Positions 1 through 64,000 of a stretch of DNA of 64,000 nucleotides are shown here, in pieces. The DNA comes from Pseudodesulfovibrio sp. (lineage in GTDB: Bacteria; Desulfobacterota; Desulfovibrionia; Desulfovibrionales; Desulfovibrionaceae), in the NCBI GenBank assembly GCA_016744135.1, contig JADGEX010000002.1:62001-126000 (forward strand). The letters run 5' to 3'. The first letter of the stretch is position 1; every line of letters starts with the position of its first letter. The position numbers and the translations under genes are program-made. The notes under the pieces were generated by a model. The model saw only the letters and a program-made list of their open reading frames with translations, did not search any database and had not been told where the DNA came from.

Positions 1-3
1 GTC

Positions 4-1230
4 GTGGCGGTTGCGTTTGGTTGGTTGGTGGCGACAGCATTGTTGCGACCAAGGCCCATGATGGTCCATGCCGAACCTTCGCCCGAAGAAATGGTCCGGT
101 TTCGTCAGGCTCTTGTGAAACGACTCGGAAAGAATCGTATCCTGAAAGACGCGGATATTCGTGTGGCTGACGAATCTGATTTGGAAACAGGACTTGCCGT
201 GCTGCGTGATCGGGCAGATCAGGAGATTCGAAGTACGGCTAAGCGTGTATTTATCGGCACTGCTGTCTCTCAAAACGGGCGACTTGATTCTTTGGTGGTC
301 CTGTTCCTCATTTCGCGTTTGGCATGGCGGATATCCAAGTTATACAACCAGCGTCCGCATTATCGAGAACTTATCAATCTCTACGCTAATATCGCGGCGA
401 CATCCTTTTTGGCCGGGAGCATCGAAGAGTTTGGCATCGAAGAATATATCCATGAATTGATGGGGCCGATGATTGCCAGTTCAGCAGTGGGGGCCATGCC
501 CGGTGCCGAGGCTATTGCCGGGACTGTGACTACATCGATTTTGAGTGGTTCCACTAATGCTCTTCTTGCTATGCGGTGCGGTATCGTTGCTCGGAATTAC
601 ATGAGTTTGGATTTGGACTCGAAAGGCCTTATGCGTCGGTCTGCGACCCTTGAGGCCGCCAAAATGTTTATGTCCATCAGCAGTGAAACCGTGACTCAGG
701 TGACCAAGCTTTTGATTAAGGGGTCGACTGGTGCCGTGAAGAAAGGCGCGAAAAAAGCAGTCATGACCATGGGCGCGTCTGTGACGGGTACAGCCGGGGC
801 CGTCGGGTCGGGAGCCAAATCCGTGGGGCGTGGCGTTTCCAACTCCGCGAAGTCTGTCGGACGTGGTGTGAAGGGGTCGGCCAGAGCCGTGAAACAAGGC
901 GTGAAGGGCTCTGCGAAGGCCGTGGGTGATGGTGTCAAAGGTTCTGCCCGGTCGGTCGGAGACGGAGCCAAGTCTGTTGCCCGCAGCGCCGAGAAAGTGG
1001 TGGATAAGGCCGCTAATGGTGTGAAGCGGTCAATCCATAAGGTCGAGCAATCTACGCAAAGAGTTACGCGCGAGTTTGCTCCTGCCGTGGAAAAGGTTGA
1101 CGCAGCAGCAGATAAGGCCAAGAATTTTATTCGTTCGGCTGGCAGATCGGTTGAAAAGACCGCTCGGACAATTCGGAATATTGTCCCCGGCAAGAAGAGT
1201 ACGTCGAAAGAAAAGGCCGACGAGGATTAG
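4..1230 (+). CDS. DUF697-like membrane protein with 11-residue repeat tail (5' end may lie outside the window)
   Basis: The reading frame is open to the window edge, so the GTG at position 4 may not be the true start. Residues 1-22 look like the end of a membrane segment. Residues 95-200 resemble the DUF697/YcjF C-terminal region: a hydrophobic helix (LVVLFLISRLAW), then a long glycine/alanine-rich amphipathic stretch. Residues 270-346 are a run of seven 11-residue units rich in Lys, Ala, Gly and Ser, followed by a basic tail. The stop codon overlaps that of the convergent NlpC/P60 gene. DUF697 proteins are poorly characterised membrane proteins, and the role here is unknown. The family call is by motif memory only. 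Confidence 0.6.
   Translation: MAVAFGWLVATALLRPRPMMVHAEPSPEEMVRFRQALVKRLGKNRILKDADIRVADESDLETGLAVLRDRADQEIRSTAKRVFIGTAVSQNGRLDSLVVLFLISRLAWRISKLYNQRPHYRELINLYANIAATSFLAGSIEEFGIEEYIHELMGPMIASSAVGAMPGAEAIAGTVTTSILSGSTNALLAMRCGIVARNYMSLDLDSKGLMRRSATLEAAKMFMSISSETVTQVTKLLIKGSTGAVKKGAKKAVMTMGASVTGTAGAVGSGAKSVGRGVSNSAKSVGRGVKGSARAVKQGVKGSAKAVGDGVKGSARSVGDGAKSVARSAEKVVDKAANGVKRSIHKVEQSTQRVTREFAPAVEKVDAAADKAKNFIRSAGRSVEKTARTIRNIVPGKKSTSKEKADED
811..1041 (+). repeat. In-gene 11-residue (33-bp) repeat array
   Basis: Seven consecutive 11-residue units (residues 270-346 of the DUF697-like protein) follow a pattern like SAKSVGRGVKG. The first five are the clearest and the last two have drifted. The spacing matches the 11-residue periodicity of LEA-type and synuclein-type amphipathic helices, which suggests a membrane- or polyanion-binding helix. 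That function is inference. Confidence 0.75.
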
Positions 1231-1754
1231 AGAACGCGGCGTGCTCCCAAATAGTGCTGTGCCCAGTACGGGGAGTTCAGACTTGATTCCATAACCTGTT
1301 TGCCGGAGCTGGGAGCATGCACAAAGGTAGCGCGGTCCGTAACAATGCCGACATGCAGGGATTTCCCCGTTTTTTTCACATCATAGAAAACAAGATCGCC
1401 GGGGCGGATGTCGTTCCGTTTGATCGAAGTCCCTGTGCCGAACTGCTGCCATGACACGCGGGGTAGGTTGATGCCGTTTTGTCGGTACACGAACCAGATT
1501 AACCCGGAACAGTCGAATCCAGTCTCTGGCATGTGCCCGCCCCATTTATATGGATACCCTACTAATACCAGTGCCGTGCGGATGATGGAAGCAGCCTTGG
1601 GCGAGGCTGGTTGACTGTGGACGACTGAATCGGGTGATACGGGCGCAGGGGATTTGGTTCCGCAACCTGAGAGCGTGGTCACGGCGAGAAGGCAAACTGC
1701 CAAGAGCAGGAGAAAAGGGCGAGCCATGGAGTGTGTTTTCATCGCGTCGCCCAT
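1227..1754 (-). CDS. NlpC/P60 family lipoprotein (probable peptidoglycan endopeptidase)
   Basis: The protein has 175 residues. A signal peptide ends in a lipobox (TTLSGC), so it should be a lipoprotein of the envelope. The NlpC/P60 fold fills residues 55-175: the nucleophile is Cys in FDCSGLIW, the catalytic His is in LHVGIV, and the third polar residue is the His in FVHAP. These enzymes cut peptidoglycan stem peptides, typically between gamma-D-Glu and diaminopimelate. The start at 1754 has a GAGG element about 9 nt upstream; an in-frame ATG four codons later is possible. The stop overlaps the stop of the convergent upstream gene by a few bases. It lies 6 nt downstream of the BON lipoprotein gene, probably in one operon. 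Confidence 0.88.
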   Translation of the reverse strand: MGDAMKTHSMARPFLLLLAVCLLAVTTLSGCGTKSPAPVSPDSVVHSQPASPKAASIIRTALVLVGYPYKWGGHMPETGFDCSGLIWFVYRQNGINLPRVSWQQFGTGTSIKRNDIRPGDLVFYDVKKTGKSLHVGIVTDRATFVHAPSSGKQVMESSLNSPYWAQHYLGARRVL

Positions 1755-1760
1755 GATTGT

Positions 1761-2318
1761 CTACCTCTTGACCTTGAGGAACGATTTGACGTTGCGAACG
1801 CCGGGAACGCTCTTCGCATGGCTGATGGCTCTCGAGATTTCGTTACTGCTGCCGAGTAGGCCGACCATGACGACATTGCATTGGACCACTTCAAATTCGA
1901 TGTTGGTGGACCAGATATTCTTGTCGCTGATTAGTTTTTCCTTGAGCTTGGCATAGATGTCCAGACTGTCCGTGGTACCGCAATAATCATGGACCCGTTT
2001 GGGCAGGACATACGTTGTTACCGTTCGGACGCCTTTGACTGCCTTGGCAATCTTTACAGCCTGATCGACTTGAGAACGGCTTTCGTATTCACCGATAATA
2101 TAGACATGACCTTCATAACTATAGGCGTCAAAGTCGAGGTATTTTACTTGGTCATCGGCCAGAAAATCCTTTTCAATAACAAAAGAAATTGTTTTGTCGT
2201 CGGCCCAGTCGCCTGCGTTACGTTCTTCTACTGCCACGTCATAAACGGCACAGCCGGAAGCCATTGCGCCAAACGCTAGAGCGGTGAGCAGTAGAAATAT
2301 AGGGAGAAAACGGTGCAT
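1761..2318 (-). CDS. BON-domain lipoprotein (OsmY/DolP-like)
   Basis: The protein has 185 residues with a signal peptide and lipobox (AMASGC). Two BON domains follow at about residues 40-112 and 115-185, each with the characteristic strand-helix-strand core and a closing pattern such as VKGVRTVTTYV or VPGVRNVKSFL. BON proteins of the OsmY/DolP (YraP) type bind anionic phospholipid and support outer-membrane integrity. It heads a two-gene unit with the NlpC/P60 lipoprotein. DolP is known to act with cell-wall amidases in other bacteria, so pairing with a peptidoglycan hydrolase makes sense, but that link is inference. Confidence 0.85.
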   Translation of the reverse strand: MHRFLPIFLLLTALAFGAMASGCAVYDVAVEERNAGDWADDKTISFVIEKDFLADDQVKYLDFDAYSYEGHVYIIGEYESRSQVDQAVKIAKAVKGVRTVTTYVLPKRVHDYCGTTDSLDIYAKLKEKLISDKNIWSTNIEFEVVQCNVVMVGLLGSSNEISRAISHAKSVPGVRNVKSFLKVKR

Positions 2319-2390
2319 GGAAAACTCCTTGCTAATAGTAGCTCATAATTTCTAGACTTTGTCTATATACCGATTTTCGCATGTGCCTGC

Positions 2391-2406
2391 AAGGTTGTGC
2401 AACCTT
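2391..2406. promoter_or_regulatory. Perfect 16-bp palindrome in a divergent promoter region
   Basis: AAGGTTG and CAACCTT flank a TG centre, between the divergently transcribed BON lipoprotein gene (start 2318) and the small lipoprotein gene (start 2488). The position suits an operator. No regulator is recognised for it. Confidence 0.4.
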
Positions 2407-2487
2407 TGGTTATGAGCGATCACTTTAGCCATTGACCCGAGCGATGTATACGGTATGATCTCATTGATTATTTTTGGAGGTTGCTAA

Positions 2488-2916
2488 ATGAGACAAGTAC
2501 GAATTTTCTTTTTGTTGGCCATAGCTGGCCTGTTGTTTTTGACCATGGGCTGTGGTCCAAAACGACCAGTGTTGTACCCCAATGATCACCTGGATTCTGT
2601 GGGAATGCAGGTAGCGCAGGCGGATATTGATGATTGTATCATGAAGGCTGAGGCCGCTGGTGCGACAGCCCGGGATTCTGGTGAGTCCGCAAAGAACGTG
2701 GCAACTTCTGCAGGCGTAGCCGCCGCAGCCGGAGCCGTTTTTGGCGCGATTATGGGGAATGACGTGTTGCGGACGGCTGGCGCTTCGGCCGGAGCTGCTG
2801 CCGCAGGTTCCACCGTGTATGAGGCTGCCAAGTCGGGTGACCCGGCTTCCATCCACAAGAATTTTGTCGACAAGTGCCTGCGAGAGAAAGGGTACGAAGT
2901 GATCGGCTGGAAATAA
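2488..2916 (+). CDS. Small lipoprotein with glycine-zipper-like segment
   Basis: The protein has 142 residues. A signal peptide ends in a lipobox (LTMGC). The middle (residues 68-110) is an Ala/Gly-rich region (AGVAAAAGAVFGAIMGND) resembling glycine-zipper segments of outer-membrane lipoproteins. The C-terminal part has two Cys (one in DDCIMK, one in DKCLRE) that could pair. A GGAGG element sits just before the ATG. The next lipoprotein gene follows 10 nt after, so both are probably co-transcribed. No specific function can be assigned. Confidence 0.75.
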   Translation: MRQVRIFFLLAIAGLLFLTMGCGPKRPVLYPNDHLDSVGMQVAQADIDDCIMKAEAAGATARDSGESAKNVATSAGVAAAAGAVFGAIMGNDVLRTAGASAGAAAAGSTVYEAAKSGDPASIHKNFVDKCLREKGYEVIGWK

Positions 2917-2926
2917 GGAGACGACC

Positions 2927-3478
2927 ATGAAATTTATCAAGATAGTGTTCCCCTTGCTCCTCCTAACTCTGGCTGTCGGTTGTGCGACCAAGAGTCCGGT
3001 AGGTGAAGCACGGAATGACAACCGAGTGATCTTTACGGTCGCTGAAACCGGTCAGTCCGTGATCGTGGAAATAGGCAGTGAATATACTTATGATTCTTTT
3101 GTGAAGCGTTCGTTCAAGGGGACGGATTTCCGAGGCTATTTGTTTAGAGCAAAAGATGAATCGGCCATTCTTGTTTCAAAAATGCCCCGTGTTGAGTTCG
3201 AGGATCTGATCGGTTTCACCCTTGATGCTCCTGCTAACAGCATCAAGAGTTATCCTCCCAAAACCATCTTCCAGAGCCATTATTGTAAGTTGGTTCGGAC
3301 CTATGTCACAACGTTGGACATGGATGTGGTGTCAGCAGTCAAGTTGCAGACACCCACCACGGATGAGTCGATGTGTTCCGATTGGACAACACTCGATGAA
3401 GTCATGGTAGACCGGTTCGATATGCTGGCAGACTTTGACAAAAGTGCGGATGAAAATATCCACATGATAGTCAAGTAG
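2927..3478 (+). CDS. Hypothetical lipoprotein
   Basis: The protein has 183 residues with a signal peptide and lipobox (LAVGCA). The mature part is mixed beta-rich sequence with no recognised domain. It holds two cysteines (SHYCKL and SMCSDW). It sits 10 nt after the glycine-zipper lipoprotein with its own GGAG ribosome-binding site and ends 9 nt from the convergent pseudouridine synthase gene, with no terminator visible between them. The call as an envelope lipoprotein is firm; the function is unknown. Confidence 0.7.
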   Translation: MKFIKIVFPLLLLTLAVGCATKSPVGEARNDNRVIFTVAETGQSVIVEIGSEYTYDSFVKRSFKGTDFRGYLFRAKDESAILVSKMPRVEFEDLIGFTLDAPANSIKSYPPKTIFQSHYCKLVRTYVTTLDMDVVSAVKLQTPTTDESMCSDWTTLDEVMVDRFDMLADFDKSADENIHMIVK

Positions 3479-3487
3479 ATCTGACGG

Positions 3488-4390
3488 TTAATCATCGTAC
3501 AAAAGAGATAAAGCCTCCCGGAGCGCATCGGACGGCACTTCCCATTTGCCGGACCAAAGCGGTTCAAGAGTGATGGTTTTTTCCATGATTTGCATGGCGT
3601 AACAATGCAGGCGCATGGCTGTGCGGTCTCTGGATTTTCCGTATTTACGATCTCCGCAGACAGGGTGTTTCCGTGATGCCAGTTGTACGCGAATCTGATG
3701 GGTGCGCCCGGTGAGTAACCGGACTGCAACGAGGCTTTGTCGGCGTCCGGAAACCAAACTTGTCACTTTGGCGAGGGCGGTTTTACCTTTGCCCGTGTGG
3801 ACTTTCTCATGCCCTGGCGCTCCGCTTTTTCCCATACGGTCTTCCAACAAGAGTGTTTCTTGTTCCCACCATTCACCTTCCACCCATGCAAGGTAGAGCT
3901 TGCCCACATCACCTGATGCAAACAGATCGTTGAGTGTGCGCAAGGCTTCATAACTCTTGGCGGCAAGCAACAAGCCGGAGGTGTCCCGGTCCAGTCGGTG
4001 CGCCAGTGTCGGCATGAATTCCGCGTCCGCATGGATGGAACGCAGTCGGGCCGTGACCGAGTCGGTGATCTTGTCTCCGCCGTGAGCCGCCAGTCCTGCT
4101 GGTTTGGCAATGGCCATGTAATTGTCGTCTTCATAGGCCGTAACAAGGTTGCCGGCTGAGACAGTGGCTTTGGATTCGCCGGGAGTGTACGGCGGGATTC
4201 GGACGATCTGCCCTGCAGTGATGCGGTCAAAGGGTTTTTTGCGCCCTTTGTCCACGCGCACCTGTCCTTTGCGTATCCATTTCTGAATAGCTGAACGCGG
4301 AACATCTCCAGTCAGTCGTCGTTCAAGGAGTTGGAGCAGCTTTTGGCCTGACTCGGCATCGGAAACGGTAATGAATTGTGTTTTAGGCAT
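3488..4390 (-). CDS. RluA-family pseudouridine synthase (RluC-like)
   Basis: The protein has 300 residues. An S4 RNA-binding domain occupies about residues 17-75 and an RluA-type catalytic domain residues 80-290. The catalytic motif is HRLDRDTSGL with the nucleophilic Asp near residue 134; the later motifs LLTGRTHQIRVQ and GDRKYG are also canonical. S4 plus RluA architecture fits enzymes such as RluC and RluD that modify 23S rRNA uridines. The exact site cannot be fixed from sequence. It lies downstream of the ydbH-ynbE-ydbL genes but is separated from them by a strong hairpin. Confidence 0.9.
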   Translation of the reverse strand: MPKTQFITVSDAESGQKLLQLLERRLTGDVPRSAIQKWIRKGQVRVDKGRKKPFDRITAGQIVRIPPYTPGESKATVSAGNLVTAYEDDNYMAIAKPAGLAAHGGDKITDSVTARLRSIHADAEFMPTLAHRLDRDTSGLLLAAKSYEALRTLNDLFASGDVGKLYLAWVEGEWWEQETLLLEDRMGKSGAPGHEKVHTGKGKTALAKVTSLVSGRRQSLVAVRLLTGRTHQIRVQLASRKHPVCGDRKYGKSRDRTAMRLHCYAMQIMEKTITLEPLWSGKWEVPSDALREALSLLYDD

Positions 4391-4409
4391 GTGATGAGAG
4401 TAAAGAGAA

Positions 4410-4442
4410 GGCGGCGTTATGTCGAGATGTCATAACGCCGCC
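4410..4442 (-). terminator. Hairpin terminator after ydbL
   Basis: A perfect 12-bp stem (GGCGGCGTTATG with CATAACGCCGCC) and 9-nt loop lie between ydbL and the pseudouridine synthase gene. On the minus strand it is followed by a weak pyrimidine-rich tract, so termination may be partial. Confidence 0.65.
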
Positions 4443-4462
4443 AAATTGATTGAGGTGAGGGG

Positions 4463-4825
4463 TTATTTTTTATACCAACTGCCGCTTGGGTTTTGAAGCC
4501 ATGTGCCGGGGCGGGCCGACTGGGCAATCTTGGCAGCGCGTCGTTGGCCGACCAACTGAGGAGTCGTGCCTGCTTTCTTGGCAATGGCCTGATAGACTGT
4601 GGACCGGTCTTTGTTTTCGGCGGCAACCACGTCAGTTTGTTTTTTCGCTCCCTTGAATTCAAGGAAACCCTGATTGTTTTCGCCCACGGTTCCGTCACCC
4701 AGCAGGGCCATTACAGCAGGCCTGCGGGCTTTGATACGGTCCTTGATTCCTCCGGCAAAAGCCGAGCCACCTGCGAGGCAGGCGATGAGGGCCATGATAA
4801 TTATGAGTTGTGTTTTATTGCGCAT
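4463..4825 (-). CDS. ydbL: YdbL-like DUF1318 periplasmic protein
   Basis: The protein has 120 residues with a signal peptide ending ...GSAFA. The mature part contains the DUF1318/YdbL pattern: KDRIKARRP, then GENNQGFLEF and a C-terminal block with AIAKKAGTTPQLVGQRRAA. In E. coli YdbL works with YnbE and YdbH in outer-membrane lipid homeostasis. Here all three genes are adjacent and in the same order as in the E. coli set, which supports the call. It overlaps the preceding ynbE-like gene by 11 bp, indicating translational coupling. Confidence 0.85.
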   Translation of the reverse strand: MRNKTQLIIIMALIACLAGGSAFAGGIKDRIKARRPAVMALLGDGTVGENNQGFLEFKGAKKQTDVVAAENKDRSTVYQAIAKKAGTTPQLVGQRRAAKIAQSARPGTWLQNPSGSWYKK

Positions 4826-5030
4826 TGGGTGCCTCCGGTGCTGCTACTGGTGCATCGTCGATGTCAGAGAAGAAATCATCCAGTTCCTTGTCTACCTTGA
4901 CGTTGACGTCAATGGTGATGTGGATGGGTTTGACTTCCACGGGGGCCACTTCGACCTTATGGCTTGTGGAGCATCCCCATGCGGTCAGGAGTAATCCACA
5001 TGCCGCCAGTGTGATTAATGTCATTTTCAT
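4815..5030 (-). CDS. ynbE: YnbE-like small lipoprotein
   Basis: The protein has 71 residues with a signal peptide and lipobox (LTAWGCS). The mature chain has the YnbE-type core VEVKPIHITIDVNVKVDKEL, a strand-rich segment. In E. coli the outer-membrane lipoprotein YnbE caps the YdbH bridge by beta-strand augmentation. It lies 12 nt after the ydbH-like gene and overlaps ydbL. The C-terminal extension (acidic, then Ala/Pro-rich) is longer than in E. coli YnbE. Confidence 0.82.
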   Translation of the reverse strand: MKMTLITLAACGLLLTAWGCSTSHKVEVAPVEVKPIHITIDVNVKVDKELDDFFSDIDDAPVAAPEAPNAQ

Positions 5031-5042
5031 TGCTTTGTCTCC

Positions 5043-7430
5043 CTATTCGATCATGTTCACTATGTCTTTATAAAGCAAAATGCGGTCCAAGGGTACGCTG
5101 AAATTTACATCGAGGCGCAGCCCTTGAAAATTTGATCCTTTGACATCGCCTGTGACGCGCATAAACCCGCCGAATTCGCGTTTGTATACGAAGGGAAGAG
5201 TCCCGGCAGGCTTGCCGTCTACAGAGAGGCGTACCAACAGGTCTTCGCCCACAGTGTCGGCTTTCATGCGCACCCATTTGTATTCGAAATCACGTACGGC
5301 AGCCTGTGCCAGTTCGATCTGGCCGCGTTGGGGGGTGCCCTCAGGGATGGCGGCCACCAAATCTTCCATGGCTTGCACTCTGATAACCCCACCTTGCCCT
5401 GGTGTGGAGTGCAAAAATCCGCTGTTGAACGAAATTTTTCCGCTTTTCCATGTGATGGGCAACTCGCCGGACATGGCGGCTTCGCCTTGTGCTTCGGCCA
5501 GTCCGAGTTGAGACAGAATTTCCGAAAGCCTGAGTTCGGAGCAGAACATGGTGACCGCGTATTCTTCGGACCCCGGAATGACCCGGAATGCACGACTGGA
5601 AACATGGCCCCCTGCCCAGTCAAATCCGGCCTGTTCCACAAGAACAACGCCTTTGGGTTCAAGTTGGTACGCGATTTCACCGTTGCGGATAACAATGCCA
5701 CCGGCTTTAATCTCGTCAAAGGAAAGTGTTTGGGCAGGCGCACTGCGCATGGAAAGCAGGTCCGGTGAGGCAAAGGAAAGACGAATGCCGGAAATCGAAG
5801 TTGCCCCTTCGGACATGGTCATTTGCCCGTTGGTAAAGAAGGCTCCCAGTCGACTGTGCAGGCCGTCTTCGTTCATTGTGATTGCGCCATCCACATCCAG
5901 TACTCCCGCCAGAATGATGTTTTTCAGTGCCGGTACCAGTGTCTCTGGAGAGAATTCGTTGGGCAACGTGTATTTCTTGATACCGAAATTCAGCGAAGCA
6001 CGGTTGCTGATCATCGACGCTACCCCGGAAAAAGGAATACGCAGGTCAGGCAGTAATTTTGTAAAGAGTGTTCCGTTGTAAGCTACATCGGTTCCCTGTT
6101 GTCGGATTCGTGCTGAAAGATTTCCCAGAGTGCGATCATCCATGCGGACATTGGATAGACTCATTTTGCCGGACGTATGCTGTTTGGGGACAGGCCATGC
6201 AAGCGGGAGTGTCAGCCGCATCCGGCCCGAACGAACAGTCGTACCACCAAGGCCAGCACCGTTTGTTGCGCAATTCAGTGTCATATTTGCGGACTTTGGT
6301 CCTGCTGTGCCCTGCATGGAGAAAATGAATCCGGCGAGATTGATAACCCGACCACTGGTATTGACGACCAAATTGTTCGGGTTGGCCGCCGTGAATGCGA
6401 CGTCCCAGAGTCCGTTTGTGTTATCAGCGATTTTGTCAGCCTCAAGTCGCCCACCCATTTCCACCCCGGCCCCGGCCAGCGAGAATTGGGCGAAAAGAGA
6501 TTCTTTGGCAATCCTGCCTGATCGGATTTCCGCTGTAATTGGGAAGGGAGTAACGACAGAGACTGGAAGCATGGAAAAGAATACTTCCTGTTCTTCCAGT
6601 TTCCCTTTCACCGAGATGACAGCATCCTTGACTAATTGAACTCCCAGACTGGAAAGGTCACTTCTCCCTATGGACAACTTGAACTCGCCAGTCATAGCTT
6701 CGGGCTGCGACAGGTTGATGGCACCATTCATGTTGAGGGTCACTTCTCCGTTGATGGGGACTGGCAGAAAATCGTTGAACGGTCCTAGTCGAAATGTGTT
6801 GGTGTTTACGGCAAAGGACAGGTCATCAAGCGTGGGACCAAGTTTGCCGCTAACGACCATCATTTGATCGCGTGGACGAAGTCGAATGTTGAACTGGATA
6901 ATTTTGTCCGGTGTGATCGCTGCGTCAAAAGGAATGGAAATCGGTTTGCCGTCAATGGTGCAATGTAAAATGGAATTTTGGATGACGAGTTCATCAAATG
7001 GCATGTCTGGAATGGTATTGCCTGCTTCGTCATTGCTCTCAGATTTTGGCAGGAGATCGAGTACCGGTAGAGTCAATTCTCCGTTTTCATATGAACAGGC
7101 CACATTGACGCCATCAAGAACAACAGTGTCTATGCGCTTCAATTTAAGTGAAGCCGGTGTGTAGGTCAGATGAATATTGGAGAGTCTGAGCGCATCAGCG
7201 TCTTCGCCTACTTGAACCGGCCCGATATCAGCGGAGAAAAGGCCTGCCTGATTGATCCGAAATTCAGTCAGCTCCACCCCCATGTCGAGGGCCAACCGAG
7301 GGATGAATCCTTCCAGATATTTTGGAGTCCAAACAGTCAATACCCATCCCGCTGCCAGTACAACCGCAAGGAACCATGGCGTTATGATGAGCGACCATTT
7401 CGCTAGTTTTTTCCAAGAAGATGCAGCCAT
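5043..7430 (-). CDS. ydbH: YdbH-like intermembrane (AsmA-like) lipid-transport protein
   Basis: The protein has 795 residues with one N-terminal membrane anchor (about residues 12-34) and a long periplasmic part made of repeated beta-strand blocks, as in the AsmA/TamB/YdbH superfamily (DctA-YdbH domain at the C-terminus). YdbH, YhdP and TamB are thought to form hydrophobic grooves that move phospholipid between the inner and outer membranes. The adjacent ynbE and ydbL genes make YdbH the best assignment. The E. coli protein is somewhat longer (near 880 residues), so minor shortening is expected. It heads the three-gene unit. Confidence 0.85.
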   Translation of the reverse strand: MAASSWKKLAKWSLIITPWFLAVVLAAGWVLTVWTPKYLEGFIPRLALDMGVELTEFRINQAGLFSADIGPVQVGEDADALRLSNIHLTYTPASLKLKRIDTVVLDGVNVACSYENGELTLPVLDLLPKSESNDEAGNTIPDMPFDELVIQNSILHCTIDGKPISIPFDAAITPDKIIQFNIRLRPRDQMMVVSGKLGPTLDDLSFAVNTNTFRLGPFNDFLPVPINGEVTLNMNGAINLSQPEAMTGEFKLSIGRSDLSSLGVQLVKDAVISVKGKLEEQEVFFSMLPVSVVTPFPITAEIRSGRIAKESLFAQFSLAGAGVEMGGRLEADKIADNTNGLWDVAFTAANPNNLVVNTSGRVINLAGFIFSMQGTAGPKSANMTLNCATNGAGLGGTTVRSGRMRLTLPLAWPVPKQHTSGKMSLSNVRMDDRTLGNLSARIRQQGTDVAYNGTLFTKLLPDLRIPFSGVASMISNRASLNFGIKKYTLPNEFSPETLVPALKNIILAGVLDVDGAITMNEDGLHSRLGAFFTNGQMTMSEGATSISGIRLSFASPDLLSMRSAPAQTLSFDEIKAGGIVIRNGEIAYQLEPKGVVLVEQAGFDWAGGHVSSRAFRVIPGSEEYAVTMFCSELRLSEILSQLGLAEAQGEAAMSGELPITWKSGKISFNSGFLHSTPGQGGVIRVQAMEDLVAAIPEGTPQRGQIELAQAAVRDFEYKWVRMKADTVGEDLLVRLSVDGKPAGTLPFVYKREFGGFMRVTGDVKGSNFQGLRLDVNFSVPLDRILLYKDIVNMIE

Positions 7431-7589
7431 CCAACGACCATACCGACTGACTCACCCCATTGGCAAGCACGGAGAGTCAACAGACTGCTTTGACCACAAA
7501 ACGAGTGATAAACAGCACACCCTATGCTGCCATTTGTTTTTGCCGAAGACGCTACAAAAAGTTTAGGAAGGAAGATGGGATGGGGGTCT

Positions 7590-7644
7590 GGGGGAAGGGA
7601 AGAGGGAAAGCCCTTTTCAAAGGGTTGCCCTCTTCCCTTCCCCC
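7590..7644. repeat. Long near-perfect intergenic hairpin (REP-like or bidirectional terminator)
   Basis: Arms of about 23 bases (purine-rich 7590-7613, pyrimidine-rich 7622-7644) begin with GGGGGAAGGGAAGAGGG and end with its complement. A short loop carries TTTTCAAA. It lies downstream of dctM and upstream of ydbH. It lacks a clean U-tract, so it may be a dispersed repeat as much as a terminator. Confidence 0.6.
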
Positions 7645-7663
7645 AGCCGCCGGAGGCATCGTT

Positions 7664-8968
7664 TTATTGCATCAGCCTCGGCAAAAATGTGACGAGGCCG
7701 GGGAAGAGCATCAGAATCGCCACACATAACACATAAGCGGCAACGAAATAGGATACGCCCTTGAAGACGTCGGTCATGGGAACGTCTTTTGCCATGGATG
7801 CCACAATGAAGGTGTTGACACCGACGGGCGGGGTGATGGCTCCAAGTGTCGTGACAACGGTGATAAGCACACCGAACCAGAGTGGATCGTAACCCATGGC
7901 CGTGACTACCGGGAAGAAAATCGGGATGGTTACGAGAAGCAGGGCGAGTGCATCCATGACCATGCCACCAATGACGTAGATCAGACAGATGACTCCGATG
8001 ATGACGAGGGGCGGGATAGGCAATCCGGCCACCCAGCCTGCGGCTTCAAAGGGGAGGCGTGTGATAGCCAGAAACCGACCAAAGATGACTGCGCCGAGCA
8101 TGATGACCATGATCATGCAGGAAATTTTGAGTGAATCGTTCACGGCCAAGTGGAATTTTTTCCAGCTCATCTTGCCGGAAAGAACAGCAATGAGCAGTGC
8201 GAGTCCCGCACCGGCTGCACCGGCCTCGGTGGGCGTGAAGAATCCAAGAAATAAACCGCCCATAACTAGAAAAAAGAGTATGACCATTTCAATGGAGCCG
8301 GGCAGGGAACGGAGTTTTTCCGCGAATGTGGTTTTCGGTCCGGCCGGACCCCAATCCGGGTTTTTTTTGCAGAGATACCAAATGGTGGAGAGAAAAAGTA
8401 CTGTCAGCAGTACGCCGGGAACCATGCCGCCGACAAAGAGCTGGGCAATGGATTGGCTGGTCTGCAACCCGATGATGATCAGGACGACGGATGGCGGGAT
8501 TACAACGCCGAGTGTCGCGCCGGCAGCAACTACGCCGGTGGAGAGGATTGGGCTGTATTTGAACTTTTTCATCTCCGGCAAGGCCACGGTGGACATGGTG
8601 GCGGCGGTGGCCGAGTTGGACCCGCAGATGGCCGCGAATCCGGCACAGGCCAGAACCGTGGTCATGGCGATACCACCTCGGATTTCACCCATCCAGGCGT
8701 AAGCGGATTTGTATAGACGTTCGTTGACCCCGGAGTAGAAACAGATTTGCCCCATGAGGATGAAGAGTGGGATAACGGTCAGGCCGTACTTGGAAAAGAC
8801 ATTCCAGAGTTCGGTGCCGAGCATGCCGGTGGCCGCGTTCCAGTTCAGGACATAGGCGAATCCGCCGAATCCGATGATGCCCATGGCAAATCCCACCGGA
8901 ATACGGAGAAAAAAGATAGAGGCGAGCAGTATGAGGGTGCCGACGATTCCGGCTGTGATCGGATCCAT
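7664..8968 (-). CDS. dctM: TRAP transporter large permease subunit (DctM)
   Basis: The protein has 434 residues that are almost entirely hydrophobic, with about a dozen membrane helices. Family signatures include GSNSATAATMSTVALPEM in the substrate-binding region, IPPSVVLIIIGL and the C-terminal half repeat ITPPVGVNTFI. DctM is the sodium-coupled channel subunit of TRAP transporters, which take up organic acids using a periplasmic binding protein. Its start overlaps the dctQ stop by one base (TAATG). Substrate is not predictable from sequence. Confidence 0.93.
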   Translation of the reverse strand: MDPITAGIVGTLILLASIFFLRIPVGFAMGIIGFGGFAYVLNWNAATGMLGTELWNVFSKYGLTVIPLFILMGQICFYSGVNERLYKSAYAWMGEIRGGIAMTTVLACAGFAAICGSNSATAATMSTVALPEMKKFKYSPILSTGVVAAGATLGVVIPPSVVLIIIGLQTSQSIAQLFVGGMVPGVLLTVLFLSTIWYLCKKNPDWGPAGPKTTFAEKLRSLPGSIEMVILFFLVMGGLFLGFFTPTEAGAAGAGLALLIAVLSGKMSWKKFHLAVNDSLKISCMIMVIMLGAVIFGRFLAITRLPFEAAGWVAGLPIPPLVIIGVICLIYVIGGMVMDALALLLVTIPIFFPVVTAMGYDPLWFGVLITVVTTLGAITPPVGVNTFIVASMAKDVPMTDVFKGVSYFVAAYVLCVAILMLFPGLVTFLPRLMQ

Positions 8969-9456
8969 TACGCCACCTTCTCTGCGGTCAGGGTTTTGAG
9001 TGTATCAACGGCCAGAATGAATGCAAGGGCGAGACAGCCTGCCGAGGCCGCAAAGACGAATGGGTGGTAGACGATTTGAAGCGTCTCTGAGACTTCGTTG
9101 GTCTGCACGAGAAAATCGGCCCATTTCCATGTTTCGATTCCGGCCAGAGTGAAAAAGGCACAGGAACATGCGCTGGTCGCTGCGTCTGTCAGTCGTCGGA
9201 TGATTGCCGGGAACCGGGCAAGCAGAATTCCCACAGCTATGTGGGCTTTTTTACGCTGGGCAAAGGCCAGTGAAAAAGCGGCTACAACCGCGCCCATGAA
9301 GCCCATGAGTTCAAAGGTGCCCTGCAATGGTGCCCAAACTGCGCGCAATACCATGTTGGCACAGGCCAGAAGCATCATGGCCACAAGAAATATTCCGGCC
9401 AGAGCTGTAAGTATTTTGGCAATGAAGCCGCTGATGTAATCCAGAGTATCGATCAT
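8968..9456 (-). CDS. dctQ: TRAP transporter small permease subunit (DctQ)
   Basis: The start at 9456 gives 162 residues beginning MIDTLDYISGF. It is preferred over a longer in-frame start because the extra residues are not hydrophobic and would cross the terminator hairpin. Four membrane helices and the conserved FSLAFAQRKKAHIAV region fit DctQ, the small subunit that joins DctM in the TRAP permease. It is followed directly by dctM and preceded by a hairpin that separates it from dctP. Confidence 0.9.
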   Translation of the reverse strand: MIDTLDYISGFIAKILTALAGIFLVAMMLLACANMVLRAVWAPLQGTFELMGFMGAVVAAFSLAFAQRKKAHIAVGILLARFPAIIRRLTDAATSACSCAFFTLAGIETWKWADFLVQTNEVSETLQIVYHPFVFAASAGCLALAFILAVDTLKTLTAEKVA

Positions 9457-9465
9457 GTTGCTCTC

Positions 9466-9501
9466 AAAAAAAGCGCCCCCGCAATGAGTACGGAGGCGCT
9501 T
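9466..9501 (-). terminator. Intra-operon terminator/attenuator between dctP and dctQ
   Basis: On the minus strand a GC-rich stem (AAGCGCC paired with GGCGCTT, extended by CCG/CGG) is followed by seven T residues. It sits between the stop of dctP and the start of dctQ. It should lower expression of the membrane subunits relative to the binding protein. Confidence 0.85.
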
Positions 9502-9511
9502 GATTACCGTT

Positions 9512-10519
9512 TTATTGTGCTTCGTATTTCGCCTTGAGGGCGAGCATTTCTGCCAAGATAGCTTCCGCATCAAGTCCGGCCTCGACCGCGTCGGCCTTCC
9601 AGGCTGTGATAAGTGGTTCACCCTGTTTCTTGATTTCTACGTATTCGGTGTCAGTCAATTCAAAGACTTCCACCTGATATTTTTCCTTGGCCCAGGCAAG
9701 AGCCTGACTGGTGTAGTCATCCAAGTATTTTCCGGTCCACACAGCCTGTTCACGTCCCAGATCGTCGAGGACCTTCTTGGTCTCGACTGGTAAGGCGTCC
9801 CAACGGGCCTTGTTCATGATGATGGCGAAGGGATAAACTGGCAGGTTGGTGACGGTTTCATAGCGGCACTGCTCGGCAAAGTTCAGATCTTTCAACACGT
9901 CGTAGGAGGACACAAGTCCTTTTACGACACCTTTTTGCAGAGCTTCAGGAGTTTGGGACATGGGCATGCCCACACCCTGAGCTCCCAGGCCGCTCAGGAT
10001 TTTCAGAATGGAACCGGAAGCACGGAGTTCAAGCCCTTTGAGGTCTGACAACTGCTTGACGGCGACTTTGCTCATGACGTGAGACGGGGCCGAGGTAAAC
10101 ATGGTCAGGACTTTGACGTCCTTGAATTCCTTTGGCTGATATTTTTGGAACATGTCCCACATGACAAGGCTGGCCACCTCGGTGGAGGTGAAGGCTACAG
10201 GCAGGTTGACCACGGAGATGAGCGGAAACACTCCGGGATAGTATGCTGTAGAAATACAGCCTATGTCGGCCTGACCGGTCTGTACGCCTCTGAGCATGTT
10301 TTTTGCGCCCAGCAAAGTGGAACCGGGGAAAGTCTGGACAGCGATGTTGCCGTTGGTCCGTTTCTCGACTTCAGCCTTCCAATGTTCCATTTGGACACAC
10401 GGGAAGGTCGGGGCGGGCGGGAAGTTCGCATAAGTCAGGGTGGTCCCGGCCATGGCCGAAGCACCCATCAGACAGGCCAGTGCAATACTGGCCGCCATCA
10501 GGCTCATGATTTTTCGCAT
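9512..10519 (-). CDS. dctP: TRAP transporter substrate-binding protein (DctP)
   Basis: The start at 10519 gives 335 residues and is supported by a strong AGGAGAGAGA site just upstream. A signal peptide ends ASAMAG. The DctP fold follows, with typical motifs GNIAVQTFPGSTLLG, VQTGQADIG and a central arginine-containing segment (LKGLELRASGSI) where TRAP binding proteins contact the carboxylate of the ligand. It delivers its ligand to DctQM. The preceding FG-GAP-like gene is 53 nt upstream on the same strand and may share a transcript. Confidence 0.92.
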   Translation of the reverse strand: MRKIMSLMAASIALACLMGASAMAGTTLTYANFPPAPTFPCVQMEHWKAEVEKRTNGNIAVQTFPGSTLLGAKNMLRGVQTGQADIGCISTAYYPGVFPLISVVNLPVAFTSTEVASLVMWDMFQKYQPKEFKDVKVLTMFTSAPSHVMSKVAVKQLSDLKGLELRASGSILKILSGLGAQGVGMPMSQTPEALQKGVVKGLVSSYDVLKDLNFAEQCRYETVTNLPVYPFAIIMNKARWDALPVETKKVLDDLGREQAVWTGKYLDDYTSQALAWAKEKYQVEVFELTDTEYVEIKKQGEPLITAWKADAVEAGLDAEAILAEMLALKAKYEAQ

Positions 10520-10572
10520 CTCTCTCTCCTTGAAAATGCTTATGGTTCGAACGGCCCTCTCAAAGCCGTTGT

Positions 10573-12225
10573 CTACTGAAGGTTGAGGTCGTAGGCTACA
10601 ACCACAGATTTGCGGTTGCCGTAGCCTATACCTGCAAAGGTGTTGATGAGAACACACAACTGTTTGTTACCGTCGTTGTTCAGATCAGCCAGGGCGATGT
10701 CGGAAACCTGTCCTTTGATGCGACGGGTTTTCCAAGCGAGGTTCATACCAACTCCATCCCAGGCCAGCGAGTGAATTTCGCCTTGAGTGTAGTAGTGGTA
10801 ACTGGAAAAGACCTGAGCCGAAGCCGACAGATCCTTGTTGACCAGCAGTTCGTATTTTTTGGAAGTGAGCGGCGCTGTGATCATCCTGAAGGGGATGTTG
10901 TACGCCATGATTTGCTCTTCAGTGACGCCGGGGCCCATGCCGAGCATTTTGTCGGCTGTGGGAACAACCACGCCTGAACTGTTGAATGTTGCGTCAGATT
11001 CGTTGAGTCGTTCCATCGTTTGACTGAAGGTCACGAGCTTATTTTTGTTGCTGAGGATGACGTAGTTGTAGCCGAGTTCCTGAGGCAGATAGGTCATGTT
11101 GTAGACAGTGCCAAAGGGCGGAGCTTGAATTCTTTGCCCCAGTGAAATGGAATCGCCTTTGATAAAGGCTTCACGAATGTGTTTGTCGAACAGATAGCGC
11201 TGTCCTTTTTTCTGCGCGACCAGAATAGGCATGTAGGTCGGCGGGATTCTCAGGATGCCCAGGAATTTGCTGTATTTTTTAACGATGTATTTGAATTTGC
11301 CGCCCTCAAAGGAAAGAACGCTTGAACGAGGCTGCCCGTTCGGGGCTTTAATACCATATTGGGATTCAAACTGGTAGCCGCCAATGATGAATTCGGGCAT
11401 GCCGTCTTTGTTCAAGTCGGCTATTTCCATACGAATACTCATGACGTTGGACGGCAATTCAAAGGTGGATAAATGTTGTAATTTGCCTTCCTTGAAACGG
11501 TAGGCAGAGATGGCAGATTTTTGGAGAATGAAAACTTCATTCTGTCCGTCGGCATCACCGTCAGCCACGTACATTCCATAGGAGGAGTAGCGCATGGTCT
11601 GGCTTCTCCATCGTCCGGCGGTTTCAGCTCCGCCTTCATAGCGGAATTGAGGGTTTAGATTGTCTTGTTTGTATGTGCCATCGGCGGGGATGAACGCGGA
11701 AGACATGGGAGAGGCAGGTTTGTCAGCATCGATTTCTTTTTTCGCTGCTTTTTCTGCGGTTCCATAGCCCGGGCGGTTAAAAACATCGCCTTGAATAACC
11801 TTGCTCTGGTCGTCCAGCCATGAAGTGATTTCATCCAATCCCATCTCACCTTTTTTCATCCAGGCTTTTCCGTCTTCACTTACCACTTCCATCTTGATGT
11901 GGGCTTTTTTCCCGAGGATGGAAATATCACCGAATACGAGATGGTCGATTTCAAGTCCTCGGAGTGCGTTGAGTGCGTTCGCCTTGTTGGAAGGCGTTGT
12001 CAGTGAAGATGTATCTTTGGTGGTCGGTTCGACTTGTCCCAACCATTCCAAGTCACTTTCCAGGCTCGCCTGGAGTGCTTTGGGGAAATATGAGTATTTT
12101 TGTGGACCGTTGTATGTGAACGGCACGACCGCGAAACTTTTAGCTCCTGAGGCAAGGGCGGGGAGCGCCATGAGTAGGGTCGCCATCAGGGCGATACAAG
12201 CGGTAATAAAACGTCGATGAGTCAT
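10573..12225 (-). CDS. Exported FG-GAP/VCBS-like repeat protein
   Basis: The protein has 550 residues with a signal peptide (ALPALASG). Residues 30-150 are an N-terminal domain with TolB-like character (FAVVPFTYNGP...). The remainder contains calcium-binding-type FG-GAP/VCBS elements such as DGDADGQNEVFI, DLNKDGMPEFIIGG and DLNNDGNKQLCVLI, which point to a beta-propeller. No enzyme active site is seen. It starts from a divergent region shared with the rRNA methyltransferase gene and precedes the TRAP genes on the same strand. A periplasmic binding or scaffold role is possible but unproven. Confidence 0.75.
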   Translation of the reverse strand: MTHRRFITACIALMATLLMALPALASGAKSFAVVPFTYNGPQKYSYFPKALQASLESDLEWLGQVEPTTKDTSSLTTPSNKANALNALRGLEIDHLVFGDISILGKKAHIKMEVVSEDGKAWMKKGEMGLDEITSWLDDQSKVIQGDVFNRPGYGTAEKAAKKEIDADKPASPMSSAFIPADGTYKQDNLNPQFRYEGGAETAGRWRSQTMRYSSYGMYVADGDADGQNEVFILQKSAISAYRFKEGKLQHLSTFELPSNVMSIRMEIADLNKDGMPEFIIGGYQFESQYGIKAPNGQPRSSVLSFEGGKFKYIVKKYSKFLGILRIPPTYMPILVAQKKGQRYLFDKHIREAFIKGDSISLGQRIQAPPFGTVYNMTYLPQELGYNYVILSNKNKLVTFSQTMERLNESDATFNSSGVVVPTADKMLGMGPGVTEEQIMAYNIPFRMITAPLTSKKYELLVNKDLSASAQVFSSYHYYTQGEIHSLAWDGVGMNLAWKTRRIKGQVSDIALADLNNDGNKQLCVLINTFAGIGYGNRKSVVVAYDLNLQ

Positions 12226-12432
12226 ATATTCCTCCGAGAGATGGGTGATATTCGATAAGAGTGTCGTTTTTTTGGATGCCGCACTCTATAGTACGGCAGG
12301 ACCTTGTACCAGTTTCCGTCTCGGTATGCAAAGCTCAAGGTGCTTGATAGGTCGGATGGAAGCCGCTATTGGTCCATGTGAGAAGCAGGTCCGTTCGCAT
12401 GGATGATCTGTATAACCGACCCGGGAGTCTGT

Positions 12433-13716
12433 ATGACGCAATTTGGACGAACATTCCGCCTCGTGTGCGATGACACGGCTATTCCGCTTGTGGAGAGCCT
12501 GCTTGTCGCTCAAGGTTTTTCTTTTGAACCAGAGCCGTTCTATTTCGGCGCTCGTAAGCTGACGCATGAACCGTTCCCCCTTGGTGAAAGTTTGGCGTCC
12601 CGTTTTGGGCTCATATATATTCAAGACCGATCATCAATGCTTCCGCCTTTGACACTCGATCCGCCTGTAGGGGCTAGTGTTTTGGATATGTGCTCAGCCC
12701 CTGGAAGCAAAACAAGCTTGCTATCCAGACTCGTTGGACCGCATGGGTTCGTTTTTGCGTCTGAGCCTTCGGCTGACAGGTTGGGGACACTGAGGGCTAA
12801 TCTTCGTCGTACAGGATCGATCAATGCGGTTACGGCCAAGACCATGGCTCAGGATCTGCCATTCTCGGAGCAGTCTTGGGAATATATTCAGCTTGATCCC
12901 CCGTGTAGCGGTTGGGGAACAGCGGAAAAGAATCCCAAAGTCATGGACGTCTGGTCCGGGTCCAAGACGGCCCCGTTGATAGCTTTGCAAAAGACGCTCC
13001 TGGAAAAAGCGGCAGGCTTACTCAAGCCCGGTGGTACGGTTCTGTATTCGACCTGTACTACTAATATAGAAGAAAACGAGGAGCAGGTGGCTTGGGCACT
13101 GGAGACGCTGGATCTTGAATTGGAACCGCTTGCCGAGCCTGAAGGGTTTGTTTTTGGTGCGCCTCTTCTGGATGGGATGGATGGCGTGTTGCGTGTATCC
13201 GAGGCTTCTGCGGGGCAGGGATTCTTTTTGGCGCGATTCCGTAAAAAAGCATCAGTCAGTGCAATGGATGGTTCTCGTGTGCAAAAAAGAGAGCTGCCGG
13301 GAAACAAATTGCGACTTTCCCGGATGATAGGTGGTGAGCATTTGCATTTGGAAAATCTTCCTGCTGGAGAGGTGTTCAATTTTGGTGGTAAAGCCTTCTT
13401 TTTGCCGGAACAGGCTTTGGAAATGATTCCTGGATCTATACGTTGGCAAGGTTTTCCTTTGGGCAAGGTGGCAGGTAAAGGCGATAGATTGAAATTTTTA
13501 CCCGGCGGTCTGGCCAGAATTTTGCTGCCGTCAAGCCCGAAGCAGGCCCAACTTGATGTCTTGGATGTGGATGATATCGCTGTTCTGGAGCAACTTTTTA
13601 CAGGTCAAAGTGTCCGCTTTGCTTCCGGGAAAGGACCAGTGGGCCTTTATTACCGGGGGCTCCCGCTGGGTTGGCTGTCACGAAAGGGAAGTCGCCTGTT
13701 GTGGGCAATCAAATAA
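12433..13716 (+). CDS. RsmF/RsmB-family 16S rRNA m5C methyltransferase
   Basis: The start at 12433 (MTQFGRTF) is chosen because GGGAG lies 5 nt upstream; the protein has 427 residues. The Nol1/Nop2/Sun methyltransferase core covers about residues 60-280: SAM-binding motif LDMCSAPGSKTSLL, catalytic-site motif LDPPCSGWGT and the second conserved cysteine in YSTCTTNIEENE. The C-terminal part (residues 300-427) resembles the RNA-binding tail of RsmF. These enzymes make 5-methylcytosine in 16S rRNA. The site cannot be determined here. Confidence 0.88.
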   Translation: MTQFGRTFRLVCDDTAIPLVESLLVAQGFSFEPEPFYFGARKLTHEPFPLGESLASRFGLIYIQDRSSMLPPLTLDPPVGASVLDMCSAPGSKTSLLSRLVGPHGFVFASEPSADRLGTLRANLRRTGSINAVTAKTMAQDLPFSEQSWEYIQLDPPCSGWGTAEKNPKVMDVWSGSKTAPLIALQKTLLEKAAGLLKPGGTVLYSTCTTNIEENEEQVAWALETLDLELEPLAEPEGFVFGAPLLDGMDGVLRVSEASAGQGFFLARFRKKASVSAMDGSRVQKRELPGNKLRLSRMIGGEHLHLENLPAGEVFNFGGKAFFLPEQALEMIPGSIRWQGFPLGKVAGKGDRLKFLPGGLARILLPSSPKQAQLDVLDVDDIAVLEQLFTGQSVRFASGKGPVGLYYRGLPLGWLSRKGSRLLWAIK

Positions 13717-13765
13717 CTGATATATTCCAATCGTTTGCGAAGTTGAAATTTTTTGAAAAAACCCG

Positions 13766-13885
13766 TTGACAAACAGGCGGCGGATGGGCAGTATCCCTTT
13801 CGCTGAACGCGGATGAGGAGTTCCGGCAACGCAGCTAACCATTTTGAAAAATGTGGTTGACAAGCGAAACAAGCCAAGATAAACA
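13766..13885 (+). promoter_or_regulatory. Tandem sigma-70-like promoters upstream of the tRNA genes
   Basis: Two TTGACA boxes occur at 13766-13771 and 13857-13862, each preceded by a TTTTGAAAAA stretch resembling an UP element. The second has TAAACA 17 nt downstream (13880-13885), which would start transcription just before tRNA-Val at 13898. The first has a poorer -10 (TATCCC) at 20-nt spacing. Confidence 0.55.
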
Positions 13886-13897
13886 CTCCATTCCTGC

Positions 13898-13973
13898 GGG
13901 CGCTTAGCTCAGCTGGGAGAGCATCGCCCTTACAAGGCGAGGGTCACAGGTTCGAGCCCTGTAGCGCCCACCA
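13898..13973 (+). tRNA. tRNA-Val (anticodon TAC)
   Basis: The 76-nt cloverleaf has acceptor GGGCGCT paired with AGCGCCC, then discriminator A and encoded CCA. The anticodon loop is CTTACAA between TCGCC and GGCGA, giving anticodon TAC (reads GUA-type valine codons). The T-arm holds GGTTCGAGCC. It lies 43 nt before tRNA-Asp and is probably co-transcribed with it. Confidence 0.96.
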
Positions 13974-14016
13974 ATTTGACATAGAGGGAATGCTTAACGC
14001 CCTTTATATATAGTGC

Positions 14017-14098
<82 letters not shown>

Positions 14099-14102
14099 GA
14101 TC

Positions 14103-14139
14103 AAGGATTCTAAGAGTTTACTCCTAGAATCCTTTTTCT
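14103..14139 (+). terminator. Terminator after tRNA-Asp (element-borne)
   Basis: The stem GGATTCTA(A)GAG / CTC(C)TAGAATCC with a TTTA loop is followed by a T-rich run. It lies just inside the island and replaces the terminator now found beyond the second repeat (20805-20840). Confidence 0.8.
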
Positions 14140-14160
14140 TTTTCCTCTGTTAAAATAGCC

Positions 14161-14181
14161 GGGACGTAAAAGGGACGTAAA
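14161..14181 (+). repeat. Paired GGGACGTAAA repeats (probable integrase arm sites, left)
   Basis: Two direct copies of GGGACGTAAA occupy 14161-14170 and 14172-14181, 11-bp spaced, between the tRNA and the integrase stop. The same pair appears at 20645-20666 near the other end. Arm-type sites bound by the N-terminal domain of tyrosine integrases have this layout. Confidence 0.65.
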
Positions 14182-14195
14182 TGTCCAGATTGGTC

Positions 14196-15200
14196 TCATG
14201 CTGTTTTTACCTCCAATACTTTGAGGTGGCCCCTCACTGAATCCAAGCCGCGTACATATCGCTCGGTGATTCTCAGGTTCTTATGTCTGAGTGTGTCCCG
14301 GATTGCGACCATGGGTACGTCATGTTTGGCGAGTATTGAGGCTGTTAGCCCTCGGATGCCATGGCAACCAAACCGTTTCACCTCTGCTTTGTCGCATAAG
14401 GCTTGGGGGAATCCCCGGTTCTCTGTGTATGGCTTTCCTTTGTGTTGACCTTTGGGCTGAATGAACACCCACTCATTAACCGCCGCTTTGTGGTGATCTC
14501 TGAGAGTGTCGGTCAATTCCTCGGTCATAGGTATCCAGTCGGATTCCAGCGAACCGCCTTTCCTCTTTCTTGTCTTGAGGCAGATTCTTTGATTGATGAA
14601 ATCCACGTCCTCCCATTGGAGTCTGTATATTTCACCGCGTCTGCCTGCTGTGTGGAGGAAGGTCAGGAGCATTATTTTGTCTTGGCCCTCGGCAACGCCA
14701 AGAACCTTTCTAAAATCGCCTTCTGATGGAACGTAGTGGCCTTTCTCATCGGCAGGGAATTTGTCTACCAGTTCAAAAGGGTTTGGCTTGGGCATGTCGA
14801 GATAACGGATTCCCCAGTTCCAAGCGGCAACAAGGTTCTTTCGATCTCTGTTGACCGCGTTGCCTGTCCTCTTGTCGAACTCCTTTTGTAGAAATTCAAG
14901 GGCAAGGCGGGGTGTCATCTTATCTGCCTTTGCTGATGGTTTGGTGAAGTGGAAAAAACGCCGGAAGGCCCCGCGTTTTTCACTGTACACTTTAGGTGAG
15001 AATCTTGTTGAGTAGTCTAAATATTGTTCGGCCCATTTAAGTAAGGATGGAGTGGCGGTCAGGTCTCCCGCACTGTGCATTTCTGCTTCCCATGTCTTCG
15101 CATCCTTCTTGGTGTCGAATATCTTTTCCTTGCGTCGTCCGTTTATCATTACCGAACCGACCCAACGCTTCTCCCCGTTCTTTGTCTTTCTGTAGGGCAT
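14196..15200 (-). CDS. int: Tyrosine recombinase (phage-type integrase)
   Basis: The protein has 334 residues. An arm-binding N-terminus covers residues 1-50, a SAM-like core-binding domain residues 50-140 and a catalytic domain residues 155-325. The catalytic set is complete: Arg187 in TAGRRGE, His280 and Arg283 in CHGIRG, His306 in LRHKNL and Tyr315 in ITERYVRG. It integrates and, with an excisionase, excises the island at tRNA-Asp. The start at 15200 has GAGGG 6 nt upstream and lies inside the upstream excisionase-like gene. Confidence 0.93.
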   Translation of the reverse strand: MPYRKTKNGEKRWVGSVMINGRRKEKIFDTKKDAKTWEAEMHSAGDLTATPSLLKWAEQYLDYSTRFSPKVYSEKRGAFRRFFHFTKPSAKADKMTPRLALEFLQKEFDKRTGNAVNRDRKNLVAAWNWGIRYLDMPKPNPFELVDKFPADEKGHYVPSEGDFRKVLGVAEGQDKIMLLTFLHTAGRRGEIYRLQWEDVDFINQRICLKTRKRKGGSLESDWIPMTEELTDTLRDHHKAAVNEWVFIQPKGQHKGKPYTENRGFPQALCDKAEVKRFGCHGIRGLTASILAKHDVPMVAIRDTLRHKNLRITERYVRGLDSVRGHLKVLEVKTA

Positions 15201-15372
15201 ATGTTTCCCTCACTGCTTCGCAAGTCAATTTTTCAAAGAACAGGATACGGCGGCCAATGCGCACTCCACCGTACCTGTGGGGATAGCGTGTCACTGTGCT
15301 TTCTTCAACCTCGAAGATGTTTGCTATGGTTTTAGATGAGAGTTTGGTTCCTAGGTCGTGAATTTGTTCCAT
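15037..15372 (-). CDS. Excisionase-like helix-turn-helix protein overlapping int
   Basis: Residues 10-60 show an excisionase/MerR-type winged helix: SSKTIANIFEVEESTVTRY then GGVRIGRRILFFEKL. A GGAG site lies 7 nt before the ATG. The frame continues 164 nt into the integrase gene; the residues encoded there (from about 58) look like a shadow of the integrase frame, so the functional part is probably the first 60 residues. Its position immediately before int fits a directionality factor coupled to it by translation. The alternative is a transcriptional regulator of int. Confidence 0.65.
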   Translation of the reverse strand: MEQIHDLGTKLSSKTIANIFEVEESTVTRYPHRYGGVRIGRRILFFEKLTCEAVRETYALQKDKERGEALGRFGNDKRTTQGKDIRHQEGCEDMGSRNAQCGRPDRHSILT

Positions 15373-15390
15373 ATAGTCTCCAATAGAAAA

Positions 15391-15416
15391 GACCGCCTCC
15401 CCATGGGGAAGCGGTC
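15391..15416 (-). terminator. Terminator after rnhA
   Basis: An almost perfect GC-rich palindrome (GACCGCTTCCCC / GGGGAGGCGGTC on the minus strand) is followed by TTTTC. It separates the RNase HI remnant from the excisionase-integrase pair. Confidence 0.8.
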
Positions 15417-15443
15417 CTTTTGGCGTTTGGTGCTGTGCCTACG

Positions 15444-15937
15444 TTAAGCGTGAATGATTGTCGGGCCAGAGTCTTCTATGTAGTTGCCTGAGGTCGCAGC
15501 GCGGTTGGCAAGCCTATCAACTCGCTCGTTCATTGCGTTGCCGTTATGCCCCTTTACCCAGACCCACTCTATGTCATGCTGATCTATTGCTGATCTATTG
15601 CTGATAGGAGCTCATTCCAGAGGTCGGTGTTTTTTACTCGCTTTTTGGCTGAGCTCTTCCATCCGTTCGCCTCCCACTTGGTGAGCCACCCTTTATTAAA
15701 TGCGTCACAGATGTATGTGGAGTCAGAGTGGAGAACTATTTTTGCTGGCCTCTTGACCTTCAACAAGGCAGCGATCACGGCTCTTAACTCCATACGATTG
15801 TTGGTTGTGTTTTTGTACCCCTGTGAGATTTCGACTTTGTGGTTATCTTTCATGAGGATAGCTCCAAGTCCTCCTTTGTTGTTCGTGTGCTGGTTTCCTT
15901 TGCAAGAGCCGTCCGTGTAGATGTGAATTTTAGTCAT
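15444..15937 (-). pseudogene. rnhA: Ribonuclease HI, frameshifted by an 11-bp tandem duplication
   Basis: The start at 15937 (MTKIHIYTDGSC) has a good AAGGAG site. The first 118 residues contain three of the four catalytic acidic residues (Asp in IYTDGSCKGN, Glu in NRMELRAV, Asp in LHSDSTYI). A duplicated 11-bp unit then puts a stop at 15584. Removing one copy restores the frame: the continuation reads [12 protein letters not shown] then [12 protein letters not shown], the classic RNase HI C-terminus with the last Asp and the catalytic-loop His, ending at 15444. The restored protein would be 160 residues, the normal size. As written, the enzyme should be inactive or weak. Reversion by loss of one repeat unit is possible. 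Confidence 0.88.
15579..15600. repeat. 11-bp tandem duplication inside rnhA
   Basis: Two exact head-to-tail copies of CTGATCTATTG (15579-15589, 15590-15600) are followed by a partial third (CTGAT). One copy gives an intact RNase HI frame; two give a premature stop. Confidence 0.92.
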
Positions 15938-16345
15938 AGAATACTCCTTCGGTTGAGGTTGTAGGGCGTAGTTGCATATAAGAAACCCCTCCATGATGCA
16001 TCACAGAGGGGGGAAAGAGGGTATGGGGGACTATGTATACCTACAAAGGGTTGGACACCCTCTTGCAAGTACATGTTGATTTTATCTAGTCCGCAGGAGT
16101 GGTAGGGGGGGAACACATGTACTAGTCCATAGGGGTAACCTGTAGTATTTCCCAGACACTTTTGCTGGCTTGTCTGATGGTAACCACGTCAAATGGTCTT
16201 ATCTTCGGGAGGGCGTCCTATTTCAATAAGTGCTAGTTTTGATTGAGCTATTCTTTAAGTGGTTGTTTTTCAAGGTTTTTCTCTAGCATACTGTTTTTTA
16301 TTGGTTTTTATATTGTTGGCTAGATTTAAATCTCACCAGAGTTGG
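15938..16345. other. Non-coding stretch inside the island
   Basis: No convincing gene. It contains a hairpin with CCCCTC and GAGGGG arms near 15986-16011 and an 8-bp inverted repeat AAGAGGGT / ACCCTCTT (16015-16022, 16057-16064). These may be terminators or recombination sites for the nearby serine recombinase. The segment near 16240-16330 is A/T-rich. Confidence 0.5.
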
Positions 16346-17041
16346 CTAGGCCAATCGTTTTAAAAGTCGGGCTACGCTGGTTGGATGCCATTTCCCACCA
16401 CGCGGTGTATTGATTCCACGGGCTGTTAATTCATTGGTGATGCCTCGAATTGATGTGATGCCGTTATTTCGAATGTCCTCGACAACATCCGATAAGTCTT
16501 CCGCTCTGTTCTGGGCATCCCGTTTGATTTGCTCAACCGCCTCAGCATTGCCATGATCTTTAATGTATATGGCTCCATGAGGGTTGCCGAGTTTTACGCC
16601 ACGTTCTTTCGCGGCTGCAAGGGCAGCTTTAGTGCGTTGAGAAATCATTTTCCGCTCTTGTTGGGCCATGACAGCCATGATTTGGATGGTCATTTCATTT
16701 GCCTCAGGCATATCGGCACAAATGAAGTTCACGCGGCTGTCTTGGAGTTCCAAAAGGAAACGGGCGTTTCTACTCAGGCGGTCAAGTTTTGCGATGATGA
16801 GCGTGGCTCCCGTCACTTTGCAGTGTTTGAGGGCTTTTCGTAGCTTGGGGCGATCATCACGTTTGCCGCTCTCGGCCTCTACGTACTCATCAAGAAGCTC
16901 GTTATCACCTCCATTGAGGTAAGACCTCACAGCGGTGCGTTGCGCTTCGATACCGAGGCCGCTACGAGCCTGCTTTCCTGTACTGACCCTGAGATAAGAA
17001 ATAAATCTACCCGTCACGGCCTTAATCCTTGTGTGTTGCAA
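16346..17041 (-). CDS. Serine recombinase (resolvase/invertase family)
   Basis: The protein has 231 residues. The catalytic domain (residues 10-150) has the nucleophilic Ser in YLRVSTGKQ, the conserved LDRLSRN motif and the helix region MAQQERKMISQRTKAAL. The C-terminal 45 residues (GITNELTARGINTPRGG then WHPTSVARLL) are the helix-turn-helix. The start is TTG at 17041 with AAGG 9 nt upstream; a GTG at 17017 is an alternative. It could resolve multimers or invert DNA within the island. No target site is identified. Confidence 0.9.
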   Translation of the reverse strand: MQHTRIKAVTGRFISYLRVSTGKQARSGLGIEAQRTAVRSYLNGGDNELLDEYVEAESGKRDDRPKLRKALKHCKVTGATLIIAKLDRLSRNARFLLELQDSRVNFICADMPEANEMTIQIMAVMAQQERKMISQRTKAALAAAKERGVKLGNPHGAIYIKDHGNAEAVEQIKRDAQNRAEDLSDVVEDIRNNGITSIRGITNELTARGINTPRGGKWHPTSVARLLKRLA

Positions 17042-17142
17042 ATAGTTAAACCTTGACTTAGCAATTTGTGTACACTAAGGAAGCATTAATGACAAGCCTC
17101 TATGTGCTGTCCAAAACGCAAGTGAAGGAGTTCGGTGCTGAC

Positions 17143-17676
17143 ATGTTAAAAGCGATTTTTACTCTGCTTGGTGTCCTGTTGCTTTGTTCGTCGGTTGGCG
17201 CAAGTCCGAAGATGTTTGAATTCAAGGGGAGGCCAATATCACCAAAGATCATCCAAGACTTTTTGCCATGGATTAGTGATAGCAAGCCTTCTATCTTGAG
17301 CACCGATTTAGATACTGCCGTTGGTTCCAATCGGTATTTTGATGGGGATGATGTATTGGGCAAGAGCGGAGAGATCGCTACTGAGGATGGCGATGGCAAC
17401 AGCTTCGCATACAGATGCTTGGGGACACTAGAAGGAGGCGTTGCGGTACTGAGGACTTATGAGGGAGGTTCGGGGTCAGGCGTGTTTCAGAGTTTGGTCT
17501 TTGTGAAGCAGGAAGAAGGCACCGTCTATTCGCAAGCAGGGGAGAAGTTGTTTCATACTATTTTAAGATGCCTCTGGGTCTATGAGCTTGGGGATAGAAG
17601 TCTGAAAGAAGTTAGAGTGTCGGGGAAGCAGATTCGGATTGGTGAATACGATTTTCCAGTTCCGTTTGCACAATAA
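17143..17676 (+). CDS. Small secreted protein of unknown function (island cargo)
   Basis: The start at 17143 gives 177 residues opening with a clear signal peptide (MLKAIFTLLGVLLLCSSVGA), with GAAGGAG 12 nt upstream; a longer frame begins at 17068 but would bury the signal. The mature part has a Gly/Ser-rich turn (TYEGGSGSG) and two cysteines (YRCLG and LRCLW). No domain is recognised. It is divergent from the serine recombinase gene and convergent with the STAND NTPase gene. It is plausibly a periplasmic cargo protein. Confidence 0.65.
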   Translation: MLKAIFTLLGVLLLCSSVGASPKMFEFKGRPISPKIIQDFLPWISDSKPSILSTDLDTAVGSNRYFDGDDVLGKSGEIATEDGDGNSFAYRCLGTLEGGVAVLRTYEGGSGSGVFQSLVFVKQEEGTVYSQAGEKLFHTILRCLWVYELGDRSLKEVRVSGKQIRIGEYDFPVPFAQ

Positions 17677-17735
17677 TAGATTTTTGGCATCGGCACTAGA
17701 AGTGCTATGTGTTAGCTTGTTGATGACAGTATATT

Positions 17736-17771
17736 AAGAAAGCCCTTGATTGACTCAAAGGGCTTTCTTTT
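17736..17771. terminator. Bidirectional terminator between convergent island genes
   Basis: The arms AAGAAAGCCCTT and AAGGGCTTTCTT are separated by a short loop, with T-rich sequence following on the plus strand and A-rich sequence before it. It serves the secreted-protein gene (+) and the STAND gene (-). Confidence 0.82.
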
Positions 17772-17786
17772 TCGACATTAGTGTTT

Positions 17787-20390
17787 CTAGTTGTTTTGGC
17801 TGCGATAGTAATCAATGTCCATTAAACGTCTGCTAAAAGCGCTTTGATCTGCATGGGGAAGATTGATCTTAGCATAAATGCAAATCTCTTCTCCCTTGTC
17901 GAAATCTTGCACACGGATGGACACTTCGACGAGCTGTCGCAGAGCTGAAATTACATTCATGCGGACTTCGGCTTCAATCTTAGTTACGTCTACATCCTGA
18001 ATAAATTGGTAGTATGCATTGCCTTCAGAAAGGATATCAAAGAATCTTGTCTTTTGAACGGCGCAAGCAGCCTTGAATTGGTCGTGGCTAATTTCATCAA
18101 GTCTTCTTTGGGTTTTGGACTGTTTTCGTTCATCTATCCAGAATAATGATTTGTAAAGTATCAGAAGTGAGAAGACGTCCACGCATATGAGGTCGTCAGT
18201 ACTCAGTTGAGCTTGTGAGTCAGAGAAGTGATCCTCAATCAGTCTAATTGCTTTTGACTTGTGCTCTTTGCCGCCAGCAGACCAACACAAGCTTGCAAAC
18301 AGTTTGATGAATCGATTGTCCAGTCTAAACGTGTCATAGTAAGAGTCGCATAGTTCTATTGCTTCCAGTCTCTTGCCTCGGTCGTTGGCATAGTAGTTGA
18401 CTGCATTGAGGATTGCTTTAAAGCGTATGCTGGAAGGTGCGGTTTCGCGGTTTAGGACATAACTATATTGCTCTATGACACTGTCTTCAGTTTCAGTGTA
18501 TCGAGAGGAGTCCGCACTTCTTAGTAAAGCCTCATCGATCTCGAATGAGTTGTCAGAACCCACCCTTCCAATGTTTCTTAAAACTGTTTTCCGGAAAGTT
18601 TTTGCTAGGTCGTCAAAGGACGACTTCATTATTTGGAAAATCTCTTTCGAGTATACTTTGAAGAACTTTCCGTCGATTTCAACAATTCTGAGCTTCTCCA
18701 AATCAGCTAAGGCTGTTTGAAATTTCTCCCCGTCTTTGTCCATATCAACAACATAGGCGAGTTTCGCAACCAAGTTGGAAAGTTCCTCTTCAGCAACTAA
18801 TTGGCTAATTGCCCCAAAGATTTTTCGAGAGTTTAAAGAGAGATAGTCAAATATTCTGCCATATAGGAAGTCGATTGCTGCTTCAGAGTTTTTAAGGTCT
18901 TTATCAACTATTCTGTCGATGTTTCCATTTTGCATCCACAGATATGCAAATTGAAATATGAAGATTGGCCTTCCACTTGTGATACAGTGAATAGGCTTAC
19001 TAAGCTTTTTGTCGGAAATGGTTTCAACATATGGTTTAATGTTCTTGATTTTGCCCTCATTCGTGAGGACTTCGTACAGAAATTCTAGGGTCTTTTTTTG
19101 ATCTAATTCGTTGGTGCGTATCTCTTCACCAATTACAGTGTTTGATCGAGTTGTTATTATAATTTTGTGCCGATCAATATCTAGTTTTCTGGTAAATCCC
19201 TCAATTAAAGCCCTCTCGTCAGGTGGGAAGGTTTCGAAGTCATCAATAATTATGAGAGTTTTTCCCTCGTAGTTTATGATTTTATTCTGGTCTGCAGAGA
19301 CTTCCTCGTGGATTACAGAATTGGTTTCCTCGATAATGTCATTAAATGTTCTTGCTGAAGGCTCATTGTCTACTACTTCACCACTATAATAGTTGTAGTA
19401 TCTGTCCTTCGCACTGTAAAAAACAATGTAGTCAAAGTACTTTTTGTTGACCGATAGGTCCTCACAGATACTTTGCACTGAGGCTGTTTTTCCAACTCCT
19501 CCGTGCCCCCATATGGTGGCACTCGCAGATGCTCTATTCTTTGTTAGGAATTTTTTGATTTGCTTCTTAACACCAGTGTCGATGTATTTTTTATAATTGT
19601 TATTGAAGTCATTGATGATGGTTGAATTCTCAGTTCGCTTTCTCCTGCCATCTGACTCGATTGTAATGTTGGTTAACTCAGGCCAAGTGGCGTAACACTC
19701 GCCAGTCTTTACCAATTGGTTGTATTGTATTTTGCCGATCAGCTTCTCTTTAATGCTCCTATACATATAGACACTGTCTTCGTCACAGATGTGTATAAAA
19801 GGAGAAAGCCTGTGAAGTGGGCCGTCATTTAGCCGCAGATATAAGTTGTTGGCTTTCCCATCGGTAGCATGAGAAGGGCAACTGTAATATTCATATCCGT
19901 TTCCATCATAGTTATATATTGTCCCTTGGAGTATCCCATCCTCTTCTTTCTCAATGAAAATCATATCGTATTTGCTCTTCAGCGCATCACTGCTTGCGTT
20001 GATGTCGTCTATGATCTCATTGTATTTATCAACAACAGTAGTAGTCGCATCCTCATATGTGAATCCATGTCCAAGTATGTTGTTTCTAAAGCTAGGGTAT
20101 TCATTGATTCTTTTCGAGATTTTTCTTTTCCCAAAGAACTCTTTATCAAGGTCAAGCATTCTAGAAATTTCAACGATTATACCAATTGAAGGAGTGGGTA
20201 TTTCTCGAAGGATGATTTCTTTGTCGTCTGGGTCGAGTTTGTCAAAATTCTTATCCCACAGATATGCCATTATGAAGATTAGCATATATTCTATTTTGGA
20301 CCTGAGATAGGTGCAAAGGATGTCTTGCTTGTGGGTCTGCTTGGCGAAGAAATTTATCTTTTGGTCGAGCTTGGAGAGGATGTAGTCCAT
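17787..20390 (-). CDS. STAND-type NTPase with HEPN-like N-terminal region (candidate defence protein)
   Basis: The protein has 867 residues and no signal peptide. The N-terminal region (1-135) is helical and contains FRNNILGHGF, an Rx5H motif (Arg102, His108) like that of HEPN ribonucleases. Residues 150-240 are a small beta-rich segment. An NB-ARC/STAND-like NTPase occupies about 270-560: Walker A GHGGVGKT (295-302), Walker B LIIIDDFE (379-386) and the sensor TTRS (413-416). The C-terminal 300 residues are helical, probably repeat-like (VNYYANDRGKRLEAIELCDSY), as in STAND sensors. STAND NTPases with nuclease effectors act in antiphage defence (Avs and related systems). Its place on a tRNA-integrated island and visibly A/T-rich composition fit that. 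HEPN assignment and defence role are inference. Confidence 0.8.
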   Translation of the reverse strand: MDYILSKLDQKINFFAKQTHKQDILCTYLRSKIEYMLIFIMAYLWDKNFDKLDPDDKEIILREIPTPSIGIIVEISRMLDLDKEFFGKRKISKRINEYPSFRNNILGHGFTYEDATTTVVDKYNEIIDDINASSDALKSKYDMIFIEKEEDGILQGTIYNYDGNGYEYYSCPSHATDGKANNLYLRLNDGPLHRLSPFIHICDEDSVYMYRSIKEKLIGKIQYNQLVKTGECYATWPELTNITIESDGRRKRTENSTIINDFNNNYKKYIDTGVKKQIKKFLTKNRASASATIWGHGGVGKTASVQSICEDLSVNKKYFDYIVFYSAKDRYYNYYSGEVVDNEPSARTFNDIIEETNSVIHEEVSADQNKIINYEGKTLIIIDDFETFPPDERALIEGFTRKLDIDRHKIIITTRSNTVIGEEIRTNELDQKKTLEFLYEVLTNEGKIKNIKPYVETISDKKLSKPIHCITSGRPIFIFQFAYLWMQNGNIDRIVDKDLKNSEAAIDFLYGRIFDYLSLNSRKIFGAISQLVAEEELSNLVAKLAYVVDMDKDGEKFQTALADLEKLRIVEIDGKFFKVYSKEIFQIMKSSFDDLAKTFRKTVLRNIGRVGSDNSFEIDEALLRSADSSRYTETEDSVIEQYSYVLNRETAPSSIRFKAILNAVNYYANDRGKRLEAIELCDSYYDTFRLDNRFIKLFASLCWSAGGKEHKSKAIRLIEDHFSDSQAQLSTDDLICVDVFSLLILYKSLFWIDERKQSKTQRRLDEISHDQFKAACAVQKTRFFDILSEGNAYYQFIQDVDVTKIEAEVRMNVISALRQLVEVSIRVQDFDKGEEICIYAKINLPHADQSAFSRRLMDIDYYRSQNN

Positions 20391-20748
20391 TTGTGATTCC
20401 TGGGAAGTGTTATGATTACCAAGTGTTGTTGGTGTTTATGAGCCTGTATGAAAGTATGTTCATTGGTTTGGTGTATACACCTAGTTTATAGTGTTTGCCA
20501 ATATTGAATGTGCAAAGTGGGACATTGTATGAAACCTCCGTATGTGGGGTGATGTAAGTCTCGATAAAGCTCGATATCGTGACAGAGGGAGGTCAGGATT
20601 TGACTTCAAGATAAAAATCAGACGACTTTGAATCTGGTTTAAAAGGGACGTAAATCGGGACGTAAATTTACCCGCAAACAGGCTTTTTGAAACTCCATAA
20701 ACCACGGTGGAATGCGGGTTAATGCGGGGAGTGCGCACGCTGCAATAT
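20391..20748. other. Region between the STAND gene and attR; holds promoter and arm sites
   Basis: No gene supported. A 12-bp palindrome GGTGTATACACC (20470-20481) lies upstream of the STAND gene and could be part of its control region. Two direct GGGACGTAAA copies sit at 20645-20654 and 20657-20666. The repeated AATGCGGG near 20711-20728 is of unknown meaning. Confidence 0.5.
20645..20666 (+). repeat. Paired GGGACGTAAA repeats (probable integrase arm sites, right)
   Basis: Two direct copies with 12-bp spacing lie about 85 bp inside attR and have the same orientation as the left pair at 14161-14181. Their presence at both ends supports integrase arm binding. Confidence 0.65.
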
Positions 20749-20799
20749 CCTGTCACGCCGGAGGCCGCGAGTTCGAGTCTCGTCGGCTCCGCCACTAAA
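20749..20799 (+). repeat. attR: 51-bp copy of the tRNA-Asp 3' end
   Basis: Identical to 14048-14098. It lacks the 5' half of the tRNA and so is not a functional gene. It marks the far boundary of the island. Confidence 0.92.
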
Positions 20800-20804
20800 A
20801 GATC

Positions 20805-20840
20805 AAGCCCTTACATTAAGTTGTAAGGGCTTTTTCTTTT
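20805..20840 (+). terminator. Displaced chromosomal tRNA-Asp terminator
   Basis: The stem AAGCCCTTACA / TGTAAGGGCTT is followed by TTTCTTTT. It lies directly beyond attR, so it was probably the terminator of tRNA-Asp before the island inserted. Confidence 0.82.
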
Positions 20841-21089
20841 GGTTAGTCGTTGTCAATGTTTTGTTGATTGCAAATCTAGCATATCGTTTGTGCCATTTCG
20901 AAGTTTATTCGATCATGTAAGTCGATACGACCTAGGAAAACGGGCTTTTGAGTTGAGGAGTTTACGGCCGATTTGTTGAAGACTGCCCATGGAACAGCCT
21001 TCGACGAACCGTTGATAAATTTCATGCATAGGCAGGCTCTGAAAGAGGCCCTTTATATGTAACGGGTCGTGTCGATTGACGACTCATTT
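20841..21089. other. Non-coding stretch with a possible short coding fragment
   Basis: No gene is supported. On the minus strand an open frame of 38 codons (20913-21029, MHEIYQRFVEGCSMGS...) continues upstream without a start to about 21071. It looks more protein-like than random but lacks a ribosome-binding site, so it may be the tail of a lost gene. Confidence 0.35.
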
Positions 21090-23438
21090 TTAAAACTCAT
21101 ATCGTGCGATGGCGGATATGCCGTGGGAGCGGCTGTGTTGGCTGGCTTCTCCGGTATACGCTAGGCTAAATGTCGTGTTGTCTTTGCGTACCGATGCCCC
21201 TAAGCCGAGGCTGAGATGATCATCGTCATTTTCTTGTGTGATTTGAGCTGAGGTTGCGCCGAGGGTTTGGCGTACGGTGATGTCGTTACCGTTCAGATCG
21301 TGGGTCCAATTCAGTTGCGCATAAGGAGTGAAGGTGGCGGATTCTGTCTCGATGTTGCCGCTCAGACGTATGCCAACGACGCTTTCTATGAAGAGAGCAT
21401 CAAGACTGTCATAGGATACTGCATTGACGGCATCAGTTTCTGAAAAACTGCCTCGATTGAAATAACTGGTGTTGAGGCCCAGTTCCGGGGCGAGTGTCCA
21501 AGCCTCAGTTTCTATCCATCTATATGAAGCCAACAGTTGATTGCTGACAAGCTGACTGTTGTAATCTGCTTTGGCTGTTTGCCCTAGTCCTGCGTTTCGT
21601 TCGGAATCATGCTGAGCGTATGAGAAGCTCAAGGTGTCGGTGAAAGACCAATCGTTCAAGCGGTATCCACCATATGCGCCGAGTACATAGAGGCTCTGAT
21701 CCTCTGTGTCGTTTTCTGCAAAAGTGTTTCCTTTGAAGTCGATGCCGGTTGCGGCATAACCTGCAAATGCCCCTAACAGTAGGTTGTCGTTGACAAAAGT
21801 GTCTGCACCGATTTCCAGCCCGGCCATCTTGGCATCGTAACCTAGTGCGGAGCCAAAGGCATCACGCTCGCTGATACTGAACATGGGCTTTGCATATACA
21901 CCATAGCGTTTGCCTGTGGAGGGCTTGGAGATCAAATCTGTAAGCGGTCCATTTGAGGCTACCATGATATTTTTATCTTCTTTTTCGTTTTCGGCCAGAA
22001 GAGTTTGGCTACGAGCTGTGGGGATTTGGATGAAAGCCAAATTGGAAGCCAGGGTCGAGGTCATGCTCAACGCGGTGTTGTCCCATTGAGGTGTGTATGG
22101 TGTTGAGAGTTTCACATCGGTTCCATCAATGCGAGTACTGAGCGAAAAATTGGGGTTCACGCTGACAACGGAGTCGAAGTTTCCGGCGACGGAACCTGCT
22201 GCAATGATAGTTTGATCTCCAACCATATTTTTGCCATCAGCATCAACGACCAACTTACCTGCCACGGTGGCAAGTCCTATTACTGTTACAGGGGCCGTTC
22301 CATCGCCGTTAAGATTGACAGCTAACGTACTGCCTGAGGCTTGAGTATAGGTATTACCACTGAGATGCACCCCAGAATTCAGAGTCAATGTGCCATCGTC
22401 GAGAGAAAAGGCTTGTGCAGCGACATCTCGAGTTAATGCCCATGTTCCAGCTTCGGCTTTATGGAATTCGGCCCAGTTCCCGGTTATATCAAAGTTTACA
22501 GTTCCGCTGCCAACCAGATACAATGCATTGGTTCCATCCGCGTCATGAACACTTCCAGCCAGTATATTGGTCCCGGTCTTCAGATAGACTTGAGAATTCG
22601 TCTGAGCGGATATGGCTCTCTTTCCTGCGTCATATGCTGCGATGGTACCAGTATTGGTTAGAGTTGCAGAAGCGCTTATAAGAACAGCATGGTTAGTATT
22701 AATTACGGTTCCGCTGTTATTCATAATAGACCCCGCTCCCACAAAAGCCCCAAAACCCGAAGCAGTTATGGTCCCGTAGTTCGTTAAGGTAGAGTCAATC
22801 CCACTCAAAGCATACGCACTTTCTCCCTGAGTGGTGATGGTGCCCCAATTGGTCAGTGTGGAAGATGATTCTCCATGCATACCACGAATATCATCCAATC
22901 TTGTATAAATAGAACCCCTATTCTCGAGAGTGCTAGCTTCTGCCCACATGCCAGCTCCTTGTTCATTGTTGTAAATCGTCCCATAATTAATTGCGGTAGA
23001 AGCTGCTTCTGCGTACATGCAGCGATTTCGTAAGGCACCCGCCATGGTGATAGTTCCGTAATTGTATCCAGTTGACGCCACCTTCATGTGCATCCCATCT
23101 GCTTCCTCACCATAAATATTAATGCTGCCTCTATTGGTGAGTACGGAATTCGTATGGAGCGCGGCCATACCAATTTGCAAAACACCTTTCGACTTAATAT
23201 AGCCCTCAGCTGTATTGACTAAATCTTGCCCTACCCCATCAGTATACATGGCCCCCGGTACCGTAACGGCCCTCAGTATGATATTTCCAGAGTTGATCCA
23301 ATTGCCGACGAGTGGAGTTACCGTAGTGCCCGTGTGTTCAGCGGCTCTTGCTGGTGATGGGATCAGATAGAGAGTGCACAGAATCACTGCTGCAAAACAC
23401 AAGAATGCAAGTGAACGATGGGGTTTCAGACATTTCAT
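21090..23438 (-). CDS. Autotransporter (type V secreted outer-membrane protein)
   Basis: The start at 23438 has a GAGGAG site and gives 782 residues; an upstream in-frame ATG is less likely. A signal peptide (ending ARAAEHTG) is followed by a passenger of about residues 45-480 with beta-helix-type repeats of the LTNYGTIT kind. The C-terminal 270 residues form an autotransporter beta-barrel (from KRYGVYAKPMFSISERD) ending in the outer-membrane signature IARYEF. The passenger is exported through the barrel and displayed or released. No protease or lipase active site is seen, so adhesion is the likeliest role. It lies between the island and a decayed tRNA fragment. Confidence 0.88.
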   Translation of the reverse strand: MKCLKPHRSLAFLCFAAVILCTLYLIPSPARAAEHTGTTVTPLVGNWINSGNIILRAVTVPGAMYTDGVGQDLVNTAEGYIKSKGVLQIGMAALHTNSVLTNRGSINIYGEEADGMHMKVASTGYNYGTITMAGALRNRCMYAEAASTAINYGTIYNNEQGAGMWAEASTLENRGSIYTRLDDIRGMHGESSSTLTNWGTITTQGESAYALSGIDSTLTNYGTITASGFGAFVGAGSIMNNSGTVINTNHAVLISASATLTNTGTIAAYDAGKRAISAQTNSQVYLKTGTNILAGSVHDADGTNALYLVGSGTVNFDITGNWAEFHKAEAGTWALTRDVAAQAFSLDDGTLTLNSGVHLSGNTYTQASGSTLAVNLNGDGTAPVTVIGLATVAGKLVVDADGKNMVGDQTIIAAGSVAGNFDSVVSVNPNFSLSTRIDGTDVKLSTPYTPQWDNTALSMTSTLASNLAFIQIPTARSQTLLAENEKEDKNIMVASNGPLTDLISKPSTGKRYGVYAKPMFSISERDAFGSALGYDAKMAGLEIGADTFVNDNLLLGAFAGYAATGIDFKGNTFAENDTEDQSLYVLGAYGGYRLNDWSFTDTLSFSYAQHDSERNAGLGQTAKADYNSQLVSNQLLASYRWIETEAWTLAPELGLNTSYFNRGSFSETDAVNAVSYDSLDALFIESVVGIRLSGNIETESATFTPYAQLNWTHDLNGNDITVRQTLGATSAQITQENDDDHLSLGLGASVRKDNTTFSLAYTGEASQHSRSHGISAIARYEF

Positions 23439-23817
23439 GGAAAACTCCTCTCGAGGGTAAAGTAGCGGGGGCGGCTGCAATGCAACAGGTCTAGATTTAC
23501 GGTCATAGATGGTCTGATTGTTTATTAAAAACTCAAACCATTGTTTCGTTATCCTATTTCGAGGAATGTGTGTGGCTTTGCAAAAAAAGAGAGTTAATTG
23601 TGTTTTTGTGCACCAGAAAACACAGTTTTATATCAAGTATGTATAGAATTATTAAGAAATGCAGAGAGGCAGGAGCTACCAAGAGGCCTGCGAGTGGTTT
23701 ACTTGGAAGAGAATTTCAATTAAATAGTTCAAAATTTCATCGTTGTAGACGGATTATTTGTGTCGTTTGACTGTTGTTTATAAGAAGAAAAGACCGTTGT
23801 CGCAGGGCCTAGTATTT
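23439..23817. other. Upstream region of the autotransporter and the next gene
   Basis: A/T-rich 379-bp stretch without a supported gene. It must hold the divergent promoters of the autotransporter (-) and of the unknown gene at 23818 (+). No operator is recognised. Confidence 0.5.
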
Positions 23818-24729
23818 ATGAAAGAAAATTTACGTTTTGGTAGGCCTCCAGTCAATCGTAATACTGTAGCTGGTGACCATTTACGATTTGCCTTGAAGAC
23901 ACTTGGCAAAAAATGGCGCAGAGATATTGAAGACAGTAACCATGTGCTTAATTGGGATAACTGGGTTACCAATGATTTGCCGCGAAGTGCAACGACCATA
24001 GACAAGGATATGCATTTAGGCGTCCCGGAGGCCCGCCTTTCTGCGTATGCTCATTGTTTGAGGATATCGCCCGAAGCCTTTGTTTCGCCTCTTACGGATA
24101 TGGTCAAGGTGTTGGCTGACTCCGTATCCGAATCTAACGCTCAAATTCCTTCGGTGGTCATGGGATACAAGGATTTTTTCCCTAAACGGTACGTGGAGCA
24201 CAACAGAGATTCATACATGCAGGAGCTTTTTTCGCTCATGCAGGGAGTTTATCGGATGTCCTACGTATTGCAGGGCATAGAAATACTTCATCGATGTACG
24301 GTGTGGGCATATGGCGTTGAGTCGTTCCGTTTATTGATGCGTGGCAGGTTCAACATGTTCGGGAACGAAAATGAGTTTGATGCCAATATCTTTCGTTGGC
24401 ATAACAACCTGCACGTCCACTATCTGTGTCAAAATGGCATGGAGTTGGGGTATACTATGACAGTGGACCCTCTTCGCCACAATCTGGTAAGGCAGCGCAC
24501 CCCTTTCTGGCTTAAAGGACAGGGTCTTACAGATCGCGGTCTGGCTGATAATGTCCCTATTACGTTTACCTATCGTATGGAAAAGCTTTCGCTGCCAGCG
24601 GACATGCAGTACGAAGAGCTCTGGGAACAAGAATGCGGCGAAGTCATCAATCGACCTTTTATCGCCCCCGGAGAACCCGAATACGAGTCCTTATACACAG
24701 AAGTCTTGGCTCCAGAGGAGATGGTGTAG
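23818..24729 (+). CDS. Unrecognised protein, possibly DNA-binding
   Basis: The start at 23818 (MKENLRFGRPPVNRNT) gives 303 residues; the ribosome-binding site is weak, and a longer frame starts at 23758. Residues 20-90 are helical with a possible helix-turn-helix (SATTIDKDMHLGVPEARLSA), and the basic N-terminus would suit DNA contact. The rest (residues 120-303) has several aromatic and His-rich segments, and no known domain is recognised. No signal peptide. It stands divergent from the autotransporter and could regulate it. That idea rests on position only. Confidence 0.6.
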   Translation: MKENLRFGRPPVNRNTVAGDHLRFALKTLGKKWRRDIEDSNHVLNWDNWVTNDLPRSATTIDKDMHLGVPEARLSAYAHCLRISPEAFVSPLTDMVKVLADSVSESNAQIPSVVMGYKDFFPKRYVEHNRDSYMQELFSLMQGVYRMSYVLQGIEILHRCTVWAYGVESFRLLMRGRFNMFGNENEFDANIFRWHNNLHVHYLCQNGMELGYTMTVDPLRHNLVRQRTPFWLKGQGLTDRGLADNVPITFTYRMEKLSLPADMQYEELWEQECGEVINRPFIAPGEPEYESLYTEVLAPEEMV

Positions 24730-24814
24730 TTCAAAAGAGTTGATCAAATAGAGGGTTGAGGGCTTTCAATGCTTTTATAGTTTTTGAGCCTGCGAGCTTT
24801 GAACCTTATAAAAT

Positions 24815-24880
24815 TTGAGTCTCTGCGGCTCCGCCACGAATAAAGAAGTCTTTACATTAAAGCGTAAGAGCTTGTTTTTT
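24815..24880 (+). repeat. Decayed third copy of the tRNA-Asp 3' end and its terminator
   Basis: The segment 24815-24837 (ending CTGCGGCTCCGCCAC) matches the tRNA-Asp T-arm and acceptor with a few changes. The next bases (TTTACATTAA...GTAAGAGCTTG then T-run) match the terminator at 20805-20840. This looks like an old attachment-site scar. Confidence 0.65.
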
Positions 24881-24910
24881 TATATCTCATTATGTTGAAT
24901 AATGGGGCTA

Positions 24911-25714
24911 TCAGTGCTGGATATCCAGCTCGCGTTTCTTTGTGTAAATAAAACGGATCATTTCATATTCGAAGGGCGAGCCTGTTTCGTGGTAGCGGAA
25001 AGCCGTGTTTGATCGTCTGTTCAAAGCGCGAATAGCGAGTTCTGCATATCCGACGGTTTGGGGGTTGTTCACCCCGAGTAGTCTATACATATGTTTCATC
25101 TGTATCAATACGAGCATGAAGTCTCCGCCGAAACCGACTGTGTCACGCACGTTGGACGGGCCGAATATCGGCATGACGAAATATGGTCCGTCACCGAAGC
25201 CCCATACACCAAGTGTTTGCCCGAAATCTTCTTTTTGCAGCGCGTAATTCGGGTTCTCAGAGGCCAGGTCCATGATTCCGGCGATACCGAGTGTCGAGTT
25301 GATGAGGAATCGTGACGAGGTGATGGCGCTTTTTTCGATTTTACCTTGCAACATGCAGTTCACAAGCGTTGGCAATTCATTCACATTCTGTATGAAGTTA
25401 GAAACACCTGAACGGACGGGAGAAGGCAATACGGCTTCGTACCCGGAGGTGACAGGGAGCATGAAATGCTCATCGAACCCTGCGTTGAAATTGTAGAGAT
25501 GGCGGTTCATGGGTTCCCATGGATCGTATACCTCCATGAATTTCAGATCGTGTTGACGGGCTTCCGGCCAATGGTTGGCAGTTGTTTGGAATTTCGAAAC
25601 GGGAAGATCGAGAGCCGGTTCAATATGAGTTGTCGTGGCTGCGCCACATGCGCCGAGAAACGACAGCAAGGCGAATACGAGGATGCATTGAAGGACTGCT
25701 GTGGGTCGCATCAT
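24911..25714 (-). CDS. mlaA: MlaA-family outer-membrane lipoprotein (VacJ)
   Basis: The protein has 267 residues with a signal peptide and lipobox (SFLGACG). The MlaA core follows: DPWEPMNRHLYNFN, then LINSTLGIAGIMDLA and DFGQTLGVWGFGDGPYFV, all hallmark motifs. MlaA removes phospholipids from the outer leaflet of the outer membrane and passes them to the MlaC/MlaFEDB pathway. Those partners are not in this window. The gene overlaps the upstream alpha/beta-hydrolase gene by 4 bp, so the two are co-translated. Confidence 0.93.
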   Translation of the reverse strand: MMRPTAVLQCILVFALLSFLGACGAATTTHIEPALDLPVSKFQTTANHWPEARQHDLKFMEVYDPWEPMNRHLYNFNAGFDEHFMLPVTSGYEAVLPSPVRSGVSNFIQNVNELPTLVNCMLQGKIEKSAITSSRFLINSTLGIAGIMDLASENPNYALQKEDFGQTLGVWGFGDGPYFVMPIFGPSNVRDTVGFGGDFMLVLIQMKHMYRLLGVNNPQTVGYAELAIRALNRRSNTAFRYHETGSPFEYEMIRFIYTKKRELDIQH

Positions 25715-26979
25715 GACTTCACCATCTCAAGCATGGACTCGACAAACGGACCAAACATTATGTTGCCGCAATGTCCGCCACTATAAAATAATTTCGCGCG
25801 GTTGCCGAAGACATTTTTGATGAAAGAGAGATCTTGCTCATTAAGTATGACGTCGTCACGATTGCCGATAAGGACGATTTTGTCCGTTTCTTTGAGATAG
25901 GTACGGATGTCATACAGGCTGCATTTCTTGAGCATGTCGTAGCGATCCATCGTTGGATATAAATACTGCAAATAGGGCAGAAGAAATTCTGTCATGTACT
26001 CTTCAAAGCTGATGTCGAAGGCTTCTTCGGCATACGGCATGAGCGATGTGCCTGTTGCGAGAGGGTAGGCATTGGGGGGAACTATATATCCGGCCTGCAA
26101 GCAGACGTCGGAAGAAAAGATCATGGATGATGACGAGACCCGGAAGTCTACGGCGATCAGCGCACGCAAATCTTCGTCTTTCAGGTCTACATGCGTAATC
26201 ATTTCATACATGAAATCGTCGTCGAGGTCAGTGACGTCCGCACGTTCATAGTAGTTGGAGAAAATATTGACGAGTCGTTCGATCTCTTCGTGTTCCGTCC
26301 TGTCTCCAAGATTTTCGGGGGTGAGCCATGAATCAAGTCGGCCAACGGAGTGATAGAGGCTGACGGGCGGGTTGATCATGAGTGCTTTTCGGAAATTGAA
26401 GTCGCCGAGTTCTGAATCCTTGTGGGTAAGAAAGGCGGCATGCATTGCGCCGAGACTGTACCCCGTGATGAAATAGTCGGTTACTTCCCTCTCCTCTTCA
26501 ATCTCTTTCTTGATCCAGAGCATTACCCTGTAAAGATCGTCCACATCGTGAGGCACATAACCCGGTGCGGCGAATTCAGAAATACTGACAATGAAATTCA
26601 TATGCGTTGGCGAAGAAAGGGCCACGACATGGTACCCGGCCTGATAAAAGGCTTGAGTCAGAAATTTCATTTTCGAGGAATTGTGCTCGGCGCCTGTGCC
26701 CGCGATGATGAAAATAAGCGGAGCCTCGTCGTCTTGCAAAGCGGTACTGTAGTACATCTCATCGCTGTAGGAGAAGACGCTCGGCACTTGTCTATTCTTG
26801 ATACGGAGCGAACGCAGTTTTGGTTTAACGGGGTCTTTTATTGCGTGGATAAGTTCCGGCGGAGTACCATACACGGTGGCCTGAAAGGGGTCGTCATAAG
26901 GGTACGCAACGCCGTCCGCAGCCAGAAGGTTTGCGGGAAATGTTAAGAGAGCAATAAACAGAAGTACAATTGTGCGCAT
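25711..26979 (-). CDS. Exported alpha/beta-hydrolase (possible lipase/esterase)
   Basis: The protein has 422 residues with a signal peptide (FPANLLAAD). The alpha/beta-hydrolase fold has its nucleophile elbow in GYSLGAMHA, an oxyanion-type segment FIIAGTGAEHN, a likely catalytic Asp in GNRDDVIL and the likely catalytic His in GGHCGNI. Overlap with mlaA by 4 bp points to a shared lipid-related task, for example hydrolysis of mislocalised phospholipid. Substrate is inference; the fold call is confident. Confidence 0.8.
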   Translation of the reverse strand: MRTIVLLFIALLTFPANLLAADGVAYPYDDPFQATVYGTPPELIHAIKDPVKPKLRSLRIKNRQVPSVFSYSDEMYYSTALQDDEAPLIFIIAGTGAEHNSSKMKFLTQAFYQAGYHVVALSSPTHMNFIVSISEFAAPGYVPHDVDDLYRVMLWIKKEIEEEREVTDYFITGYSLGAMHAAFLTHKDSELGDFNFRKALMINPPVSLYHSVGRLDSWLTPENLGDRTEHEEIERLVNIFSNYYERADVTDLDDDFMYEMITHVDLKDEDLRALIAVDFRVSSSSMIFSSDVCLQAGYIVPPNAYPLATGTSLMPYAEEAFDISFEEYMTEFLLPYLQYLYPTMDRYDMLKKCSLYDIRTYLKETDKIVLIGNRDDVILNEQDLSFIKNVFGNRAKLFYSGGHCGNIMFGPFVESMLEMVKS

Positions 26980-27200
26980 AGAGGTATAAAATTAAAGTTA
27001 TCAATAAAAGCCGGTTATTCATCATAGCGATATATTGATTATAATTTTTAAGCAAATGATGAGTATGTTTGTGCTGTGGTTTTTTCTGCGGTTTTGGATT
27101 TCCTTACTCTGGGGTGGATTGCAGTGTCCGGCAACTGTGCTACATGGTGGGGGCGAAATACAATAACGTCCATGATGCGTACCTCTGGAGAGTCAACACG

Positions 27201-28490
27201 ATGCAATTTGTCACCACACATACTCGGACTGATTTTGATGCTTTGGCTTCAGTTGTGGCCTGTACATTTCTTTATCCGGGCGCCGTTGGAGTGCTCCCCA
27301 GTATGGTCAATCCAGAAGTGAAGCAGTTCTTGGCAATTCATCAAAATATTTTGAGAATTGTCCCCAGAAAAGGGTTTGATCTTGATGAAGTGACTTCTCT
27401 TATTGTGGTCGATGCAAACAACTGGAAGCGTTTGGACAAAATGGATTCTCTTGCTGAAAGAGAGGATCTTGAAGTCATTTGTTGGGATCATCACATGGAA
27501 GGCGTGACCATTGACAGCAGTGAAACCCATCGTGAAGAAGTCGGCGCAGCAGTGACCCTGCTTCTGGAAAAGATGCAAGAACGCGACACTCCGATGTCCC
27601 CCATGCATGCAACACTTTTTCTTCTCGGTATTTACTCCGATACAGGGTGCCTTCGCTATCCTTGTGTAACGGGCAGGGATGCGGCCATGGTGAGTTATCT
27701 CATCGAAAATGGTGCCGACCTCAACGTGGTATCTGCCTACTTGGATGACGCTATGGATGATGCCCATACCGAACTTTTTGGGAGAATTCTCGAAGAGTCG
27801 GAAATCATCAATGTTGGTACCGTGAGCGTGGGTATTTGTGCTTTGACAATTAATAATGGTATGACATCTCTCTCCTCGCTTGTTAATAAGTTCAGAGAAT
27901 TCAGAGGGGTAGATGCCGCCTTTGGCATATTCCAGTCAGACTCGCAAAAGTGCATGATTATTGGACGGGGTAAGCCTCAGTTCATCGACATCGGACAAAT
28001 AATGCGGGCATTGGGAGGAGGCGGCCATCCGGGTGCCGGTTCTGCAATCATCAAGGATGCCAGCCCAGCAGAAGCAGCCTTGCAGGTTCAATCTCTTATA
28101 GACCGTGCTTGTAATGATGCAACCGAGGTCCGTGCGGTTATGTCCGATCCAGCCAAATTTATCGTGGAAGCCGACGCAACCATGGCTCAGGCTTCCGAAA
28201 AGCTTTCTGTTAAAAAGATTTCAGGGCTTATGATTTGCGAAAAGACGACTCTGATTGGCGGGTTGTCGGTGGTGGATTGCGCAAAAGCGGAAAAAAGCGG
28301 TCGGGCCGATGTGCCGGTCAAGGGATACGCCAGACGCAATATTTCGAAACTTGCCCCAAGTACTTGCTGTCGAGAGGCCGTGCTTCTTATGACCAAGGCA
28401 AAGGAAGGATTACTCGCTGTGGTTGACGGGGACGAGTTAGTCGGAGTTGTCACGCAAACAGATTTACTTTTGCAGGTATACGATTTCTAA
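27201..28490 (+). CDS. DHH-family phosphoesterase with CBS domains
   Basis: The start at 27201 (MQFVTTHTRTDFDA) gives 429 residues with GGAG 10 nt upstream; a longer frame from 27069 adds an unlikely Cys-rich leader. The DHH domain (residues 1-180) has TRTDFDALAS, VVDANN and the name-giving CWDHHMEG. The DHHA1 domain ends in GGGGHPGAGSA (about residues 275-285). Two CBS modules follow (residues 310-429). Related proteins are nano-RNase/pAp phosphatases (NrnA-type) and the N-terminal part of some tRNA nucleotidyltransferases. CBS pairs usually bind adenine nucleotides, so activity may respond to energy state. Confidence 0.87.
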   Translation: MQFVTTHTRTDFDALASVVACTFLYPGAVGVLPSMVNPEVKQFLAIHQNILRIVPRKGFDLDEVTSLIVVDANNWKRLDKMDSLAEREDLEVICWDHHMEGVTIDSSETHREEVGAAVTLLLEKMQERDTPMSPMHATLFLLGIYSDTGCLRYPCVTGRDAAMVSYLIENGADLNVVSAYLDDAMDDAHTELFGRILEESEIINVGTVSVGICALTINNGMTSLSSLVNKFREFRGVDAAFGIFQSDSQKCMIIGRGKPQFIDIGQIMRALGGGGHPGAGSAIIKDASPAEAALQVQSLIDRACNDATEVRAVMSDPAKFIVEADATMAQASEKLSVKKISGLMICEKTTLIGGLSVVDCAKAEKSGRADVPVKGYARRNISKLAPSTCCREAVLLMTKAKEGLLAVVDGDELVGVVTQTDLLLQVYDF

Positions 28491-28626
28491 GTGATATAGC
28501 GTAATAAATTTGGTGGATCTATATACGCCAAGGCTGTCAGCCGTTTTTTAGGATTTGATGAGCATCCCCTTTTAATGTATTGCGCCCCTTTAAGAAAAAT
28601 GGATAACAACAACCAGTTGGGAAATT

Positions 28627-28965
28627 ATGGAAAATATACCGAATTGTCCGAAGTGTCAGTGTGAGTATGTGTATTTCGACGGCAGCATTCTTGTTTGCCC
28701 GGAATGCAGTTTTGAGTTTCAAGCTGAAGACGTTGCAGAAAAAGTCTACAAAGATGCCAATGGCAATGTTCTGGTCGATGGGGACACTGTTGTCGTTATT
28801 CAGACTTTAAAGGTTAAAGGCGCATCCTCTGATATTAAGAAGGGGACAAAGGTTAAGAATATCAGATTAGTAGAGCCAGATGATGGCGTTCATGATATTT
28901 CCTGTAAAATCCCGGGATTCGGCTCAATGATGCTCAAGACATCAGTCGTTAAAAAAAGTTCATGA
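28627..28965 (+). CDS. yjdM: PhnA/YjdM-family zinc-ribbon protein
   Basis: The protein has 112 residues. An N-terminal zinc ribbon with two CxxC pairs (NCPKCQCEY and VCPECSFEF) precedes a small beta-rich domain with DGDTVVVIQTLKVKG and KKGTKVKNIRLV, the PhnA/YjdM signature. The name comes from a position near phosphonate genes in E. coli, but the protein is not required for phosphonate use and its function is unknown. It stands alone here and ends in a strong terminator. Confidence 0.88.
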   Translation: MENIPNCPKCQCEYVYFDGSILVCPECSFEFQAEDVAEKVYKDANGNVLVDGDTVVVIQTLKVKGASSDIKKGTKVKNIRLVEPDDGVHDISCKIPGFGSMMLKTSVVKKSS

Positions 28966-29020
28966 CTCTGAGGCGGTGAATAGAGCCGCTGGAAGACTGA
29001 CGGAATTAGGCAGTTTATCG

Positions 29021-29065
29021 CTATTGAAAAAGCCCTTACATAATGTGTAAGGGCTTTTTCAATAG
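29021..29065. terminator. Perfect 20-bp-stem bidirectional terminator
   Basis: The arms (29021-29040 and 29046-29065) are exact complements around a 5-nt loop. Their outer ends carry A-run and T-run tracts, so it can terminate in both directions. It follows the yjdM gene. Confidence 0.9.
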
Positions 29066-29274
29066 CCTTCTTTACAGGGCTTCTGGGATACGGCCATCTT
29101 ATTGATTTTTTTTCTGGGGTGGATATGTGTTTTCGTTTTCTTCACACAACCACTTGGGGTTTGTGTCTTTAAGTGATCTTGATCAGTTAAGGAACAGAAG
29201 GCTCCATCGAAAAAATTGTCTTTTTGAGTCGTTTTACGTATTGTATAAATAGTGGAAAAAATTTCAAGCAGGGC

Positions 29275-29772
29275 ATGGGAAATCAAGTGAATAAACTGGA
29301 ATGGAGTCCTGAATTGAGTGTGGGGCAGAAGGATGTTGATGAACAACACAAAGAGCTTATCAGAATCGCGAATGGCCTGATTAATGCCGTGTCTATTGGG
29401 CGTGGAAAACGAACGATTCAGAATGTCGTGCAGAAGCTGCGGGAGTATACTGTTTTTCATTTCTCGAACGAAGAAGGAATGATGGAACAGATGCGGTTTC
29501 CTGAACGCGGGCAGCATGCGGCCGAACATTTGCGACTGAAACTTTTGGTGAAAAATTATCAGCGAAAATTGTATAAAAATGAAAATGTGAATGCTGAAGA
29601 AGTTCTCGATTTCATGAAAGACTGGTTGCTAGGTCATATCCTTACTTTTGATCGAGGTTTTGCAACGTATATTGTCGCTTTCAATGAAGCAGAGAAAGCC
29701 AAGGAATTTGATGCGCCAGAAGTTGTTGATGACGTGGACGGAAGTTCTTCCGATTTGTCTGAAGATGAATAA
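29275..29772 (+). CDS. Bacteriohemerythrin
   Basis: The start at 29275 (MGNQVNKLEWSPEL) gives 165 residues. The four-helix hemerythrin fold carries the di-iron ligands: His in DEQHKELI, His and Glu in FHFSNEEGMME, His pair in QHAAEH and His and Asp in GHILTFDRGF. It binds oxygen reversibly, which in sulfate reducers serves sensing or protection. An acidic tail (residues 145-165) is unusual. It is 17 nt upstream of a PAS histidine kinase, probably co-transcribed, which suggests oxygen or redox input to the signalling block. Confidence 0.92.
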   Translation: MGNQVNKLEWSPELSVGQKDVDEQHKELIRIANGLINAVSIGRGKRTIQNVVQKLREYTVFHFSNEEGMMEQMRFPERGQHAAEHLRLKLLVKNYQRKLYKNENVNAEEVLDFMKDWLLGHILTFDRGFATYIVAFNEAEKAKEFDAPEVVDDVDGSSSDLSEDE

Positions 29773-29789
29773 CCAAGTGTGAGGGCTGG

Positions 29790-32390
29790 ATGTTGAGAAG
29801 AAAAAAACGGTTCCTGCTGCTTGCCGCTTTGATGGTGTTGCTTGTGGGAGTGGTTTCCGTTTTTAGTTCTTATTCTCTTTATATGACTTCATTGCGAGAG
29901 CAGCGAATTCGACTTTATGAGCAGGTGACCAGCCAAGCCAGTCTAGCTACAGAATTGGGGTGGGTTGCACTCCGTCTTCAAGCAGAAGGAGGCGGGGCGA
30001 CAGCAAGAGATGTCTTGTTGGAACATTTAAGCCGTGCCCACAAGAATGTTAAGGTCGAAAGTAGTTCTGGGGAATTCACGCTCGGCAAAAGAACAAAAGA
30101 CCATCTCGAATTTCTTGTTGTGAACGGCCAGATTGTGGAAGAGGGCGCTTCTATAAAACAGCTTCCGATGCGTACTGCGTATGCTGAACCAATGAAAAGG
30201 GCTCTTGAAGGAGAGTCGGGTACGATTATCGGTTTGGACTATTCGGGTGTGGAAGTCTTGGCTGCATATACACCTCTCTCATTGCAATTTGGCATTATCG
30301 GTATGGTTACCAAAATTGATATCGAGGAAATTCGGGCTCCATTTATACGGGCTAACTTCATCGTTTTTGGAGTCGGCCTTGCTTTAACGATTGTTTTTCT
30401 TTTTATCTTTTTTAGATTGAGTGAACCTCTCATCAAGGAAATCGAGCAAAGCGAGAAGTCCTATCGAGATGTGGTTGAGGGTGCTCGCAATCTTATCCTC
30501 AGAGTCCGGGAAGACGGAATCGTCACTTTTGCCAACAATTATGCGAATGTGATGTTTCTTCAAGGCCAGGAGAGTCTCGTCGATCAAGATTTTTTACAAT
30601 ATATAGTTAAAGATGTTTCTGTGAGGGGGCAGGATGTTTTGATGGGGATGGTGAAGAGTCAAAAATTTCAATATGAAACGGAAGTTCGTCTTTCTGATGG
30701 AACTCAGAAATGGATATCCTGGGGGGCTCGTATTATTTCCGAAGCGGGGCAACCTGTCGAGTTTCTCTGCATAGGCAACGATAGTACCTCCGAACATCTC
30801 GCCAATGATGCCCGGAGAGAAGTGGAAGAGCGTTTCAGGGGGATTGCCAAAGCGTCGCCTGTCGGAATTGTTATTACAAACATGGAAGGGCATTTGCTCT
30901 ATGCCAATGAACAAATGCATCGGTTGACGGGGGCGAGTTCTGTTGAATTGGCTGGACGGGGATGGATACAACGTATTCATCCTGATGAGCGTATCTCTAT
31001 TCTTGATAGTTGGTTTTCTTCGTCGCGGGTGAGCAAACGGCGAAGAGAATTGAGGATGCTTTCAAACAAGAGGGATATATTTTGGGTTCTCGGTCAAATT
31101 GTCGAATTGAAAAATTCTAATAATGATATCGTCGGCAATGTTCTTACCTTTACTGACATAACGCAGATCAAAGAGGCCGAGCTTGCCAAAAGTCGTTTGT
31201 CCGCAGCGATTGAACAGGCCGGCGAAATGGTCATCATCACTGATTTAAGAGCGAATATAACGTATGTAAATCCAGCTTTTGAAGAAATGACAGGGTACAA
31301 ACGTGAAGAGGTCGTCGGTAAAAATCCTCGAATTTTGAACAGTGGAGAACAGGACGCCGCCTTTTATGAAGATTTATGGGAAACTGTGACAAGTGGGAAT
31401 GTTTGGAGTGGGCGCTCTTTGAATCTTAAGAAGAATGGGCAAAGGTATACGCAGGAGTTTAGCATTGGGCCTATTCGGGATGACCAGGGCAGTATTATCG
31501 GTTACGTCGGTGTTGCCAGGGATATTTCTGATCAACTTATTATAGAAGCGCAGTTGAGACAGTCGCAAAAACTGGAATCCATCGGTGAACTTGCTGCCGG
31601 AATAGCGCATGAAATCAATACGCCAACACAGTATGTTTCCAGTAATATACAATTTCTCAAGGATTCATTCGTCACATATGAAAAAATGCTCGATCATTGT
31701 CGAAAGCTTATCGAAAAAGTTTTGACGATGGAGGACGGGGCTTCGTGTGCGCTTCTTCATGATTTTGCGGAGAATCTTCTTGATGAAAAAGAACTGCAAT
31801 ATCTCAAAGAAGATATCCCTCAAGCTCTCAGCGAATCGGAATCAGGGCTCAAGCGGGTTGCGGAAATTGTTCGGTCTGTGAAGCAGTTGGCGCATCCGGG
31901 AGAGATGAATAAAAGTTATCATCGTTTAAATGAGATCGCGAAGGATGCGGTGACGGTTTCCGCCAATGAATGGAAGTATGTAGCTGAGATCAGTGCCGAA
32001 TATGACGAGGATCTTCCTGCTGTTTATTGTCTCAAAGGAGAAGTGGGACAGGTCGTCCTCAATCTTATTATTAATGGCGCACATGCCATCGAGAAAAAGA
32101 AGGAAACCAGTGAGGAACAGGGCGTAATCTCCATAAAAACCTATCAATCTGGAAATATGGCTGTTTTGGAAGTCTCAGATACGGGAACTGGCATTCCTCA
32201 GGATGTCATTGATAAGATCTTTGATCCGTTTTTTACCACGAAGGAAGTTGGTAAAGGAACGGGGCAGGGGTTGGCTATCACGCATAATGTCGTGGTTAAT
32301 ATGCATGGCGGCAATATCGATGTGCTGACGGAGCCGGGTGAGGGTACTACCTTTGTTGTCCGTTTGCCGTTTGGCCCAGAAGAAAACTAA
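29790..32390 (+). CDS. Multi-PAS sensor histidine kinase
   Basis: The protein has 866 residues. Two membrane helices (about residues 10-30 and 188-210) bracket a periplasmic domain. Three PAS domains follow (about 220-340, 345-465, 470-590), then a phosphoacceptor region with His near residue 607 in [11 protein letters not shown] and an HATPase domain ([27 protein letters not shown]). A long helical insert separates the phosphoacceptor and ATPase parts, as in the kinase at 35799-37952, which is a sister. Its end overlaps by 4 bp the convergent HD-GYP regulator gene. Confidence 0.9.
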   Translation: MLRRKKRFLLLAALMVLLVGVVSVFSSYSLYMTSLREQRIRLYEQVTSQASLATELGWVALRLQAEGGGATARDVLLEHLSRAHKNVKVESSSGEFTLGKRTKDHLEFLVVNGQIVEEGASIKQLPMRTAYAEPMKRALEGESGTIIGLDYSGVEVLAAYTPLSLQFGIIGMVTKIDIEEIRAPFIRANFIVFGVGLALTIVFLFIFFRLSEPLIKEIEQSEKSYRDVVEGARNLILRVREDGIVTFANNYANVMFLQGQESLVDQDFLQYIVKDVSVRGQDVLMGMVKSQKFQYETEVRLSDGTQKWISWGARIISEAGQPVEFLCIGNDSTSEHLANDARREVEERFRGIAKASPVGIVITNMEGHLLYANEQMHRLTGASSVELAGRGWIQRIHPDERISILDSWFSSSRVSKRRRELRMLSNKRDIFWVLGQIVELKNSNNDIVGNVLTFTDITQIKEAELAKSRLSAAIEQAGEMVIITDLRANITYVNPAFEEMTGYKREEVVGKNPRILNSGEQDAAFYEDLWETVTSGNVWSGRSLNLKKNGQRYTQEFSIGPIRDDQGSIIGYVGVARDISDQLIIEAQLRQSQKLESIGELAAGIAHEINTPTQYVSSNIQFLKDSFVTYEKMLDHCRKLIEKVLTMEDGASCALLHDFAENLLDEKELQYLKEDIPQALSESESGLKRVAEIVRSVKQLAHPGEMNKSYHRLNEIAKDAVTVSANEWKYVAEISAEYDEDLPAVYCLKGEVGQVVLNLIINGAHAIEKKKETSEEQGVISIKTYQSGNMAVLEVSDTGTGIPQDVIDKIFDPFFTTKEVGKGTGQGLAITHNVVVNMHGGNIDVLTEPGEGTTFVVRLPFGPEEN

Positions 32391-33394
32391 CTGTCCAGAA
32401 CCCAGTCGTTTTCAAGCATGTCGACAGCAATTGTAACCACTTCTGGTGCGAATTCTACACCGCTGTTTTTTTTGAGAAAATCGATTGCCTTTTGACGGCC
32501 AAGGCTTTGCCGATATGGCCTGTGTGTCGTGATTGCATCAACGACATCGGCTACAGACAGAATCATTGATTCCAGCAACATTTGATCACCGAGCAGCCCA
32601 TTCGGATACCCCGATCCATCAATGCGTTCGTGATGTTCGAGTATGATCCTCGATATGGGCCAATCCGTATCGAGTGTTTCAAAAATTTCCGCTCCAACCA
32701 GAGGATGTGCCTTTATCAAGGCGAATTCTGCATCATTGAGCTCTCCCGGTTTGTTTAGTATCCCGGCTGGGACGGCAATTTTGCCAATGTCGTGGACGAG
32801 GGAGGCAAGCCTGATAGCTTCGACTCGATCCCTTTCAAGCTCCAGGCGTTTGGCAATATTCGTTGCAATTTTGGCGACTCTGTCCATGTGCCCGGCTGTA
32901 TATGGGTCCCTGAATTCAACCAGTCGAGTGAAAGCCCGTAAGGTCCCTTCAAGGCCTTTTTGGAGACGTTTGACCACAGCATATTCCTGGGTCGTTTTTG
33001 TCATATGGAATTGCTTGGCCCCTTCGGAAATGGCGGCAATGAGATCGTCTTTGCCACAAGGTTTGGTCATGAATCGAAATATGTCACCACGGTTGACTGC
33101 ATTGATGGCGAGTTCAAGGTTAGCATATCCCGTCAGGACTATCCTGATGGTATCCGGGTATTTTTCTCGCACGATTGAAAGGAGCTCGACACCTGTCATG
33201 GACGGCATTTTGATGTCGGAAACGATAACCGCGAATGGACCTTCGTTTTCAAGGATTTCCAGAGCGGCCTTTCCCCCCGAGGCCGTGTGAATTTGAAAGT
33301 GTGTTCTGAGCGACCGACGATGGCTTTGCAGGATGTTCTCTTCATCATCAACCAACAATATTTTCATATGACTGTAATCTTTTTCTGTCTGCAT
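32387..33394 (-). CDS. HD-GYP response regulator (cyclic-di-GMP phosphodiesterase)
   Basis: The protein has 335 residues. A receiver domain (residues 9-125, phosphoacceptor Asp in VSDIKMPS) is joined to an HD-GYP domain (residues 150-330) with the catalytic HDIGKIAVP, second-site EHHERIDGSGYP and the DVVDAI segment. HD-GYP enzymes hydrolyse cyclic-di-GMP. The active motifs are intact, unlike those of the neighbour upstream. The start abuts the stop of that neighbour, so they form one operon with the HDOD regulator and the second kinase. Confidence 0.92.
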   Translation of the reverse strand: MQTEKDYSHMKILLVDDEENILQSHRRSLRTHFQIHTASGGKAALEILENEGPFAVIVSDIKMPSMTGVELLSIVREKYPDTIRIVLTGYANLELAINAVNRGDIFRFMTKPCGKDDLIAAISEGAKQFHMTKTTQEYAVVKRLQKGLEGTLRAFTRLVEFRDPYTAGHMDRVAKIATNIAKRLELERDRVEAIRLASLVHDIGKIAVPAGILNKPGELNDAEFALIKAHPLVGAEIFETLDTDWPISRIILEHHERIDGSGYPNGLLGDQMLLESMILSVADVVDAITTHRPYRQSLGRQKAIDFLKKNSGVEFAPEVVTIAVDMLENDWVLDS

Positions 33395-34543
33395 TTATGC
33401 TCCAAGCTCTGGGACAAGGACTGTAATGGTTGTATTGATGCCTACTTCCTTTGCAAACATGTGTATTCGATCAATTTTCCCTTTGTCGAGTTCTAGGCTC
33501 TTTCGTAACAGCATGGCGCCTTGAGTTGAAATGATATCCTCGTGCAGGATCATACCGGGGCGTAATTCGTTGAAAGGCACTGTTTGAATTTCATATCGCG
33601 CTTCCACGCCGAGCATGCTTTCCAGATAATAAAGGAGTTCCGGGTCATAGACATCGACATTTTTTTCAAGCTGAAGAAAGGCTTTTTGCGAGTTCTCTGC
33701 ACTTTGCAAGGCGAGGTCGTAATCAAGCGAAAGTCGGAGTATGCGTCCTCCAAGCGGAATATCTTCACCTTTCACAGGATCACGCGGCGTTCCTGATCCG
33801 TCAAATCCCTTAAGCTGGTACGCAATCATATCACCAATAGATTTGAGCCTTGGCAGTTTGGTGATCAGATTTTGGGCGATGACCGGGTGCATTTCAAACA
33901 GCTGCACCTGTTCTGGCGAGAGTTCTTTACCCTCACAGAGGGCTTCGATGGTCCCCGGAGGCAGAATGAGCGTGCCGAGTTGAGACAACATGGTTGCGAT
34001 GTCATATCGCCAATTATCCTTAACACCCTTTTGTTTCGTCAAATAACGGACATACCGTCTGACTCGGTTGATACGTTCTCCGGCTTCTGGGTTAACCAGT
34101 GCTGTTATTTCGCTCAGCAATTCGACGCTGCCTTTGAGCGTTCGTTCAAGCAGCACTTTTTTCGCTGTGACCAGTTCATATTGTTTTACAGCATCTTTGA
34201 CGTTGTTAACGAATGTATCGTTGTCACAGGGTTTTGTTAGAAACCTGAACACATTGCCGTCATTGACAGCTCTGATGGCGTTTTCTAAATCCGCATATCC
34301 CGTCAACATGAGGCGGGTTGTGTCTGGACTTTCTTTTTTGAATTCATTTAGGAATTCAATGCCGTTCATTTTGGGCATTCTGAAGTCGGAAACAACGGCT
34401 GCAAACGGTTTCTTCTTGTTGATATTAAGGAGGGCCATGGTCGGGTCGGTTTCCACCTCAATTTCATAGAGATCGCGCAGTTGGCGACGTAAGGCAGACA
34501 GGACGTTTGGCTCGTCATCTACGAGAAGGATTCGTACTGGCAT
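33395..34543 (-). CDS. Response regulator with degenerate HD-GYP-like domain
   Basis: The protein has 382 residues with a receiver (residues 1-120; Asp in VSDFRMPKMNG) and a C-terminal domain aligned to HD-GYP. The HD pair is replaced (TMLSQLGTLILP, where HD is expected) and the GYP motif reads GSGTP. It therefore lacks the metal-binding residues and is probably a binding or scaffold version, perhaps sequestering cyclic-di-GMP or a partner. The last 70 residues form an extra domain (PFNELRPGMILHEDI...). It lies between the active HD-GYP and the HDOD regulators. Confidence 0.82.
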   Translation of the reverse strand: MPVRILLVDDEPNVLSALRRQLRDLYEIEVETDPTMALLNINKKKPFAAVVSDFRMPKMNGIEFLNEFKKESPDTTRLMLTGYADLENAIRAVNDGNVFRFLTKPCDNDTFVNNVKDAVKQYELVTAKKVLLERTLKGSVELLSEITALVNPEAGERINRVRRYVRYLTKQKGVKDNWRYDIATMLSQLGTLILPPGTIEALCEGKELSPEQVQLFEMHPVIAQNLITKLPRLKSIGDMIAYQLKGFDGSGTPRDPVKGEDIPLGGRILRLSLDYDLALQSAENSQKAFLQLEKNVDVYDPELLYYLESMLGVEARYEIQTVPFNELRPGMILHEDIISTQGAMLLRKSLELDKGKIDRIHMFAKEVGINTTITVLVPELGA

Positions 34544-34552
34544 TCTTGACTC

Positions 34553-35806
34553 CTATGCGATCAGTTCGTTGAGAATTTCAGGAGAAAAAGCGATGAGAGG
34601 AGGTTCACCTGGCCAATTGTCGTTGATGTGGGGCACCCATAAGGCCAATTTGTTTTGATCCAGAATTATAGGGGCAAGTTCTTTTTCAAATTTAATGCGT
34701 TCATACTGGTCGTTGAAGACGACGAAGTTGTGGTCAATGGTGTTTGCAATTGAGAGATACATGGCGACACTGTTGTCGACTTTGTTGAAGCCGTGATGAT
34801 GCCCGATGGCATGCACCACGTTGCTGGACATACCCCAGAGTCCCATTAGGTACGCCCCTACTTCGGCGTGGGTTGTTCCGAAGATTTCTTTTTCTGCTGA
34901 GTAGATAGACAGGCCATCGGGGACTGAAACGCGTGCAAGAACTTCTGAATATTTTTCAGGGAAAGAGTTGACCATAACCAATTTGCCAACGTCGTGGAGG
35001 AGACCTGCCATACGGCATTGAATGATGATGTTTTGGGGGGCCTCTTCATAGCCGGCAATGAGCCGAGCGATATTGGAGACTCTGAAGCTGTGCTCCCAAA
35101 GCAGAGAGAGCGAAAAGGCTGGGAGTGTCTTCTTTTCATACATGGTGAACAAGTGTGTCGAGAGAATGAGTGCTCGTATGGTGTCGAGCCCCAGCATGGT
35201 GATGGCTTTCTCGACTGAGTCAACTTGAGTGGGTAGCCCGAAGTATGGAGAGTTGATCAGTTTGATAATCTTGGTCACAAGTCCGACATCCTGCGTGATG
35301 TGCCCGGCGATGATGTCTATGGACGGTTCTTTTTTTCGTAGCTCAGCTTCGGTATTTTGGAAAACTTCAGGGATTACCGGCAAGGCGTCGACTTCAGTAA
35401 CCAGTTGTAACATGCGTTCATCGGTCAATACTGCTTGAGAATGGAGTGCCCCTTCTATTCTGTTGATCAGGTAATCTGCTTCACAGGGTTTTGAAATATA
35501 TTGGTGTACGGCTCTGATGCTTTGCATCACTTCATTCATATCGACTTGTCCTGAGAGCGCTATCCTGATCGTTTTTGGCGATAGATCCTTTACTCGATTC
35601 AGTAACTCTCCTCCATCGATTCCAGGCATGCGAATGTCCGAAACGATTATGTCGAATGTCTGCTGGTTCATGAGCGAGAGAGCGTCGGCGCCGTTCTCTA
35701 CAAAGTGCATATCCCATTCTTTGTGTTTGTTTCTGAGCATGCGTTTGAGCGCGGCGAGAACATTGGGTTCATCGTCCACGAAGAGTATGCGAATCCGGTC
35801 ATCCAT
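34553..35806 (-). CDS. HDOD-domain response regulator
   Basis: The protein has 417 residues: a receiver domain (residues 4-122, Asp in VSDIRMPGIDG), then an HDOD domain (about 140-340) with LPVIPEVFQNTEAEL, SPYFGLP and a metal-like LLHDVGKLVMVN. HDOD proteins are HD relatives used as signal-transduction scaffolds, often without phosphodiesterase activity. The C-terminal 60 residues are extra. Its start overlaps the end of the second kinase by 8 bp. Confidence 0.88.
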   Translation of the reverse strand: MDDRIRILFVDDEPNVLAALKRMLRNKHKEWDMHFVENGADALSLMNQQTFDIIVSDIRMPGIDGGELLNRVKDLSPKTIRIALSGQVDMNEVMQSIRAVHQYISKPCEADYLINRIEGALHSQAVLTDERMLQLVTEVDALPVIPEVFQNTEAELRKKEPSIDIIAGHITQDVGLVTKIIKLINSPYFGLPTQVDSVEKAITMLGLDTIRALILSTHLFTMYEKKTLPAFSLSLLWEHSFRVSNIARLIAGYEEAPQNIIIQCRMAGLLHDVGKLVMVNSFPEKYSEVLARVSVPDGLSIYSAEKEIFGTTHAEVGAYLMGLWGMSSNVVHAIGHHHGFNKVDNSVAMYLSIANTIDHNFVVFNDQYERIKFEKELAPIILDQNKLALWVPHINDNWPGEPPLIAFSPEILNELIA

Positions 35807-37952
35807 CGGAGTCTCCTTGTGCTTTTATCGGTAATCGAAGGGTGAATTTGGTACCTATGCCCTCGTCGCTGTCGACGGTAATTGTTCCGTCGTGTCCTTC
35901 TTTGATGATGGAATAACTGATAGCCAATCCTTGTCCTGTTCCCGTGCCCACCTCTTTGGTGGTGAAAAATGGATCAAAGATTCGATCAAGAAGAGGAGCG
36001 GGTATTCCCGTTCCAGTGTCCTTGACGGCTATGATGACATCATCGTTTTCTTGTAAAGTCGTCAGTGTTATCGTGCCTTTTCCTTTAGTCCCCTTGAGTT
36101 TTGTAGAGACAGCGTGTGCCGCATTGACAATGAGATTGAGAAATACCTGGTTGATGTCATTAATTCTGCATTCAACCATAGGCAGAGTTTCATCAAGATC
36201 ATAGACCAGTTCTGCATGATATTTCCACTCGTTTCGGCACACTATGCTGGTTTTTTTGAGAGATTCGTTGATATCAGCCATCATTTTTTTACGGTTGCCT
36301 GGGTGGGCAAAGCGTTTCATGGCTTGGACGATGTCTGTGATGTTTTGGATTCCTTCAAGAGATTGAGACAAGGCTTGAGGGACTTCTTCAAGGAGATAGT
36401 CCATGTCGGTGTTTTCCCCGTGTCTTTTGAGCCGTTCGACTATTTCAGCGTGTGCCAAGTCTCCTTCTTTCAGGCTGAATCTTTGAAATATATCGTAAAA
36501 GTGTCTTAAAGAGTTCATTGCAGTATTGATGAACCTGAGGTTTTCAGAAATGTATTGTGAAGGCGTATTGATTTCATGTGCGATACCCGCAGCCAAGTTG
36601 CCGACACTCTCAAGTTTTTGCGCCTGTACAAGTTGTCGTTCGACGGTTTTTCTCCGAGTGATGTCGAATATTATGGCAATATAATGAGGTCGGTCATTTA
36701 TTTGGGCGTTGAGTACGGTCTTCATTATGGGGATGATCGTGTGGTTTCTCTTTTGTAGCGTGAATTCGGTGTGCAATGTCTTTTTGTCACCTGCAGGGCA
36801 CTCATGCTCCTGTTTGCTTTTTTCGCAATGGCAGATGTATTTATAACATTTTTCGCCGACTATTTCTTCTGCGGGGATTCCGAGAAGTTCATTGCTCATG
36901 GAATTTGCCCATGTGATCGTGTGTGTTTTTTTATCGACGAATATGACAAGGGCTTCGATGCCGGTGAGAATGCTCTGAAGAAGTTTTTCATTTTTTACGA
37001 GAGCTGAGGCGTTCGCTTCTCGGATGGTGATGTTTCTAACAAGAATGAAGAACACAGCAGCGATCAAAATTAAGGCAAAGGCTCCTACACCAATCCATAT
37101 GCGTAGTTGTAAGACTGGTTGGAAAAGAGTGTTGTAATCAAGGTAAAGGAGCAGAACCTTGTCGAATTTTTCTGAGGACAAATGAGAATGAGGCAGGGCG
37201 ATGATTAATTCCTTGATCCCGTTGGCATTTGTTCGAACGAACGTCCGTTCTCCTCGTAATATCTTTTCCAATAACAGACGGTCCGGGAACTGCATAAATG
37301 GAGTGTGCAATGCCGTTGAATAAAGCATTGTTCCATTTTGGGTGAGGAGGTCGATTTGTCGAGCGTTCATGTTTTTGAGGTTCATGCCACCTCCCCTGAC
37401 AAGGGATGCTACAGAACATACGGCCTGTATGACACCGACAACATCTTTGTGCGCGTTGCGAATTTTGATGGCAAGGCTCAGTTTTTGTTGCCCGTGGATA
37501 TTTTGCATAAGGGTGAGGCCGGTTTCTTCATCAATCTTTTCTTGCAACTTGATTTCCTGAGATATGCCGTCGGTCGTTTCATCTGTGGAAACAATGACAT
37601 TTCCCATGTTGTCGAAGATCGTAACTTTTTCGTAGAGGCGGTATCCGTATTCCGTTTCGAAAAATTGGATGAAACGACGCGTGAGAAGACTTTTGGTGAA
37701 GATCTCTTTCAATGGTTGAGAATACATGGGCGTATCCTTTATCGTAGAGATCAAAAAGAGCTTCAGGTCTTCTTCAATGAACGTGAAGTTGTTATGAATG
37801 TTGTTTGATATGAAATTTGCCACCAGCATCCCGTCATGCTCGACACGGTCTTTGAGAGTTTTATGGCTTTGCTGGTAAACCATGGCAGTTAGGCTGAACA
37901 GCATGAGGACAAAAACGACAATTCCTGTGATAAATCGGGTGGACAGGTACAT
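35799..37952 (-). CDS. PAS sensor histidine kinase with Cys-rich PAS domain
   Basis: The protein has 717 residues. Two membrane helices (about 8-28 and 285-310) bracket a periplasmic domain of Cache size. One PAS domain (about 325-440) contains an unusual cysteine cluster ([12 protein letters not shown] then HECPAG). The phosphoacceptor is in [11 protein letters not shown] and the ATPase has [10 protein letters not shown] and [12 protein letters not shown]. It sits directly after the ligand-binding lipoprotein gene, with which it probably forms a sensor pair. The cysteines may bind metal or respond to redox state. Confidence 0.9.
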
Positions 37953-37953
37953 A

Positions 37954-39063
37954 CTAACGCCTTTGGTATTTCAGCTTTTGATTTTTTATTTTTGCTGGGA
38001 TGAGCTGGTACGTCATATGATGCGACCCTTGGGCATTGACCACATCACCGAAGAGTCCAGGGAAAACAAATCCCGCTTCAAAGGTGTTCTTGATGGCGTC
38101 AGGAGACGCTCCATTTTTGCCGATAATCTGTGTGAGCAATGTGATAATATCGTAGCCGATGGCAGAGTATTGGCTCAGAGGGAGTCCGTATGTTTCTTCA
38201 AATCTTGTTCCAACATTTCCGAGGTAGGGAGAGGCTGGGTTATAGACGAGTGGCGCTGCAACATAGATCCCGTCAAAAATGGGATTTTTGAGATAGTGAG
38301 AGCTTGAAATACTGTTTGGGCCGATAAGGGGCATATTGGGGTACTCTTCACGTATGGCCTTGGCCAAGGGTTCAATATCACTTGGGAAGCACGTGAAACT
38401 GATGGCGTCGCAGTCGACAAAGGCTTTAAGCCGTTCGTGTAATGAAGGATTTATTTTGTTGTAGACAATCTTTTGTGTTGTCACTTCTTTTGTGGTCAGC
38501 AGCCTTGAGAGTTCGTTTGAAACAGAGTTTCCATATGCATTGTCGATGTTGATTAGTCCGAGTTTTCGGACCCTGAGTTTATCGACCAGAGGTAAAATGG
38601 CCCGGCCTTCATCCGAAGATTGAGGCCAATATCTGAATGAGTACGGTGCATTGTCCGTGATGCCTTCGCCTGTTGCCATGGTTGCTAATTGAATGGTTTT
38701 CAATTCTGTGGCGAGAGGAACAAGGGCTGCGGTTATATGAGTGTATATGGTGATGACAGCAGCGGGAGATTGCGCAGCGATTTCTCGAAATTGTTTTTTG
38801 GCCAGTTCCGGGTCCCCTTGGCAATCTTTATGTATCAATTCAATTTTTGTACCGAGAATACCCCCTTCTTCATTGATTTCTTTAATTGCCATCTGCATGC
38901 CGTTGAGCATTTCTACTTCTACTGAAAGCCGTTCGCCATTTTGATCTGTCAGGATCAAAATGGTACCAATTCGGAGAGATTCGGGTTGCGAACATCCTGT
39001 GATATTCAGGCCGAAGAATGCGGCCAGTAGTATTGTACATATAAATATCATGGACCGATTCAT
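37954..39063 (-). CDS. Periplasmic ligand-binding lipoprotein (branched-chain amino-acid type)
   Basis: The start at 39063 has AGGAG upstream and gives 369 residues; a longer frame to 39216 adds a non-signal leader. Signal peptide and lipobox (LNITGCSQ). The fold is type I periplasmic binding protein of the LivJ/Peripla_BP_6 kind: IGTILILTDQNGER, MAIKEINEEGGILG, and YGNSVSNEL. No transporter genes accompany it. Being first in the kinase/regulator operon, it is more likely a sensor for the adjacent kinase than an uptake component. Confidence 0.88.
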   Translation of the reverse strand: MNRSMIFICTILLAAFFGLNITGCSQPESLRIGTILILTDQNGERLSVEVEMLNGMQMAIKEINEEGGILGTKIELIHKDCQGDPELAKKQFREIAAQSPAAVITIYTHITAALVPLATELKTIQLATMATGEGITDNAPYSFRYWPQSSDEGRAILPLVDKLRVRKLGLINIDNAYGNSVSNELSRLLTTKEVTTQKIVYNKINPSLHERLKAFVDCDAISFTCFPSDIEPLAKAIREEYPNMPLIGPNSISSSHYLKNPIFDGIYVAAPLVYNPASPYLGNVGTRFEETYGLPLSQYSAIGYDIITLLTQIIGKNGASPDAIKNTFEAGFVFPGLFGDVVNAQGSHHMTYQLIPAKIKNQKLKYQRR

Positions 39064-39528
39064 TCTGTTTCTCCTGTCTGACGTTCTTGTCAGAATGGCA
39101 CAGGAGAGTCGGTTCGCAATTATTATTTCACTATAAACAACGGGCAATTCTATTTTGTGTTTGAAGAACCGTTGTGGCTGTCGTTTTCTTTGGGAAAATA
39201 TTTTTTTCTTTTGCAAAACCGCAGTGGCCTGAATAAAAATATGAAGGCTTTTTCGGACTTAGCAACGGTTTGGCACCATTATTTTTCTTTTGTGTCCTTT
39301 TTCTCTCTGGGTGAATAATGCACTGATATTATGAGATTATTTTATTTGACCGCAAAAGTATGATGTTAATAGGCGGGGGTTTTGCTGCTCTCTATAGCCC
39401 ACAAATATAAAGTTTTTTTGTGCTTTTTTGTGCCATACCTTGAGTAAGTCCGTGCGTGTTGTGTCTACTCTCATATTACCTCTAGGGGGTAATTGTGCTC
39501 ATGTGGGCATAATAACATCTGTGGGAGA
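39064..39528. other. Upstream region of the FmdE-like gene
   Basis: A/T-rich 465-bp stretch without a supported gene. It holds the promoters of the ligand-binding lipoprotein (-) and the FmdE fusion (+). An inverted repeat near 39475 is listed separately. Confidence 0.5.
39475..39493. promoter_or_regulatory. Inverted repeat ATTACC-N7-GGTAAT upstream of the FmdE fusion gene
   Basis: Arms 39475-39480 and 39488-39493, around TCTAGGG, lie about 35 bp before the start codon. This is a possible operator. It differs from the palindrome before fdhA, so a different regulator is likely if it is real. Confidence 0.35.
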
Positions 39529-41196
39529 ATGATGCATACTCAAATGACTGAGACAACGCCCCCAGCACTGTCTGCGGGACAGGCTTTTACCTTTGACGGG
39601 TTTGTGGAACTCGCCACTTGGTTTCATAATTATCCTGCCCCTGGGTTATTACTGGGCGGGTATATGGTTGAAGAGGCCAAGCGACATATCCCTGAAGGTG
39701 TGTTGTTTGATGCCATTTCCGAAACTTCCTGGTGTTTGCCGGATGCCGTGCAGTTGTTGACACCCTGTACCATCGGCAACGGCTGGCTGCGGGTTCGGAA
39801 TACCGGCGTGTATGCAGTTTCATTATTTGATAAGTTCACTGGCGAAGGCGTTAGGGTACGACTTGACCCGAGTAAGCTGACATGTTTCCCACACACCTTG
39901 TGCTGGTTGATGAAAACCAAGCCCAAGCAGGACCAGAATTCCAAGGAATTGCGGCGGGAAATTCGTGATCATGGTCTAGAGATGTTGTCGGTCGAAAACG
40001 TGTTGATCAAGCCGGACGTTGTTGCCAAACGGAGCAAGGGTACCATTGCCCTTTGTCCGATTTGTGGTGATGCCTATCCTGAATTTCATGGTGCGATTTG
40101 TCGTTCCTGCTCCGGGGATTCTCCGTATGTTGGTGACAGAAGTCTGCCGGTTGCCACTGACATCGAAACAGCCATTCCTTCAACTCCGCTTGAAGAAAGC
40201 GTTGGCAAGACTATCGCGCACGATATGACGCGCATTGTCCCCGGCGAATCCAAGGGTGTTGAATTTTCCCGTGGCCATGTGGTCACTGCTGGGGATGTCT
40301 GTCGGTTGCAGCAGATGGGGCGTTTTAATTTGTATGTGGATCAGGAGGCACCGGCTGGTTTTATCCATGAGGATGATGCGGCGAGAACCTTCGCCAAAGC
40401 GATGTGTGGCGACGGTGTTGTGGCTGAGAGTGATCCCCGTGAAGGGCGGGTGAACCTGCTGGCTAAACGGGACGGAATGCTCGTGGTGAACGAACCCTTG
40501 CTGACAGCTTTCAATTCGTTGGGCAGTGTTATGGTCGCCAGTCGTCACGGTTACAGTTTGGTCCGCAAGGGCAGAAGGGCTGCCGCCACCAGAGCTATCC
40601 CTCTTTTTCTCGAACAATCGATTTTTGGGCGGGCACTCGCCATTCTTAATGATGCCCCGTTGTTTTCTGTTGCTCCGTTGAAGAAAACCAAGGTCGGTTT
40701 ACTCGTTACCGGTAACGAAGTTTTCAAGGGATTGATCAAAGATCGGTTCGCCGAGGTCCTGGAAGCCAAGGTCGTCAATCTTGGTGGTTCTATTATCGAG
40801 ACATTGATTCGGCCTGATGACGCCAGTGAAATAGCTGGCGCGGTCCGTGGTTTGGAAAGGCTCGGATGTGATTTGATTATCACCACCGCCGGTCTGTCCG
40901 TGGACCCGGATGATGTTACACGACAGGGACTGATTGCTGCCGGATTGACAGACATGGTGCACGGAATGCCGGTTTTGCCTGGTGCCATGACCTTGGTCGG
41001 GAGTATCGGCAATGCCCGTGTGCTTGGCGTTCCGGCCTGCGCCCTTTTCCACAAGACAACCAGTCTGGACATATTGTTGCCCAGGCTTATGGCTGATTTG
41101 CCCATCGCTCGTGCTGATTTCGCGAAGTTGGGCAACGGAGGAATGTGTATGGAGTGTACCGCCTGCACGTTCCCCAAATGTCCTTTTGGGAGGTAA
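39529..41196 (+). CDS. FmdE-domain / molybdopterin-binding fusion protein
   Basis: The start at 39529 has GGGAG just upstream (the second ATG at 39532 is equivalent) and gives 555 residues. The N-terminal 170 residues match the FmdE domain, followed by a zinc finger (CPICGDAYPEFHGAICRSC, about 178-196). Residues 205-530 contain a MoeA/MogA-like molybdopterin-binding domain: VGLLVTGNEVFKG, then DLIITTAGLSVDPDD and LPGAMTLVG. The last 20 residues are Cys-rich (CMECTACTFPKCPFGR). It is 3 nt from the ModE-like gene and upstream of formate dehydrogenase, so a role in Mo/W cofactor handling is likely, for example cofactor delivery to the dehydrogenase. Confidence 0.82.
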   Translation: MMHTQMTETTPPALSAGQAFTFDGFVELATWFHNYPAPGLLLGGYMVEEAKRHIPEGVLFDAISETSWCLPDAVQLLTPCTIGNGWLRVRNTGVYAVSLFDKFTGEGVRVRLDPSKLTCFPHTLCWLMKTKPKQDQNSKELRREIRDHGLEMLSVENVLIKPDVVAKRSKGTIALCPICGDAYPEFHGAICRSCSGDSPYVGDRSLPVATDIETAIPSTPLEESVGKTIAHDMTRIVPGESKGVEFSRGHVVTAGDVCRLQQMGRFNLYVDQEAPAGFIHEDDAARTFAKAMCGDGVVAESDPREGRVNLLAKRDGMLVVNEPLLTAFNSLGSVMVASRHGYSLVRKGRRAAATRAIPLFLEQSIFGRALAILNDAPLFSVAPLKKTKVGLLVTGNEVFKGLIKDRFAEVLEAKVVNLGGSIIETLIRPDDASEIAGAVRGLERLGCDLIITTAGLSVDPDDVTRQGLIAAGLTDMVHGMPVLPGAMTLVGSIGNARVLGVPACALFHKTTSLDILLPRLMADLPIARADFAKLGNGGMCMECTACTFPKCPFGR

Positions 41197-41199
41197 GCT

Positions 41200-41619
41200 A
41201 TGCTGAAATCCGAAATGATCGAATCCGCCAGTGCCGCTACAGGCGTTGGTCCAACTATCGCTCCCACGCTCGGTCCCACCATGCGGATGCATTTGTGGGT
41301 CGAAACTAAAGAAGGTGTTTTGTTCGGCCTTGGACGTTTGCAATTGCTTCGTCAGGTCGAACGTTGCGGGTCCCTCAAAGCCGCCGCCGAATCTTTGGGA
41401 ATGTCCTATCGTGGAGCTTGGGGAAAGATCAAAACCACTGAGGAATTGATCGGTCGAAAACTTATTGAAAGGGCCACGAGCAGACGGGCCGGATACCACC
41501 TTACGCAGTTCGGATGTGGTATCGCGAAGGAGTTCGATAAATGGTACCAGGATGTCGAATCTTATGCCCTCTCCAAGGGGCAGGAATGTTTTCCTTTTTC
41601 TCTTGAAAAGTATGAGTGA
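41200..41619 (+). CDS. ModE-like transcriptional regulator (single HTH domain)
   Basis: The protein has 139 residues. Residues 35-110 are the ModE N-terminal winged helix (FGLGRLQLLRQVERCGSLK, SYRGAWGKIK, LIERATSRRAGYHLT). The molybdate-binding MOP domains of full ModE are absent, so metal sensing, if any, must be indirect or by a partner. The first 27 residues are low-complexity. It lies between the FmdE fusion gene and the formate dehydrogenase genes, next to a palindrome suited to a dimeric regulator. Confidence 0.85.
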   Translation: MLKSEMIESASAATGVGPTIAPTLGPTMRMHLWVETKEGVLFGLGRLQLLRQVERCGSLKAAAESLGMSYRGAWGKIKTTEELIGRKLIERATSRRAGYHLTQFGCGIAKEFDKWYQDVESYALSKGQECFPFSLEKYE

Positions 41620-41638
41620 AAAATGTCCTGCGTCTTTT

Positions 41639-41660
41639 AATATGTTAAATATAACATATT
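41639..41660. promoter_or_regulatory. ModE-like operator candidate upstream of fdhA
   Basis: Two 9-bp arms AATATGTTA and TAACATATT are separated by 4 bp. The layout resembles ModE half-sites (TATGTTA-type). It sits 20 bp after the regulator gene and about 105 bp before fdhA. Repression or activation cannot be told from sequence. Confidence 0.55.
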
Positions 41661-41765
41661 GATTTAATTGAATTTTGTGCTACGGTAATTGCACTTGAAC
41701 ATCCCGTTTGAGAACAACACTGCCGAGCGCAACGGAGCGCGGCAATTATCAAGGAGGCCATAGGT

Positions 41766-44700
41766 ATGAAACTCGACCGCCGAAGCTTTATTAAGCTCGC
41801 AGGAACCAGCGCGGCGTGTCTCACCCTCGGGCAGCTCGGAGTGAGTCTCACTCCGGTCAAGGCCTACGCCGGAACGTTAAAAATTTCGGGTGCTAAAGAG
41901 GTTGTGACTGTTTGTCCGTTCTGTTCGGTGAGTTGTCACGTTATCGGGCATGTCAAGAATGGCAAGCTCGTCAACGCGGAAGGTGATCCGGATTATCCGA
42001 TCAATGAAGGCGCACTCTGTGCCAAGGGCGCGGCCATGTTCAGCATGACCACCAGCCATCATCGTCTGCAAAAGCCCCTGTATCGCGCTCCTTATAGCGA
42101 CAAATGGGAAGAGAAGAGCTGGGACTGGATGCTGGACCGCATTGCGCGCCGCATCAAGGACACTCGTGACAAGGATTTGATTTTAAAGAACAAGAAGGGT
42201 GACACCGTCAACCGACTTGAATCCATGTTCCTGCTGGGCACGTCCCATGCGGGTAACGAAGAATGTGCACTTGCCCATCAGGCAATGCGCGGCCTGGGTG
42301 TTGTCCACATGGACCACCAGGCAAGGATCTGACACAGCGCAACTGTTGCGGCTCTGGGAGAGTCGTTCGGACGCGGTGCGATGACCAACCACTGGATCGA
42401 CATCAAGAATGCCGATTCAATCCTTATAATGGGCAGTAATGCTGCCGAACATCATCCGATCTCATTCAAATGGGTGTTACAAGCCAAGGACAAGGGCGCC
42501 ACTGTTATGCATGTGGACCCGAAATTCTCGCGCACATCTGCCAGATCGGATTTCCATGTTCCCTTGCGGTCCGGTACGGACATCGCTTTCCTCGGGGGCA
42601 TGATCAAGTACATTGTCGAGAACAAGAAATTCTTCCATGAATACATCACCGAATACACCAACGCGTCATTGATCGTTGGCAAGGATTTCGGTTTTGAGAA
42701 CGGCTTATTCACCGGTTACGATGAAAAGACCCGTACGTATGACAAGTCCAAATGGGGCTTTGAGATGGATGCTAATGGTGTTCCCAAGCGCGACAAGAGC
42801 TTGAAGAATCCCCGTTGCGTATTCCAATTGCTCAAGAAGCATTACTCTCGTTATGACGTCAAGACGGTTTCCGAGACCACCGGTGTGTCGGCTGACGACC
42901 TGATGAAGGTTTATGAGAACTTTGCTGCGACCGGTCGCCCGGACAAGGCCGGTACCGTCATGTACGCTTTGGGTTGGACCCAGCATACTGTCGGCGTGCA
43001 GAACATTCGTTCCGCAGGTATCATCCAGCTTCTGCTCGGTAACATCGGCGTTGCTGGCGGCGGTATCAACGCTCTGCGCGGCGAACCCAATGTTCAGGGT
43101 TCCACTGACCACACCCTGCTGTATCACATCATTCCCGGTTATATGGCCATGCCGCACAACGGCTGGCAGACCTATGATGAATACATCAAGGGCAACACGC
43201 CTGTGTCCAATGATCCGCAGTCTGCCAACTGGTGGCAGCACAAGCCCAAGTACTTTGCCAGCCTGCTCAAGGCTTGGTACGGTGACAACGCCACCAAGGA
43301 AAACGGCTTCTGTTATGAGTATTTGCCCAAGATCGAGAAGGGTGAAGATTACTCGTACATGTATCTGTTTGATCGCATGTATCACAACAAGATTCGTGGC
43401 GGTATCATCATTGGTTTGAATCCCATGAACAGTGTGCCTAATACCAATAAGGTCAGAAAAGCACTGGACAATCTCGACTGGCTTGTGACTTCCGAGTTGC
43501 ACCATTCCGAGACCACGGATAACTGGAAGCGTCCCGGCGTTGATCCTAAGAAGGTCAAGACCGAAGTCTTCCTGTTGCCTTCCGCTCACAGGTTGGAGAA
43601 AGACGGTTCTGTCACCAACTCGGGTCGTTGGCTGCTCTGGCATTATGCTGCAACCAAGCCCGCGTTCGAAGCCAAGCCTTTCGGGGACATGTTCTGTGGC
43701 ATCATGAAACGTGTGCAGAAATTGTATGGGAAAGAAGGCGGCAAGCTGCCTGAAGCCCTGACCAAGCTCGATTATCCTGAAAAGTATGATCCTGAAGAGC
43801 TGTGTGCACGCATCAATGGTCGTTTTACTCGTGATGTTGAGTTCAAGGGAACGAAGTACAAGAAGGGCCAACAGGTTCCGACTTTTACTGCTCTGGCCGA
43901 CGATGGTTCCACCAGCAGTTTGAACTGGTTGTACGCTGGCAGTTACACTGAAAAAGATGGCAATAAGGCCAAACGTCGCAGCACTGAACAGACCGCTATG
44001 CAGAAGAACATTGGTCTGTTCCCCAAATGGGCATGGTGTTGGCCGGTTAACCGTCGCATCCTATACAACCGTGCTTCTGTCGATCTTAACGGCAAGCCTT
44101 ACAACAAGGCCAAGGCTGTTATCGAATGGAAAGATGGCAAGTGGATCGGTGATGTGCCTGATGGCGGCTGGCCGCCGATGGCTACCGGCAAGGGCAAGAA
44201 TCCGTTCATTATGTCCAAGCATGGTTTTGGTCAGATATTCGGTCCCGGCCGTATGGACGGTCCGTTCTCCGAACACTACGAACCGGTTGAAACACCTGTA
44301 AAGACGAATATGTTCTCCAAGCAGCTCAGCAGTCCGGTTTACAAATTCGTTGACTCCGAGATGGATAAACTGGCTGCTCCGGCAGATCCCAAGTATCCCG
44401 TCGTGCTGACGACTTACAGCGTAACCGAACATTGGTGTGGTGGCGGTGAAACCCGTAACATCCCGAATCTGCTTGAAGCCGAGCCGCAGCTCTACGTTGA
44501 GATGAGCCCGGAACTGGCGCAGGAAAAGGGCATCAAGAATGGTGATGGTGTGATCGTCGAGTCCATTCGCGGTCGTGTCGAGGCTTTTGCCATGGTCACG
44601 ATCCGCATGCGGCCTCTCAAGATTCATGGACGGACTATCCATGAAATCGGCATGCCGTTCTGCTTTGGCTGGACGACCCCGGGAACCGGTGATTCCACGA

Positions 44701-44807
44701 ACAGGTTGACACCGTTTGTTGGTGATCCGAATACGACCATTCCCGAATTCAAAGCCTGCTGCGTAAACATTCGCAAGGCCAACAAGCTCACCGAGCTGGC
44801 AACCTAA
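41766..44807 (+). CDS. fdhA: Formate dehydrogenase alpha subunit, selenocysteine-containing
   Basis: The frame is interrupted by one in-frame TGA at 42330-42332, read as selenocysteine (residue 189) in the context DHQARI-U-HSATVAALGES, the normal Sec position of FdhA/FdnG. The full product is 1013 residues. A Tat signal (DRRSFIKLAG) directs export. A [4Fe-4S] motif CPFCSVSCHV with a distal Cys in EGALCAKG follows, then the molybdopterin domains (e.g. GTVMYALGWTQHTVG). The enzyme oxidises formate to CO2 at a Mo/W-bis-PGD centre in the periplasm. The beta subunit follows 11 nt later; no membrane or cytochrome subunit is adjacent, so it is a soluble FdhAB type. Confidence 0.96.
42330..42356 (+). 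promoter_or_regulatory. Selenocysteine TGA codon and SECIS-like hairpin
   Basis: TGA is followed immediately by a possible stem-loop: CAG + CGCAA, loop CTG, TTGCG, then a GCT bulge and CTG. A hairpin just 3' of the codon is what bacterial SelB requires. The pairing is hand-drawn and not energy-tested. Confidence 0.65.
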
Positions 44808-44818
44808 AGGAGTACGCC

Positions 44819-45553
44819 ATGCCCAAGACGATATTAGTCGATACGTCCCGCTGCACAGCGTGCCGCGGTTGTCAAATAGCCTGCAAGGAGTGGCATGAGC
44901 TGCCTGCCAACAAGACCACGCAGTATAAGTGGGGCAGCCATCAGAATCCGCAAGATCTGAATGCCAATAACTATAAGCTCGTTCGTTTCAACGAGCACCT
45001 CGAAGATGGTAAGGTTCGGTGGAACTTCTTCCCCGACCAGTGCCGACACTGTGATCTGGCACCCTGCAAGGAAATGGGTGACATGTATATTGAGGAAGCC
45101 ATCGTCAAGGATGAAGAGACCGGTGCGGTTATCTTTACCGATAAGACCAAGGGCTTCACCAAGGAACAGTACGAGGAAATCAAGGAAGCCTGTCCGTACA
45201 ACATTCCGCGTCGCAATGAAAAGACCGGGGTCATGGCTAAATGCACCATGTGTAATGACAGGATTCATAACGGGATGCCGCCGGCATGTGTCAAGGTGTG
45301 TCCCACCGGCGCCATGCAGTTCGGAGAGCGGAGCGATATGCTCAAGCTCGCGAATGCTCGGCTGGCAACATTAAAAAAGGAATACCCTAAGGCGCGTCTT
45401 GCCGATCCTGACGAAGTGAACGTCATCTACCTGCTTATTGACGACCCTGAGAACTATCATGAGTTCTCCGTTGCTCAGGCAAAGGTCGGTCCCATGAGCA
45501 AGAAGCAGTTCCTCGCAACATTGGCCAGACCCTTCAGGGCGATGAAAGCGTAA
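44819..45553 (+). CDS. fdhB: Formate dehydrogenase beta subunit, iron-sulfur protein
   Basis: The protein has 244 residues. Cysteine motifs for four [4Fe-4S] clusters are visible: CTACRGCQIACKEWH, CRHCDLAPCKEM, CPYN and CTMCNDRIHNGMPPACVK with CPTGAM. It passes electrons from the alpha subunit to a periplasmic cytochrome c. It lacks its own Tat signal, so it is probably exported attached to FdhA. No C-terminal membrane helix is seen, unlike E. coli FdnH, which fits a soluble FdhAB. Confidence 0.93.
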   Translation: MPKTILVDTSRCTACRGCQIACKEWHELPANKTTQYKWGSHQNPQDLNANNYKLVRFNEHLEDGKVRWNFFPDQCRHCDLAPCKEMGDMYIEEAIVKDEETGAVIFTDKTKGFTKEQYEEIKEACPYNIPRRNEKTGVMAKCTMCNDRIHNGMPPACVKVCPTGAMQFGERSDMLKLANARLATLKKEYPKARLADPDEVNVIYLLIDDPENYHEFSVAQAKVGPMSKKQFLATLARPFRAMKA

Positions 45554-45637
45554 CAATTAATCCTCTCCACTTGATGGGGCGGGATGCCGATGCACGGAGC
45601 ATTCCGCCCCTATCAGGTAGGGTGCATGGAGCACTTC

Positions 45638-46552
45638 ATGAGCAATGTATCTGCCAGCAAGGCGGTTGAAACGACCCTTGAGTCCATTCGTAAACGTACT
45701 CCGGCCTATGGTCAGCTCGCTGATCGGTTTGGGCAGGTTTTTCTAGCTGTCGCCGGATTGCGTGACGACCTGATGAAAAAAGGGGTAAGTGTACCTGACA
45801 TCGATCCTGGCAGGATTGCTGCCGGGGCGCCTGTTTTGGCGGGAATAGATATGACCAAGTGGGGCGAGAATTTGACCGATTCGGCCAAGGTCTTGCTTCC
45901 CATCTTGTCCGAAGTGCTCGAACTGGATGAAAAAACGCAGAAATCTCTGACGGGCCATCTGGCAACCCCCGATATTGTTTCGGGACTTGCCCAGGCTCGA
46001 ATTGAGGGCGATTGGAAGCACTTTGAGAACACCTCCGTATGTCCAGAAATCGTGTCGTCTGACACGCTCTTGTATATTTCAGAGATTGTTTCCGCACCTG
46101 TCCTTTGTGCTATAGTCGAAACTCTGGGTGAGTCCCTTTCTTCCCTGACTTGGGAGCACGGGCATTGTCCCGTGTGCGGTTCCTCGCCTTCCATTTCTCA
46201 CCTTTCCCCTAAAGAGGTCACAGATCTTGATCAGTTGGTGGGGGGTGGCGGCAAGAAGTTCCTTCATTGCTCCTTATGTGGTCATGACTGGCGTTTTCAG
46301 CGGAATGCGTGTCCATCTTGCGGCAATGATGACAATGAAACCCGTGAAGTTTTTTATGTTGATAACACGAAATATGAACGCATCGAAGCGTGTCATAAAT
46401 GTGGCAAGTACCTGTTGAATATTGATCTGCGCGAATGTGAACCGCGTCCGAATTTGGATGCCATTCAACTGGGACTTATCCATCTTGATATCTATGCCCA
46501 TGAGAACAAATTGAGTCCTATTACTTCGACTTTGTGGAATACGCTTGAATAA
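45638..46552 (+). CDS. fdhE: Formate dehydrogenase accessory protein FdhE
   Basis: The start at 45638 (MSNVSASKAVE) has GGAG 6 nt upstream and gives 304 residues; a start at 45626 is nearly as good. The C-terminal half contains the FdhE rubredoxin-like CxxC pairs: CPVCGSSPS, CSLCGHDWRFQRNACPSCGN and CHKCGKYLL. FdhE is needed for maturation of active, exported formate dehydrogenase. It follows fdhB by 84 nt. Confidence 0.92.
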   Translation: MSNVSASKAVETTLESIRKRTPAYGQLADRFGQVFLAVAGLRDDLMKKGVSVPDIDPGRIAAGAPVLAGIDMTKWGENLTDSAKVLLPILSEVLELDEKTQKSLTGHLATPDIVSGLAQARIEGDWKHFENTSVCPEIVSSDTLLYISEIVSAPVLCAIVETLGESLSSLTWEHGHCPVCGSSPSISHLSPKEVTDLDQLVGGGGKKFLHCSLCGHDWRFQRNACPSCGNDDNETREVFYVDNTKYERIEACHKCGKYLLNIDLRECEPRPNLDAIQLGLIHLDIYAHENKLSPITSTLWNTLE

Positions 46553-46569
46553 CGGATCGGAGACAGGTC

Positions 46570-47355
46570 ATGCCGCATGTTAAATTGTATGCATTGAAGA
46601 ATGAAGCCGAAGACTGGCGGCAAGAGGATATTGAGCCTGTCCAATCGGTACAATTGGCCTGCCCGGTTACTCTTCAGCAATTTGCCGGTGGCAAGCTCTC
46701 CTTCAAGGAGGGGCTTGTCGCCGTGGAGTCGGATATCAGTGTCGTCGTGAATGGCCGGGAGTTTGGTCTGCTGACACGGACCCCGGGCGATGATTTGCCT
46801 TTGATCGTGGGGCACCTCTTTACGTGTTCCATGATTCGAGAAAGTGCGGACGTGCTGGATTGTTCTTTCCATTATAGGTCTTCTTCCCGTGCGGAAGTAA
46901 CGCTTAAAACCTCTGATGGTATTCATCGTATATTCCCGTCGCCGAGGCCTGCGCATATCACGCCAGAACGGCTTTTTGATCTGAAGCAAACTTTTGAGCG
47001 ACGGCAGAATTTGTACAAGAATACCCGTTCGACCCATGCCGCAGCGTTGTTTTCCATAGATGGCGAGTTGATTGCTTTTGGTGAAGACGTGGGGCGTCAC
47101 AACGCTTTTGATAAGGCTATCGGGCGGGCTATTCTGGAAGGGACTCTGGATCGGGTGAATATTGCCATGTTGTCATCACGGCTGGCACTTGAGTTGACCC
47201 TTAAGGCTGCAACTGCCAATATTCCCATTCTTTGTGGATTTTCTGCGGCGACCAGTTCTTCCATCAATTACGCTGAACGGAATAATATCACTTTGGCCGG
47301 ACGTATTAGAAAGGATACATTTGACGTGTATTCCAATGGTTGGCGTTTTCAATAG
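46570..47355 (+). CDS. fdhD: Sulfurtransferase-family FdhD
   Basis: The protein has 261 residues with clear FdhD signatures: STHAAALFS, FGEDVGRHNAFDKAIGR, and the C-terminal ILCGFSAATSS. FdhD transfers sulfur to the Mo/W-bis-PGD cofactor of FdhA. The CGxCG loop that carries the essential cysteine pair in E. coli FdhD (Cys121, Cys124) is missing: the matching region reads FPSPRPAHITPE. The four cysteines present lie elsewhere. It may use a different sulfur route or have another role. Confidence 0.88.
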   Translation: MPHVKLYALKNEAEDWRQEDIEPVQSVQLACPVTLQQFAGGKLSFKEGLVAVESDISVVVNGREFGLLTRTPGDDLPLIVGHLFTCSMIRESADVLDCSFHYRSSSRAEVTLKTSDGIHRIFPSPRPAHITPERLFDLKQTFERRQNLYKNTRSTHAAALFSIDGELIAFGEDVGRHNAFDKAIGRAILEGTLDRVNIAMLSSRLALELTLKAATANIPILCGFSAATSSSINYAERNNITLAGRIRKDTFDVYSNGWRFQ

Positions 47356-47391
47356 TTTTTTTGAGTAGTTGAGGTGCCTGATAAATGTCCC

Positions 47392-47478
47392 AAAAGCCTG
47401 TATACGGCTTCACTGCCCGACAGGATTGTCGGTGATATAGACTCGGTCGGGCACGTTACGCCACGCTGGACAGGCTCT
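47392..47478 (+). other. Structured intergenic segment between fdhD and the ABC transporter
   Basis: Outer arms AGCCTGT (47394-47400) and ACAGGCT (47471-47477) enclose an inner pair TGCCCGAC / GTCGGGCA and an alternative CCGACA-GGAT-TGTCGG hairpin. The segment is not coding. It could be a terminator variant or structured RNA, and no known riboswitch class is recognised. Confidence 0.45.
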
Positions 47479-47523
47479 AAAGTCCGTTCTCAATGACTCT
47501 CGCCGAAGGCGCACCTTTCCAAT

Positions 47524-47550
47524 AAAAAGGGCCGTCCCAAGACGGCCCTT
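47524..47550 (-). terminator. Terminator of the amino-acid ABC transporter operon
   Basis: A 10-bp stem (AAGGGCCGTC / GACGGCCCTT) with a CCAA loop is followed on the minus strand by TTTTT. It lies just downstream of the ATPase gene stop at 47578. Confidence 0.9.
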
Positions 47551-47577
47551 CCTTCTTTAATCAAAAGCAATAAAAAA

Positions 47578-48309
47578 CTAAATATGCGACACAACCTTCC
47601 CCAGAAAGTCTTTGAGGCGAGGGTTGTCAGAATGAGCAAAAAATGTCTCCGGGTCTGTATCAACCTGGACTTTACCCTCATCAATAAAGATAACACGATC
47701 AGCCACTTCTTTGGCAAAACCCATCTCATGCGTTACAACTATCATGGTCATACCTTCGCGTGCCAGTTGTTTCATGACCTCAAGCACCTCTCCAACCAAT
47801 TCCGGGTCAAGAGCAGAAGTCGGTTCGTCAAACAGGATCGCTTTGGGCTGAAGAGCAAGAGAACGAGCGATGGCGACACGTTGTTTCTGTCCGCCGGAGA
47901 GCTGTTCCGGGTAGTTCCCGGCCTTGTCTCCCAATCCGACTTTTTTCAGAAGGTCCATGCCGAGCCTCATGGCATCAGTTTTGGACATGCCACGGACCTT
48001 GATCGGTCCGAGTGTAACATTGTCTAATACGGACATGTGCGGGAACAGGTTGAACTGCTGGAAAACCATGGTGGCTTCCGTTCGGACCATGTTGATATCT
48101 GTTTTGGGGTCCATGATGTCGAACCCATCCACGATGATGGTGCCGGAAGTCGGTTCTTCCAACTTGTTGATGCAGCGAAGTACTGTGGATTTACCGGAAC
48201 CGGATGGACCGATAATGACCACGACCTGTCCTGCTTCAACGTTTATGTCCACGCCTTTAAGGACCTTGAGATCGCCAAAACTTTTGTGAAGATTTTTTAT
48301 TTGGATCAT
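47578..48309 (-). CDS. glnQ: Polar amino-acid ABC transporter ATPase (GlnQ-like)
   Basis: The protein has 243 residues. Walker A is GPSGSGKST, the signature is [12 protein letters not shown], Walker [11 protein letters not shown] and the H-loop VTHEMGF. Length and motifs match GlnQ/HisP-type polar amino-acid uptake ATPases. It follows the permease and binding-protein genes. The gene name is given by family resemblance; the ligand could be another polar amino acid. Confidence 0.9.
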
Positions 48310-48318
48310 ATGATTTCT

Positions 48319-48987
48319 CTATTTGCCCACGGCTGCCAAACGATTTTCAACAATTCTAAGTGCTTTGGCAATACTCATGGTCATGACAAGATAGACTAGG
48401 CCGCAGGTGAGGTAGACCTCAAATGAACGGAAGTTGACGGCCACGATTTCGTCTCCGGTGCGAAGCAGTTCGCCTACACCGATGATCATCAGCAGGGAGG
48501 TGTCCTTGAGGCTGATGATGAACTGGTTGCCAAGGGGCGGGATCATGCGGCGGAGGGCCTGGGGCCAAATTACGTAGCGCATGGTCTGGAAGCGATTCAA
48601 GCCGATGGAACGACCTGCTTCACCTTGCCCCGGATTGATAGATTGGACCGCGCCTCGCACAATTTCAGCAATGTATGCGCCGGAGTTGATGGCGATGATG
48701 ATAATGCCCGCAACAACAGCCGGTATGCGTATACCCAGAGCCATGGGGATACCGAAGTAGAGAAACATTGCCTGAACGAGCATGGGAGTGCCACGTATGG
48801 TTTCGACATAAATGCCGGCCAGTTTACGCACAAAAATATTTCGGGATAGTTTCATCATGCCAGCTGCGACACCGAGGATGAAACCGAAAAACAGACCGCC
48901 CACGGTCAGGATAACGGTCATCTTCGCGCCCCCCATGAGCAGGGGCAGAGATTCTATCATTACGGACGGTTCGAATTCAAAAGCCAT
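48319..48987 (-). CDS. glnP: Polar amino-acid ABC transporter permease (GlnP-like)
   Basis: The start at 48987 (MAFEFEPSVM) gives 222 residues; a longer frame from 49050 crosses the hairpin and is unlikely. Several membrane helices and the EAA-type loop EAGRSIGLNRFQTMRYVIWPQA (GEAGRSIGLNRFQ) are typical of GlnP/HisM permeases. It lies 77 nt after glnH, behind a strong hairpin. Confidence 0.9.
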   Translation of the reverse strand: MAFEFEPSVMIESLPLLMGGAKMTVILTVGGLFFGFILGVAAGMMKLSRNIFVRKLAGIYVETIRGTPMLVQAMFLYFGIPMALGIRIPAVVAGIIIIAINSGAYIAEIVRGAVQSINPGQGEAGRSIGLNRFQTMRYVIWPQALRRMIPPLGNQFIISLKDTSLLMIIGVGELLRTGDEIVAVNFRSFEVYLTCGLVYLVMTMSIAKALRIVENRLAAVGK

Positions 48988-49004
48988 AATATCACCCTGT
49001 GTAA

Positions 49005-49037
49005 GAAAAAACAGTGGGGGCGGCTTATGCCGCCCCC
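49005..49037 (-). terminator. Intra-operon hairpin between glnH and glnP
   Basis: A perfect 9-bp GC stem (GGGGGCGGC / GCCGCCCCC) with a four-base loop is followed on the minus strand by a T-rich tract. It lies between the binding-protein stop (49064) and the permease start (48987), so it should attenuate the membrane subunits. Confidence 0.87.
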
Positions 49038-49063
49038 AGGGATAAAACAAGTATTGTTAGAGA

Positions 49064-49810
49064 CTAACGGGGATCAACACCAAACCATTTCTTGTAAAGA
49101 GTGCCGTATGTGCCGTTGGCCTTGAGTGTTTTCAAAGCAGCGTTAACCTTGGCAACCAGTTCGGACCCCTTGGGGAAGCCGATGCCGTAAGGCTGACCTG
49201 CGTACAGATCGCCGACGATTTTGACTTCGTCCTTGCCGCGTTTGGATACGAAAGATTCGACAACAGGCTTGTCAAACATGACTGCATCCACGCCGCCAGT
49301 CAGCAGTTCCATGAACATGGCATTGTCATTGGGGAACAGTTTTACTTCTTTGGGGTTGGCGTTTTCCTTGAGGAACTCAACGCTGGTGGTTCCCTGCTTG
49401 GTTGCGACAACTTTACCATCCAGGGTCTTGATGTCCTTGATGGTTTCATCGTCGGACTTCACGAGAAGGAGGAGACCTGAATCATAGTAACCGTCAGAAA
49501 AATCGATGACTTCTTTGCGTTTGTCGGTGATTGACATACCGGCAATACCAGCGTCGAGCTGTGCGGATTGCAGGCCGGGAACGATACCTTTGAAAGCCAT
49601 GGGCTGCAGATCATATTGTACGCCGATTTCCTTGGCAATGGCAGCCCAGATTTCAACGTCGAAGCCGGTGTGTTCGCCGGTTTTGGGGTCTTTGAATTCA
49701 AACGGGGGGAAGTTGGTGTCTGTGGCAACAGTGAGATTGCCTGCAAAAGCTGTGGTGATCATGGACAGGGCGATCGCCAAAGCAATGAAGAGAGTCATAG
49801 TCCGTTTCAT
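49064..49810 (-). CDS. glnH: Polar amino-acid binding protein (GlnH-like)
   Basis: The protein has 248 residues with a signal peptide (MITTAFAGN). The fold is family-3 solute-binding protein: VATDTNFPPFEFKDPKTG near the N-terminus, GFDVEIWAAIAKEIG, and the DAGIAGMSITDKR region. It presents a polar amino acid, perhaps glutamine, to GlnP/GlnQ. It has an AGGAGGAAATT site before the ATG. Confidence 0.9.
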   Translation of the reverse strand: MKRTMTLFIALAIALSMITTAFAGNLTVATDTNFPPFEFKDPKTGEHTGFDVEIWAAIAKEIGVQYDLQPMAFKGIVPGLQSAQLDAGIAGMSITDKRKEVIDFSDGYYDSGLLLLVKSDDETIKDIKTLDGKVVATKQGTTSVEFLKENANPKEVKLFPNDNAMFMELLTGGVDAVMFDKPVVESFVSKRGKDEVKIVGDLYAGQPYGIGFPKGSELVAKVNAALKTLKANGTYGTLYKKWFGVDPR

Positions 49811-50474
49811 AATTTCCTCCTAAATGGGTATGTCCGTCCGACATGATCTGTCGGGCGAGAGAGTCCGGAATGGGCATAGACCCAATCTTGGATTGAGCAG
49901 AGTCCTTGTGCCCTGAATATCGGAAAAAATCAAGTAAACGTTGTTTTGAAGTGCTTTTTGGGCGCAGTTTATTCCGATGAAAAATGCAAAATATGAATAT
50001 TCATCGGAACGTTTTTGACTAAAAGTTCCATTGAAAAACAGAAAAAAGTTGTTTTCTTTGTGAAACAAACTGAAATATTTGATCCAATTAGAATGAATAT
50101 CCGGTTACCCCGTAGCAGGAAATAAACCACAGACAGACGATTCTTCTCCCTTGATTGCGCGTTAGCCCTTTTGTGTCAGAGCTTGGTATACTTGTAACTT
50201 TTCTGCCGAAACACTTTTCCCAGACAGAGTTTTTTCCCGAGGGTGGAGGGGAATATGACGATATCACGAGCTTTGACAGAGTAATTCATCGTTATTGGTG
50301 AAATTGATTCATTATATCGGCAAGATACATTCTTGGCTATGTAGTTGGCGGACAAGATACGACTCAAAGAGATGCTGATTTCTAAAGGGATTGTTCTTTT
50401 GCCATTTCATTTGTTAATATTCTTTATTCGTGGTGTGTCCCTTTTTTATATTTATAAAACGAAAGTGCGTGTTC
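49811..50474. other. Divergent intergenic region between glnH and the TorT-like gene
   Basis: A 664-bp region with no supported gene. A 10-bp inverted repeat TTCCGATGAA / TTCATCGGAA (49972-49981, 50000-50009) followed by CGTTTTTG could be a terminator or an operator. A CCGACA / TGTCGG hairpin near 49833-49849 is in the leader of glnH. Confidence 0.5.
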
Positions 50475-51650
50475 ATGCTCAGTGCCTTGAAGCGATCAAA
50501 CCATGTAGTAGCAATCTTTACAGCCTTTGTGAGTGTCCTTTTTTGGATGTTTGCGAGCTTTCCTGCCATGGCAAGTGACGAAGAAATTCCATGGTGGCCC
50601 ATTCAGGTTAAGAGTTTTTATGGTGCGTATGATGTTACTGCAAAGAAAGCCGGACGGGCCTCGACAAGTCTTAACCGTCCTAAACTTGAAGAGTGGCTTT
50701 CTCCAGCCCTAGCCGATTCTCCTTACGTCATTGGCGTTTGTCTTCCTCATTTTAAAGACCATTATTGGACTGCCGTAAGTTACGGCATCATCGACGAAGC
50801 TAAAAGGCTTGGTGTTTCCATTAGACTGGTGGAAGCTGGGGGGTATGGAGAACTAGAGAGACAGCAATCCCAGATGCGGAAATTTGTCAAAGAGCATGTC
50901 GATGGCATTGTCTTGGGAGCCATCAGCTACACCGGGAATGACTGTGATATTGCGCAGGCTAGAAACGCTGGTGTGCCTGTCGTGGAAGTGGTCAATGATG
51001 TCCATTCGGCAGATGTCTCGGCCAAGGCATTGGTTTCATTTTATGAAATGGGCTATTTTGCGGGTGAGTATGTCGCTGAACATGCAGAAAACGCTGGGTT
51101 GGATACCGTCTCAATTGCTTTTTTCCCCGGCCCCAAAAAATCAGGATGGGCGCCTGAAACCTTAGCCGGTTTTGAGGATGCTTTACGGTATTATCCTGGG
51201 AAAGTGGATATACTGGATGTGCGTTATGGAGATACGGGCCATGATGAACAACGTGCTTTGATTGAGGCGAGTCTCAAAGCTGTCGGTCCCGCCCATTACC
51301 TTGTAGGTAATGCCGTGGCTGCCGAAGTGGCCCCAGAAGTCTTTGCGCGGTTAAAAATGGGACAAGAGACGACTGTCGTCGGGACATATCTGACCCAGGA
51401 TCTTTATGAGCAGATTCGTCAGGGTGACGTGGCTGGCGCTCCTTCTGACCTGATGGTGTTTCAGGGACGTATGGCCGTGGATATGATGATTCGTTTGCTC
51501 AATGGTGAGAAAGCCGGCCAAGATTTTCCATTTCGATCCGGGCCGTTTATTCCCATGGTGACGTCGGCCAATATCGACAATTTCCCTTTTGAAGGGTTGT
51601 TTGGTCCGCGTGGTTTTACCCCCGCTCTTTCTCTGGAAAAAGGGCAGTGA
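50475..51650 (+). CDS. TorT-like periplasmic sensor-binding protein
   Basis: The start at 50475 (MLSALKRSNHVVA) gives 391 residues; the ribosome-binding site is weak. A signal peptide (FASFPAMASDEE) precedes a type I periplasmic-binding fold: YVIGVCLPHFKDHYW, SYGIIDEAKRLGV and VVEVVNDVHSADV, resembling TorT of the TMAO system. TorT binds the inducer and activates a partner kinase. Here the kinase gene starts 3 nt later but has Cache sensors, not a TorS-type sensor, and no TMAO reductase genes are present. Ligand unknown. Confidence 0.82.
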   Translation: MLSALKRSNHVVAIFTAFVSVLFWMFASFPAMASDEEIPWWPIQVKSFYGAYDVTAKKAGRASTSLNRPKLEEWLSPALADSPYVIGVCLPHFKDHYWTAVSYGIIDEAKRLGVSIRLVEAGGYGELERQQSQMRKFVKEHVDGIVLGAISYTGNDCDIAQARNAGVPVVEVVNDVHSADVSAKALVSFYEMGYFAGEYVAEHAENAGLDTVSIAFFPGPKKSGWAPETLAGFEDALRYYPGKVDILDVRYGDTGHDEQRALIEASLKAVGPAHYLVGNAVAAEVAPEVFARLKMGQETTVVGTYLTQDLYEQIRQGDVAGAPSDLMVFQGRMAVDMMIRLLNGEKAGQDFPFRSGPFIPMVTSANIDNFPFEGLFGPRGFTPALSLEKGQ

Positions 51651-51653
51651 CGC

Positions 51654-53600
51654 ATGATTCGAAACATGAAGATTCGTAATAAGATGTTTGTAGCGTATGC
51701 CTGCGCTTTTTTGCTCATTTTCAGTGTGGTCGGAATTGTTATTTATGCCTTGGTGACCAATATTATTCAGGAGTCCATTGAGAGTGAGTTGAGTCGTACT
51801 ACCGAGATGATCCAGAACATGGTGCATACGACAGCCGATGTTTCCATCAAAAATTATATGCGGGCGGTGGCTGAAAAAAATCTCGAAGAGGCGAAACAAC
51901 TTTACCGCCAAGTGCGGCGTGGGCGGATAACCGAGCAAGAGGCAAAACAGCGTGCCCGAGAAAGTTTTTTGAGTCAGACCATTGGCACGACCGGTCGGAT
52001 CTACTGCCTCGACAGTGATGGCATTATGGTTGTTCATCACAAACACAGTCTTCTTGACGTGGATTTGTCGGGTCTGCCTTTTGTCAAAGAACAGATACGG
52101 CGCAAAACTGGATATATTGAATATGACTGGAAGGAACCTTTTGAAAAAAAGGTGAGGCCCAAAGCTGTGTTTATGGCTTATTTCGAACCGTGGGACTGGA
52201 TTATCTCAGTGTCGAGTTATCGTGATGAGTTCATTCAGCTGATTAATGTTGAAGATTTGAATAAAAGATTGTTTTCGTTAGGTTTTGGCAAGTCTGGGTA
52301 CCCTTTTGTTCTTGATTATGACGGTAAAATGCTTCTTCATCCCTATTTGGAAGGGAAGCATTATGGAGAATACGGCGACCCAAAGTTGAGCGCTATAGCC
52401 CGTCGTATAGTTGAAGAAAAAAATGGTCATTTTGACTACCTTTGGAAAAATCCGGGTGATACAGAACTCAAGGAAAAAGTTGTGTATTTCATGGATATCC
52501 CGGAAATGGGATGGGTTGTTGCCTCGTCGAGTTACTATGAGGATTTTCAGGCTCCGCTTGAAGCCGTCAAATTCATCTTCATCGGTGCACTGCTGGTGGG
52601 GTTGTTGTTCATGGTGCCTATTTCCATGGGCATCGGTTCATTGATTACCCGCCCCTTGAATGAGCTGCAGATTGATCTGGCTCGGGCAGCTGATGGTGAT
52701 TTTTCCGTACGTATGCGTCAATTTTCCAATGATGAACTTGGCATTCTGGTTCAGTATTTCAATACGTTTATGGAAAAACTCGAAGAGTATAGCAGTTCGC
52801 GTGAGAAAGAAATTGCGGTTCGTAGAGATGCAGAACAAAAACTCATTGCCATGGATAGGGCGAAAACGTTGTTTTTGGCTTCGGCTTCCCACGAACTGAG
52901 AACGCCACTGACATCAATACTCGGTTTTCTTAAGCTTATGGAAAAGAGTTTTCAAAAACAGTTTCGTTCTCATATTGAAACTTTGGCGAATGGCGAAGTG
53001 CAGGCAGAGAGGTTTGCTAGGAATTTGTCTATCGTTCGTATTGAAGCGGAGCGACTTGGGCGACTCGTCAATGATTTGCTTGATATGAGCAAGATAGAAG
53101 CCGGGAAGATGGAGTGGCGCGATCAGACTTTGTTGGTTCAGGATATCATTGTTCGCGCGGCAGAGTCGGTCGCTGGAAGGGCTGAGGCAACTCCGAAGGT
53201 GGATTTTGTCGTCAGAACTCCTGAGAGTGATGCGGCTGTAAATGTGGATGCCGACAGACTCCATCAAGTATTAATCAATCTTCTGGATAATGCCTTTAAA
53301 TATACAGAATTAGGCAGTGTTACGCTGTCTGCAGTTGAGGCCGAAGGTGTTAGCCATTTTTCTGTGTGCGACACAGGTCGAGGAATTTCCGAAGATGATC
53401 GGGAAAAAATCTTTGATATTTTTTATCAGGCACACGATGTAAATAAGCGTTCAAGCCAAGTTCTTGGAACCGGTCTCGGGCTGGCTATCTGTCAGCAGAT
53501 CGTGGAACATTATGGCGGGAAGTTGAAAATGATACCCGCTGAGAGTGGTGGGAGCTGTTTTATCTTTTCAATACCGCTTTCAGACAAGGAAATCGTGTAA
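51654..53600 (+). CDS. Cache-sensor histidine kinase with HAMP
   Basis: The protein has 648 residues. Membrane helices at about 12-35 and 300-325 bracket an extracytoplasmic region with two Cache-like units (TGRIYCLDSDGIMVVHH and GYPFVLDYDGKMLLHP). HAMP (about 325-378), HisKA with [13 protein letters not shown] (about 418-430) and HATPase (LINLLDNAFKY, DTGRGISEDD, GTGLGLAI) follow. It is co-transcribed with the TorT-like gene, so the binding protein is probably its co-sensor. Confidence 0.9.
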   Translation: MIRNMKIRNKMFVAYACAFLLIFSVVGIVIYALVTNIIQESIESELSRTTEMIQNMVHTTADVSIKNYMRAVAEKNLEEAKQLYRQVRRGRITEQEAKQRARESFLSQTIGTTGRIYCLDSDGIMVVHHKHSLLDVDLSGLPFVKEQIRRKTGYIEYDWKEPFEKKVRPKAVFMAYFEPWDWIISVSSYRDEFIQLINVEDLNKRLFSLGFGKSGYPFVLDYDGKMLLHPYLEGKHYGEYGDPKLSAIARRIVEEKNGHFDYLWKNPGDTELKEKVVYFMDIPEMGWVVASSSYYEDFQAPLEAVKFIFIGALLVGLLFMVPISMGIGSLITRPLNELQIDLARAADGDFSVRMRQFSNDELGILVQYFNTFMEKLEEYSSSREKEIAVRRDAEQKLIAMDRAKTLFLASASHELRTPLTSILGFLKLMEKSFQKQFRSHIETLANGEVQAERFARNLSIVRIEAERLGRLVNDLLDMSKIEAGKMEWRDQTLLVQDIIVRAAESVAGRAEATPKVDFVVRTPESDAAVNVDADRLHQVLINLLDNAFKYTELGSVTLSAVEAEGVSHFSVCDTGRGISEDDREKIFDIFYQAHDVNKRSSQVLGTGLGLAICQQIVEHYGGKLKMIPAESGGSCFIFSIPLSDKEIV

Positions 53601-53619
53601 CCTGCGTTGGTTTTGGCAA

Positions 53620-54795
53620 TCAATCCATGAGCGTGAATGGGATGGAAATGGTGAAGGTGCTTCCTTCTCCTTCGGTGCTTTCGACACGAATTAATCCCCC
53701 CAGTTTTTCGGTGAGATATTTGGAGATGGTCAGGCCAACGCCGGAGCCACTCAGTCGTTTTGTCATGACACGTTCGCCAATTTCAAAGGATTTAAAAATG
53801 CTTTGTAGCCGGTCTGCCGGAATACCGACCCCTGTGTCTGAAATTGTGAACCTGAGCATGATTTTATTCGATGCTGTCCCGGCGAAGTTTTCCGGGTCGA
53901 TGCGAACATCTAAAGAAATCTTCCCTTTTTCCGTGTATCGAAAGGCGTTGAGCAGTACGTTGCTGAGAGCCTGAGCGGTCTCAATGGGGGCGCCATGAAT
54001 CGTTTTTGGGATATCTGCATGAATCGTGAATTCAAATTCAAGATTCTTTTTTTTGGCGTACGAGGAAAAAATAGCAGCCTGCTGGGAAAGAGCCTTTTTT
54101 ATGTCGAATGTCTTGAAGGTGATGTCGACAGCATCTGACTCAAGCGTAGTTAGATTCAAAAGTTGATCGAAGAGATCGGTCAAGTGGACTGCGCCGTCGT
54201 TGATAGGTCCGAGCAGTTCCAGATGTTCCGGGTCCTCGTCCATTTCCAGCAGGAGACTGGACAATCCCATGATGTGGTTGAGAGGTGTACGCAGTTCGTG
54301 GCTGATATTTGCCAGGAATGCAGATTTTGCTTTGCTTGCTTCGTCCGCCTTTTCTTTGCTGAACTTTAATTCCTTGGTGCGTTGGCGGACCTTGTCTTCG
54401 AGTTCCCGATTTTGATTATATAAAGCGAGATGTGTTTTTATCCTGGCCTGAACAATGGCCGGATTCACTGGTTTGGTGATATAATCTACAGCCCCAAGAG
54501 CCAGTCCGTTTGCTTCATCTTCCGTCTGTGTCTTAGCTGTAATGAAAATGATGGGAATTCTGGCTGTACGTTCATCGCTCTTGAGTCTTTTGCAGACCTC
54601 ATAACCGTCCATTTCCGGCATCATGATATCCAGAAGAATGATGTCCGGCAGAGCATCCTGAATAAGTTCTAGCGCAGTGATTCCGTTGAGCGCGACAAGC
54701 AATTTGTAGTCGTCTTCAAGAATGTCGACCAATAGGTCGATATTGAGTCTGTTGTCGTCGACAATCAGGACTGTCGGTTGGTCTGCTGTACTCAT
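53620..54795 (-). CDS. Receiver-histidine kinase hybrid
   Basis: The start at 54795 ([15 protein letters not shown]) has GAGGGG upstream and gives 391 residues. A receiver domain (residues 5-125; Asp in [12 protein letters not shown]) is followed by a coiled coil, then HisKA with [15 protein letters not shown] and HATPase ([29 protein letters not shown]). Receiver at the N-terminus with a kinase behind it suits a second-stage phosphorelay component. It is convergent with the Cache kinase and likely to be its partner. Confidence 0.88.
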
Positions 54796-54881
54796 TGTCC
54801 CCTCGGCAAAGTTTATATTCACTTACTAGATAGTTAGCTAATTTTGTGCTTATGGGCAACAGGTTCAGTGAATTGATTGCT

Positions 54882-55865
54882 CTACAAACCCTTTTTGGGG
54901 TCAAAATCTTGTCCGAGAGCGGCAGGAGCATCGATGGACCAGCCTTTGGAAAAGGTTTTGAGGAATGGATGGCGACGGACGATGTCCTGCATCCACCCCA
55001 TGCGACCGATGTTTACGGCCAGCAAGGTGAGGATCATCATGGGGAACGGGGCGACCTGAAATACCGGGGCCGGAATTGACGGAAAGACTTCTTGCAAATA
55101 GATACCGGACACCTGCAATCCTGCGAAGAAGAATGCGCCAAGCGCGGCTCGAACAGGATGCCAGCCACCAAAGATGACGATGGCAAGGGCAATCCAGCCC
55201 GCACCTTCGCATCCTTGGGGACGACCCCATCCTGGTTTGACGGCCAGTGAGTATGCCGCACCGGCCATGCCGACAAGTGCGCCACCCGCCAGACAGTAAT
55301 AGAGTCTGACCAGACGAACACGAATGCCGCGTCCGAAAGCTGCACGCGGAGATTCCCCGACAGCCCGAAGGCGCATGCCGCCTTCGGTTCTATACATCCA
55401 CCACCAACAGACAAAAATTGCTACCAGGCCGAGGTAGACTACCGGAGATTGGGTGCTGAATATCGGGCCAATTAACGGAATGTTGCCGATCCCGGGAATA
55501 GACCACAGGCCGAGGTCTGGTCCGGGTTGGCGGGAGTAATTGTGTCCGAGGAAATATGCCAAATCGCGGCAGAGCAGGGTCAGAATGAACCCGATGGCGA
55601 GTTGTGATTGACCGAGGTAGATGCCGACGACACCGAGGACACCTGCTATGGCTGCACCCACGGCCATGCCTGCCAACAAGCCGAGCCATGGGTTGTCGAA
55701 TGTTACGGATACAACGAAGGCGGCCATGGCGGACAGCAGAATGGAACCGTCCAGCGATAGGTTGATGATGCCTGCTTTTTCAGTGAGCGTTTCTCCGAGT
55801 GTCGCGAGAACAAGCGGTGCGCCAGCTACTAGAATTGCGGCAAGAGTCAGTCCAAAAGTTTCCAT
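54882..55865 (-). CDS. BMP-type ABC transporter permease (second subunit)
   Basis: The protein has 327 residues with about ten hydrophobic segments and the branched-chain/nucleoside ABC permease signature GESPRAAFGRGIRV. The start (METFGLTLAAILVAGAPL) directly follows the first permease gene with no gap. Together with the neighbouring permease it would form the channel of a nucleoside/simple-sugar importer (YufP/YufQ-like). Confidence 0.85.
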   Translation of the reverse strand: METFGLTLAAILVAGAPLVLATLGETLTEKAGIINLSLDGSILLSAMAAFVVSVTFDNPWLGLLAGMAVGAAIAGVLGVVGIYLGQSQLAIGFILTLLCRDLAYFLGHNYSRQPGPDLGLWSIPGIGNIPLIGPIFSTQSPVVYLGLVAIFVCWWWMYRTEGGMRLRAVGESPRAAFGRGIRVRLVRLYYCLAGGALVGMAGAAYSLAVKPGWGRPQGCEGAGWIALAIVIFGGWHPVRAALGAFFFAGLQVSGIYLQEVFPSIPAPVFQVAPFPMMILTLLAVNIGRMGWMQDIVRRHPFLKTFSKGWSIDAPAALGQDFDPKKGL

Positions 55866-56906
55866 TTAATCTGCCTCCTTCCTTTGTCTAAGCCAGAGTC
55901 TCAACCCTTGGACAATGAATAGGGAGAGGACCATGACGCCCTGAATGACGCCAGACAGGGAAGAGTCAAGTCCCAACTGGAGTGGTAACTGGATTGAGCC
56001 GACGTTTAGGATGGCAAAGAACAGGCAGATGAACGGGACCAGTGGCAGTCGGAATGAAGCCATCATTCCGACCAACAGAGCTGTATACCCGTAGTTGGAG
56101 GAAATGGCGGGGAGCAGTCGATGGTAGACGCCGAGGACCTGAGTGGCTCCGGCCAGTCCGGCCAAGGCTCCGCAGATCATGAAGGCCTGAAGCAACCGGC
56201 GGCGTGGTCCCAGCGAGAACAAGGTGGCAGCCTTGGGGTTTTCGCCCACGGCGCGCATTTTGAGTCCCCATTTGGTGCGGTAAAGCAGGATATAGACAAA
56301 AATGGTGGCGGCAATAGCCAAGGCCAGTCCAACCCAGCTTACTGAAAGTTTGCCAAGCCGTGGCAGCCACAGGGACATGTCCAACGGTTGGGTGCCGGAC
56401 ATTGACGCTACGCCCGGACGTTTCCATGGGCCGAAGATGAGCCAGAGCGTGACGCCTAGAGCCACGAAGTTCAGTCCGAGGCCGGAGAATATTTCATGGA
56501 CTCTGCCAAAGACGCGCAAACACCCTGCAAGGAGTGCCCAGAGTGCGCCGCCGAGCATGGCCGCGCCAATGGCGAGGGCTATCTGAAGAGCGCCGCCGTC
56601 GTCGAAAGGACGCAGAGCCGCAGTACAGAAGATGGCTCCCATGATGACCTGTCCTTCAACGCCGATGTTCCACAGTCGTGCTGTGAATGGGACGAGCAAT
56701 CCTACGGCGCACAGCGTGAGTGGGACCCAACCAGCCAGAACCCGGCCAATCTTGGACATGGAACTGACGCCGCCTTTGAACAGGACATAAATGGTTTCAA
56801 AAGGCGGTGCACCAGCAGGCCACGCCACGAGGATGGTCAGGAATAACGCCAGACCGAAGGCCGCGCAGATCCACCCGAATTGAGTCAGGAGAGAATCACG
56901 GTTCAT
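55866..56906 (-). CDS. BMP-type ABC transporter permease (first subunit)
   Basis: The protein has 346 residues with many hydrophobic helices. The conserved loop AVGENPKAATLFSLG is the permease EAA-like region of nucleoside-type ABC importers. It overlaps the ATPase gene by 4 bp and abuts the second permease gene. It resembles YufP/NupP-type subunits. Confidence 0.85.
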   Translation of the reverse strand: MNRDSLLTQFGWICAAFGLALFLTILVAWPAGAPPFETIYVLFKGGVSSMSKIGRVLAGWVPLTLCAVGLLVPFTARLWNIGVEGQVIMGAIFCTAALRPFDDGGALQIALAIGAAMLGGALWALLAGCLRVFGRVHEIFSGLGLNFVALGVTLWLIFGPWKRPGVASMSGTQPLDMSLWLPRLGKLSVSWVGLALAIAATIFVYILLYRTKWGLKMRAVGENPKAATLFSLGPRRRLLQAFMICGALAGLAGATQVLGVYHRLLPAISSNYGYTALLVGMMASFRLPLVPFICLFFAILNVGSIQLPLQLGLDSSLSGVIQGVMVLSLFIVQGLRLWLRQRKEAD

Positions 56907-58381
56907 GAGTTGCTCTCCTTGATATCTTCCATGCTTTTACCGGCCATGAGCGCACCGATTACTTCCATGGAGATGTCGTCACCTTCCACCACAGCGGCAA
57001 TAGCTCTGTCATAGAAAACAATGACCCGGTGGCTGTGTTCCAGCACCTCGTCGAGGTCTGGTGAAAAGAAAATTAGTGTGGAGCCGTTGGCACAACGGGT
57101 TTTGAGGTGGTTCCACACCTGTCGTGCAGAACCGGCATCAAGGCCGCGTGTGGGATGCTCCATGAGCAACAGCTTGGTGTTATTGGGGATGAGTGAAAGC
57201 AGGAGCCGTTGCTGGTTGCCGCCGGACAGTTCGTTGGCTTGAGTTTCGGGGTGGGCACGGAGGTTGAATCCGTCAACACATTGGGATTGATAGAAATCTG
57301 TCAGGTCGCCTTTTTTGTCCGGGAAAGCGAGGGTGATGTGTTCCATGAGATTCAGCGCCGGGAACAGAGCCATTTGCAACCGGTCCGCAGGAACAAATTG
57401 GACTCCAGCCTTGCGCAATGTTGCAAAGTCGTTGGACCGGTATGTGGAGTTGTCCAGATCAAAAGCGCCGTCAGGCATACGGTCCAAACCGCACAGGCCG
57501 CGCAGGAAGAGTTCCTGCCCTGATCCGTCCAAACCCGCCAGCCCGATACATTCACCGGGACGGGCCGTAAAATTTAAATTACCCATGGAATATTTGGGAC
57601 CCGCGAACAAGGTGTCACGCATTGTAAGCCGAAGGGTCGTGTCTTTAGACGGAAGTTCGGGCAAAGTCTCAACTTCACCGTCAGCGGCGTCGCCAAACAT
57701 GAGGTGAACAAGTTCTTTTTCATCGTAGGGCGGTTCAAGGGTCGACACCAATGCACCTTGGCGCATGATGAAGATGGAGTCCGCCATCTCGAAAGCCTCG
57801 GAGAGCTTGTGCGTCACCAGAATAATGGTGTGCCCCTCTTCCCGAGCAAGCTTCATCAGCAGATCGAAAAGGTCCTGTTTCTGTTCCGGGGTGATGCCGG
57901 TGGTCGGTTCGTCCAGAATCAGAGTGGTCGCTCCGAGGTCGAGCAAGCGCAGAAGCTCCAATAACTGCCGTTCGCCCACAGTCAGAGACGAGACAGGCTC
58001 GTCCGGCAGAAAACAGGCGTCCAGTCGGTAAGACAACTCGCCGATGACATCGACCACTTCTTGCTTGGAACGCTTGGGCGCACCGAGTTGGAAGTTCTCC
58101 CATACAGGCATGGCCGGGAAATCGAGCGGGTCCTGATAGAGCATGCCGACGCCCTTTTTGCGTGCCAGTGTAGGGGTGAGGTGGGAGATGGTCTCCCCGC
58201 CGATTTCCAGCGTACCGGATGTGGGGCGGGTATGTCCTGCCAGCACGCGCATGAGCGTGGACTTTCCAGCCCCATTCTCACCCACGAGGGCGTAAATGCG
58301 GCCGGGTTCGAGGGTCAGGCTTATGCCGTCGTTGGCCCGAACCCGGCCGTAGTGTTTGTGTATGTCGTTGAGGACTATCAT
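56903..58381 (-). CDS. ABC transporter ATPase, duplicated (nucleoside/sugar type)
   Basis: The protein has 492 residues and two ATPase halves, as in RbsA/YufO-type proteins. First half: Walker A GENGAGKST, signature LTVGERQLLEL, Walker B LILDEPT. Second half: a degenerate Walker A region (GLDGSGQELFLRGL) and signature LSGGNQQRLLL with LLMEHPTRGL. The second half is usually less active in this family. It lies 24 nt after the BMP gene. Confidence 0.9.
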   Translation of the reverse strand: MIVLNDIHKHYGRVRANDGISLTLEPGRIYALVGENGAGKSTLMRVLAGHTRPTSGTLEIGGETISHLTPTLARKKGVGMLYQDPLDFPAMPVWENFQLGAPKRSKQEVVDVIGELSYRLDACFLPDEPVSSLTVGERQLLELLRLLDLGATTLILDEPTTGITPEQKQDLFDLLMKLAREEGHTIILVTHKLSEAFEMADSIFIMRQGALVSTLEPPYDEKELVHLMFGDAADGEVETLPELPSKDTTLRLTMRDTLFAGPKYSMGNLNFTARPGECIGLAGLDGSGQELFLRGLCGLDRMPDGAFDLDNSTYRSNDFATLRKAGVQFVPADRLQMALFPALNLMEHITLAFPDKKGDLTDFYQSQCVDGFNLRAHPETQANELSGGNQQRLLLSLIPNNTKLLLMEHPTRGLDAGSARQVWNHLKTRCANGSTLIFFSPDLDEVLEHSHRVIVFYDRAIAAVVEGDDISMEVIGALMAGKSMEDIKESNS

Positions 58382-58405
58382 TGTGTCCAGAGCCGTTTGG
58401 AACGG

Positions 58406-59581
58406 CTATTTGGCGGAGGAGATTCCTTCCATACCTTGGAGCAACTGGTGCATGTACCAGATTTGCTTGTCAGAACCCTTTTCGCCAGCTTTCAGGAAGG
58501 GAGTGCCGTCCTGATAGTTGAGCGGGCCAGTGAAGAGTTCGAGCTTGCCGGAGCCGAGTTCGGCGACAAATGCGTCCAGAGCCTTTTGGGTGTCGGCGGA
58601 CATGCCTTCACCGGGCATGAAGCCAACCGGGGATTTGTCGTGATTGTTGATGTCAGCCCAGTAGGGGGATTCCCATACGAAGCCGGGTTTGTATGTGCCT
58701 TCAGCAACCTCTTTGGAAACGCGCAGGAAGCCGGGGCCCCAGTTGAAATAGGGAACGCCGAGACAGATGTCGCCCTGTCCTTCGCAGCCCTTTTCGTAGT
58801 CGTAAGGCAATGCCCAGACGTTTTTGCCTGCGGCTTTGCGTTGTTTGGCAACAGTGACGACTTCGGGAGTGTCGATGCCGGAAATGAGAACGTCATAGCC
58901 AGCGTCGAACAGGGAGCCTGCTACCTGAGTCGGGTCAGAGGTGACGCCGGGAATGTTGAACCAGAAACCGATCCATTTGACGTTGAAGGAAAGGTCTTTC
59001 AGGTCTTTACCACGGACTTTGGTCCATGCGTAGGTAGCGCCAAGGTAGGCTGAAGACATGAGGCGGCGGGTTTCTTCGTTGACCAGCGGGCCAACTACAC
59101 CGATTTTTCCGGTCTGGGTGGTCATGGCGGCAGTGAAGCCGGCCATCATCTTGGAATATTCCATCTTGCTGAACAGGTTGCCGAGATTCTCGGGAGCCTT
59201 GCCGTCCCAAGCGGAGTCGCCGGAAACATGGAGGAAAGTTTTGTCGGGATGCATGGAGGCGGCTTCAAGAATACCGTCTTTCATGTCGTCGGAACCGGCG
59301 ATGATCAGGTCTGCGCCTTTTTCGACGAGGTCATCAACGATTTGCGGGATGGTCAGACCGGGGCGATCTGCCGGATTGACTTTGTCGAGATAGATTAATT
59401 TTGCGCCGTCCATGTGGGCTTCGACGTATTTGCCGCCTTCATATTGAGCCTGGCTGTACCCTTTATCATTATAAGGACCGACCAGAATCATTCCGATGGT
59501 GAAATCTTTTGCAAAGGCCTGCCCGGGCATGATAGTCAATGCCAAAAGGGCCGCACATAGCAGCAGGGTAAATCGTTTCAT
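58406..59581 (-). CDS. BMP-family periplasmic substrate-binding protein
   Basis: The start at 59581 has a strong GGAGGAGAGGA site and gives 391 residues. A signal peptide ends GQAFAKDF without a lipobox cysteine, so it is soluble and not lipid-anchored as in Gram-positive BMPs. The fold has IGMILVGPYNDKGYS, LDKVNPADRPG and GADLIIAGSDDMKDG. BMP/PnrA proteins bind purine nucleosides. It is the first gene of a four-gene importer operon, but the ligand is unverified. Confidence 0.88.
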   Translation of the reverse strand: MKRFTLLLCAALLALTIMPGQAFAKDFTIGMILVGPYNDKGYSQAQYEGGKYVEAHMDGAKLIYLDKVNPADRPGLTIPQIVDDLVEKGADLIIAGSDDMKDGILEAASMHPDKTFLHVSGDSAWDGKAPENLGNLFSKMEYSKMMAGFTAAMTTQTGKIGVVGPLVNEETRRLMSSAYLGATYAWTKVRGKDLKDLSFNVKWIGFWFNIPGVTSDPTQVAGSLFDAGYDVLISGIDTPEVVTVAKQRKAAGKNVWALPYDYEKGCEGQGDICLGVPYFNWGPGFLRVSKEVAEGTYKPGFVWESPYWADINNHDKSPVGFMPGEGMSADTQKALDAFVAELGSGKLELFTGPLNYQDGTPFLKAGEKGSDKQIWYMHQLLQGMEGISSAK

Positions 59582-59984
59582 CCTCTCCTCCATGTTCAAT
59601 GTCTGCCGGTCGAGATGCGATGACATGCGCGGCAGGCGGTTCTGTTATTTGAGGCGTTCCTCTCCAACCCAATAGGGAATCGCAGGAGTGGCCGTATGGC
59701 CAATCCCGTAAAAAAATATTCTTGAACCGGAAAACGGGGTTGTGTCAACAGATTCGTGTTGTCTGAGAATGATAATTCCCTTGCGTGGGAAGAGAGGAGG
59801 CTGCACTGAAGTTCATGAAAAAGTATACACTTCGCCCCTTGACCGCAGCTTCATGATGTTTTAACGAGAGGATTGTCAGGAGTAAATGACGTTTTTGCAG
59901 GGGCGCGATTCTATTTTTAGGGAAACCGCGCGATCTGCATCTTTTTTTTATATATTGACGTTTGAATTGAGAGAGGTTTCAAAA
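59582..59984. other. Divergent intergenic region between the BMP operon and greA
   Basis: A 403-bp stretch with no supported gene. On the minus strand a TTGACA box (about 59741-59746) could be part of the BMP operon promoter. On the plus strand the greA start has GAGAGG 8 nt upstream. No riboswitch of a known class was recognised. Confidence 0.45.
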
Positions 59985-60476
59985 ATGGATCGTATTCCCA
60001 TTTCAAAAGAAGGGCACGAGAAGATTACCCAGGAGCTGGCCGATTTGAAGGCTCAGCGTCCGGCCATTATTCAGGCCATCAAGGAAGCGCGCGAAGAGGG
60101 AGACCTCAGCGAAAACGCCGGTTATGATGCCGCGCGTGAACGCCAGGGCATGCTTGAAGCTCGCATCATGTACATCAACTCACGCATGCCGTTGTTTGAT
60201 GCACTTGACCTGAATACTCTTGGTGGAGATCGTGCCATCTTCGGTTCTACTGTGGAAATTGAAGATATCGATACCGAAGAAGTGCGTACCTTTACTTTGC
60301 TTGGGCCGGACGATGCGGATCATAAAAATGGTTCCATTTCCGTGCTGTCCCCCATGGGGCAGGCTATCCTCGGCAAGGAAGTGGGGGATGAAGCCATCGT
60401 TGACGCTCCTCGTGGTCGTATCGAGTACGAGATTTTGTCTGTTAAGTTTCTTGGCTCCGCTGGATTGGTCAAGTAA
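59985..60476 (+). CDS. greA: Transcription elongation factor GreA
   Basis: The start at 59985 (MDRIPISKEGHEK) has GAGAGG 8 nt upstream and gives 163 residues; a longer frame adds an untypical leader. The N-terminal coiled coil carries the conserved tip EAREEGDLSENAGYD, whose acidic residues stimulate RNA polymerase cleavage of backtracked RNA. The C-terminal domain contains VLSPMGQAILGKEVGD. Length and motifs are standard. It is followed by two hairpins. Confidence 0.96.
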   Translation: MDRIPISKEGHEKITQELADLKAQRPAIIQAIKEAREEGDLSENAGYDAARERQGMLEARIMYINSRMPLFDALDLNTLGGDRAIFGSTVEIEDIDTEEVRTFTLLGPDDADHKNGSISVLSPMGQAILGKEVGDEAIVDAPRGRIEYEILSVKFLGSAGLVK

Positions 60477-60487
60477 CGGGCATACCC

Positions 60488-60547
60488 CTTTGTCTTCGGA
60501 CAAAGACCGTGTACATTCGCCCCATCGCACACGCGGTGGGGCTTTTT
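60488..60547 (+). terminator. Tandem hairpins terminating greA
   Basis: The first is CTTTGTC-TTCG-GACAAAG, a stem closed by a UUCG-type tetraloop (60488-60505). The second is GCCCCATCGC / GCGGTGGGGC with TTTTT after it (60519-60547), the actual terminator. Confidence 0.88.
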
Positions 60548-60567
60548 CTGTGAGATGAATCTCTTAT

Positions 60568-61350
60568 ATGATACTGGAACCAATCAAACTGACGGGTGAG
60601 CACGACCATTTGACTTCATGCCGAGGCATGTGTGTTCGGTGTGGGCGAGAGCATCTGTTGCCTGTCGGCCCTTCTCATAGTCCTGCCTTGTCTCTTTTCC
60701 GTCGTCTGGAACAGGAAGGGCGTCTTGATTTCAACGTACCGGATAACGAAATCGATCCGCGACTGTCCATTGAATATCTTTATGGTCCCGCTCGGGGGCA
60801 GATGTTTGGTGTGTTGGTTGTGCGAGATCAGGCTGGGGATACATTTGTACTCAAGGCTTTTTCCGGTCAGTATAATTCCATCTGGCAGGTGGACGGTTGG
60901 GTTGATCCTTTGCTGGATGTGCTACGATTTAAGCGAGATACGTTTGAAGAAGAGAGGCACATCAAACAGATGGGGCGTGAGATAGCTGGACTTCCAAGTG
61001 ATTCTCCAGCTCGGCAACAGCTTATCCATAAACGGAAGAAAGCATCACAGGTGTTGATGCAGGAAATTCACGCAATGTTCAGGGTGTCCAATTTCCGTGG
61101 GGAATGTGTGCCGTTGCCTCTGGCGGTTTTTGGCAAGGAAGGTATTCCCACTGGAACCGGAGACTGTTGTGCACCCAAGCTGCTTGGTTATGCTGCCGCA
61201 AATGGTCTGACGCCGTTGGGGCTGACTGAGTTCTATTTTGGAAAAACTAATCGGTCCGAGACCAAACAGCATGGCGAATTTTATCCGTCCTGCCTGCACA
61301 AATGTGGCCGCATTCTTGGATATATGCTGTGCGGTCTGGAGGAACAATAA
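60568..61350 (+). CDS. RluA-associated accessory domain protein (unlinked N-terminal half)
   Basis: The protein has 260 residues with Cys motifs (SCRGMCVRCGRE near residue 18, GTGDCCAPKLL around residue 200, SCLHKCGRILG near the end). It matches by memory the N-terminal domain found fused to RluA catalytic domains in some gamma-proteobacterial proteins. Here it is a separate gene ending in TAATG with the next gene. The domain's function is unknown; RNA or metal binding is possible. Confidence 0.6.
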   Translation: MILEPIKLTGEHDHLTSCRGMCVRCGREHLLPVGPSHSPALSLFRRLEQEGRLDFNVPDNEIDPRLSIEYLYGPARGQMFGVLVVRDQAGDTFVLKAFSGQYNSIWQVDGWVDPLLDVLRFKRDTFEEERHIKQMGREIAGLPSDSPARQQLIHKRKKASQVLMQEIHAMFRVSNFRGECVPLPLAVFGKEGIPTGTGDCCAPKLLGYAAANGLTPLGLTEFYFGKTNRSETKQHGEFYPSCLHKCGRILGYMLCGLEEQ

Positions 61351-61994
61351 TGGCGATTGAATTTGGTCTGGAAGTTTTGCATGCAGATAAACATATCGTG
61401 GTGGTGAACAAAGCGAGTGGGCTGCTGTCCGTCCCAGGCAAGGGCGAGGCTAATCAGGATTGTGTTGTTTCACGTGTGCGAGAGATGTATCCTGGCTGTA
61501 TTGAACAGCCGTCCGTCCATCGACTTGATCAAGACACTTCTGGTTTGCTTGTTCTGGCTCTTACTGCCGATGCCCACCGGACGCTTTCCAAACAGTTTAT
61601 GGACCGACTGGTGGGCAAGCGATACATTGCGCTTCTTGATGGTGTGGTGGAAGAACAGGGTGGGGTCATTGAATTGAAATTTCGTTTGGATCCCGATAAT
61701 CGACCGTATCAGGTTTATGATCCCGTGAATGGTAAAAATGGTATTACGCGTTGGCGTAAAATTGGTGTGGAAGACGGGCGAACTCGTGTAGAGTTCAAGC
61801 CGCATACCGGGCGCACCCATCAGTTACGCCTCCATTCCTCTCATGAAAAAGGACTGGGATTACCGATTGTGGGAGATCGCCTTTACGGTACAGGAACCGG
61901 GCCGGGACAACTTAAGCTTCACGCATCCACCCTGCGTTTTAGACATCCGGTCAGTAAAAAGCCCATGGAGTTTATCACTGTCGCGCCTTTCTGA
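61350..61994 (+). CDS. RluA-family pseudouridine synthase (catalytic half)
   Basis: The start at 61350 overlaps the upstream stop by one base (TAATG), with GGAGGAAC before it; 214 residues. The catalytic motif is HRLDQDTSGLLV, followed by KRYIALLDG and the TGRTHQLRLHS motif. There is no S4 domain, so it resembles RluA itself, which modifies 23S rRNA and tRNA uridines. The upstream gene encodes a domain usually fused to such enzymes. Confidence 0.88.
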   Translation: MAIEFGLEVLHADKHIVVVNKASGLLSVPGKGEANQDCVVSRVREMYPGCIEQPSVHRLDQDTSGLLVLALTADAHRTLSKQFMDRLVGKRYIALLDGVVEEQGGVIELKFRLDPDNRPYQVYDPVNGKNGITRWRKIGVEDGRTRVEFKPHTGRTHQLRLHSSHEKGLGLPIVGDRLYGTGTGPGQLKLHASTLRFRHPVSKKPMEFITVAPF

Positions 61995-62329
61995 TCTCTG
62001 GTTTTTCTGGGTTTTCTTAAAAACAGCTTTTCCGTATCTATTCATGATGGTATCTCGTGTCCGCGAAATACCAATATGGAAATATGATTTTTGTATTTTC
62101 AAAATTGTTATATAGCTTGCTTTGAAATGGCGTAAAAACTACAATTTTGTATTATCTTTTTGAGGCAAAATTAAAGATAGAAAGCTATAATATTGTTTAT
62201 TAAGTACTTTTACGAGTTGGCATGATCCTTGTTAGGAGGAGCCACGAAGAGAAATATTTGAGGGGCAGGCGCCCTTATGTCCGACCTGAGTTGGAAAACC
62301 CATATTTATTTGCCTGAAGGAGAATTGAG
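61995..62329. other. Upstream region of the glutamine synthetase gene
   Basis: A/T-rich 335-bp region without a supported gene. It contains the sigma-54-like element listed separately and an AAGGAG site (62317-62322) ahead of the next gene. Confidence 0.5.
62217..62233 (+). promoter_or_regulatory. Sigma-54-like promoter upstream of glutamine synthetase
   Basis: TTGGCA at -24 and TTGTT at -12 keep the GG-N10-GT spacing, where the consensus is GG-N10-GC. The start codon is 97 nt downstream of the element. It fits nitrogen control of glutamine synthetase through an enhancer-binding regulator, none of which is in the window. Confidence 0.6.
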
Positions 62330-64000
62330 ATGAGCGGATACCAGACCCGTCAGAATGCTATAGCCGCAGTGACCAACTATACTCCCACTGTTGAGCCATT
62401 GAATTTTTCCGAAACCTCTCCGACCGAGGTTTTCGGTTCCAACGTCTTCAATGACAAGGTCATGAAGAACATGTTGCCTAAGGATATCTATAAGTCCTTG
62501 ATGGCGACCAAGCAGAGCGGTGAAGAGATGGATCCGGCCATTGCCGGTCCGATTGCTGCCGCAATGAAAGAGTGGGCTATCTCCAAGGGTGCAACTCATT
62601 ACACTCATGTTTTTTACCCGCTGACCGGTTTGACCGCAGAGAAGCATGATGGCTTCCTGTCTCCAGACGGTGAGGGTGGAGCTTTTGCCGAGTTTGACGC
62701 CAAGCTGCTCATTCAGGGTGAACCTGATGCCTCTTCGTTTCCTTCCGGTGGATTGCGTGCCACTTTTGAAGCGCGTGGCTACACTGCCTGGGACGTAACC
62801 AACCCGGCATACATTCTGGAAAATCCCAACGGTACTTTCCTGTGTATCCCTACTGCGTTCATTTCCTGGAAAGGACACGCGTTGGACAAGAAAACGCCGT
62901 TGCTTCGTGCAAACCAGGCTATTAATAAAGCCGGTCGTCGTTTTCTTGGTCTGTTTGGTAATGACGATGGTGAAATGGTCGTATCCAATGCTGGTCCCGA
63001 GCAGGAATATTTCCTTCTGGATCGTAATTTTTATTTTGCTCGTCCTGACCTGATGGTGTGCGGACGCACATTGTTCGGTGCCAAACCCGCCAAGGGGCAG
63101 GAGCTGGACGATCACTATTTCGGCGCTATTCCACGCCGCGTACTTGCTTTTATGCTGGAAGTTGAGCGTGAGCTGTACAAGCTCGGTGTGCCGGTCAAGA
63201 CCCGTCATAACGAGGTGGCTCCCGGTCAGTTCGAAATTGCTCCGGTCTTTGAGCAGGCCAACCTTGCCACGGATCATAACCAGATGATCATGACCACCCT
63301 GAAAGCCGTTGGCAAGCGATACGGCATGGCCTGCCTGCTACACGAAAAGCCGTTCGCAGGCATCAACGGTTCGGGTAAGCATTTGAACTATTCGCTGTCT
63401 ACGCCGACGCAAGGTTCTCTGTATTCTCCAGGTGCCACTCCGCACGAGAATATGCAGTTCCTGGCTATCACCGCAGCGACAATTCGCGCTGTTGAAAAAT
63501 TTGGCAAACTTTTGCGTGCTACCGTTGCCACAGCTGGCAATGACCATCGCCTCGGTGCTAACGAAGCTCCGCCTGCTATCATTTCCATTTTCTTGGGCGG
63601 TGAACTAGCCGAAATCTTCAACCAGATTGAAATGGGTGATCTCAAAGGAACCAAAGCCAAAGGCAAGCTGCGTGTTGGCGTTGACACTTTGCCTCCGCTG
63701 CCCATGGATTCCGGGGATCGTAACCGTACGTCTCCATTTGCCTTTACCGGCAATCGTTTTGAGTTCCGTGCTGTTGGTTCCAATCAGTCCATCGCTGGTT
63801 CTCAGGTTGCTTTGAATACCATTATGTCTGAGTCTCTGGACTTCATGTGCGACGAGATCGAAAAGATCACCAAGGGTGATCCCAAGAAGCTCAGTTCCGC
63901 TTGTCAGAAAGTTATCAAAGGCATTATGGAAAAGCACGGACACGTTATCTTCAACGGTGACGGGTATGCCGATGCATGGCAGAAAGAAGCCGAAAAACGT
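62330..64000 (+). CDS. glnN: Type III glutamine synthetase (3' end outside the window)
   Basis: The ATG at 62330 has AAGGAG upstream. 557 codons are present and the gene runs off the window end; complete GSIII proteins are about 730 residues. Signatures include [27 protein letters not shown] and [18 protein letters not shown], typical of the GSIII (GlnN) family rather than GSI. It makes glutamine from glutamate and ammonia with ATP. The sigma-54-like promoter upstream suggests nitrogen-limitation control. Confidence 0.95.

Follow-up and report, generated by a model that had tools for sequence, protein, structure and literature searches.

A small integrative island at a tRNA-Asp gene of Pseudodesulfovibrio sp. 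carries a gene whose product, judging by its structural model, has the layout of an animal or plant immune receptor and probably has an RNA-cutting N-terminus. The gene is a good candidate for a role in phage defence, a function predicted from the sequence, and the locus amounts to a compact one-gene version of the HEPN-STAND plan predicted in 2013. It lies in a stretch of 64,000 nucleotides, hereafter called the window, and its features are collected in Table 1.

Table 1. The island at tRNA-Asp and the parts of the HEPN-STAND protein, in window coordinates
Feature	Position	Strand	Basis
tRNA-Asp (GTC), integration site	14017..14093	+	ARAGORN
att repeat, left copy, 3' part of tRNA-Asp, 51 bp	14048..14098	+	51/51 identical to 20749-20799
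Tyrosine integrase	14196..15200	-	Pfam Phage_integrase 3.7e-17; PHROG integrase 1.7e-44
Small HTH-like protein, probable excisionase (weak)	15037..15372	-	Sub-threshold HTH match only
Ribonuclease HI	15584..15994	-	Pfam RNase_H 1.1e-28
Serine resolvase/invertase	16346..17041	-	Pfam Resolvase 5.2e-28
202-aa hypothetical protein, convergent with HEPN-STAND gene	17068..17676	+	No match in Pfam, PADLOC, NCBIfam, PHROGs
HEPN-STAND protein gene	17787..20390	-	867 aa / 867 codons, ATG at 20390
Helical repeats, putative sensor, residues 597-867	17790..18602	-	Model helical
NB-ARC/STAND NTPase, residues 270-445	19056..19583	-	Pfam NB-ARC and model
Walker B LIIIDDFE, residues 379-386	19233..19256	-	D383, D384, E386 invariant 17/17
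Walker A GHGGVGKT, residues 295-302	19485..19508	-	All except V299 invariant 17/17
Mostly beta region, residues 140-262	19605..19973	-	Secondary structure of model
Helical HEPN-like domain, residues 1-139	19974..20390	-	Motif invariance and fold match of model
R102-N103-x3-G107-H108 motif	20067..20087	-	Invariant 17/17
att repeat, right copy	20749..20799	+	Exact repeat of left copy

An island inserted at tRNA-Asp

The original prediction had placed the gene on a small mobile island at tRNA-Asp, with an integrase, a resolvase and no structural phage genes. All of this was borne out: Pfam recognises both enzymes, none of the nine window proteins scanned is a structural phage protein, and the tRNA gene, the att repeats and an empty site in a second strain delimit a 6,701-bp insertion bounded by 51-bp repeats, which the original prediction had not mentioned. 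The second strain (G366) is of the same species and matches the window at 99.66% up to position 14105 and at 99.60% from 20749 on, with one repeat copy in an 18-kb stretch (first 46 bases as query, at most 6 mismatches). Since the flanks match on both sides and the repeat is single, this site is empty, and the 6,701-bp element is thus present here in one strain and absent from the same place in the other. Six of the 7 sister islands described below have a relative of the small HTH-like protein next to their integrase.

In a congener (G033), the HEPN-STAND gene and the same tRNA-Asp are some 110 bp apart, and the 19.9 kb around the site yielded neither a second repeat nor a relative of the window's integrase. 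Two observations concern the right border. A 104-aa ORF at 20481-20795 (minus strand) overlaps the right att repeat, a tRNA-Asp remnant, and is probably spurious; just beyond the island, an autotransporter (21090-23480) forms one 796-aa ORF in the window and two overlapping frames in G366.

The gene and its conserved motifs

The coordinates and the single 867-residue gene of the original prediction proved exact. An ORF check settled the strand as minus, the plus-strand frame over the same positions being riddled with stops, and the residue numbers proposed for R102, H108, K301, Walker A (295-302) and Walker B (379-386) were all correct. The Rx5H motif at Arg102/His108 is present as claimed, but an Rx4-6H string by itself is not above chance: it appears in 22.5% of 20,000 shuffles of residues 1-140, and the whole protein holds seven such strings. 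Conservation carries the weight instead. The longer RNxxxGHG was found in 0 of 20,000 shuffles of the same residues and is invariant in 17/17 aligned full-length sequences, window protein included (R102, N103, G107, H108 and G109), as are E34, the Walker A glycines and lysine, D383 and D384.

The scan of the genome collection used the patterns NNYKKYI and [AG]YLW[DN][KD]N[FI], so the invariance of RNxxxGHG in the sequences drawn from it was not built in by the search. In the viral scan HGF[TAV]YED was one of two patterns, so that a bias is possible for the viral sequence (L022). Selection on the coding sequence is purifying between the window and G033 copies (dN 0.115, pN 0.106, pS 0.88), whose synonymous sites are saturated at 82% protein identity, so that no dS can be estimated.

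A HEPN-like N-terminus

According to the accessible text of the superfamily's description, HEPN domains are defined by Rx4-6H with a polar residue after the arginine (PMC3710099), and R102-N103-x4-H108 has this form in 17/17 sequences. The upstream acidic residue of HEPN domains typically lies in Ex3[KR]; E34 is invariant, yet no Ex3[KR] stands there in the window protein. For the model of residues 1-139 the top 13 VIA structural matches are all HEPN proteins, a match that carries caveats. The original prediction had named the lack of a HEPN fold as what would speak against it; the invariant motif and the fold match of the model both support a HEPN-like N-terminus.

Sequence comparison gave no HEPN call. 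No Pfam HEPN family stands among 25 of the 26 families listed at E <= 0.1 for 16 family members, PF18731 (HEPN_Swt1) has zero matches in the own genome, window protein included, and a PDB sequence search with the profile of residues 1-139 returned only two kinase matches (E 0.22). With hhalign, scores against HEPN families were not significant and no better than those of unrelated helical controls, in a comparison where the HEPN-HEPN control failed too. Because these scores do not exceed the unrelated controls, they slightly lower our confidence in the abortive-infection reading given below and raise it in a helical bundle that merely resembles HEPN, for instance an oligomerisation domain in which RNxxxGHG is structural. 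We judge such a bundle quite improbable and the N-terminus to be a probable HEPN-type fold with an invariant motif, predicted to act as an RNase.

A HEPN fold could also serve as the adaptor of an RNA-binding or regulatory STAND protein, of the kind of MalT-type regulators, that cleaves nothing. Some HEPN domains have lost the motif and are potential substrate-binding domains (PMC3710099), and STAND proteins include regulators such as MalT (PMC10427625), as the accessible parts of both articles have it. In the present family, however, the catalytic-type arginine, the polar residue after it and the histidine are invariant in 17/17, where N-terminal columns average 52% identity (16-row alignment A4), and we consider this reading very improbable. 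Elsewhere, the own genome carries a HepT-like (PF01934) HEPN gene (contig C95, 795-1088).

NTPase core and C-terminal region

The STAND/NB-ARC core of the original prediction is supported by Pfam as well as by structure. The NB-ARC profile scores 32.1 bits on the window protein against a cut-off of 23.5 and is matched at E <= 0.1 by 16/16 members of alignment A3. Residues 275-440 are an apoptosome/resistosome-like NB-ARC by Pfam and structural comparison, and the model has an NB-ARC-type fold with adjoining helical and winged-helix parts. The C-terminal region is helical in the model, as had been claimed, its sensor role being putative. The C-terminal S1/OB-fold RNA-binding domain of the class described in 2013 is seen in 3/16 family members and not in the window protein.

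PADLOC models, with which the original prediction had proposed a comparison, gave no match to the window protein at E <= 1, and NCBIfam gave just two, both far under cut-off. Against PDB sequences the full profile returned six rows, all of them weak: PspA/Vipp1 four times, ribosomal L23 once and a wheat NLR (E 0.34). A viral fold library gave mostly AAA ATPases and clamp loaders, none matching the whole architecture among the 50 of 691 rows listed.

Distribution of the family

Searched with the window protein, 59 other genomes gave only the congener's copy (G033), at 82% identity, and neither the collection of 84,980 species genomes nor the viral contigs yielded a relative to this single query. 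A three-row alignment query recovered 15 loci in those species genomes and three viral contigs. Thirteen of these 15, and each of the three viral matches, are near full length, with identities of 31-39%; of the other two, L016 is matched over 1-727 and L019 is a fragment. A 16-row alignment query of the viral contigs recovered the same viral matches.

The 17-row alignment combines 14 of the 15 genome-collection loci, the viral L022 and two congeners, and spans Bacteroidota, Cyanobacteriota, Pseudomonadota and Bacillota, four further bacterial phyla, besides the viral contig and the congeners. It leaves out the fragment L019, L021 (match figures the same as L022), the interrupted L004, L023 and L036 (one contig, match as L015) and L003 (same place as L024).

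The family occurs patchily. Of 395 genomes sampled from the phylum, the own genome alone gave a full-length match, and ten other host genomes gave one match each (E <= 1e-20). The E. coli collection gave none in a DNA search with the gene of the Klebsiella-prophage relative. In the tree, the Leptolyngbya and Runella copies are sisters (support 100/100), a grouping across phyla that indicates transfer.

The plasmid collection held one broken copy and one NTPase-only plasmid protein. The copy on the Runella plasmid (L004, 10001-11815) is broken by an in-frame stop and is annotated as a shorter NB-ARC protein. The phage collection held one NTPase-only phage protein and no further match; ORF2 of the filamentous Pseudomonas phage PfAC11 (L005, 481-2841), labelled SeAvs3 in its record, is a P-loop protein of 786 aa whose match to the window protein is confined to the NTPase.

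Genomic surroundings of the relatives

The surroundings were compared at 18 distinct places (window, L004, L006-L018, L020, L022, L024), with few neighbours each and those of L024 left out. Nine of the 18, as a raw count without a background rate, lie on a plasmid or have a mobile-element or restriction gene nearby: the window itself, the plasmid L004, the prophage L015, L017 between HsdR and HsdM, and L007, L008, L010, L018 and L022, whose neighbours are TraG/D, an ISL3 transposase, an integrase with a methylase, a resolvase with a C5 methylase, and a terminase, respectively. Housekeeping-type neighbours (TonB receptor, uvrA, tRNA synthetase) occur at L009, L012 and L014, and the remaining places showed nothing telling among the neighbours scanned. 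The expectation that relatives recur on mobile elements is supported by this half of the places, restriction loci included, though some relatives sit beside housekeeping genes; non-mobile housekeeping homologues, which the original prediction had named as evidence against it, are not what these settings show.

Two loci deserve mention of their own. At L017 (7369-15109), HsdR and HsdM of a type I restriction locus flank a HEPN-STAND protein whose C-terminus bears S1. At L010 (12766-14367), one ORF combining an N6 methylase, a type I specificity part and AlbA_2 adjoins the HEPN-STAND gene and the integrase.

Sister islands at the same tRNA-Asp

The tRNA-Val/tRNA-Asp stretch is matched, wholly or partly, in 35 of 36 genus genomes. 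Besides the own genome (G000) and G033, 20 sites were compared (G366 and 19 congeners), and 7 of them carry an integrase related to the window's (E <= 1e-5; L041, L043, L046, L047, L048, L051, L053). PADLOC was run on ten cargo ORFs selected from six of these seven islands; the cargo of L041 was scanned by Pfam only, which found QueC.

Cargo matching PADLOC models was found in 4 of the 6: PD-T4-7 and PDC-S10 in L046 and Cas9 and Cas1 in L053, both between two repeat copies, and a type II methyltransferase and DpdB in L047 and Cas9 in L048, neither of which showed its right end within the stretch compared. The chosen ORFs of L043 and L051 gave no PADLOC match. These four islands indicate that elements at this site often carry defence genes, an association and not proof for the HEPN-STAND gene.

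Several of these islands are of interest in themselves. Type II CRISPR travels as integrative-island cargo, with a Cas9-like protein in L048 (6705-10061) and a Cas9-like protein and Cas1 in L053 (4630-8906). A D12 adenine methyltransferase and a DpdB/DndB-like protein in L047 (5491-8251), and the QueC-domain protein in L041 (6154-7431), possibly represent 7-deazaguanine DNA modification. The closest sister island, L043 (930-5165), shares the integrase, the HTH protein, RNase H and the resolvase with the window's island, and its cargo in place of HEPN-STAND includes a 427-aa protein of unknown function (PHROG 2467).

A predicted function in abortive infection

We find it fairly probable that the gene encodes a single-gene, NLR-like abortive-infection protein, carried as cargo of the island, that would combine sensing, ATP-driven assembly and a HEPN RNase. 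This reading draws on the invariant HEPN motif, the HEPN fold match, the intact NB-ARC NTPase, the S1 domains of some relatives and purifying selection. It also draws on island mobility, the defence-bearing sister islands, transfer, the nine mobile or restriction contexts and the precedent of Tha, discussed below.

The C-terminal helices, perhaps with the beta region, would bind an infection-specific molecule, which could be a phage protein or, in the S1-bearing relatives, RNA. ATP might then drive oligomerisation of the NB-ARC core, and the N-terminal HEPN domains would pair into composite R102/N103/H108 active sites. Such sites would cut RNA without metal, and translation and phage replication would stop, the cell being sacrificed. 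Characterised HEPN RNases appear to be metal-independent and to leave 2',3'-cyclic ends, in the accessible text of the 2013 survey (PMC3710099).

A STAND-gated HEPN RNase might instead respond when the island is lost, or to competing plasmids and integrative elements rather than to phages, as a module for island maintenance or competitor exclusion. HEPN toxins are common in addiction pairs, and the integrative-island, plasmid, conjugative-protein and prophage settings of the family would agree with such a module. However, neither Pfam, PADLOC nor NCBIfam recognises an antitoxin gene adjoining the HEPN-STAND gene, the convergent 202-aa ORF being unassigned, and the G033 gene persists beside its tRNA in a 19.9-kb stretch where no related integrase was found. 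We hold this module to be unlikely and retain abortive infection as the preferred reading. With an empty-site strain of the same species, relatives in four other phyla and Cas9-bearing sister islands at hand, the prediction of defence is directly testable. If it is right, an RNA-cutting effector arm would join the bacterial NLR-like proteins, beside AlbA_2 and SAMD9-type proteins.

Comparison with known systems

The HEPN-STAND-TPR(-S1) plan was catalogued by Anantharaman et al. 2013 (PMC3710099), whose accessible text describes a Swt1-HEPN-STAND-TPR-S1 class, names Npun_F6454, MED222_16016 and Desac_1927 and gives the HEPN motif as mostly intact (Table 1 of that article). From these descriptions, the class and the window family share the order HEPN, STAND NTPase, helical repeats and an optional C-terminal OB-fold/S1 (PMC3710099). 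The phylum of the window genome has a protein with this plan, L109 (HEPN_Swt1 below cut-off, NB-ARC, TPR). It aligns with A3 starting at the NTPase (columns 291-685, prob 98, E 2.3e-13) and shares no detectable HEPN with the family's HEPN region (prob 0.2). The window protein differs from the class by a HEPN-like domain that is not detectably Swt1-type (no PF18731 match), by a beta region of about 120 residues between HEPN and NTPase and by the lack of a Pfam TPR at E <= 1.

The description of the system as unrecognised was only half right: PADLOC offers no match and NCBIfam only two far below cut-off, but the plan had been listed in 2013. Taken together, the missing PADLOC match and the catalogued plan define a separate family of a kind known in silico, with its own HEPN-like domain and beta region, the 2013 class being compared through L109 and published descriptions. 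No experimental test of the HEPN-STAND plan was found in the literature searched, mostly outside subscription journals, and one may exist elsewhere.

Membership in the Avs family, which the original prediction had raised, did not hold up, and Avs was dropped as a label: no model of the PADLOC library, which we take to include Avs models, matched the window protein, and Avs3, although the top Foldseek row for the model, reached a TMq of only 0.27. Avs proteins carry a STAND core, an N-terminal effector and a C-terminal sensor on a single chain, a layout shared by the window protein. Their known effectors are other than HEPN, in the place where the window protein has its HEPN-like domain, and Avs3 has about 2,000 residues against 867.

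Human SAMD9, which occupies Foldseek rows 2 and 3, joins an RNA-cleaving AlbA_2 effector to a STAND core; it differs from the window protein in being eukaryotic and in having AlbA_2, not HEPN. Locus L108 (679-3021, minus strand) encodes an AlbA_2 (Schlafen-type) domain fused to NB-ARC and TPR, with a core related to the HEPN-STAND family, and recalls SAMD9. Plant NLR resistosomes and the CED-4 apoptosome match in the NB-ARC at 15-17% identity and have other effectors and sensors.

Tha, from a Staphylococcus aureus prophage, is a HEPN RNase that consists of one protein and is set off by a phage tail protein (PMC11087260). It has 301 aa, a C-terminal HEPN with Rx4H and, in the accessible text of its report, no mention of a STAND NTPase (PMC11087260), whereas the HEPN of the window protein is N-terminal with Rx5H. 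The DefensePredictor study describes HEPN and NACHT systems that were validated, and the accessible part of its report names no HEPN-NACHT fusion (PMC13092281).

A broader proposal, possible though doubtful, is that the protein stands for a novel family of HEPN domains and a novel class of one-gene bacterial NLRs. NB-ARC assembly would switch on the HEPN RNase, the family-specific beta region and the helical repeats would do the sensing, S1 would add RNA sensing in members from Bacillota and Saprospiraceae, and the related core with AlbA_2 instead of HEPN (L108) would mirror human SAMD9.
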